NCBI GenBank assembly: GCA_946499505.1
Contig: CAMMSL010000026.1
Location: 1 to 33,314 of the forward strand
Direction of reading: 5' to 3'
Source: an uncultured Lachnoclostridium sp.
GTDB taxonomy: Bacteria > Bacillota > Clostridia > Lachnospirales > Lachnospiraceae
Length of the DNA stretch: 33,314 nt
A program made the translations under genes and the position numbers. This document shows, in pieces, positions 1-33,314 of this stretch. The stretch's first letter is position 1; every line of letters starts with the position of its first letter. Below the pieces are notes generated by a model that was not told the origin of the DNA, ran no database searches, and saw nothing but the letters and a program-made list of their open reading frames with translations.

Positions 1-22
1 GGCTCTGCCCGAAAAGGAAAAA

Positions 23-41
23 CCACCCGCTATGCGGGTGG
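23..41. terminator. GC-rich hairpin at left edge
   Basis: CCACCCGC (23-30) and GCGGGTGG (34-41) form a perfect 8-bp stem with a 3-nt loop. Read leftward it is followed by five T and then more T-rich sequence; read rightward it is followed by an AT-rich stretch without a clean T run. It may end a transcript entering from outside the window, or be the hairpin end of a small insertion element. Positions 42-143 hold no gene that I can support. Confidence 0.5.
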
Positions 42-143
42 ATAATTATTTGCGCAATACGCCCGGCAAACGGCCGCCATGCTTGTATGAGCGGGCATCC
101 GGCTCACTGCAGAAAAATTTTTCAAAACTGTATATATTTAATA

Positions 144-172
144 TTGACAGTCAGCACATGTGCTGTTATACT
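144..172 (+). promoter_or_regulatory. Sigma-A promoter of the ABC/GntR operon
   Basis: TTGACA (144-149), a 17-nt spacer and TATACT (167-172) make a near-consensus promoter 43 nt before the first ABC gene. A 14-bp perfect palindrome fills most of the spacer and a second inverted repeat begins on the -10, so this promoter is probably tightly repressed. Confidence 0.85.
152..165. promoter_or_regulatory. Perfect palindrome in the promoter spacer
   Basis: CAGCACATGTGCTG is a perfect 14-bp palindrome lying between the -35 and -10 boxes. Its position suits an operator that blocks RNA polymerase. It differs in sequence from the inverted repeat just downstream, so it may bind a different protein. Which protein binds is inference. 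Confidence 0.55.
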
Positions 173-197
173 GTACTTGTCAGATAAGTACAGTATA
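167..197. promoter_or_regulatory. Inverted repeat over the -10, likely GntR operator
   Basis: Arms TATACTGTACTT (167-178) and AAGTACAGTATA (186-197) are perfect 12-bp complements around a 7-nt centre. The left arm starts with the -10 hexamer and the repeat covers the start site. GntR/YtrA-family regulators usually repress their own ABC operon through inverted repeats of this kind, and the GntR gene is the third gene of this operon, so autoregulation is the simplest reading. Confidence 0.65.
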
Positions 198-214
198 AAC
201 AAAGGAGCAGAAAA

Positions 215-1066
215 ATGAGTGAAGCATATATCTCTATCGACCACCTTTCAAAGAAATATGATAAAGACTTTGTGTTAAAAGATGTCAATGCCGTTCTCCA
301 TAAAGGAGAGATCCTTGGTTTCCTCGGGCCGAGCGGAGCCGGAAAGACCACTACGATCAAGATTCTGACCGGACAGCTCTTACCCACATCGGGCACGGCG
401 GAAGTCCTCGGCATCGACTGCCGTAAGATTGATGAGCGCATCTATGAGCAGATCGGCATCGTCACAGATTCCAGCGGCGTGTACGAACGGATGAACGTCT
501 TTGATAACCTGAAATACTTTGCCCGTATCTTGAATGTACCTCTTAAAAATATCGATCCGCTCCTGAAGCGCATCGGTCTCTATGAGCACAGAAAGAAACC
601 GGCGTCAAAGCTCTCTAAAGGGCAGACCCAGAGACTCATCCTTGCAAGAGCTCTCCTGCATAAGCCGAAAGTCCTCTTTCTCGATGAACCCACCAGCGGA
701 CTGGACCCGTCCACTGCGCTTGAGATCCACCGCATCTTAAAGGAGCTCAGAGATGAGGGCATGGCCATCTTCCTGACTACGCACAACATGGAAGAGGCCA
801 CAAAGCTCTGCGATCATGTAGCGCTCTTAAACGAGGGCGTGATCGTGGAATATGGCACACCGGAGGAAATCTGCCTGAAGTACAACCGGATCAGGAAATA
901 CCGGGTGCAGCTCACCGACGGCACGAAACACGTTCTTCTGCAGAGTCCTGAGACCGCCGGACGCATCAGCTCATGGATGAACGAAGATAAGATTGAAACG
1001 CTCCACACCTGCGAGCCCACACTTGAAACCGTATTTTTAGAAGTAACAGGGAGGGAATTACAATGA
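215..1066 (+). CDS. ABC transporter ATP-binding protein (first exporter pair)
   Basis: A 283-aa ATPase subunit of an ABC-2-type exporter. Walker A is GPSGAGKTT near residue 40, the ABC signature is LSKGQ near 135, and Walker B with D-loop is LFLDEPTSGLD near 155, followed by the H-loop in LTTHNMEEA. A C-terminal tail of about 75 residues after the nucleotide-binding domain is typical of NatA/BcrA/YtrB-like exporters. AAAGGAG lies 8 nt before the ATG. The stop overlaps the start of the permease gene (ATGA), so the two are translationally coupled. The substrate cannot be read from sequence; antimicrobial peptides or cell-envelope stress are common for this arrangement. Confidence 0.9.
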   Translation: MSEAYISIDHLSKKYDKDFVLKDVNAVLHKGEILGFLGPSGAGKTTTIKILTGQLLPTSGTAEVLGIDCRKIDERIYEQIGIVTDSSGVYERMNVFDNLKYFARILNVPLKNIDPLLKRIGLYEHRKKPASKLSKGQTQRLILARALLHKPKVLFLDEPTSGLDPSTALEIHRILKELRDEGMAIFLTTHNMEEATKLCDHVALLNEGVIVEYGTPEEICLKYNRIRKYRVQLTDGTKHVLLQSPETAGRISSWMNEDKIETLHTCEPTLETVFLEVTGRELQ

Positions 1067-1800
1067 ATATCAAACCAGTACACTTAAGGAAACTTACCGC
1101 CATCATAGATGTGAAAAGCCGGGCGCTCTTCAGCAAAAACTTTATCATCATGCCCGTCTTCTCTCTGGGATTTACGTTTCTGATGCAGGTCATCTATGAG
1201 AAAGCCTCCGGAGGCATGGCAGCTATGAGCGCTTATGCTCTTGCCATGGGAATGCTCATGAATGTCTCCATGATGGGCTTCTACTGCACTGCCGCGTCTC
1301 TGGCAGAAGAAAAAGAAAAAAATACGCTGCGCACCCTGATGACCTCTTCTGTCAACGGACTTGAATTCTTCCTCGGAAGCCTCATCCCGATCGTACTGAT
1401 GACCGAAGTCGTTAATGTACTCTGCGTCTTTATCGCGCATATGACCATGGACCCGATGCAGTGGGCTGCTTACCTGGCCGTCACCACAGCCGCTTCCGTC
1501 ATTGCCTCTGTAATCGGAATGCTCCTTGGAATTTTTTCCAAGAATCAGGTTACTGCGAGCACACTTACTACGCCCGTCGTACTTGTATTTATGATGGTTC
1601 CCATGTTTACCGGTTTCAGTGAGACACTCCAGAAGATCAGCATGTTCTTCTTTACCGGGATTGCATTTGACGCCATTGCAAACATTTCAAACGGTCTTCC
1701 CGCAGTGGATGTAAAGGGAATCGCCGTACTTGCGGCAGAGTTTATCCTTTCCGTGATTCTTTTCCTCATCCTGTACCGCAGAAACGGATTCGAGAGGTGA
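1063..1800 (+). CDS. ABC-2 type permease (first exporter pair)
   Basis: A 245-aa integral membrane protein with about six hydrophobic segments. The cytoplasmic motif EEKEKNTLRTLMTS after the second segment resembles the coupling region of ABC-2/NatB-type permeases. It overlaps the preceding ATPase gene by 4 nt and ends just before the GntR gene, so it is the membrane partner of that ATPase. GGGAGG precedes the ATG. The transported substrate is unknown. Confidence 0.85.
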   Translation: MNIKPVHLRKLTAIIDVKSRALFSKNFIIMPVFSLGFTFLMQVIYEKASGGMAAMSAYALAMGMLMNVSMMGFYCTAASLAEEKEKNTLRTLMTSSVNGLEFFLGSLIPIVLMTEVVNVLCVFIAHMTMDPMQWAAYLAVTTAASVIASVIGMLLGIFSKNQVTASTLTTPVVLVFMMVPMFTGFSETLQKISMFFFTGIAFDAIANISNGLPAVDVKGIAVLAAEFILSVILFLILYRRNGFER

Positions 1801-1804
1801 TCAT

Positions 1805-2179
1805 ATGGAAATTATTTTAAGCAATGCAAGCGACCGGCCGATCTACGAACAGATTACATCCCAGATCAAGGAAATGATCATGAAAGGATCCCTGAAACCC
1901 GGGGAACCCATGCCCTCCATGCGGAAGCTGGCAAAAGATCTCCACGTCAGCGTCATCACCACCCAGAGGGCCTATGACGACCTGTCAAGAGACGGATTTA
2001 TCGTTACAGTGCCGGCGAAAGGCACCTTTGTATCCACACAGAATCAGGACTTCATTAAAGAGGAGAACCTGCGGCGTATAGAGAAACTTCTCTCAGATGC
2101 CGCAGCCCTCGGGCGCGAAAACGGGCTATCTCTTGAAGAGCTGAAAGCCACACTGGAGGTCGTGTATGAAGACAAATAA
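1805..2179 (+). CDS. GntR-family regulator, YtrA type
   Basis: A 124-aa regulator. Residues about 5-75 are a GntR winged helix: PIYEQITSQIKEMIMKGSL, then GEPMPSMRKLAKDLHVSVITTQRAYDDL, then a wing ending GTFV. Instead of a large effector domain it has only about 45 mostly helical residues, which defines the YtrA subgroup that controls ABC exporters. It sits between two ATPase/permease pairs in one operon. The inverted repeat over the operon's -10 is its likely operator. The inducing signal is unknown. Confidence 0.88.
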   Translation: MEIILSNASDRPIYEQITSQIKEMIMKGSLKPGEPMPSMRKLAKDLHVSVITTQRAYDDLSRDGFIVTVPAKGTFVSTQNQDFIKEENLRRIEKLLSDAAALGRENGLSLEELKATLEVVYEDK

Positions 2180-2235
2180 CAATCATATGAAGGGAATAAC
2201 AATCTCAATATTATCTTCACATAAGGAGCAGCATT

Positions 2236-3099
2236 ATGGAATATGCAATCGAAGTCAGAAATCTGACGAAACGTTATAAAGGTTTTACTCTGGACGATAT
2301 CTCGTTCGCACTTCCCCAAGGCACGGTCATGGGCCTGATCGGGGAAAACGGAGCCGGAAAATCAACGCTTATCAACTCGATTCTCGGCATCGCAGACAGC
2401 GAATCCAGCCTCACGGCAATGCTCGGACTGGACATGAAGACTCACAGCAAGAAGATCAAGGAAGACATCGCCGTCATTTTCAATGACTCCCACTATGACG
2501 TCAACCTGACTCCAAAGATCATCGGACACATCCTCTCTAAAGTATACAAGAACTGGGATGCTCCCCTCTTCTCAGAATATCTGGAACGGTTCGATCTGCC
2601 GGAGAAAAAGAAGATCAAAAAGCTCTCCACAGGTATGCGGGTAAAACTGGAGTTTGCAGCAGCATTAAGCCACCATCCAAAGCTCCTGATCCTGGACGAA
2701 GCTACAAGCGGGCTCGACCCTGTGTTCCGAGACGAGATTCTCGATATCTTAAGGGAATTTACCGAGGACGAGGAACATGCGGTGCTCATGTCCTCTCACA
2801 TCACCAGCGACCTTGACAAGATTGCCGACTATATCGCCTATCTCCATGAGGGAAAGATGCAGTTTATCAAGACCTATGACGAGATCCGCAATGACTACGG
2901 CATCATCACCTGCGGACAGGAACTCTTCGACACCTTAAGCCGGGATGACATCGCGGCATACAAAAAGGAGCCGTACAGCTACCGTGTACTTGTGAAAAAC
3001 CGTGCGAAGCTGCGTCAGATATTTCAGGATATTCCGATGGAAAACGCATCTGTCGAAGACATCATGCTATTCTACGTAAAAGGAGAAAAAGTGAAATGA
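2236..3099 (+). CDS. ABC transporter ATP-binding protein (second exporter pair)
   Basis: A 287-aa ATPase. Walker A is GENGAGKST near residue 37, the signature is LSTGM near 130, and Walker B with D-loop is LLILDEATSGLD near 155, with A in place of the usual P before TSGLD. The H-loop lies in SSHITSDLD. AAGGAG sits 9 nt before the ATG. It follows the GntR gene after 56 nt with no terminator, and its end overlaps the next permease start by 4 nt. This is the usual partner class of YtrA-type regulators. Substrate unknown. Confidence 0.88.
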   Translation: MEYAIEVRNLTKRYKGFTLDDISFALPQGTVMGLIGENGAGKSTLINSILGIADSESSLTAMLGLDMKTHSKKIKEDIAVIFNDSHYDVNLTPKIIGHILSKVYKNWDAPLFSEYLERFDLPEKKKIKKLSTGMRVKLEFAAALSHHPKLLILDEATSGLDPVFRDEILDILREFTEDEEHAVLMSSHITSDLDKIADYIAYLHEGKMQFIKTYDEIRNDYGIITCGQELFDTLSRDDIAAYKKEPYSYRVLVKNRAKLRQIFQDIPMENASVEDIMLFYVKGEKVK

Positions 3100-3743
3100 A
3101 AGGGATCATGCTCAAAGACTTATATGAAAATTTTTACATAAAGAAAAACCTCGCATCCTATATATTCGGAACTTTAATTATCGGGCTTGCAGCATTTTTT
3201 TTAGACACGAGCTATGCCTTTATACTCTATACAATGCTTTTGACTATTGTCTTCGGCTCAGCTACACTGGAAGCCTCTTATGAGCAGGACGAAAAAGCGA
3301 ATTTCTACAAACTTCAGTTCACGTTTCCGATGACAAAAGCAGAGATTGTGGTCTCCAAATACCTGCTCGCCCTAATCTGTACCGGTATCAGTCTGCTGAT
3401 TGCCCTGATCTACGCGCTGGCAAGTGTATATCTCCGTCATCTGGTCACCTTAACAGAAGCGCTGACAGTTTGGGGGCTGAGTATCTGCGCATCTCTTGTC
3501 TTTACATCTGTCGTATACATCTTCTACTTCCTGCTGGGGAAAAAGATCGGAACGATCATTTATGTAGCTGCGGCTGCAATCCTCGGCGGCATGTATGGAA
3601 GTTCAACCGTGTTCTTCGGGATAGAGAGCTATACTTCAACGGATACAGCTGTCCGCCTCTGCTTCCTCCTGCCGGCTTCGCTCGCGGTCTTTGTGCTGAG
3701 CTGCCTGCTGTCCATACAGATTTATAAGAAGAAATACTCATAA
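3096..3743 (+). CDS. ABC-2 type permease (second exporter pair)
   Basis: A 215-aa membrane protein with about six hydrophobic segments, resembling the small ABC-2 permeases that accompany YtrA-type regulators. The central motif ASYEQDEKANFYKLQFTFPMTK is the cytoplasmic segment expected to contact the ATPase. It overlaps the ATPase gene (ATGA) and is the last gene of the operon; a strong terminator begins 5 nt after its stop. Substrate unknown. Confidence 0.83.
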   Translation: MKGIMLKDLYENFYIKKNLASYIFGTLIIGLAAFFLDTSYAFILYTMLLTIVFGSATLEASYEQDEKANFYKLQFTFPMTKAEIVVSKYLLALICTGISLLIALIYALASVYLRHLVTLTEALTVWGLSICASLVFTSVVYIFYFLLGKKIGTIIYVAAAAILGGMYGSSTVFFGIESYTSTDTAVRLCFLLPASLAVFVLSCLLSIQIYKKKYS

Positions 3744-3748
3744 AAATC

Positions 3749-3802
3749 CCCCTGCGGCTATGAAAAGATAAAAAGTATCAGATCAAGCCGCAGGGGTTTT
3801 TT
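3749..3802. terminator. Bidirectional terminator
   Basis: CCCCTGCGGCT (3749-3759) pairs perfectly with AGCCGCAGGGG (3786-3796). A T run follows on the plus strand and an A run precedes on the left, giving a T run on the minus strand. It separates the convergent ABC operon and P-type ATPase gene and can serve both. Confidence 0.9.
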
Positions 3803-3817
3803 CTTTATTGCTTTATA

Positions 3818-5905
3818 TTAAACTTCCTCTTCTGGCAGCAGATCCTGCATACTCTTCAGACTGATCGCCAGCGTCGAAGTATTGTGCAGGAGCGCCGACG
3901 TCGTCGGCTGGATCACCCCGCCCACGCCCAGAGCGATGAGTCCCGAGTTAATCCCGACGATTCCTCTGTAATTACTCTGGATGCGCTTCATCATGGCATT
4001 GGCCAGTTTCTTCAGTGTCACGATCACGCGCAGGTCATCTGCTGCAATAGTGATATCTGCTATTTCCCGGGCAATCTCCGCCCCGTCGCTGATGGCAATA
4101 CCTGCATCCGCAGCAGAAAGTGCCGGGGAATCATTGATCCCGTCTCCGATCATAATGACCTTCTTACCGGCTTCTTTCTCTTTCTCTACAAACCGGGCTT
4201 TATCTTCCGGCAGCACTTCTGAATAATACTCATCCACACCTACACGTCTCGCGATGGACGCAGCCGTACGCTCGCTGTCTCCGGTCATCATCACGACCTT
4301 TTTCAGTCCCTCTTCTTTCAGCATTCTTACCATATCCGCCGCCTCTTCCCGGAGAGGATCCTCAATGCAGATGACCGCTGTCAGCTCGCCATCAATAGCC
4401 AGATACAGATGGGAATACTCTGACGGAAGAGCGTCAAAGCGCACCTGCATCTCCGGCCGGATCCTGCAGTCCTCGTCCTCAAATACAAAATGACTGCTGC
4501 CGATGACTACTTTCTTTTCCTCGATATATGACGAAATACCATGAGCAACGATATACTCCACTTTCGAGTGCATCTCTTCGTGGTAGAGCTTTCTCTTTTT
4601 CGCCGCATCCACCACTGCCTTGGCCATGGAATGTGGAAAATGTTCTTCCAGACAAGCAGCGATGCGGAGCGATTCGTCTTCAGGATACTCCCCAAAAATG
4701 ACTACTTCTTTCACTGTCGGCTTTGCTTTTGTCAGCGTACCGGTCTTGTCAAATACAATCGTGTCGGCCTCCGCCACTGCCTCCAGATATTTCCCGCCTT
4801 TTACCGTGATACCATGCTGTCCGGCCTCACGAATAGCAGAGAGCACTGCAATGGGCATCGCGAGCTTCAGCGCACAGGAAAAATCCACCATCAGGACAGA
4901 GAGCGCCTTCGTCACATTGCGGGTAACAAGTCCTACGATGCCTGTACCGAGAAGTGTATACGGCACCAGTCTGTCCGCCAGATGTTCCGCCTTGCTCTCC
5001 AGTGCGGATTTCAGTTTCTCGGAGTCTTCGATCATAGTCACGATCTTCTCGAACCTGGTCGATCCGGATACTGCTTTTACAAGGATCTCAAGTTCTCCTT
5101 CTTCTAAAACCGTTCCCGCATAGACAGTCTTACCTGTTTCTCTTCTTACCGGAAGGGACTCGCCTGTGAGAGATGCCTGGTTGACCATGCCTTCTCCGCC
5201 GGACACTTCACCGTCAAAGGGGATCACATTTCCCATATGAACGACCACCGTATCACCAGGCTGGATTTCCGATGCGTTGACAAGTATTTCCTGATTGTCT
5301 TTCTTCAGCCATACTTTCTTTACGTTGAGCGACATGCTTCTGGCAAGATCGCCCACGGATTTCTTATGTGTCCACTCTTCCAGTAATTCTCCCACACCGA
5401 GCAGGAACATAACAGACCCTGCCGTGTCAAAGTCGCCCCGAATCACGGACACGCCGATGGCTGCCGCATCAAGAACCGGCACCTCGATCTTCCGCCTTGC
5501 GAGGCACTTAAGACCTTTCCATATATAACGCAGCGCCTTAAACGTCAGCCATGCCTTTCGGGCCGGATACGGAACGATGAGTTTACTGCCGTAATGCAGG
5601 AGCACCCTTGTGATCAACTGCTCCCGAAACGTTGAGTTCAGCTCTCTTCCTGAGCTGGACAGTACATTTTCGGGGACATCCGTATTTTCATAACTGAATC
5701 CTTTGAGCACTGCGATCACCTCTTCGCGGCTTCCCGTGTAACAGATCACGGCATCTGCGGTGCGCTCATATACCTTTGCATCTGTCACATATTCCTGTTT
5801 ACCGAGAAACCAGCAAAGAGTATCCGCCTGCGCACACGTCATTCTCCCTTGAACGGCATGTATACGCAGACGGCCTTTTATCTCATGCTTTATGATAAAT
5901 TTCAT
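3818..5905 (-). CDS. fezB: P1B-6-like P-type ATPase, candidate ferrosome protein FezB
   Basis: A 695-aa metal-translocating P-type ATPase. The N-terminus carries KGRLRIH (residues 10-16) in a degenerate metal-binding fold with no CxxC. Then come two membrane segments (about 141-178), actuator TGES (248-251), two more membrane segments with SCALK (343-347) where CPC is usual, DKTGTLT (386-392), HFPHS, GDGIND and a C-terminal membrane pair. The GRxR N-terminus and SCA membrane motif are what I recall for P1B-6 ATPases such as FezB, which with FezA forms membrane-bounded iron granules in Desulfovibrio magneticus and Clostridioides difficile. The gene starts 6 nt after a small membrane protein and lies beside fur and feo genes. 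P-type ATPase identity is certain; the FezB assignment is inference. A plain heavy-metal exporter is the alternative. Confidence 0.75.
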   Translation of the reverse strand: MKFIIKHEIKGRLRIHAVQGRMTCAQADTLCWFLGKQEYVTDAKVYERTADAVICYTGSREEVIAVLKGFSYENTDVPENVLSSSGRELNSTFREQLITRVLLHYGSKLIVPYPARKAWLTFKALRYIWKGLKCLARRKIEVPVLDAAAIGVSVIRGDFDTAGSVMFLLGVGELLEEWTHKKSVGDLARSMSLNVKKVWLKKDNQEILVNASEIQPGDTVVVHMGNVIPFDGEVSGGEGMVNQASLTGESLPVRRETGKTVYAGTVLEEGELEILVKAVSGSTRFEKIVTMIEDSEKLKSALESKAEHLADRLVPYTLLGTGIVGLVTRNVTKALSVLMVDFSCALKLAMPIAVLSAIREAGQHGITVKGGKYLEAVAEADTIVFDKTGTLTKAKPTVKEVVIFGEYPEDESLRIAACLEEHFPHSMAKAVVDAAKKRKLYHEEMHSKVEYIVAHGISSYIEEKKVVIGSSHFVFEDEDCRIRPEMQVRFDALPSEYSHLYLAIDGELTAVICIEDPLREEAADMVRMLKEEGLKKVVMMTGDSERTAASIARRVGVDEYYSEVLPEDKARFVEKEKEAGKKVIMIGDGINDSPALSAADAGIAISDGAEIAREIADITIAADDLRVIVTLKKLANAMMKRIQSNYRGIVGINSGLIALGVGGVIQPTTSALLHNTSTLAISLKSMQDLLPEEEV

Positions 5906-5911
5906 AGCCTG

Positions 5912-6223
5912 CTATACAGTCTTTGCACTGCTGTCTTCCGCACCATTATCCTCTGCGCCGCTCTCATCAGCCTGAACAGCCGCAGCTTCTTCTGCAGCTC
6001 TCTTCTCATTGATCTGCTGAGCTTCCGCAAGGATATCCTCTGCATTCTCCTGTACTGTCGTCGCTGTCTTCATCACACAGTCTTTCGCGCGCAGTGCAGC
6101 TGCTGTGCAGTTTGCATATACCTTCTTCGCATCCTTGCTTGAGAGTACTTTCACTCCCGCTGTTCCGAACAGGACACCTCCTGCGAATAATCCGATTTTT
6201 TTTAATGTAGATACACTTATCAT
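5912..6223 (-). CDS. Small membrane protein upstream of the ATPase (FezA-like candidate)
   Basis: A 103-aa protein. The start at 6223 is chosen because AGGAGGT lies 7 nt upstream; a reading-frame extension to 6271 has no comparable site. Residues about 8-26 (IGLFAGGVLFGTAGVKVL) form one glycine-rich hydrophobic helix. The rest is soluble and helical, with an Ala/Glu-rich C-terminal half and acidic tail. It ends 6 nt before the ATPase start, so the two are coupled. In C. difficile a membrane protein, FezA, is needed with the P1B-6 ATPase for ferrosome formation; position and topology fit that role, but I have not shown homology. It has no metal-binding CxxC; the only cysteines are two isolated ones. 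Confidence 0.75.
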   Translation of the reverse strand: MISVSTLKKIGLFAGGVLFGTAGVKVLSSKDAKKVYANCTAAALRAKDCVMKTATTVQENAEDILAEAQQINEKRAAEEAAAVQADESGAEDNGAEDSSAKTV

Positions 6224-6303
6224 GTTTAATACCTCCTGATATATATTGTAATATTTGCCGTACCCGGTCATGTGTGCTCTGTCTTCGGTGAGAGCTTGCG
6301 CAA

Positions 6304-6384
6304 TTATTTGTGCTTATATCCTGTGTAAAATACCATCACAAAACAAAAGACTGCAGCCCACGCCCAAAATCTGTGCTGTTTCAC
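6304..6384 (-). CDS. 26-residue membrane mini-protein in the fez-like leader
   Basis: Read from GTG at 6384, the minus strand encodes MKQHRFWAW, then a hydrophobic stretch AAVFCFVMVFY, then TGYKHK and a stop (26 aa). GGGAG lies 9 nt upstream and an in-frame stop lies two codons before the GTG. Basic ends around one aromatic-rich helix look like a designed single-span protein rather than random sequence. It sits between the predicted promoter (6435-6464) and the 103-aa membrane protein, so it would be the first gene of that transcript. Function unknown; it could be a subunit or a leader peptide. Confidence 0.5.
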   Translation of the reverse strand: MKQHRFWAWAAVFCFVMVFYTGYKHK

Positions 6385-6434
6385 AGTTCACCACTCCCTT
6401 GTTAATAATATGTAAAATTATCGGGTTCTGTCAC

Positions 6435-6464
6435 ATCATAGCTCCCGCTTTCAAAGCTAGTCAA
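6435..6464 (-). promoter_or_regulatory. Predicted promoter of the fez-like operon
   Basis: On the minus strand, TTGACT (6464-6459), an 18-nt spacer and TATGAT (6440-6435). Transcription would start near 6428, about 45 nt before the mini-ORF and 205 nt before the 103-aa gene. Two Fur-box-like sequences lie upstream. Confidence 0.55.
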
Positions 6465-6480
6465 TTCTAACACCGGCTAT

Positions 6481-6495
6481 CGATAAATCTTATCA
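6481..6495. promoter_or_regulatory. Fur-box-like inverted repeat (proximal)
   Basis: CGATAAATCTTATCA has GATAA/TTATC arms and matches 11 of 14 defined positions of the 7-1-7 Fur consensus TGATAATnATTATCA. It lies about 17 nt upstream of the predicted -35. A fur-family gene begins nearby. Binding is inference. Confidence 0.4.
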
Positions 6496-6554
6496 ATTTT
6501 CTCTGCTTTTTACAAAAATGACCGGCAATTTTTGAATTATATTTCAGACAACTC

Positions 6555-6569
6555 TGAATATACTTATCA
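6555..6569. promoter_or_regulatory. Fur-box-like sequence (distal)
   Basis: On the minus strand TGATAAGTATATTCA matches 11 of 14 positions of the 7-1-7 Fur consensus. It lies directly after the fur stop codon and about 60 nt before the proximal box. Such matches arise by chance in AT-rich sequence, so this is tentative. Confidence 0.3.
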
Positions 6570-6579
6570 AAAACACCAG

Positions 6580-6978
6580 TCACTTTTGAACTTCTATTTT
6601 TGCTATTTTCTGATTTTTCAGATACCCGCACCGCCGCATTCCTTCCCGCACCACTTTATTCCAGTTACCGGGGGAAAGATGGCAGATCGTATTGTCATCC
6701 AGTATGATCTCACAGCCTCCCTGTGACCCGCAGTTATCGGAACATTCCACCTTATACATATTCTTCCGGCTGATCGCCCCGATATCCTCAAGGGCATTGA
6801 TCATACGGTAGACTGTCGCGACACCGATCCTGTGGTCTGCCTTTGATGCTTTGTAAAAAATCTCTTTACAGCTTGAACAGTCATTTTCCAGAATAATGTC
6901 TATGAGCATAAGGCGCTGTTTTGTAATGCGGCATCCGTTTTCTTTCAGCTTTTCGATTATCTGATCTTTCTTGTTCAC
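6580..6978 (-). CDS. Fur-family metal-responsive regulator, atypical C-terminus
   Basis: A 132-aa protein starting with GTG; AGGAGG lies 5 nt upstream. Residues 1-80 are a Fur winged helix (GCRITKQRLMLIDIIL, then IGVATVYRMINALEDIGAI). The C-terminal part is short and lacks the usual histidine cluster and paired CxxC motifs; it has CSDNCGSQGGC, HLSPGNW and another Cys instead. Classical Fur binds DNA when loaded with ferrous iron; this one may sense metal differently or sense redox state. It lies 55 nt after the HMA protein gene and upstream of the fez-like genes, so it may be the distal gene of the feo transcript and the regulator of its neighbours. Confidence 0.8.
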   Translation of the reverse strand: MNKKDQIIEKLKENGCRITKQRLMLIDIILENDCSSCKEIFYKASKADHRIGVATVYRMINALEDIGAISRKNMYKVECSDNCGSQGGCEIILDDNTICHLSPGNWNKVVREGMRRCGYLKNQKIAKIEVQK

Positions 6979-7033
6979 CGCAGCCTCCTGACATCAACCT
7001 CTTTCTTCTCCGCACACGTTCCGGTGTCCATGT

Positions 7034-7396
7034 TTACGAAATACTGACGACCTCATACCCTGCTTTTTCCACTGCCTGTTTCAATTCAATCTCATCAATT
7101 GTGCGGTCATAGGAAACCTCCGCACAGTTCTGGCGCAAATTTACTTTTGCCGCAACTCCGTCAATGGCGTTAAGCGCACGCGTCACGCTGTTGGCACAGT
7201 TCTGGCAGTGCATGCCGGATATTTTGATCGTGCGTCTCCCGATCACCGGGCCGTCAAGAGTCTTTGCCTTCGGCTTCCTGTCGGGAACGGAACCACCTCC
7301 GCAGCATGCTCCTTCGCCCTTAAAATGTTTAATCGATCCTTTCAGTGCAAATATCAGCAATACTACTACGATAAGTATAATAACCGCATCAACCAT
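7034..7396 (-). CDS. Membrane-anchored heavy-metal-associated (HMA) domain protein
   Basis: About 120 aa. The Met at 7396 is preferred over the one at 7402 because GAGGG is then 6 nt upstream rather than adjacent. Residues about 5-20 are one hydrophobic helix, followed by a basic/Gly/Cys linker (ACCGGG) and an HMA fold with GMHCQNC and the C-terminal EKAGYEV. HMA domains bind soft metals through CxxC and are usual in copper chaperones. Here the gene lies between FeoB-associated genes and fur, so the protein could pass metal to a transporter or buffer it at the membrane. Which metal it binds cannot be told. Confidence 0.8.
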   Translation of the reverse strand: MVDAVIILIVVVLLIFALKGSIKHFKGEGACCGGGSVPDRKPKAKTLDGPVIGRRTIKISGMHCQNCANSVTRALNAIDGVAAKVNLRQNCAEVSYDRTIDEIELKQAVEKAGYEVVSIS

Positions 7397-7435
7397 AGCC
7401 ATCCCTCTTTATGCTTATTCTTCCAAAATCTTCTG

Positions 7436-7570
7436 TCAGTCCTCTTCAAATTTCCTGTGTTCTTTTCTTTTTTTGATCCACAGGTAAATCTGATAGATTG
7501 TGGCTCCTATAATATATATGAGCAGAAAAGCTCCAAATGCATAGAACATAGATCCTGTTGAATCTCCCAT
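7436..7570 (-). CDS. 44-residue single-span membrane protein in the feo cluster
   Basis: The minus strand from ATG at 7570 encodes 44 aa: MGDSTGS, a hydrophobic helix from MFYAFGAFLLIYIIGATIY, then a charged tail WIKKRKEHRKFEED. A GAAAGG site lies about 13 nt upstream. It sits 14 nt after the Cys-rich protein gene and 39 nt before the HMA protein gene, in line with both. I do not recognise the family. Position suggests a small accessory of FeoB, comparable to FeoC-type partners, but that is inference. Confidence 0.6.
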   Translation of the reverse strand: MGDSTGSMFYAFGAFLLIYIIGATIYQIYLWIKKRKEHRKFEED

Positions 7571-7584
7571 GTCACGCCCGCCTT

Positions 7585-7761
7585 TCATTTCTTATCCGGC
7601 GTGGAAACCGGATGCGCCGGGCATCCGCCGCACGACCCGCAGTTCCCGCTGCATCCTGCACAGCCCACAGGTTTTCCTGCTTTTTTGTTTTTATATCCTT
7701 TATAAATGAGGAAGATACAATACCCCAGAATCAGGGCCAGTATCACAATATCAGCGATCAT
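7585..7761 (-). CDS. FeoB-associated Cys-rich membrane protein
   Basis: A 58-aa protein. The start at 7761 (MIADIV) has GAAGGTG 6 nt upstream; a 10-residue extension to 7791 lacks such a site. One N-terminal hydrophobic helix (IADIVILALILGYCIFLIY) is followed by a basic segment and a cluster of cysteines in CAGC, GNC, GSC and GGC. This layout matches the small family found next to feoB in Firmicutes, thought to stand in for FeoC, perhaps by holding iron or an Fe-S cluster near the transporter mouth. It lies 155 nt after feoB, behind a hairpin. Confidence 0.85.
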   Translation of the reverse strand: MIADIVILALILGYCIFLIYKGYKNKKAGKPVGCAGCSGNCGSCGGCPAHPVSTPDKK

Positions 7762-7822
7762 GCCCGCACCTTCTTTCTGTTTATCTGACAAATATGTTAT
7801 TTCTTATACTATTTTACGGAAA

Positions 7823-7849
7823 AGCCGGACACCTGTAAAGTATCCGGCT
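7823..7849 (-). terminator. Hairpin after feoB, possible partial terminator
   Basis: On the minus strand a 10-bp stem with one G-U pair is formed by 7849-7840 and 7832-7823, with a 7-nt loop and TTTT following. It lies 67 nt after the feoB stop. Since related genes follow on the same strand, it probably reduces rather than ends transcription. Confidence 0.55.
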
Positions 7850-7916
7850 GTATCCTCTTTCATCAAGCGGTATTTTCTGTTCCGCCGGAAATATTTCAAT
7901 TCAAAAATCTGCAGCA

Positions 7917-10100
7917 TTATGCGTTCTGTACAGAACGTTTGGAGTATACTTTCTGGTTCTTATACGGATCAGGTCTGAACAGCAGTACGAGCAGAATGAT
8001 CGCAAAGATAAATCCGACCGCCGTACCGGCTGTAAATCCTCCGCCCAGTACGAATGTACCGATCTGGTATACTGTAAGAGATATCACGTATGCAAACACG
8101 TTCTGGAACACGATCGCAAACCAGAACCACTTTCTGGACTGCATCTGCTGTGCCATCGTAGCGATCGCCGCCAGACACGGAGAGTCGAGCAGATTAAACA
8201 GCAGGAATGAGAATGCCGCCATCGCACTCGGGAACCATGCTGCAACGCCGCCGGCTACGTTTACCGCATCTTCCGTATCTCCTGCTACGTTTGCAAGGAC
8301 ACCCATGGTAGATACGATCGCTTCTTTCGCAGTAAATCCTGAAAGGGATGCTGCAACCGGCTGCCACTCGCCAAATCCGAGAGGAATGAAGATCGGCGCA
8401 ATGATTCCTCCGATCGCCGCCAGAAGACTGTCCGCGCTGTCCTCTACCATTCCAAAACCGCCGTCGGTAAATCCGAAGCCGCCGAGGAACCACATTACTA
8501 CGCATGCAAGGAACAGAATCGTTCCGGCTTTGATGATAAAGCCTTTCAGTCTTTCCCATACATGGAGAAGAACTGTTCTGACCTGCGGAACGTGATACTG
8601 AGGAAGCTCCATAACAAACGGCGCCGGCTTTCCTGAGAACGGCTTTGTTTTCTTTAAGATGATTGCCGCAACAAGCACTGCGATGATACCGATGAAATAC
8701 ATCAGAGGAGCGATAAACGAGCTTTCTGTGTATCCGGCTGCCTCACCTGCGATCACACCGCCCATCAGGGCAATAACCGGGAGCTTAGCGCCGCACGGGA
8801 TAAAAGTTGCCGTCATGATTGTCAGACGTCTGTCATTATCCTGCTCGATCGTCTTGGACGCCATAATTCCCGGGATACCGCATCCGGAAGAAATCAAAAG
8901 CGGGATAAAGCTCTTGCCCGAAAGTCCGAAATGACGGAATACACGGTCCATGACAAATGCAATACGCACCATATAACCACAATCTTCAAGTATGGACAGG
9001 AACAGGAACAATACCGCCATCTGCGGGACAAATCCAAGCACTGCCCCGAGGCCGCCAATGATACCATCCACTACAAGTCCCGTCACCAGATCTCCCGCGC
9101 CGATACTTCCCAGGAATCCGCCCACGGCATCCTGAATTGCCACAACGAATACATCGTTGGTCCAGTCTGTCACCCACGTACCTACCGTCGTGACAGATAC
9201 ATAATATACAGCCCACATAATAATGATAAAGATCGGGATTCCGAGAATACGGTTTGTAACGATACGGTCGATCTTATCCGATGTAGTAAGCTTTTCTTTT
9301 CCTTTCTGTACCGTTGTCTTAACGATCTGCTGTATGTATTTGTAGCGTTCATCCGTCACGATACTTTCCATATCATCGTCATGCTTTTTCTCGATCTTTC
9401 CTCTTAGATCAGCTACTGCTGACGCTGCCGACGCAGGAAGTTTTACGCTTTCGACTACCTTACTGTCATTCTCAAGGAACTTGACGGCATACCATCTTTT
9501 CTTATCATCGGTGATCGTTTCCGGAAGGAGCCCCTTCACTTCCGAAACCGCGCCTTCCATCTCCTTGGAGAAGATCTCTCCCGGAAGGCTGATTTCTTTT
9601 TTCTTCGCTACTTTCACCGCCTCGTCGATCAGTTCCGTAAGCCCCGTCTGTTTCAGGGCAGACGTCTCAATGATCGGGCATCCCAGCAGCATGGAAAGAC
9701 GCTTTGTATCAATCTTCATGCCTCTTTTTTCAATCAGGTCAGCCATATTAAGTGCGATAACTACCGGCACTCCCGTCTCGATAAGCTGTGTTGTCAGATA
9801 CAGGTTACGCTCGATATTTGTAGCATCCACCAGATCAATGATCACATCCGGGTTCTCATTCAGCACATAGTCGCGGCTGACAACCTCCTCCAGCGTATAT
9901 GGGGAAAGGGAATAGATTCCCGGCAGGTCGGTTACTATGACTTCTTCCCCTTTTGCCTTCCTGCTCTTCACCTTACCTTCTTTCTTCTCAACCGTAACTC
10001 CCGGCCAGTTTCCGACATACTGGTTCGCGCCGGTCAGTGCGTTGAACATCGTCGTCTTACCACAGTTCGGGTTTCCGGCGAGTGCAATTCTTATTGCCAT
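7917..10100 (-). CDS. feoB: Ferrous iron transporter FeoB
   Basis: A 727-aa inner-membrane ferrous iron transporter. The N-terminal G-protein domain has G1 GNPNCGKT (9-16), G3 DLPG (58-61) and G4 NMAD (118-121). A helical spacer with KRWYAVKFLE follows. The C-terminal membrane domain from about residue 285 has the gate motifs SSGCGIPGIMASKTI and PCGAKLPV and about ten hydrophobic segments. Length is usual for Clostridia. AAAGGAGG precedes the ATG. Two feoA genes lie just upstream in the same operon. Confidence 0.97.
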   Translation of the reverse strand: MAIRIALAGNPNCGKTTMFNALTGANQYVGNWPGVTVEKKEGKVKSRKAKGEEVIVTDLPGIYSLSPYTLEEVVSRDYVLNENPDVIIDLVDATNIERNLYLTTQLIETGVPVVIALNMADLIEKRGMKIDTKRLSMLLGCPIIETSALKQTGLTELIDEAVKVAKKKEISLPGEIFSKEMEGAVSEVKGLLPETITDDKKRWYAVKFLENDSKVVESVKLPASAASAVADLRGKIEKKHDDDMESIVTDERYKYIQQIVKTTVQKGKEKLTTSDKIDRIVTNRILGIPIFIIIMWAVYYVSVTTVGTWVTDWTNDVFVVAIQDAVGGFLGSIGAGDLVTGLVVDGIIGGLGAVLGFVPQMAVLFLFLSILEDCGYMVRIAFVMDRVFRHFGLSGKSFIPLLISSGCGIPGIMASKTIEQDNDRRLTIMTATFIPCGAKLPVIALMGGVIAGEAAGYTESSFIAPLMYFIGIIAVLVAAIILKKTKPFSGKPAPFVMELPQYHVPQVRTVLLHVWERLKGFIIKAGTILFLACVVMWFLGGFGFTDGGFGMVEDSADSLLAAIGGIIAPIFIPLGFGEWQPVAASLSGFTAKEAIVSTMGVLANVAGDTEDAVNVAGGVAAWFPSAMAAFSFLLFNLLDSPCLAAIATMAQQMQSRKWFWFAIVFQNVFAYVISLTVYQIGTFVLGGGFTAGTAVGFIFAIILLVLLFRPDPYKNQKVYSKRSVQNA

Positions 10101-10148
10101 TCCTTTATACCTCCTTTAACCTTGCCTCTGTCTGGGCTGCGTGCCAGT

Positions 10149-10367
10149 CTATTTCACCTGAACGCATTGTGCGTCGTTTTTCCTTACGGACAACTCGTAT
10201 CCGCGGACTGTGATCTCAACCGGATCGCCGAGCGGCGCTACTTTTCTGATGTAGAGTTCACTGCCTTTTGTAATCCCCATATCCATGATACGGCGCTTAT
10301 AGGCGCTGTCACCTTCTATCTTTGTTACAACAACAGTGCTTCCCACCTTTGCATCACCTAATGTCAT
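10149..10367 (-). CDS. feoA: FeoA-family protein (proximal to feoB)
   Basis: A 72-aa SH3-like FeoA protein: TLGDAKVGSTVVVTKIEG, DMGITKGSELYIRKVAPLGDPVEITVRGYELSVR, the typical FeoA core. FeoA binds or modulates FeoB in the cytoplasm. GGAAAGGAG precedes the ATG. It lies 48 nt upstream of feoB and 57 nt after a second feoA. The two paralogues differ clearly in sequence, so they may form distinct contacts or a heteromer. Confidence 0.93.
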   Translation of the reverse strand: MTLGDAKVGSTVVVTKIEGDSAYKRRIMDMGITKGSELYIRKVAPLGDPVEITVRGYELSVRKNDAQCVQVK

Positions 10368-10424
10368 AACCGTTATCTCCTTTCCTTAGCTTACTATGTA
10401 TAAATATACAGCGGACATAATGCA

Positions 10425-10634
10425 TCAGATCATTATATGCCGCGCCATATCAGCATTAATGGCGACACGTGAATCTTTGATATTTACGATCACGTTGCCG
10501 CCGATTGCAGATAACACGGTGACTTCCGTCCCCGCAACAAACCCGAGATTTTCAAGGAATCTTTTCGTCTCATCGTTTCCTCCGACTCTCCGGATGGTAT
10601 TAATTTCGCCTATCGCTGCCATTGTAAGTGGCAT
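10425..10634 (-). CDS. feoA: FeoA-family protein (first gene of operon)
   Basis: A 69-aa FeoA homologue: MAAIGEINTIRRVGGNDETKRFLENLGFVAGTEVTVLSAIGGNVIVNIKDSRVAI, ending in MARHIMI. GAGGG lies 9 nt before the ATG at 10634. A second in-frame Met (MAAIG) lies four codons in. It is the first gene of the feo operon, about 75 nt downstream of its transcription start. Tandem feoA genes before feoB are common in Clostridia. Confidence 0.92.
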   Translation of the reverse strand: MPLTMAAIGEINTIRRVGGNDETKRFLENLGFVAGTEVTVLSAIGGNVIVNIKDSRVAINADMARHIMI

Positions 10635-10713
10635 AAGAAAACCCTCTTTCCAATCATATTAAAAATCTACTTATTGAGATTGATAATATTTTTCATTTAT
10701 TTTCTTTCCATTA

Positions 10714-10729
10714 GTTAGTATATGCTAAC
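10714..10729. promoter_or_regulatory. DtxR-like operator on the feo -10
   Basis: GTTAGTATATGCTAAC is a near-perfect 16-bp palindrome with GTTAG/CTAAC arms, like the core of the DtxR/IdeR consensus. It contains the feo -10 box, so occupancy would block feo transcription. The divergent DtxR-type gene starts about 130 bp away. Confidence 0.7.
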
Positions 10730-10745
10730 CATTATTAGTTGTCAA
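10717..10745 (-). promoter_or_regulatory. Sigma-A promoter of the feo operon
   Basis: On the minus strand TTGACA (10745-10740), a 17-nt spacer and TATACT (10722-10717) form a near-consensus promoter. Its -10 lies inside the DtxR-like palindrome. Confidence 0.85.
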
Positions 10746-10791
10746 GAACTCTTTTGCATTTTTTTCAAATTTTTCCAACGCAAATCAGCGT

Positions 10792-10820
10792 TTGCCGTAA
10801 CTAGTCGAATATGATATACT
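10792..10820 (+). promoter_or_regulatory. Promoter of the DtxR-type gene
   Basis: TTGCCG (10792-10797), a 17-nt spacer and TATACT (10815-10820), about 30 nt before the DtxR start. It is divergent from the feo promoter; I see no clear palindrome on this promoter itself. Confidence 0.7.
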
Positions 10821-10856
10821 TAATGGAAAGTATTTTGAAAGAGCGAGGTGAAAACT

Positions 10857-11216
10857 ATGCATGGAAATGAATCTGCTGAAAATTATCTGGAAACAATTCT
10901 GGTCTTAAGCCAGCGCCTCCCTGTCGTACGTTCCGTAGACGTGGCAACAGAACTGAACTTCAAGAAATCCAGCGTAAGTGTTGCCATGAAAAAATTAAGA
11001 GAAAGCGGACATATCGTAGTCTCACCGGAGGGATATATCACCCTTACCGATGCCGGAAAAGAGATTGCCGACTGTATCTATGAACGCCACACGCTTCTGT
11101 CCTCATGGCTCACTCGTCTCGGAGTAGATCCGAAAGTTGCTGCAGAAGACGCCTGCCGGATCGAGCATGTGATCAGCGCTGAGAGCTTTGAAGCGATAAA
11201 AAGACATATCAAATAA
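10857..11216 (+). CDS. DtxR-family iron-dependent regulator, short form
   Basis: A 119-aa regulator. The ATG at 10857 is chosen because GAGGTG lies 6 nt upstream; the in-frame GTG at 10848 is part of that site. Residues about 1-65 are the winged helix (SVDVATELNFKKSSVSVAMKKL); the rest is the metal/dimer domain. There is no SH3-like third domain. AEDACRIEHVIS keeps the Cys, Glu and His that form the primary metal site of DtxR/IdeR, which points to iron rather than manganese. The N-terminal ligand position (Met10 in DtxR, Asp8 in MntR) appears to be Asn, and two ancillary-site ligands are missing. Divergence from feo marks it as the feo repressor. Confidence 0.87.
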   Translation: MHGNESAENYLETILVLSQRLPVVRSVDVATELNFKKSSVSVAMKKLRESGHIVVSPEGYITLTDAGKEIADCIYERHTLLSSWLTRLGVDPKVAAEDACRIEHVISAESFEAIKRHIK

Positions 11217-11235
11217 AAATACAGGTATATTAATT

Positions 11236-11266
11236 AAGCGGTATCAGGCATTTACTGATACCGCTT
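11236..11266. terminator. Hairpin between dtxR-type gene and ldh
   Basis: AAGCGGTATCAG (11236-11247) pairs perfectly with CTGATACCGCTT (11255-11266) around a 7-nt loop. It lies between two convergent genes, and T-rich sequence follows on the plus strand. It probably terminates both. Confidence 0.8.
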
Positions 11267-11281
11267 ATCTTTGATCCTTTT

Positions 11282-12226
11282 TTACTCTTTAATCTGTGCA
11301 AGTACTGCTTTCAGCTCTTCTGCGGATTTCTTAAGCTTCTCCTTCTCCTCGTCGCTCAGATTGATCTCCAGTACCTGCTCCGCGCCTTTGTTTCCTATAA
11401 TCGTCGGAATACTCAGGCACAACCCTTCAAGCCCGTATTCCCCGTTAAGTGAAACAGATATCGGCACCACTGCATGACTGTCCCTGACAATTGCCTCCGC
11501 GATTCTGGCCGCCGCCATTCCGATTCCATAATACGTAGCCCCTTTTCTCTCTATGATCTCATATGCACTGTCGCGCACTGCATGGTAGATCTCATACATC
11601 TCATCGGAAAAATCACTGTATCCCCGCATTTTCGCAAACTCTTTGATGCCGATACCGTAAACATTTGCGCAGCTCCATACCGCAAGCTCGCTGTCTCCAT
11701 GTTCCCCTGCGATGAAAGCATGTACATTTCTGCTGTCCACATCAAGCTTCTCGCTGATCAGATACTTCAGTCTAGCCGTATCCAGCACCGTACCGGAACC
11801 GATCACACGCTCTTTTGGAAATCCAGATTCTTTCAAAGCCACCTGAGTGAGGATATCCACCGGATTTGATACGATCATCAGGATTCCTTCGCAGTTCACC
11901 CGTTTGATCTCACTGATGATCGATTTCATGATCTTCGAATTCTTCTGTACAAGATCCAGCCTTGTCTCCCCCGGTTTCTGATTCGCCCCTGCCGTAATGA
12001 TCACGACCGCCGCATCCGCTATATCTTCATAGCTGCCCGGAATAATATCCATAGCATGGGCAAACGGAAGTCCGTGGCTGATATCCATCGCCTCTCCCTC
12101 TTCCTTTGCCTGCACCGCATCTATGAGAACAAGTTCTGAAAAAGTGCCTTTCTGCATTAATGTATATGCGATCGTCGATCCCACAAATCCACAACCTATC
12201 ACTGCTGCTTTCTGTATATTTATCAT
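11282..12226 (-). CDS. ldh: L-lactate dehydrogenase
   Basis: A 314-aa NAD-dependent enzyme that reduces pyruvate to L-lactate. The Rossmann motif is GCGFVGST (12-19). The substrate loop ANQKPGETRLDL has the Gln that favours pyruvate over oxaloacetate and the catalytic Arg. The catalytic His is in AGEHGDSE. Length is standard. AAAGGAGG lies upstream. It is monocistronic, with its own promoter and a 5' inverted repeat, and serves to reoxidise NADH in fermentation. Malate dehydrogenase is the only close alternative and the loop Gln argues against it. Confidence 0.95.
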   Translation of the reverse strand: MINIQKAAVIGCGFVGSTIAYTLMQKGTFSELVLIDAVQAKEEGEAMDISHGLPFAHAMDIIPGSYEDIADAAVVIITAGANQKPGETRLDLVQKNSKIMKSIISEIKRVNCEGILMIVSNPVDILTQVALKESGFPKERVIGSGTVLDTARLKYLISEKLDVDSRNVHAFIAGEHGDSELAVWSCANVYGIGIKEFAKMRGYSDFSDEMYEIYHAVRDSAYEIIERKGATYYGIGMAAARIAEAIVRDSHAVVPISVSLNGEYGLEGLCLSIPTIIGNKGAEQVLEINLSDEEKEKLKKSAEELKAVLAQIKE

Positions 12227-12263
12227 ATTGCGTTCCTCCTTTAATCAGAAATATGAATTTTTT

Positions 12264-12292
12264 ATAATTCCTAGCGTTTTACTAGGAATTAT
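12264..12292. promoter_or_regulatory. Inverted repeat in the ldh 5' leader
   Basis: Eleven-bp perfect arms (12264-12274 and 12282-12292; core AATTCCTAG/CTAGGAATT) flank a 7-nt centre. It begins a few nt downstream of the predicted ldh start site, a usual place for a repressor operator. It does not resemble the Rex consensus TTGTTAAnnnnTTAACAA. A folded 5' leader is the alternative. Confidence 0.6.
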
Positions 12293-12302
12293 TTACAAGC
12301 TT

Positions 12303-12330
12303 ATTATATTATAATTTCCAAAAAAATCAA
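12303..12330 (-). promoter_or_regulatory. Promoter of ldh
   Basis: On the minus strand TTGATT (12330-12325), a 16-nt spacer and TATAAT (12308-12303). Transcription would start near 12296, about 70 nt before the ldh start codon. Confidence 0.75.
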
Positions 12331-12423
12331 TAGGTTGTGTGGAATTTTTCACCATTTATAAAATTTTTGATTTTCCGGACTGCGATTTCATTTTGGGGGA
12401 CGATAAAGGAATCCGTCAACGTT

Positions 12424-12474
12424 AAACGGGCACGCGAAGTTGTCTGACGTAAGGACTTCTTTGCGTGCCCGTTT
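12424..12474. terminator. Long hairpin between thrS and ldh
   Basis: AAACGGGCACGC (12424-12435) pairs with GCGTGCCCGTTT (12463-12474), and inside it GAAGT pairs with ACTTC. It probably ends the leftward thrS transcript, but the T run is better on the plus strand (GTTTTGCTTTT). Positions 12331-12561 contain no gene that I can support. Confidence 0.6.
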
Positions 12475-12561
12475 TGCTTTTAACTGGTGAGTCAATTATT
12501 CCGTATCTAACCGCTTTTCAGATGATTCTCTGCTCCTGAGCCGGTACGGAAAAGCGATTTT

Positions 12562-14463
12562 TTATTTCTTCTGGGCGATTTCTTCTTTGATCTTTTCTAC
12601 AAACTCTCTGAGTCCGCACTGACCTTCATCGCCGTTCACCCTGCTTCTTACAGATACTTTTTCTTCTTCCTCTTCTTTTGCTCCGACCACGAGCATATAC
12701 GGGATCTTCTTCATCTGAGCCTCACGGATCTTGTATCCGATCTTCTCAGCCCTGGTATCGATTTCCGCACGGATGCCTGCTGCCTGCAGTTCCTCCAGCA
12801 CTTTTGTACCGTACTCCATATGTTTATCTGAAATCGGAAGCACTTTTACCTGTACCGGTGCAAGCCATGTCGGGAATGCGCCTGCAAAGTGCTCGATCAG
12901 AATTCCGATGAAACGCTCGATGGATCCGAATACTACACGGTGGATCATGATCGGTCTGTGCTTCTCTCCGTCTGCACCTGTATATTCCAGATCAAACCGC
13001 AGCGGAAGCTGGAAGTCAAGCTGGATCGTACCGCACTGCCATGTTCTTCCGATGGAATCCTCCAGATGGAAATCGATCTTCGGCCCATAGAAAGCACCGT
13101 CTCCTTCATTTACAATATACGGGAGTCCGATATCATCCAGTGCCGCCCTGAGGGCATCAGTTGCCATTTCCCAGTCTTCATCGCTTCCCATGCTGTCATC
13201 CGGGCGTGTGGAAAGCTCTACATGATATTTGAAGCCGAAGAGGCTGTATACCTCATCGATCAGTTTCACAACGCCTTTGATCTCGTCTTTGATCTGCTCT
13301 GGAGTCATGAAGATATGCGCATCATCCTGTGTGAAGCAGCGCACACGCATCAGTCCGTGAAGCTGTCCGGATTTTTCATGGCGGTGTACCAGCCCCAGTT
13401 CACCCATACGGATCGGTAAATCACGATAGGAACGCGGCTCTGATTCATAGACAAGAATGCCGCCCGGGCAGTTCATCGGTTTGATAGCGAAATCCACATC
13501 GTCGATCACGGTCGTATACATATTTTCCTTGTAGTGATCCCAGTGTCCGGAAGTCTCCCACAGATGGCGGCTCAGCATGATCGGTGTACTGATCTCAACA
13601 TATCCGGCTTTGCGGTGGATCTCTCTCCAGTAGTCGAGAAGTGTGTTCTTAAGCACCATTCCGTTCGGAAGGAAGAACGGGAATCCCGGCCCCTCCTCGC
13701 GCATCATAAACAGTCCGAGCTCTTTGCCCAGTTTTCTGTGATCACGCTTCTTCGCCTCTTCGATCATAGTCAGGTACTCTTCCAGTTCTGCCTTTTTCGG
13801 GAATGCGGTTCCGTAGATTCTCTGGAGCATCTTGTTGTGCTCATCGCCTCTCCAGTATGCACCTGCAAGACTTGTCAGTTTAAAGGCTTTTACCGGTTTA
13901 GTAGTCATAAGGTGCGGTCCTGCACACAGATCCGTAAATTCTCCCTGAGAATAAAAGCTGATCGTTTCGTCCTCCGGCAGATCCTCGATCAGTTCGACTT
14001 TGTAAGGTTCCTCTTTTTCCTTAAAGTATTCTATCGCCTCATTCCTCGGCATTGTGTACTGTTTGATCTCAAGATTCTCTTTGACGATCTTCTTCATCTC
14101 CGCCTCGATCTTCTCCAGATCCTCTGTTGTAAACGGAGTCTCTCTGTCTACATCATAGTAGAATCCGTCTGCAATTGACGGTCCGATAGCAAGCTTTGTC
14201 TCCGGATAAAGCCTTTTGATCGCCTGAGCCATAATATGGGATGCTGTGTGGCGGAATGCCCCTTTTCCTTTTTCATCATTAAATGTCAGAATATTGAGTT
14301 CACAGTCGTGATCGATCACCATACGGAGATCCACTGCCTCGCCGTCTACCTCGCCTGCTGTCGCCACTCTGGCAAGCCCCTCACTGATATCAAGTGCGAT
14401 TTCATACACACTCTTCGGTTCCTGATACTCTTTGAATGAACCGTCTTTCAATGTAACTTTCAT
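12562..14463 (-). CDS. thrS: Threonyl-tRNA synthetase
   Basis: A 633-aa class II synthetase that charges tRNA-Thr. Domains in order: TGS (about 1-62), editing domain with HTASH, then the catalytic core with motif 2 region (MGELGLVHRHEKSGQLHGLMRVR), zinc ligands including MNCPGG, and motif 3 (MIHRVVFGSIERFIG), then the C-terminal anticodon-binding domain from about 535. Length matches the family. AAAGGA lies 9 nt before the ATG. It is preceded by a complete T-box leader, so it is induced when uncharged tRNA-Thr builds up. Confidence 0.98.
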   Translation of the reverse strand: MKVTLKDGSFKEYQEPKSVYEIALDISEGLARVATAGEVDGEAVDLRMVIDHDCELNILTFNDEKGKGAFRHTASHIMAQAIKRLYPETKLAIGPSIADGFYYDVDRETPFTTEDLEKIEAEMKKIVKENLEIKQYTMPRNEAIEYFKEKEEPYKVELIEDLPEDETISFYSQGEFTDLCAGPHLMTTKPVKAFKLTSLAGAYWRGDEHNKMLQRIYGTAFPKKAELEEYLTMIEEAKKRDHRKLGKELGLFMMREEGPGFPFFLPNGMVLKNTLLDYWREIHRKAGYVEISTPIMLSRHLWETSGHWDHYKENMYTTVIDDVDFAIKPMNCPGGILVYESEPRSYRDLPIRMGELGLVHRHEKSGQLHGLMRVRCFTQDDAHIFMTPEQIKDEIKGVVKLIDEVYSLFGFKYHVELSTRPDDSMGSDEDWEMATDALRAALDDIGLPYIVNEGDGAFYGPKIDFHLEDSIGRTWQCGTIQLDFQLPLRFDLEYTGADGEKHRPIMIHRVVFGSIERFIGILIEHFAGAFPTWLAPVQVKVLPISDKHMEYGTKVLEELQAAGIRAEIDTRAEKIGYKIREAQMKKIPYMLVVGAKEEEEEKVSVRSRVNGDEGQCGLREFVEKIKEEIAQKK

Positions 14464-14534
14464 CTTTTTTCATCCTTTCTTTTTTATGCAATTCTTTTCA
14501 TGCCATCCACAGCCGCTTGTCGAGCTTATCACAC

Positions 14535-14820
14535 AAAAAGAGACATCCCAAATGGAATGTCTCCTGATGCTCTCTGAAAATATGCGGCCGCATGGAAACA
14601 CTCCGCGCAGGGACGGGAAATACACCCGCGGTTCCACCCTGCTTGTTTTCCATGGAAAACCATCTTAATTCATATGATGATAACGGAATCACCGTGCCGT
14701 ATTAAGGCCGCTCCGAGGTGGTTTTCAGTCATGCCGTACAACAGGATCTTTTCAGCCTGTAATCCCTCTCTGTCGATGTACTGACAGCCTACTGTCCTCT
14801 TCAACGCTTTCTCTACACCG
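14535..14820 (-). ncRNA. T-box leader riboswitch of thrS
   Basis: On the minus strand the T-box sequence AGGGTGGAACCGCG is at 14640-14627. A terminator follows: a 10-bp stem with one G-U pair (14563-14554 and 14549-14540) and a T run. Upstream lies a long Stem I with AGTA-type bulges. The likely specifier is ACC, a Thr codon, at 14722-14720, in the usual context just before a second ACC and 80 nt before the T-box. Uncharged tRNA-Thr with a GGU anticodon would pair there and with the UGGA bulge to stop termination. Confidence 0.93.
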
Positions 14821-14823
14821 GTT

Positions 14824-14853
14824 ATTCTACCCCAGACATACCGGCCGTGTCAA
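14824..14853 (-). promoter_or_regulatory. Promoter of the T-box/thrS transcript
   Basis: On the minus strand TTGACA (14853-14848), an 18-nt spacer and TAGAAT (14829-14824). The T-box RNA would start within about 8 nt. The preceding maltodextrin operon ends 54 nt upstream with no clear terminator between. Confidence 0.8.
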
Positions 14854-14906
14854 GTATGGAAACTACTTTCCCATGAACCGCCTGCGTGAAACAAAGAAAC
14901 AACTGA

Positions 14907-16547
14907 TCACCTGTATAGTATGAATACCTCATACGGTCTGAGTTCCGGGCATTCCCCTGGGCGCTCCGCCGCTTCATCCTTATAATTATGGATCAGTACC
15001 TGTGCGCCTTCCCATTCTTTCCATACCGGACACTGTGCAGGTTCACCGGTAAAGTTGGCGGCCACAAGTATCTGATGCTCTCCATCCGTTCTTGTATACG
15101 CAAAGATCTGCTCATCTTCCGGGAGAAGGAGCTCGAACTTTCCATCTATAAATACCGGATACTCTTTCCTGAGACGGATCAGCTTCCGGTAGAAATTATA
15201 TACCGAATCCGGATCCCTTCTCTCACTGTCTGCATTGATCTCCTTATAATTCGGATTTAATGCGATCCACGGGGTGCCTGTTGTAAATCCTGCATTCTCG
15301 TCTCCGCTCCACTGCATGGGAGTACGCGCATTGTCACGGCTCTTCGCATAGATTGAACGCATAATGTCCTCTTTATCATATCCTGCCTCCAGTCTCTCCC
15401 GGTACATATTGAGCGTCTCAATATCCTCATAGGAACTGATATCCGGGAACTTCACATTTGTCATTCCCAGCTCCTCGCCCTGATAGACATAAGGCGTTCC
15501 CTGCATTCCGTGCAGTATCGCAGCGAGCATCTTGGCAGACTCTTTGCGGTATTTTCCGTCATCTCCCCAGCGTGAGACGATTCTCGGGAGATCATGGTTG
15601 TCCAGAAACAGACTGTTCCAACCTTTTCCGCAGAGCTCTGTCTGCCATTTTGCCAGACATTTTTTCAATTTTACAAAAGGAAGCGGCGCCAGATCCCATT
15701 TCTCTTTTCCTTCCTGCTGATCCATCACCATATGCTCGAACTGGAAGACCATAGAGAACTCGCTTCCGTCCGGATTGCTGTAGAGTTTTGCGATTTCCGG
15801 GTCAGCTCCCCAAGCCTCTCCCACCGTGATCAGGTCTCCTTTCTGGAATGTCTCACGGCTCATCTCCTGAAGGAATTCGTGAAGTCTGGGACCATTGTTC
15901 GTAATCTTCTGATCCGGTTCTTTTGCAATCTGATCGATTACATCAAGGCGGAATCCGCCTGCACCTTTGTCCATCCACCAGAGGATCATATCATAGATCT
16001 CTCTGCGCACTTCCGGGTTCTCCCAGTTCAGATCCGGCTGCTTTACAGAAAACTGATGGAAATAATACTGGCCAAGCTCCGGCACCCACTCCCATGCCGG
16101 GCCTCCAAATGTAGCTTTCATGTCATTGGGATACACGCCCTCTTCACCGTCTCTCCACACGTAATAATCGTGGTACGGATTGTCCTTTGACTTTTTCGCC
16201 TCTTGAAACCACCGGTGCTCGTCCGAAGTATGGTTCAGGACCAGATCCATTATGATCCGGATATTTTTCTCCCTGGCTTTTGCAATCAATTCTTCCATAT
16301 CATCCAGACTGCCGAACATAGGATCAATGTCCTGATAATCCGAAATATCATATCCGTTGTCGTCCTGAGGGGAACAATACATCGGTGAGATCCACACTGC
16401 ATCGATTCCCAGCTCTTCCAGATAATCGAGTCTGCTTATGATCCCCTGTATATCGCCGATCCCGTCCCCATTGGAATCCTGAAAGCTTTTCGGGTAGATC
16501 TGATAGACAACTGCATTTTTCCACCACGGTCTTTTTATTTCTGTCAT
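14907..16547 (-). CDS. GH13 oligo-1,6-glucosidase-like alpha-glucosidase
   Basis: A 546-aa intracellular GH13 enzyme. The start at 16547 (MTEIKRPWW) has AAAGG 9 nt upstream; the GTG at 16571 overlaps the preceding stop and is less likely. It has YQIYPKSF and DSNGDGIGD near the N-terminus, then region I DLVLNHTS, region II GFRLDVIDQ with nucleophile Asp, region III GEAW with the acid/base Glu, and region IV FLDNHDLPR. This fits GH13_31. The residue after the nucleophile is Val, as in alpha-1,6-specific isomaltases, rather than Thr or Ala of maltases. It is the last gene of the maltodextrin operon and would split isomaltose-type ends. Trehalose-6-phosphate hydrolase is an alternative but the context does not suit it. 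Confidence 0.88.
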   Translation of the reverse strand: MTEIKRPWWKNAVVYQIYPKSFQDSNGDGIGDIQGIISRLDYLEELGIDAVWISPMYCSPQDDNGYDISDYQDIDPMFGSLDDMEELIAKAREKNIRIIMDLVLNHTSDEHRWFQEAKKSKDNPYHDYYVWRDGEEGVYPNDMKATFGGPAWEWVPELGQYYFHQFSVKQPDLNWENPEVRREIYDMILWWMDKGAGGFRLDVIDQIAKEPDQKITNNGPRLHEFLQEMSRETFQKGDLITVGEAWGADPEIAKLYSNPDGSEFSMVFQFEHMVMDQQEGKEKWDLAPLPFVKLKKCLAKWQTELCGKGWNSLFLDNHDLPRIVSRWGDDGKYRKESAKMLAAILHGMQGTPYVYQGEELGMTNVKFPDISSYEDIETLNMYRERLEAGYDKEDIMRSIYAKSRDNARTPMQWSGDENAGFTTGTPWIALNPNYKEINADSERRDPDSVYNFYRKLIRLRKEYPVFIDGKFELLLPEDEQIFAYTRTDGEHQILVAANFTGEPAQCPVWKEWEGAQVLIHNYKDEAAERPGECPELRPYEVFILYR

Positions 16548-16567
16548 CACAATATTCCTTTCTCCTC

Positions 16568-18319
16568 TCACTTTCTTCTGATCAGTGTACCGTTCTTTCC
16601 CAGTATTCCCCGGTCATAATTTCTCGAGAATATAATTTCGCCGTTTTCTCCCACATCCATCGCATCGCCGGAACAGTTCAGCACCACCTCCAGCCTGCGG
16701 TTTTCCGAATCGATCTTAATGTACTCCACACACCGCCTGTCCGAATACCGGTTCGGGAAATGAAAATGAAGGCTCCTGCACGTTTCCTCAGTACGGCGCA
16801 TCCGGATCAGCTGTTTCATAAAGCCGATCTTCTCCTGATTTTCCTCCGAGCCAATCTCATCCCACGGCATACATCTGCGGCAGTCCGGATCAAAACCGCC
16901 CTCCATGGCGATCTCCGTCCCGTAATAGATACATGGACTTCCCGGCAGTGTAAACAGAACAGCCAGCTGCTGATAAAAAATATCCAGATCGTGGAACCGG
17001 TTCATCAGCCTTTCCGTATCATGGGAATCCAGAAGATTGAACAGCACATTATTATTCTGCTGCATATACATAGTATAACATCGGTTGACCATGTACTCAA
17101 CCTCTTCCTTATCCATGGAGGCATCCAGAAAATAGTCATGGATACCGCTCATCAGCGGATAATTCATTACTGAATCATACTCATCTCCTGCGAGCCACTG
17201 GCTTGCGTCATGCCAGATTTCACCGAGGAGATAAATATCCGGCCTGATCTTCTTCAGACGCCGGCGCATCTCTTTCAGAAACCGGTGGGAGACCTCATTG
17301 CCTACATCAAACCGGATGGCATCGATATCAAACTCACGGATCCACTGTTCACATACACCGCAGAAATAATCGATCACTTCCGGATTATTCGTGTTCAGCT
17401 TCGGCATCCATTCTTCAAAGGCAAAAGAATAAAAACGGCCGTCTCTTGTATTTCCCTGCTTTAAGATCTGCGTCCAGTCATTGACCATAAACCAGTCCGC
17501 GTACCGGGACTCTTTTCCCTTTTTCCGTACATCCAGCCAAGGCGCAAACTTCCGGCCGCAATGGTTAAATACCGCATCCACCATAACGCGGATACCCAGC
17601 CTGTGCGCATCATCCACGAGACGGCGCATTCCCTCATTATCCCCGAAAGAGGGATCGATCTTCGTATAATCCTTCGTATCATACTTATGGTTTGTCTCCG
17701 CCTCCATGATCGGATTCAGATAGATGCCGGTGATTCCCAGTTCGCTCAAATATGGCAGTCTGGACCGGATTCCCTCCAGATCCCCGCCGTATTTCTCCTT
17801 GTTTGTCACCGGCCCAGTCTGCCAGGGCAGGATATCCGGATCATCCCGGTCCGGCGTCCCGTTGCAGAACCGGTCTGGAAAAATCTGATACCACACTGTA
17901 TCATTGACCCACTCCGGTGTGCGGTTTATATCCGCCGGATTCATCCACGGCACAATAAAATACTGAAGCAGACGTCCCGGCATATTCACCTGTTCTTCCG
18001 TCAGGAACCCATCTTCAAAGTAATACCAGACTTCAGAATCCGTGTGGAGCTCAAAATAGTATTTACACCGCTTATAAGGCGGTACAAGCGTGGTCGTCCA
18101 CCAGAGTTGATGGGGCAGACGCTTTTTATAGACAATCTCCTCCCTCTTCCCGTCCCACCGTTCACTGCCTCCTAGTATGCCGGCTTCAAAAGGATCTCCA
18201 TGTATGATAAACACCTGTTTTACATCATACCCTGTCTTAAGGTTTACAACCAGTCTGTTCTCGTCCATGGCATAACTCATCTGTTCTGACGTCTTATGAT
18301 ATACTGCTGCAAAATCCAT
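16568..18319 (-). CDS. GH13 neopullulanase/cyclomaltodextrinase-like enzyme
   Basis: A 583-aa GH13 enzyme without signal peptide. The first 120 residues are a beta-rich N-terminal domain of the CBM34 kind. The barrel starts at WYQIFPDRF and has region I DAVFNH, region II AIRFDVGNE (nucleophile), region III LLGEIWHD (acid/base) and region IV NLLDSHDTER. These fit GH13_20: neopullulanase, maltogenic amylase and cyclomaltodextrinase, which cut short alpha-1,4 and some alpha-1,6 glucans. AGGAGG lies 6 nt before the ATG, 20 nt after the debranching enzyme stop. Exact specificity cannot be settled. Confidence 0.87.
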   Translation of the reverse strand: MDFAAVYHKTSEQMSYAMDENRLVVNLKTGYDVKQVFIIHGDPFEAGILGGSERWDGKREEIVYKKRLPHQLWWTTTLVPPYKRCKYYFELHTDSEVWYYFEDGFLTEEQVNMPGRLLQYFIVPWMNPADINRTPEWVNDTVWYQIFPDRFCNGTPDRDDPDILPWQTGPVTNKEKYGGDLEGIRSRLPYLSELGITGIYLNPIMEAETNHKYDTKDYTKIDPSFGDNEGMRRLVDDAHRLGIRVMVDAVFNHCGRKFAPWLDVRKKGKESRYADWFMVNDWTQILKQGNTRDGRFYSFAFEEWMPKLNTNNPEVIDYFCGVCEQWIREFDIDAIRFDVGNEVSHRFLKEMRRRLKKIRPDIYLLGEIWHDASQWLAGDEYDSVMNYPLMSGIHDYFLDASMDKEEVEYMVNRCYTMYMQQNNNVLFNLLDSHDTERLMNRFHDLDIFYQQLAVLFTLPGSPCIYYGTEIAMEGGFDPDCRRCMPWDEIGSEENQEKIGFMKQLIRMRRTEETCRSLHFHFPNRYSDRRCVEYIKIDSENRRLEVVLNCSGDAMDVGENGEIIFSRNYDRGILGKNGTLIRRK

Positions 18320-18339
18320 GTTGCTACCTCCTGATCAAA

Positions 18340-20397
18340 TCAGTTTCTCTCCAGCGCCTCATATACTCTGAGGATTTCTCCTACACTCCATGCCTGGGCA
18401 AAGCATCCTTTCGACGAGACAGGCACCGCTCCGTCATAGATCTCCGGAAGCTGTCCGATACACCCTTCCCTCAGTGCACTGTAGAGTACCTCAAGCTGCG
18501 AGCGCACCTCTGCCTTCGCGTTCTCACTGTATCCGTTCACTTTCAGGTATGCCAGATAATATGCTCCGAGGGGAAAAGCCCACACGGTTCCCTGATGGTA
18601 TGCCAGATCTCGTTTGAGGACTTCTCCTCCGTACTCCGGCTTAAATTCCGGATCAGCTTCTTCCAGAGTTCTCAGGCCATAAGGTGTGTACAGCTTCTCG
18701 AATACAGTATCCGTCACTTTTCTCTCCTTTTCGGCATCCAGCATCGTAAACGGCAGAGAGACAGCCCATATCTGATTGCATCTGACCTGACAGTCGGCTT
18801 TCGTTCCCGACAGCACATCTTTCAGGCATTGCTTTTCCTCCATCCAGAATTTTTCCGTAAATGACCGTTTCGTCCGTTCTGCCGCCGCTTCATACCGCTC
18901 CGCAAAGTTCCGGACATTGTTGCGGCGCATCGAGCCGTTTCCGGACAGCATCCGTGTACACTCGGCCATGATTCTGAGTGCATTGTACCAGTAAGCATTA
19001 ATCTCAACCGGCTTCCCGTGTCTTGGCGTAGGCAGGATTTCGCCGACCCGGACATCCATCCAAGTCACCTGATCCAGCCCGCTGCCCGCTGTGATCAGGC
19101 CGTCGTCATCCATCCGGATATCATAATCAGTTCCCTCCATATAAGAATCAATGATCCGCTCCATGACCGGATACATTTCTTCGATCATGGATTCATCTCC
19201 GGATGCTTTATAGTACAGCCAGACACAGTTGATGAACAGAAGCGCCGCGTCCACTGTATTATACATCGGTTCGTTTTTCCCCTCCGGAAACAGGTTGGGC
19301 ATCAGCCCGTTTCTCTCATAACGGGCAAATGTTCTCAAGATAGAAGCCGCGTCATCGAACTGTCTTGTGGACAGGCATATTCCGGGCAGGGCGATCATCG
19401 TATCCCTGCCCCAGTCCTCAAAGAATGGAAAGCCTGCCAGAATGGTCTCCTTTCCCGTAGACTCTCTCAGGGAAACGAACTGCCGTGCACTCTTTACAAG
19501 ACAGCATGCCGTCTCATCCTTAAGGCCGGACTGTTCTTCCAGAGTCCTGCGTGATTCTTTCAGTTCTTCTATGACAGCTTCCGCCAGTTTTCCTGCGTTT
19601 CCGGACTCCTCTCCAGTCTGTTCCCGAGGACTTTCCATGTCCCCATACTTCTTCTCCATAGAAAATACAATGGAAAGTGTTTTCTCGCATCCGCCTTCCA
19701 CAGACACAGAGATACAATGGCAGGATTTCGCCCGGCCGGTGCTGCGCCGTCCGTCACAGATGTCATACGCATAATAACAGATCTCTTCTGTCTCCGGGAT
19801 TTTCTTATCGCAGCCGTCCGTAAGAAAGTACAATCTCAGCCCGGCGCTCTCTATACAGCCGGGTCTTCCGGCAGCCGGCTGATACTTCAGCCCGATGCCG
19901 CTTTCCGGCTGCTCTCCCTTCGGGCAGAACTGGTAGAACGGGGTCACTCTCAGACAGACATCGCTGCGGCTTCTGTTCTTCACCCGGTAACAGACCGCAA
20001 TGGTATTTTCTTTCTGCCTGACAGCCGTTTCTTTCTCGATTTCCACACCGTTTACGAGATACCGCCAGACCGGGGTGTCCTCATACGCAAACTCTGTCAG
20101 ATACCGGTATCCTTCCTCTCTTGTTCCGTCAGCAAACTCCTGTGACGAAAGGGTATACTTTCTGATATCCTGCCCGTTTTTCATCTCCAGCTTTTCAGAC
20201 AGGCGGTGGATGATATTGTACCGGTTGTTAGGCGCTTTCGTGCACGCCATCAGAAAGGCGTGGTCATTACGCGCCGCGGAACCTGTCATAGTAAGGGAAG
20301 AAAACCCTCCCAGCCCGTTTGTCATAAGATAACAGTTCTCCTGCCCTCTCTCCAGTGTTTTCCAGTCCTGTCTTCCGTAGATCCATCTTATGCCCAT
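18340..20397 (-). CDS. Glycogen debranching enzyme (amylo-alpha-1,6-glucosidase type)
   Basis: A 685-aa protein. The ATG at 20397 (MGIRWIYGR) is chosen; it has GAAAGGA 11 nt upstream and gives a conserved N-terminus, while the longer frame to 20499 is basic, low-complexity and lies inside the upstream gene. The N-terminal half is a bacterial debranching-enzyme beta domain (NGLGGFSSLTMTG). The C-terminal half is an (alpha/alpha)6 barrel with FPFFEDWGRDTMIALPG, GLDQVTWMDV and PVEINAYWYNAL, as in GH133. It removes alpha-1,6 glucosyl branch stubs. It overlaps the pullulanase end by 10 nt, so the genes are coupled. Confidence 0.9.
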   Translation of the reverse strand: MGIRWIYGRQDWKTLERGQENCYLMTNGLGGFSSLTMTGSAARNDHAFLMACTKAPNNRYNIIHRLSEKLEMKNGQDIRKYTLSSQEFADGTREEGYRYLTEFAYEDTPVWRYLVNGVEIEKETAVRQKENTIAVCYRVKNRSRSDVCLRVTPFYQFCPKGEQPESGIGLKYQPAAGRPGCIESAGLRLYFLTDGCDKKIPETEEICYYAYDICDGRRSTGRAKSCHCISVSVEGGCEKTLSIVFSMEKKYGDMESPREQTGEESGNAGKLAEAVIEELKESRRTLEEQSGLKDETACCLVKSARQFVSLRESTGKETILAGFPFFEDWGRDTMIALPGICLSTRQFDDAASILRTFARYERNGLMPNLFPEGKNEPMYNTVDAALLFINCVWLYYKASGDESMIEEMYPVMERIIDSYMEGTDYDIRMDDDGLITAGSGLDQVTWMDVRVGEILPTPRHGKPVEINAYWYNALRIMAECTRMLSGNGSMRRNNVRNFAERYEAAAERTKRSFTEKFWMEEKQCLKDVLSGTKADCQVRCNQIWAVSLPFTMLDAEKERKVTDTVFEKLYTPYGLRTLEEADPEFKPEYGGEVLKRDLAYHQGTVWAFPLGAYYLAYLKVNGYSENAKAEVRSQLEVLYSALREGCIGQLPEIYDGAVPVSSKGCFAQAWSVGEILRVYEALERN

Positions 20398-22352
20398 ATT
20401 TTTTCTGTCCTTTCTTCTCTTTCTGCCAGTCTTCCGAGCACAAGCACGCTCCGGGGCTCGATCATCATTCCTTTTTTTGCAGGCACGTGCTTCTTCCACA
20501 GCCAGCTGTCTTCACCGCTGCAGAGGATTTCCCACTCTCCTTCTCCAACCACAACGGAGCGGGCCGCTCTGCTGCTGTTGTAAATGATCTTCAGATAATC
20601 CCATTTATTATATTCTCCGGCCGGCTGATTGTCCACCGTAAAACTGATCAGTCCTTCAGATTTTTGTTCATTTCCGATCCTGCCGGCCGCATCCGCAGAT
20701 TTGTCACAGAGTCCGGGAAGCCTTAACCTCAGCGCGATAAGCCCCCTGTAGTATTCCACCAGATCCCGGTTCTTCCACGCCTGCTCCCAGTCCAGACGGT
20801 TCAGCGCGATCGGCGCGTTGTATGAGTCCTCCATTCCATTCTTTGTCCGGGCAAACTCCTCGCCGGACAGAAAGAACAGCGTTCCCTGGCACGTCATATA
20901 TACTGCCGCCGCCATACGGTTCAGGCGCATCCGCTCTTCTGCTCCTGCCCCCGGCATAGTCTCTGCCAGCTTATCCCACAGAGTCTGGTTATCATGGGCG
21001 GAAACATAGGTGATAATCTGTGAGGGAGCCTTGACTCCGGTTCCCTTCCATGCGCGGGCACTCTGGATAATATCTGCCTCTTTCCCCGGGGCGCCGTTGA
21101 CAAATCCCGGCCTTTTGATCTTCAGGGCAGATCCTTTCACAGCATCTCTTGTATCATCGCAGAACATACCGATATTCTCATCCAGAAGAGCAATATTTTT
21201 CTTAAGGGCAGGGACAGCTCCGCCTTCCATTGCCGTCTCCGCTGCTGCCCAGGGCTCACCGAAAATAAGTTTCTCACCTTTTCCATATCTGTCATCAAGC
21301 GCTCTGCGTATCCGGTTCATGAGATCGACATCCAGAAGTCCCATCAGATCAAACCGGAATCCGTCAATATGGTACTCCTCTGCCCAGTAAAGTACAGATT
21401 CCAGAATATATTCCGCACACATTTCTCTCTCGCTTGCCACGTCATTTCCGCAGGCAGATCCGTCAGATATCCTTCCGTCGTCAAATACACGGTAAAAATA
21501 CCACGGCGCCGTTCTCTGGAACCATGAATCCAGAGAATATGTATGGTTGTATACCACGTCCATGATCACCCGGAACCCATGGGCATGCAGAGACTGTATC
21601 ATCTCCTTCATCTCCATGATACGCACTTCACCATGCTCCGGATCCGTAGAATAGGAACCTTCCGGCACATTGTAGTTCACCGGATCATAGCCCCAGTTAA
21701 ACTCCGTATCTTTTCCCGCTTCATTTACAGAACCGTAATCATATGCCGGCATGATCTGCACGTGGGTCACCCCGAGATCTTTCAGATATCTGATCCCCGT
21801 CGGATGAATCCCGTCATTATTCAGCGTAGTATCGGTACAGGTAAACGCCTTATATTTTCCTCTGTATTTCTCGGGGAATCCTCCGGATGCATCCCATGAG
21901 AACTCTTTCACGTGAAGTTCATAGATAATCTGCTCCCGGGTCTTCTCAGGCGCCCTGTCCATATCCCACCCTTCCGGATCGGTCAGTTCAAGATTCACCG
22001 CCATGCTCCGCTGTCCGTTGAGCCCGCAGGCCTTTGCCCACGGATCCGCCGAGCGCACAGTTTCACCTTCTATTTCAAGAATATAATCATAATATACGCC
22101 GTGCAGTCTCTCGGCTGTACTCCAGTGCCAGACTCCTGCTTCCTCTCTTTTCAGCGGAACGCAGAAAAACGCCTTTCCTCTGTTTCCATCCCGATACAGA
22201 TTAAGGGTGACGCTGTCCGCCGAAGGGCTCCAGAGCTTAAATGAAGTCCCGCTGTCTGTGCAGCTCACCCCGAGATCATTTCCGCTGTATATATAATTGT
22301 TCCGAAATTCCGGACTTGAATAATACTTTTTCCATTCTAACGCTGTCTTCAT
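20388..22352 (-). CDS. pulA: Type I pullulanase
   Basis: A 654-aa intracellular debranching enzyme that cuts alpha-1,6 bonds in pullulan and limit dextrins. The ATG at 22352 (MKTALEWKKYY) has GGAAAGG about 8 nt upstream; the longer frame to 22472 runs back through a hairpin. N-terminal CBM48-like domain (about 30-130), then the barrel with FNWGYDP (Tyr to Phe in the type I signature YNWGYDP), region I DVVYNH, region II GFRFDLMG, region III FGEPW and region IV YVSAHDN. There is no secretion signal, so it acts on imported oligosaccharides. It follows malG after a hairpin. Confidence 0.93.
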   Translation of the reverse strand: MKTALEWKKYYSSPEFRNNYIYSGNDLGVSCTDSGTSFKLWSPSADSVTLNLYRDGNRGKAFFCVPLKREEAGVWHWSTAERLHGVYYDYILEIEGETVRSADPWAKACGLNGQRSMAVNLELTDPEGWDMDRAPEKTREQIIYELHVKEFSWDASGGFPEKYRGKYKAFTCTDTTLNNDGIHPTGIRYLKDLGVTHVQIMPAYDYGSVNEAGKDTEFNWGYDPVNYNVPEGSYSTDPEHGEVRIMEMKEMIQSLHAHGFRVIMDVVYNHTYSLDSWFQRTAPWYFYRVFDDGRISDGSACGNDVASEREMCAEYILESVLYWAEEYHIDGFRFDLMGLLDVDLMNRIRRALDDRYGKGEKLIFGEPWAAAETAMEGGAVPALKKNIALLDENIGMFCDDTRDAVKGSALKIKRPGFVNGAPGKEADIIQSARAWKGTGVKAPSQIITYVSAHDNQTLWDKLAETMPGAGAEERMRLNRMAAAVYMTCQGTLFFLSGEEFARTKNGMEDSYNAPIALNRLDWEQAWKNRDLVEYYRGLIALRLRLPGLCDKSADAAGRIGNEQKSEGLISFTVDNQPAGEYNKWDYLKIIYNSSRAARSVVVGEGEWEILCSGEDSWLWKKHVPAKKGMMIEPRSVLVLGRLAEREERTEKIWA

Positions 22353-22383
22353 AATATCTGCCTTTCCTTTACTATTAGATGCC

Positions 22384-22422
22384 AAAATCTGAGACGGACA
22401 GTTCATGCCCGCCTCAGATTTT
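22384..22422 (-). terminator. Hairpin between malG and pulA
   Basis: On the minus strand a stem is formed by AAAATCTGAG and CTCAGATTTT (22422-22413 and 22393-22384), extended inward through GCGG/CCGT with G-U pairing. It lies 15 nt after the malG stop and ends in a short T run. It probably lowers transcription of the enzyme genes relative to the transporter genes. Confidence 0.65.
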
Positions 22423-22437
22423 TTAAGTATTCGGGAA

Positions 22438-23310
22438 TTATCCTTTGACGGCTCCCGATAGTCCGTCAACATAATATCTCTGCATATACAGGAACAATGC
22501 CGCGATCGGAATTGAGATCAGCACCGCACCTGCAGCGAAACAGGTATACCAGTTATCAATGTATTCTTTCTCAAGCATCTTCCACAGTCCGATAGCTATC
22601 GTATACTGGTCAGAGTTTGCGCGGCAGATAACCTTGGCGAAGATGAAGTCAAGCCATGGTGACATAAATGCAGTCAGCGTCGTATAGATGACAATGGGCT
22701 TGCTCAAAGGAAGCGTAATCTTGGTAAATATCTGCCATCTTGTACATCCGTCCAGAAGTGCGGCCTCGTCCACCGCGATCGGGATCGTGTCGAAGAAACC
22801 TTTTGCGATCTGGAAACTCAGCGCCGCTCCTCCCGAATAGACAAGGATCAGTGCCAGTTTGATCAGGTTTCCCTCTGTCAGTCCGATAGCTTTCAGTATA
22901 AAGTACACGGCGATCATGGACATGAATCCCGGGAACAGGCCGAGAATCATTGCCATGTTCATATACGGTTTTCTGAGCTTAAAGCGCAGTCTTGAAAGAC
23001 AGTAGGACACCGCCAGCACATAAAATGTAGAAAGAATGCAGGAGCAGATGGCGATAAGCAGTGTGTTCAGGAACATCTGCGGGAAGTTCAGGATTGTTGT
23101 ATCGGTAAACAGTTTTACATAATTGTCCAGTGTATACGACTGCGGCAGGAAAGTGGACACATAGGAGCCTTTCTCCGCGCGGAAACTTGTCAGGACAACC
23201 CACACGATCGGGAATACCCAGATCACAGCGAGGATTGCCAGAATCACGTGGACGATCGAATTGTTAATAAAGCGTTTTCTTTTTGCAGAATGCATTTTCT
23301 GTCCAGCCAT
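22438..23310 (-). CDS. malG: Maltodextrin ABC transporter permease (MalG type)
   Basis: A 290-aa membrane permease with six predicted segments. The ATPase-contact loop is EAALLDGCTRWQIFTKITLPLSKP, the EAA motif, and the C-terminus ends AVKG as in MalG/MdxG proteins. AAGGAGG precedes the ATG, which lies 2 nt after the malF stop. It pairs with MalF to form the channel for maltodextrins delivered by the binding protein. No ATPase gene is present in this operon. Confidence 0.92.
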   Translation of the reverse strand: MAGQKMHSAKRKRFINNSIVHVILAILAVIWVFPIVWVVLTSFRAEKGSYVSTFLPQSYTLDNYVKLFTDTTILNFPQMFLNTLLIAICSCILSTFYVLAVSYCLSRLRFKLRKPYMNMAMILGLFPGFMSMIAVYFILKAIGLTEGNLIKLALILVYSGGAALSFQIAKGFFDTIPIAVDEAALLDGCTRWQIFTKITLPLSKPIVIYTTLTAFMSPWLDFIFAKVICRANSDQYTIAIGLWKMLEKEYIDNWYTCFAAGAVLISIPIAALFLYMQRYYVDGLSGAVKG

Positions 23311-23312
23311 GC

Positions 23313-24692
23313 TTAGAATCCTCCTTCTTCTTTATAAGATTTGCTGTTGCGATAAGTAATCAGCGCTCCGATGGCAAGGATCACAAAGGTCAGGATACCG
23401 ATAACCGCGCCGATGTTATAGTACTGCTTATCGATAGTCAGCTTGTACAGCCATGTCACAAGCAGATCTGTCTTTCCGGCAGTAGACGCAAGGTCTGTGA
23501 CCGGATCTCCTCCCGACAGCAGATAAATGACATTGAAGTTATTTACATTTCCTGTAAATGTCGTGATCAGATATGGCGTAGTCACATACAGCATATACGG
23601 CAGTGTAATCTTAAAGAAGATCTGTACCGCATTGGCTCCGTCAACCCTGGCAGCCTCGTAAAGTTCCTCCGGAATGTTCTGAAGAACTCCGGTCAGCTGA
23701 AGCAGGGTATAAGGAACGCCGACCCATACATTGATAATGATGACCGTCACTCTGGCCCATGTGGGATCTGTAAAGAACGGAAGACTTGCATCCGATGCAA
23801 TCAGTCCGAGATTTCTTAATAGTACATTGATCGCTCCTTCCGGCTGAAGCATCGTTCTCATAATCAGCAGAGAAACGAACATCGGCACCGCACAGGAGAG
23901 TACAAAGCAGAATCTCCAGAACCCTTTCGCCCGTGTTCCTTTCCGGTTGATCATCAGTGAGATGATCATTCCGAAAATGTAGTTTGAAAATGTTGCAAAG
24001 AATGCCCACACCAGCGTCCATCCGAGTACAGACCAGAACGTACTTCCAAGGATACTGCTGGAATCAAACAGCGCTGCAAAGTTATCGAGCCCCACCCAGT
24101 CAAACAGCATAAGATGGTTATCGATCTTACTGTAGTTTGTAAACGCCATACAGATCATAAAAATCAGCGGAAGTACAGTAAACGCAAAGATAAAGAAGAC
24201 CGGAGGCGTCATAAGCAGTCTGTGCAGATTCTCATGGAGCAGTGACTTTAAATCCTCCACAAAATTGTTTACATGCCTTCCTTCTTTTGCCAGGCACTCA
24301 GCCTTGTACGCGCTGCGCAGCGCTCCTCTCCATGCAAGGAACATAAGCACCGTCACAAAGACTGTCGCCACACCGTAGAGCAGAATCAGGATCGACTGGT
24401 CACCCTTTGTGTACATGTAAACCTGCTTTGCCTCATCCCAGACTTCTTCCTGAGGAACTGAACCAAGGGAAGGAAGCATCCCCAGAAATCCAATTCCGTT
24501 TACAACCATAAATACAACATAGATTACTTCCAGCGCCAGATACAGAAGCCCTTTGATCCTCTGTCCATGTACGATATTACCGAATCCCATGAGCAGCATG
24601 GAGAGTTTTGTCTCTAAACCTCCCTCTCTTATTGCTCTTGTACACGTATAGGGAGTCGGAAAATCATTTACTCTTTTTTTGAAAATTCCCAT
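23313..24692 (-). CDS. malF: Maltodextrin ABC transporter permease (MalF type)
   Basis: A 459-aa permease. The ATG at 24692 (MGIFKKRV) has GAGGTGA about 6 nt upstream; in-frame starts at 24698 and 24701 lie within that site. Eight hydrophobic segments are expected: two extra N-terminal segments (near residues 45-70 and 100-120) precede the six-helix permease core, as in B. subtilis MdxF. The EAA loop is EAARVDGANAVQIFFKITLPYM. It follows the binding protein by 15 nt and precedes malG by 2 nt. Confidence 0.92.
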   Translation of the reverse strand: MGIFKKRVNDFPTPYTCTRAIREGGLETKLSMLLMGFGNIVHGQRIKGLLYLALEVIYVVFMVVNGIGFLGMLPSLGSVPQEEVWDEAKQVYMYTKGDQSILILLYGVATVFVTVLMFLAWRGALRSAYKAECLAKEGRHVNNFVEDLKSLLHENLHRLLMTPPVFFIFAFTVLPLIFMICMAFTNYSKIDNHLMLFDWVGLDNFAALFDSSSILGSTFWSVLGWTLVWAFFATFSNYIFGMIISLMINRKGTRAKGFWRFCFVLSCAVPMFVSLLIMRTMLQPEGAINVLLRNLGLIASDASLPFFTDPTWARVTVIIINVWVGVPYTLLQLTGVLQNIPEELYEAARVDGANAVQIFFKITLPYMLYVTTPYLITTFTGNVNNFNVIYLLSGGDPVTDLASTAGKTDLLVTWLYKLTIDKQYYNIGAVIGILTFVILAIGALITYRNSKSYKEEGGF

Positions 24693-24707
24693 CCTCATCA
24701 CCTCATT

Positions 24708-25949
24708 TTAGATTCCATCACTGTTCATTGCCTCGTTCATACCTTCTGTCTGCTCCTGAGCATTATCATGGGTAATGCTTCCGTTTCGGATTCCTTTACC
24801 CAGATTTTCCACCGGAGTCCAGCAGTTGTTCATCTTAGAAACAAAAGGCTGCAGAATAGAAGTATTATTGAATGTATCATTCTGCGCAGTTACAACCGGA
24901 TCGGAACTGATCGATTCATCTGCAAGAAGTTCCGTATTACACGGTATTGTTCCGCACATTTCGTAGTGTGCTTTCTGTGACTCGGCAGATCCCAGATACA
25001 CAGCCAGCGCGATGGCAGCTTCCATATTTTTACTGTTCGGATTGACGCCGATCGCCTTTGAGCCCGCATATGCCTTCATCTGGTGCTCTTCCCCGTTCAG
25101 CGTAAAGGTCGGAAGAGAAGCAACGCCCATGTTATCTCCCAGAATTTCCTTAATAGAGTTGGCATCCCATGAACCGGTGAACATAGCATTAATGCTTCCA
25201 TCACGAAGTCCTGCAATACCGGATCCGAGATCATCGATCTTAAAGTTTTCATTCTGCTCCAGATCGATCAGATAATTGGTAACATCCACGGCGTTCTGGC
25301 CGCCAAAGTCAACGCCGGCAGATTCATCTGTTCCGTCTCCGAAAAGGGTGCATCCGTTTCCTATGTAAAACGCCGGCAGATACCATGAGTTGACAAACGG
25401 AAATGATACAACCCCCTTCTCGAGCATCGTATCAAGATTCTTCACATCTTCTTCTGAAAATACGCTCTTGTCATAATACATAAACCATGTATTCGTCGTA
25501 AAAGGCACTCCGTAAAGATCGCCGTCCATAATCAGGGAATCCAGAACTTCCTGTGTATTTGTCGCTTCAATCTCTTCCCTGTACTTTCCGCCGAATTTTG
25601 CAAGGGCGTTTGCATCTGTCATCGTGGTCAATGTGTCATTTGCAAACATAAATACATCAGCGCTTGCCTCGGGATCCTGCGCTACCTGCCCTGCCGCGCT
25701 TGCCTCATCTGCCACACCGTAGACAAAAGTAATGTTCCACTCCGGATGCTCTTCAGCAAAATTGTTACACATTGTCTGAAGCCATTCGCCGTTGTCCTTT
25801 GACTGATCATTCTGAGGTGACCAGACCATCAGACGAACGTTTTCTGTTCCTCCCTCTGCCGAATCGTTTCCGCATCCGGTCAGACCGGTGGCCGCAAGTC
25901 CTAATGTCATTACTCCGGCAAGCAGCACCGCAACTGCTCTTTTTTTCAT
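24708..25949 (-). CDS. Maltodextrin-binding lipoprotein
   Basis: A 413-aa extracellular solute-binding protein of ABC family 1. The signal peptide is MKKRAVAVLLAGVMTLG and the lipobox LTGC places the lipidated Cys at residue 26; a Gly/Asp/Glu linker follows. The mature part has DVFMFANDTLTTM, GVPFTTNTWFMYYDKSVF and GSWDANSIKEIL, typical of MalE-like proteins. AGAGGA lies just before the ATG. It is the first gene of the operon and has its own promoter. Maltodextrin or isomaltodextrin binding is inferred from the enzymes encoded downstream. Confidence 0.93.
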   Translation of the reverse strand: MKKRAVAVLLAGVMTLGLAATGLTGCGNDSAEGGTENVRLMVWSPQNDQSKDNGEWLQTMCNNFAEEHPEWNITFVYGVADEASAAGQVAQDPEASADVFMFANDTLTTMTDANALAKFGGKYREEIEATNTQEVLDSLIMDGDLYGVPFTTNTWFMYYDKSVFSEEDVKNLDTMLEKGVVSFPFVNSWYLPAFYIGNGCTLFGDGTDESAGVDFGGQNAVDVTNYLIDLEQNENFKIDDLGSGIAGLRDGSINAMFTGSWDANSIKEILGDNMGVASLPTFTLNGEEHQMKAYAGSKAIGVNPNSKNMEAAIALAVYLGSAESQKAHYEMCGTIPCNTELLADESISSDPVVTAQNDTFNNTSILQPFVSKMNNCWTPVENLGKGIRNGSITHDNAQEQTEGMNEAMNSDGI

Positions 25950-25970
25950 TCTTCATTCCTCTCTTTCATA

Positions 25971-25987
25971 TGTTTCGTATTGTTTCG
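25971..25987. promoter_or_regulatory. Tandem TGTTTCG motifs, candidate LacI-type operator
   Basis: TGTTTCG occurs at 25971-25977 and 25981-25987, exactly 10 bp apart, just downstream of the predicted mal transcription start. An inverted pair (CGAAACA at 26126-26132 and TGTTTCC at 26146-26152) lies upstream of the regulator promoter. The shared motif near both promoters suggests sites for the divergent LacI-family protein. Confidence 0.4.
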
Positions 25988-25996
25988 GTATTTCAC

Positions 25997-26025
25997 ATCA
26001 TACTCCTTTTGTTCTTAATCGTCAA
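25997..26025 (-). promoter_or_regulatory. Promoter of the maltodextrin operon
   Basis: On the minus strand TTGACG (26025-26020), a 17-nt spacer and TATGAT (26002-25997), giving a start near 25990 and a 40-nt leader to the binding-protein gene. Confidence 0.75.
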
Positions 26026-26060
26026 TTGAATTTCTGTTTTTCACTATATTTTATATTAAC

Positions 26061-26090
26061 TGCACAAAATTTCTGTTCTTTTTTTGTGCA
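26061..26090. repeat. Inverted repeat between divergent mal and lacI promoters
   Basis: TGCACAAAA (26061-26069) and TTTTGTGCA (26082-26090) are perfect 9-bp complements 12 nt apart. The repeat sits upstream of the mal -35 and between the two divergent promoters. It may be an activator site or simply a hairpin; the sequence does not say which. The rest of 25950-26243 is AT-rich promoter sequence. Confidence 0.5.
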
Positions 26091-26176
26091 CTATTATTTT
26101 TTAATATCAACTGCATTTCTTTTATCGAAACATTTCTAAACTTTGTGTTTCCATTCCTCTCATTTTTGTTGCAAAG

Positions 26177-26205
26177 TTGATTTTCATATCCATTTTTCGT
26201 ATAAT
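26177..26205 (+). promoter_or_regulatory. Promoter of the LacI-family gene
   Basis: TTGATT (26177-26182), a 17-nt spacer and TATAAT (26200-26205), followed by a leader of about 32 nt to the ATG at 26244. Confidence 0.75.
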
Positions 26206-26243
26206 ATTTTTAGATTTCTTCAGAATTCAGGTGAAAAGCTATT

Positions 26244-27266
26244 ATGACCACAATACAAGATATTGCTGATAAGCTCGGCATTTCCAAAAGCACCGTTTCA
26301 AAAGCTCTAAACAATGCGCCGGACATCAGCAAATCATTACAGAAACAGATACTTGAAACCGCGGTGGAACTTGGCTACACAAAACTGCGCCGTTATAAGA
26401 AGCCCGTAAAAAAGCTGTGCGTTATCATACAGCGGGATAATATTGAATACGAAGAACCGCACCACTTCGCCTATGATATCGTCATGGGATTCCGGCAGAT
26501 AGCAGAACCCGCCGGATACGAAGTGGCCGTTGTCCCCGTAGATGTTAATCTGCAAAGAGAGATCTCCTTCGATGTATTTATGCTCCAGCACGATTTTTCC
26601 GGAGCTTTTCTCCTCGGTTTTTCCCTCGGAGAGCCGTGGATGAAAGATTTGCAGACAAGCCGTACGCCTGCCGCGCTCTATGATAATCACATCGTCGGCA
26701 ACCCGATGACCGCCTATGTAGGAATTGATAATGAAGAAGGAATGTATCTTGCCATCAGCCATTTAAAAAAACTGGGGCATAAAAAGATCGGCTATATCAG
26801 CAGTGCCCTCGGCTCATATATCATGCAGGTACGCCACAGGGCATTTTTTCAGGCAATGAGAAGCCACGGGCTCAAAGCTGACTCTTCTTTTGCCGGCTGC
26901 TCTTACTATCTGTCCGAATGTATGGAGAAGCATCTGCCCCGTTTTCTCGATATGGGCATGACAGCAATTATCTGTTGTCAGGACACCTTTGCCAGTGCTG
27001 CGATCACACAGTGTAAACAACTGGGATATCGTGTTCCTGATGACATCAGCATTATCGGCTTTGATGATATACCTCTGTCTGCCTACACTTACCCGCCGCT
27101 TACCACTGTACGGCAGGACCGCATCCAGCTCGGCAAATGTGGATTCAATGCATTAAGCGGCCTGCTGAACGGAGTCCCGCTCAGTACGGTTCAGCTTCAC
27201 GCCGATCTTATCGTCCGGCAGTCCACAGGTACTTCACGAAATATTTCAGGGGATAAAAGTCTATGA
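26244..27266 (+). CDS. LacI-family regulator of the maltodextrin operon
   Basis: A 340-aa repressor. The N-terminal helix-turn-helix is TIQDIADKLGISKSTVSKALNN with hinge helix up to LGYTKLRR (about 1-55). A periplasmic-binding-protein-like effector domain follows (VGIDNEEGMYLAISHLKKLGHKKIGYI, then SIIGFDDIPLSAYTYPPLTTVRQD). AGGTG lies 11 nt upstream. It is divergent from the maltodextrin operon, like MalR-type regulators, so a maltodextrin is the likely effector. Its stop overlaps the next gene's start (ATGA). Confidence 0.9.
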   Translation: MTTIQDIADKLGISKSTVSKALNNAPDISKSLQKQILETAVELGYTKLRRYKKPVKKLCVIIQRDNIEYEEPHHFAYDIVMGFRQIAEPAGYEVAVVPVDVNLQREISFDVFMLQHDFSGAFLLGFSLGEPWMKDLQTSRTPAALYDNHIVGNPMTAYVGIDNEEGMYLAISHLKKLGHKKIGYISSALGSYIMQVRHRAFFQAMRSHGLKADSSFAGCSYYLSECMEKHLPRFLDMGMTAIICCQDTFASAAITQCKQLGYRVPDDISIIGFDDIPLSAYTYPPLTTVRQDRIQLGKCGFNALSGLLNGVPLSTVQLHADLIVRQSTGTSRNISGDKSL

Positions 27267-28396
27267 AAAAGTATTTTAAAGTCCTGTTTCTTCTATCCGT
27301 TTTTCTTTTCTGCGCACTTTCACTTTCGGGCTGCGGACATTATAAGCGCAGTGAAGCCGCGGCATGGTTCAAAGAAAACATTGCAGATGAAACAATTGCC
27401 GTTTCCAAAGATTATACTGAACGGGAAAATGAATACGGCTATACAGACCATGTGTGGAATGCGTATTTAAAAGACCTGCCCGAAGTAAAATTCGAGCTGA
27501 TCAGCCATGCAGGCTACAGTCTGTTTCCCACTTACGATATGGAGACAACCTATCATCTGGAGATGGGGAAGTATTATCTGGAACATTACCTCGATGAGAA
27601 TCCCGGCGCCCTGAACTATCTTGAAATATCAGAGAACGGTTACAGCGATGTAATGTACATAAGCGGCGTCTATGATACAAAAGATGAAATCGCGGATTTC
27701 TGCAGACAGCTGGAGCATCTGGACAATTATATTTTGGACCAGAAATATCCCTGCCGGTTCTTATACGGCCTTGCTTACCGTGAGCCCCTCACATACCCGG
27801 ACGGAAATACATCCGGCACCCTCCTCCGCAACGATACTTATGTTTCAGAAGCGGGCGGTACAGCGCTGGAAAATGACAGCGAACAGGACGGAAACAGTTC
27901 TTTCGAAAGCCCGTCGGAATCACTCCGCCGGAGCGCAGAGGAATCTTTTGCACATTACGCTGCTGTATACAGACTGAATCTGGACCTGTTTACCGAAGAA
28001 CAGCTCAAAGATGCTGTCAATGCAGACAGTGATTACCGCTTTACGATCACCCGTCCCGACGGCACACAATTGTGTTATCCCGAACTGCTCCTGCGGCATT
28101 CGGACGAGATGTCTTTCGGGACGCTGTACGAAGTTCTTCTCCGGGAAGGGAACTATCAGCTCACAGGATCACCGGAAGCTTTTACATTCACCTCAGCCGA
28201 TGGGTCCATATACTCTTTTTCCTATTCTTATTACAGAACATGGGGAATAGGAGCAGACAGTTCACAAGCCGGCAGTTCCGGATCTTTTTACTGCCTGTCA
28301 GACAACACAGAAGTATACCTCTCTGGCCAGCCGCTCATTGACACCGAATTATTTGCCGAACTGACCGGATCAACTTTTGCACCGATCTCCGACTGA
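27263..28396 (+). CDS. Lipoprotein of unknown function
   Basis: A 377-aa exported protein that I do not recognise. MKKYFKVLFLLSVFLFCAL leads to the lipobox LSGC with lipidated Cys24. The mature part is mixed alpha/beta and Tyr/Glu-rich. A low-complexity Ser/Glu/Asn stretch near residues 195-220 separates two halves; the second half begins SAEESFAHYAAVYRLNLDLF. Its start overlaps the LacI-family stop by 4 nt, so it is translationally coupled to a regulator, which is unusual for a surface protein. No catalytic motif or membrane segment is evident beyond the signal. Confidence 0.7.
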   Translation: MKKYFKVLFLLSVFLFCALSLSGCGHYKRSEAAAWFKENIADETIAVSKDYTERENEYGYTDHVWNAYLKDLPEVKFELISHAGYSLFPTYDMETTYHLEMGKYYLEHYLDENPGALNYLEISENGYSDVMYISGVYDTKDEIADFCRQLEHLDNYILDQKYPCRFLYGLAYREPLTYPDGNTSGTLLRNDTYVSEAGGTALENDSEQDGNSSFESPSESLRRSAEESFAHYAAVYRLNLDLFTEEQLKDAVNADSDYRFTITRPDGTQLCYPELLLRHSDEMSFGTLYEVLLREGNYQLTGSPEAFTFTSADGSIYSFSYSYYRTWGIGADSSQAGSSGSFYCLSDNTEVYLSGQPLIDTELFAELTGSTFAPISD

Positions 28397-28453
28397 TGTA
28401 CCAACCGTCAGAGACTGAGATCCATCCGTAAAAAAATGGAAGGGATGAAAACA

Positions 28454-29281
28454 ATGAGAACTTTACGAATCGCACAGGCACAGTCGCCGGTATATACAGA
28501 CAGGGAACAGATATGCAGCTTTCTGATGCATATTGCCGGACAGGCATCGCAGAAGGGCGCCTGTCTGCTTGCGCTTCCCGAGATGTTCTGCTGCCCTTAT
28601 GACACTGCCTCTTTTCCTGATTATGCTGAAGAGGAAGGCGGTTTCATATGGCAGGCCTGCTCCCGTGCCGCCCGTTCTTTCCGGATCTTTCTCTCAGCCG
28701 GAACCATTCCCGAGAGAGACTCTTCGGGCCATATCTACAATACAGCCTATGTGTTTGACCCGGACGGGAATCAGATTGCAAAACACCGTAAAATGCATCT
28801 GTTTGACATTAACGTCAAAGGAGGACAGCATTTTCAGGAATCCGAAGTGCTCACTGCCGGGAACAAGATCACAACATTCCGGACTGATTTGTGCACGATG
28901 GGACTTGCTGTCTGCTACGACATCCGTTTTCCGGAACTGTTTCGCCTCATGGCCCTTGAGGGTGCCGAGCTTATTCTGGTTCCTGCATCTTTCAACCTGA
29001 CAACAGGACCCATGCACTGGGAACTGCTCTTTCGGTCGCAGGCTGTATTCAATCAGGTATTTATCGCAGGTACGGCTCCCGCCCGGGATGAAACCGCATC
29101 CTACGTATCGTGGGGGCACAGTATTATCACGGATCCGTGGGGAAATGTACTCTCACAGATGAACGAGAAGGCTCATTTGTACGTCACCGACATCGATCTG
29201 GACGAATGCAGAAAAGCGAGAGAACAGATTCCCGTATTCCGCCACCGCCGCACGGATATTTACACACTAAAAAAATGCTGA
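28454..29281 (+). CDS. Carbon-nitrogen hydrolase (omega-amidase/nitrilase family)
   Basis: A 275-aa cytoplasmic nitrilase-superfamily enzyme. The ATG at 28454 has AGGG 9 nt upstream; upstream in-frame Mets at 28436 and 28445 lie too close to that site. The triad is visible as Glu in ALPEMFCCPY, Lys in AKHRKMHLFD and Cys in AVCYDIRFPE. FNLTTGPMHWELLFRSQA and the length resemble Nit2-type omega-amidases, which hydrolyse alpha-ketoglutaramate and related amides. The stop codon lies within the following terminator stem. It lies 57 nt after the lipoprotein gene with no terminator between. Exact substrate unproved. Confidence 0.88.
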   Translation: MRTLRIAQAQSPVYTDREQICSFLMHIAGQASQKGACLLALPEMFCCPYDTASFPDYAEEEGGFIWQACSRAARSFRIFLSAGTIPERDSSGHIYNTAYVFDPDGNQIAKHRKMHLFDINVKGGQHFQESEVLTAGNKITTFRTDLCTMGLAVCYDIRFPELFRLMALEGAELILVPASFNLTTGPMHWELLFRSQAVFNQVFIAGTAPARDETASYVSWGHSIITDPWGNVLSQMNEKAHLYVTDIDLDECRKAREQIPVFRHRRTDIYTLKKC

Positions 29282-29304
29282 TATCCATTCACGAGATATC
29301 AGCA
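29276..29304. terminator. Bidirectional terminator overlapping a stop codon
   Basis: TGCTGATATC (29276-29285) and GATATCAGCA (29295-29304) pair perfectly with a 9-nt loop. T-rich sequence follows on the plus strand and seven A precede it, giving a T run on the minus strand. The amidase TGA (29279-29281) is inside the left arm. It serves the convergent amidase and HD-domain genes. Confidence 0.88.
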
Positions 29305-29341
29305 TTTTCATTTTACAAACATAATTATTATCTGCCCGTCT

Positions 29342-30121
29342 TCAGACTTTCTTTGCCTCATGCACATATCTGACAAGCCGCTTTTCAAGCTCTTCCATCG
29401 TCTTCTTTGTATTTGGTTCTGTGTACGGTATCCGGTGTATAATTCTGCGGACATAATCGTTTTCTTCTACAATATCCAGACTTTCCCTGAAATTAAGATC
29501 ATAGAAGTATGCCAGATACGACACCCAGTAATCCATAAGTGTCACCCTGTCCGCCGAAAGGATACTTTTTCCTTCCAACGCATCTTTTCTAATTTTCTCT
29601 GATATGGCAGTCGAACCGATCTTCCCGGCGTCCGCCCCCATAAATGTCATCAGGTCATCTGTATGCTTTACCCTGCAATTGTCAAGCTTATCCGCATCCC
29701 GGATAATGCGTGCATGGAGCAGTACCCGCTCTTCTGTAACACCTTCCAGTACAAAGTCGCTGTGTCTGGCGATAGCAGTCTCAATAATCCCGTCCCATGT
29801 ATCTTCAGGAACAAACTGCCGGATCATCCCCTCGCGGAATAAAATATGCACACCGAAAGAAGCATGATCCATAGTATCAGGCATAAAACTGTCATACCGC
29901 TTCAGCTGTTCAAACCGTCCGATATCGTGCAGCAGCGCTATAATACGCGCCAGAGAGGCATCCTCCTCTCCGAGGCGCAGCCTTTTCGCAAGTTCTGTAC
30001 TTTCTGCCACAACACCATATGTGTGGACAATTTTAAGCCATACCTTGTCATTCTTCCTGTCATAGCTGTTCAGATAATTTTCAAATACAGCTCTTGCAGC
30101 ATTATAATCGATCTTACTCAT
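29342..30121 (-). CDS. HD-domain phosphohydrolase-like protein
   Basis: A 259-aa protein. ATG at 30121 (MSKIDYN) is preferred; a TTG at 30145, overlapping the dnaJ end, is the alternative. The HD metal site is seen as His in KIVHTYGV, then HDIGRFE, and Asp in RDADKLDN, so a divalent-metal phosphohydrolase acting on a nucleotide or phosphoester is likely. HDIGR rather than HDxGK and the extra helices to the C-terminus are typical of small clostridial HD proteins. It directly follows dnaJ on the same strand. Substrate unknown. Confidence 0.82.
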   Translation of the reverse strand: MSKIDYNAARAVFENYLNSYDRKNDKVWLKIVHTYGVVAESTELAKRLRLGEEDASLARIIALLHDIGRFEQLKRYDSFMPDTMDHASFGVHILFREGMIRQFVPEDTWDGIIETAIARHSDFVLEGVTEERVLLHARIIRDADKLDNCRVKHTDDLMTFMGADAGKIGSTAISEKIRKDALEGKSILSADRVTLMDYWVSYLAYFYDLNFRESLDIVEENDYVRRIIHRIPYTEPNTKKTMEELEKRLVRYVHEAKKV

Positions 30122-30134
30122 CTTCAATACGGAA

Positions 30135-31325
30135 TCAATCTTCAAAGACTTCCTTCACTTTGTCCATGAAGCCCTTCTTTTTCTTTCTGTCACCTTTATC
30201 ATCTTCTGCATTTTCATTCTGATGCAGTGTATTTCCTGTCAGCTCGTCGAATCTGCGCAGTGCTTCTTTCGCCTCCGCACTCAGTCTCTCCGGCGTCTGG
30301 ATCACAAGTGTGACATAATGGTCTCCTCTTACCTGAGAATTCCGGAGCGACGGCACACCTTTTCCTTTCAGACGCACTTTCGTATCTGTCTTGGTTCCCG
30401 GTTTAACCGTATAGATCACATCGCCGTCTACCGTCTTGATGCGGATATCCCCGCCCAGTGTGGCAACTGCGAATGAAATCGGCACGGTCGAGAAAATGTG
30501 GACATCCTGCCTCTGGAAGATCGGATGATGGGATACATTCACCTCGACAAGCAGATCCCCTCTCGGACCGCCGTTTACGCCCGGCTCACCCTTATCGCGG
30601 ATGCGGACACTCTGTCCATTGTCAATACCTGCGGGAATTGTAACCTTGATTCTCTTTTTACTTGACGTATATCCTGTGCCTGCACATTTCGGGCATTTCT
30701 CTTTAATCACTTTACCGGATCCGCCGCAGTTCGGACAAGTCTGCACATTCTGTACTGTTCCGAAGAAAGACTGAGAGGTGTAGACAACCTGCCCCCTGCC
30801 GCCGCATTTCGGGCAGGTCTCGGGAGATGTACCCGGCTTAGCGCCTGTTCCATGGCAATCCTCACAAGGATCTTTCAAGATCAGATCGATCTCTTTTTCG
30901 CAGCCGAATACAGCTTCCTCGAATGTAATGCGGATACTCTTTCTGATATTGGCGCCCTTCATCGGCCCGTTTCCTGCACGGCCGCCCCTGCGGCTGCCGC
31001 CGAACAGATCTCCGAATATATCGCCGAATATATCACTGAAATCAGCGCCGCTGAAATCAAAGCCGCCGAATCCGCCTGCACCGCCGGCGCCGCCCTCAAA
31101 TGCCGCATGGCCGAACTGGTCATACTGACGCCGCTTTTCAGCGTCACTTAAGACAGCATACGCCTCGGAAGCCTCTTTGAATTTCTTCTCGGCCTCCTTG
31201 TCTCCCGGATTCATATCGGGATGATATTTTTTTGCAAGTGCACGATAAGCTTTCTTGATTGCCGCCTCATCAGCGTCTTTGCTTACTCCGAGCACCTCAT
31301 AATAATCTCTCTTTGTCTCTGCCAT
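30135..31325 (-). CDS. dnaJ: Chaperone DnaJ
   Basis: A 396-aa type I Hsp40 co-chaperone. The J domain (1-70) has YHPDMNPGD with the HPD that stimulates DnaK. A Gly/Phe-rich stretch follows (about 75-120). Then come four zinc-binding repeats, [24 protein letters not shown] and CPKCAGTG, and two substrate-binding beta domains. A charged tail ([15 protein letters not shown]) ends the protein. It lies 123 nt after dnaK, beyond a strong hairpin. A weak AAAGG site lies about 13 nt before the ATG. Confidence 0.98.
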
Positions 31326-31349
31326 AACTGGAATACTCTACCTTTCACG

Positions 31350-31384
31350 AAAAAATCTACGAAACCACCCAGTGGTTCCGTAGA
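31350..31384 (-). terminator. Terminator between dnaK and dnaJ
   Basis: On the minus strand a 13-bp stem with one mismatch (31384-31372 and 31368-31356; TCTACG...CCAC arms), a 3-nt loop and a run of six T. It lies 64 nt after the dnaK stop and about 25 nt before dnaJ. I see no clear promoter for dnaJ in the remaining space, so dnaJ is probably read by partial read-through. Confidence 0.85.
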
Positions 31385-31448
31385 ATTTTTCTTATTCTTA
31401 TCATGAAACAATGGGAAGATTCCCTGTGCTCTATTCAGATCTGGTAAC

Positions 31449-33314
<1,866 letters not shown>

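Follow-up and report, generated by a model that had tools for sequence, protein, structure and literature searches.

Could a bacterium of the Lachnospiraceae store iron in ferrosomes, and with which components? This question is raised by two adjacent genes of an uncultured Lachnoclostridium sp. (GCA_946499505.1, contig CAMMSL010000026.1), which a first-pass annotation had proposed to be a fezAB locus. We analysed the whole 33,314-nucleotide stretch of DNA that contains them (referred to as the window) and compared it with related loci. The core of the locus contains the following features:

3742 to 3803, strand unassigned: strong stem-loop in the gap where the fez genes and the ABC-transporter genes converge (z -7.2)
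3818 to 5905, minus strand: fezB-type P1B-6 ATPase, 695 aa (motifs, family scan, tree, model)
5912 to 6223, minus strand: fezA-type DUF6110 protein, 103 aa (family scan, profile, model)
6304 to 6384, minus strand: one-span microprotein of 26 aa, a DUF6219 half-unit with a GTG start and a Shine-Dalgarno-like site; first gene of the predicted operon (conservation, profiles, pN/pS)

A FezB-type ATPase and its DUF6110 partner

The ATPase starts with MKFIIKHEIKGRLR and contains GRLR at residues 11-14, in an N-terminal degenerate HMA-like domain, the motif DFSCALK at the membrane ion site, and DKTGT; CxxC is absent. Near the C-terminus lies HN (H674 N675), a P1B6 feature according to the available part of PMC9374683. 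In 32 aligned FezB-type proteins, residues S343, C344, A345, K347, H674 and N675 are invariant or at least 90% kept. The GRLR, the lack of CxxC, the membrane SCALK, the 6-nt gap between the fezA-type and fezB-type genes and the glycine-rich single-span partner had all been read correctly in the first-pass annotation.

In a P1B tree of 106 rows, built by a 'quick' method with branch support by SH-aLRT alone and with subfamilies assigned by motif instead of by named FezB, CopA, ZntA, PfeT or CtpC references, a branch with an SH-aLRT of 98 separated the 45 SCxxK rows from 51 CPC, four SPC and six other rows. Five of 111 rows had been left out, three because they lacked a usable reading frame (L002, L005 and L164), one because it was short (L118) and one because it was truncated (L109). 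The window ATPase belongs to a 10-row group with a Clostridioides protein (SH-aLRT 93), nested in a wider set with proteins from Mailhella (Desulfovibrionaceae), a methanogen, Deinococcus, Azospirillum, Arcobacter and Vibrio. Thus, the window ATPase has SCxxK in place of CPC or SPC, a C-terminal HN, no N-terminal CxxC, and a position in the tree apart from the other types, as expected for P1B-6. The proposal that it is of the P1B-6/FezB type is borne out by the SCxxK set splitting from the CPC and SPC rows, and a grouping with P1B-1, P1B-2 or P1B-4 proteins, which would have spoken against it, was not seen in this motif-labelled tree. On the same separation, we rejected the reading as a copper, zinc or P1B-4 exporter. 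The N-terminal GRxR was rejected as sole marker of FezB, because the CPC-type ATPase L115 starts similarly, with PGRIRIR; L115 is the CPC row that adjoins the FezB-type set in the tree, with weak support (38).

In an AlphaFold2 model of the ATPase (mean pLDDT 79), residues 1-68 form two short strands, a helix, two strands and a helix, an arrangement in keeping with a degenerate HMA domain. Cu, Zn and Cd P1B pumps make up most of the solved structures that match the model best; KdpB and SERCA structures also match, as they would for any P-type ATPase.

The 103-aa partner matches DUF6110 (PF19605; E=2.4e-41). In its AlphaFold2 model, which is of moderate confidence (mean pLDDT 70, pTM 0.30), a glycine-rich membrane helix (residues 4-27) is followed by a long helix (residues 30-88). 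DUF6110 is typically encoded with P1B6 ATPases, as stated in the accessible part of Boudehen et al. 2022 (PMC9374683). In 28 of 30 DUF6110 loci (the window and 29 others, among them L044, which is cut by a contig end), a FezB-type ATPase gene lies on the same strand directly 3' of the DUF6110 gene, the exceptions being L041 and L045. Among 391 genomes of the window's class (Clostridia), 28 encode a FezB-type ATPase at 482 bits or more, a line drawn after seeing the gap to the next best score (323 bits) and under which seven more genomes were scored as FezB-negative. All 28 also encode DUF6110, which was present at E<=1e-3 in 29 of the 391 genomes and exceeded the Pfam cut-off in 24. We conclude that the arrangement of the DUF6110 and FezB genes is not due to chance.

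The pairing extends beyond this class. The relatives were drawn from genome scans, the scan of named contigs giving at least 80 loci; using a profile built from 26 DUF6110 proteins, a DUF6110-like gene was detected upstream in 18 of the 19 named loci outside training, among the matches listed, with L108 as the miss. These 18 loci include Faecalibacterium, Blautia, Anaerotignum, Mailhella and Methanobrevibacter. Likewise among the matches listed, a DUF6110-like gene was clear in a Deinococcus plasmid locus of the FezB type, and none was found with the same profile at the Bacteroidales row L119.

Pi et al. (2023) reportedly described the C. difficile FezA-FezB ferrosome system, and the Gram-negative fez operons of D. 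magneticus, R. palustris and S. putrefaciens are said to have been described by Grant et al. (2022). Our comparison with C. difficile was made through the genome G301, a single contig of 4.26 Mb that we take as Clostridioides because its locus matches only Clostridioides records (5/5 phage and 20/20 plasmid records, over 1-3% of the length of the locus). This genome has a single DUF6110 match (E=1e-20), followed immediately by a gene for a FezB-type ATPase, and this ATPase is 59% identical to that of the window. In the window as in C. difficile FezAB (CD630_05910-05920 in the part of PMC11651100 available), a membrane-protein gene is paired with the gene of a P1B-6 ATPase, and the window and the Clostridioides genome both have a DUF6110 partner. 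The partner had been predicted to be of the FezA type; indeed, this small membrane protein has its gene immediately ahead of fezB, and its homologue, a DUF6110 protein, stands beside the Clostridioides FezB. Unlike in the Clostridioides genome, the window operon is led by the 26-aa microprotein gene, and feo genes and a divergent Fur gene adjoin the locus.

The comparison with Gram-negative fez systems covered Mailhella, Azospirillum, Arcobacter and Vibrio. These genera have FezB-type ATPases of the same set, among the matches listed, and a small upstream protein resembling DUF6110, with E=1e-11 in Mailhella and 6e-4 in Vibrio and marginal values in Arcobacter (0.018) and Azospirillum (0.08). 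The R. palustris fez operon has six genes according to the available part of PMC12016538. Unlike the window, the Azospirillum plasmid operon has two HMA_2-like genes. Because a search for a FezC-like DUF4405 gene gave no match at E<=0.001 in the window's genome, the window operon was not assigned to the Gram-negative-type fez subtype.

Having a P1B-6 ATPase and a DUF6110 partner as in Clostridioides FezAB, the window pair was classified as FezAB. On the basis of these sequence relationships, its assignment to the C. difficile type of fezAB operon is well supported, the pair itself being a new member of a known family, and it is very probable that the bacterium has the two genes with which C. 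difficile stores iron in membrane-bound granules. In Clostridioides, fezAB makes ferrosomes, as stated in the accessible text of PMC12574912; by analogy, the window pair would form such granules. The window's genome also encodes a true ferritin (L182). Therefore, ferrosomes would not be the sole iron store, and storage would probably be layered.

A conserved microprotein ahead of fezA

When the 400-nt regions ahead of fezA were read in several loci, they revealed a microprotein with the 16-copy consensus MKQHRFWAWAAVICFxMxMITGYKRK, in which H4 and T21-G22-Y23 are conserved. The corresponding 26-codon gene of the window (6304-6384) is absent from the first-pass annotation. A Shine-Dalgarno-like site precedes 29 of the 30 single-unit copies, and pN/pS is 0.29 in frame versus 1.4 in the other two frames. 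We conclude that the microprotein gene is under purifying selection.

In the class sample, a profile of ten fez-linked copies (A3) gave matches at E<1e-8 in 11 of the 391 genomes, the next best match having E=0.0039. All 11 clear carriers are FezB-positive (Fisher P=3e-14), as are the six of them outside the training genomes (6/6, P=2e-8); in these six, the gene lies elsewhere than at fezAB in five and after fezB in one. These and the following statistics treat genomes as independent, and shared descent inflates their significance, even with one genome per genus. In the window's family (Lachnospiraceae), 210 genomes from as many genera were searched with a profile of 16 rows (A4); it detected the microprotein in 49 at E<=1e-3, and 46 of these 49 encode DUF6110, versus a background of 86/210 (P=7e-19). 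This includes all 31 strong carriers (E<1e-10), one of which, the window's own genome, belonged to the training set, and 15 of the 18 weaker carriers. The gene lies 31-292 nt upstream of the DUF6110 match in 25 of the 31 strong carriers; in the remaining six, the microprotein and DUF6110 are encoded on different contigs, with DUF6110 present in 6/6 (P=0.001). The training loci L095, L096, L098 and L109 could be from the same organisms as some genomes of the family sample. The three carriers without a DUF6110 match are G411, G430 and G552. At the G411 locus (L270), the microprotein gene, a FezA-like gene and a FezB-like gene follow one another, which reduces the exceptions to two of 49 (G430 and G552); the P values were computed with the uncorrected 3/49. 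In total, within the genomes searched, the microprotein occurs almost only in genomes with the fez pair.

The converse does not hold: clear matches were lacking in 17 of the 28 FezB-positive class genomes, the Clostridioides genome included, and matches at E<=1e-3 in 40 of the 86 DUF6110-positive family genomes. Because many fez genomes lack it, the microprotein cannot be indispensable for ferrosomes generally and is accessory at most.

None of the NCBIfam models matched the window microprotein. It matches positions 1-25 of DUF6219 (PF19727) with 23.5 bits, below the Pfam cut-off of 27. The DUF6219 model has 69 positions, whereas the window has a single 26-aa unit, and in full DUF6219 proteins (three scanned, 136-145 bits) the microprotein unit is repeated, with two copies in a single frame. 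Judged by these matches, the microprotein is a related half-unit and not a member of DUF6219. DUF6219 was found above cut-off in none of the 391 class genomes and was mentioned in no paper of the open literature library searched.

The copies away from fez suggest a second way to read these data, namely that the microprotein has a general role in iron or peroxide stress and that its link to fez stems from shared ecology or descent and not from direct interaction. Unlinked microprotein copies in fez-positive genomes are in favour of this, as are the two-unit DUF6219 loci: among the seven complete loci viewed (L266-L269 and L273-L275), three (L268, L269 and L273) lie directly before genes for a Bcp-like peroxiredoxin and for YaaA, a peroxide-stress protein, and a Fur-family gene is near one of the three (L273). 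These identities come from a family scan of the L268 neighbours and of the L273 Fur protein, other neighbours being judged by their near-identical starts. The unlinked single units L279 and L277 come after a metallo-beta-lactamase-fold gene, one of the two being fused to it in frame. Against this role stand the position of the gene just upstream of fezA in most strong carriers and the rarity of carriers without fez (0/11 in the class sample and 2/49 in the family sample). We regard a stress role without direct interaction as a credible but less favoured explanation, and we prefer to read the microprotein as an accessory of the fez pair.

Iron-gene neighbourhood and candidate control elements

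Upstream of the microprotein gene, the window contains the following features:

6435 to 6464, minus strand: candidate sigma-70 promoter TTGACT-18-TATGAT that precedes the microprotein gene (consensus match only)
6481 to 6495, minus strand: candidate Fur-family operator TGATAAGATTTATCG, at 111 nt before the start of the microprotein gene (suggestive)
6580 to 6978, minus strand: divergent Fur-family regulator with a Fur DNA-binding half and a non-canonical, Cys-containing C-terminal half (family scan)
7034 to 7402, minus strand: membrane-anchored HMA-domain protein (family scan)
7585 to 7791, minus strand: FeoB-associated Cys-rich membrane protein (family scan)
7917 to 10100, minus strand: FeoB (family scan)
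10149 to 10367, minus strand: FeoA (family scan)
10425 to 10634, minus strand: second FeoA (family scan)
10681 to 10695, plus strand: second copy of the operator-like palindrome, with 2 mismatches, upstream of feoA (motif match)
10848 to 11216, plus strand: MntR/DtxR-type regulator, divergent to feo (family scan)

The ATPase gene had been described as lying beside fur and feo genes. The feo genes are indeed present, at 7917-10634; the supposed fur gene encodes the divergent protein at 6580-6978, for which the match to the Fur family covers only positions 1-64 of 121. Missing from it is the His-rich half that the genome's own full-length Fur (L179) has. We therefore rejected a classical Fur as the neighbour of fez, the sensor half having been lost and the canonical Fur being encoded elsewhere, on contig C43. 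Because it has lost the canonical sensor half, the Fur-family protein may read another signal. Similarly, the idea that import and storage genes form one block does not amount to a general rule, FeoB being present in 8 of the 30 DUF6110 loci. A relative of the HMA-domain protein is encoded near fezA in three other loci (L039, L040 and L043).

Fur boxes have the form of a 7-1-7 palindrome, as in TGATAAAATTTATCA. This perfect palindrome is present 109 and 98 nt before the microprotein gene in the relatives L250 and L253, respectively. The operator-like palindrome has two matches in the window, and as many were found in 6 of 100 shuffles. Over 60 loci, the palindrome test gave a combined P=0.001, and P=0.07 without the four seed loci (7/56 at P<=0.05); the window's own P=0.003 is not independent, the window having been inspected before the test. 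For the canonical Fur box GATAATGATAATCATTATC, no match with three or fewer mismatches was found in the window. Upstream of fezA, the best matches to this box averaged 12.0 versus 11.3 of 19 positions in shuffled sequences (P=0.055 for the window), and the canonical Fur consensus upstream of 19 fez-linked microprotein genes gave a combined P=0.04. The palindrome is at most suggestive of a Fur-like operator before the microprotein-fezAB operon. A further promoter candidate lies at 6405-6434. At the other end of the operon, the stem-loop at 3742-3803 is probably a terminator shared by the two convergent units.

Altogether, we consider it likely that microprotein, fezA and fezB form a short, co-transcribed operon that stores iron in ferrosomes. 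In the proposed mechanism, FezB, as a P1B-6 ATPase, would pump Fe(II) into a membrane compartment; FezA, which has a glycine-rich membrane helix and a long helix, would scaffold or recruit the pump and organise the membrane; the microprotein may act in the membrane as an accessory, adjusting or stabilising the pump or the compartment; and a Fur-family protein would repress the operon. The proposals for FezB and FezA are drawn from family membership and published work on relatives, and that for the microprotein from co-occurrence and gene order.

Efflux platforms, iron export and ferrosomes

The same pair could instead function like the PacL efflux platform, with DUF6110 clustering the P1B-6 ATPase in plasma-membrane patches that export metal without forming an organelle, in the way PacL1 acts on CtpC in mycobacteria. 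PacL (DUF1490) is related to DUF6110, which is itself encoded with P1B6 ATPases, according to the part of Boudehen et al. 2022 (PMC9374683) that could be consulted. The accessible part of a 2026 paper (PMC13043812) terms DUF6110 proteins PacL-like and raises effluxosome-like assemblies. Moreover, the FezA relative at L270 has a lower E-value with DUF1490 (5.6e-5) than with DUF6110 (0.0024), and the predicted layout of one glycine-rich membrane helix and a further helix appears similar in the two families. Like the window, the PacL-CtpC platform has a small, glycine-containing one-span partner encoded with a P1B ATPase. However, in the available text of PMC9374683, PacL1 has a metal-binding motif and CtpC has CPC; neither feature is present in the window pair, whose ATPase has SCALK, and DUF6110 is described there as having no predicted metal-binding motif. 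Consistently, the window pair gave no DUF1490 partner match and has no CPC-type ATPase. Finally, the window ATPase falls in the FezB-type set together with that of Clostridioides, the genus whose fezAB is reported to make ferrosomes in the consulted part of PMC12574912, and the window genes adjoin iron-import genes. We therefore regard an efflux platform as unlikely. FezA and PacL are taken to be related scaffolds on account of these sequence matches, and no paper of the open library searched, which includes both papers linking DUF6110 to PacL but neither of the two ferrosome papers, mentions 'PacL1' and 'ferrosome' together.

P1B-4 pumps such as PfeT, an iron-exporting P1B ATPase, carry SPC. 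Detoxification by export of ferrous iron, with no storage involved, would fit a P1B pump with iron-gene neighbours and the export of iron by other P1B ATPases (PfeT), but is a very improbable function of the pair, because the four SPC rows group elsewhere in the tree and because a simple exporter would not be expected to have a DUF6110 partner in almost all of the FezB loci examined.

Storage in ferrosomes remains our preferred reading, with the microprotein as a variation on it. The pairing of DUF6110 with P1B6 ATPases is already published; what is new here is the conserved leading microprotein, which turns the window's fezAB into a variant and is the most interesting result. Some P-type ATPases have very short partners with one membrane span, namely KdpF, sarcolipin and phospholamban. 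The window microprotein is similarly short, is predicted to span the membrane once and is encoded in the same predicted operon as a P-type ATPase, a likeness that is an analogy only. Along this line, it is conceivable, as a tentative generalisation, that annotation misses a dedicated third component in many ferrosome systems of clostridia, a 26-aa microprotein that would bind FezB much as KdpF binds KdpB and sarcolipin binds SERCA; that the tandem duplicate DUF6219 adapts the same machinery to peroxide stress; and that, with a PacL-like FezA, ferrosomes and mycobacterial efflux platforms would be one class of P1B assemblies organised by tiny membrane proteins. The link between FezA and PacL would join two lines of work, and the microprotein may give a function lead for DUF6219, a Pfam family without a paper in the library searched. 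Above all, the microprotein would offer a small and specific handle on how a P-type ATPase becomes an organelle pump.

Genes between the microprotein gene and feoB

Two genes of the window lie between the microprotein gene and the genes for FeoB and the FeoB-associated protein:
6580-6978, (-): Fur-family protein whose DNA-binding half is normal and whose C-terminal half is different and contains Cys residues (CSDNCGSQGGC...)
7034-7402, (-): HMA-domain protein combining a membrane anchor, a Cys-Gly stretch and the HMA domain

The Cys-Gly stretch of the HMA-domain protein resembles a stretch in FeoB-associated proteins, and the protein might deliver iron to FeoB or FezB as a chaperone. The Fur-family protein may sense a signal other than iron.

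Among other loci, relatives of the HMA-domain protein are encoded near fezA in L039, L040 and L043; in L039, feoB is adjoined by a gene for a relative of the Fur-family protein.

Relatives of the microprotein

Tandem duplication of the 26-aa unit gives full DUF6219 (loci L266-L269 and L273-L275). One genome has three full copies (L266, L267 and L268), and genes for a Bcp-like peroxiredoxin and YaaA lie directly downstream of the full gene in L268, L269 and L273.

In two unlinked loci (L277, 2689-3636; L279, 2623-3540), a metallo-beta-lactamase-fold gene is followed by the microprotein; in one of these, L277, the two are fused in frame.

Distribution of FezA and FezB-type genes

FezA-FezB pairs are present in records labelled Faecalibacterium prausnitzii (L100), Blautia (L102), Anaerotignum lactatifermentans (L106) and Methanobrevibacter (L110). 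DUF6110 genes without a downstream FezB gene are found in L041 (genome G355) and L045 (G035), the latter genome having a second, complete locus on a separate contig.

A Bacteroidales ATPase with the motif DYSCGIR (L119) occupies a basal position in the FezB-type set; no DUF6110-like gene is among its neighbours within the sequence stretch examined.

FezB-type genes are also present on plasmid records of Deinococcus (L176), Azospirillum (L175) and Arcobacter (L177). On the Deinococcus plasmid, DUF6110 accompanies the FezB-type gene; on the other two, the ATPase gene is preceded by longer runs of small genes. From these records, we conclude that the system can be plasmid-borne.
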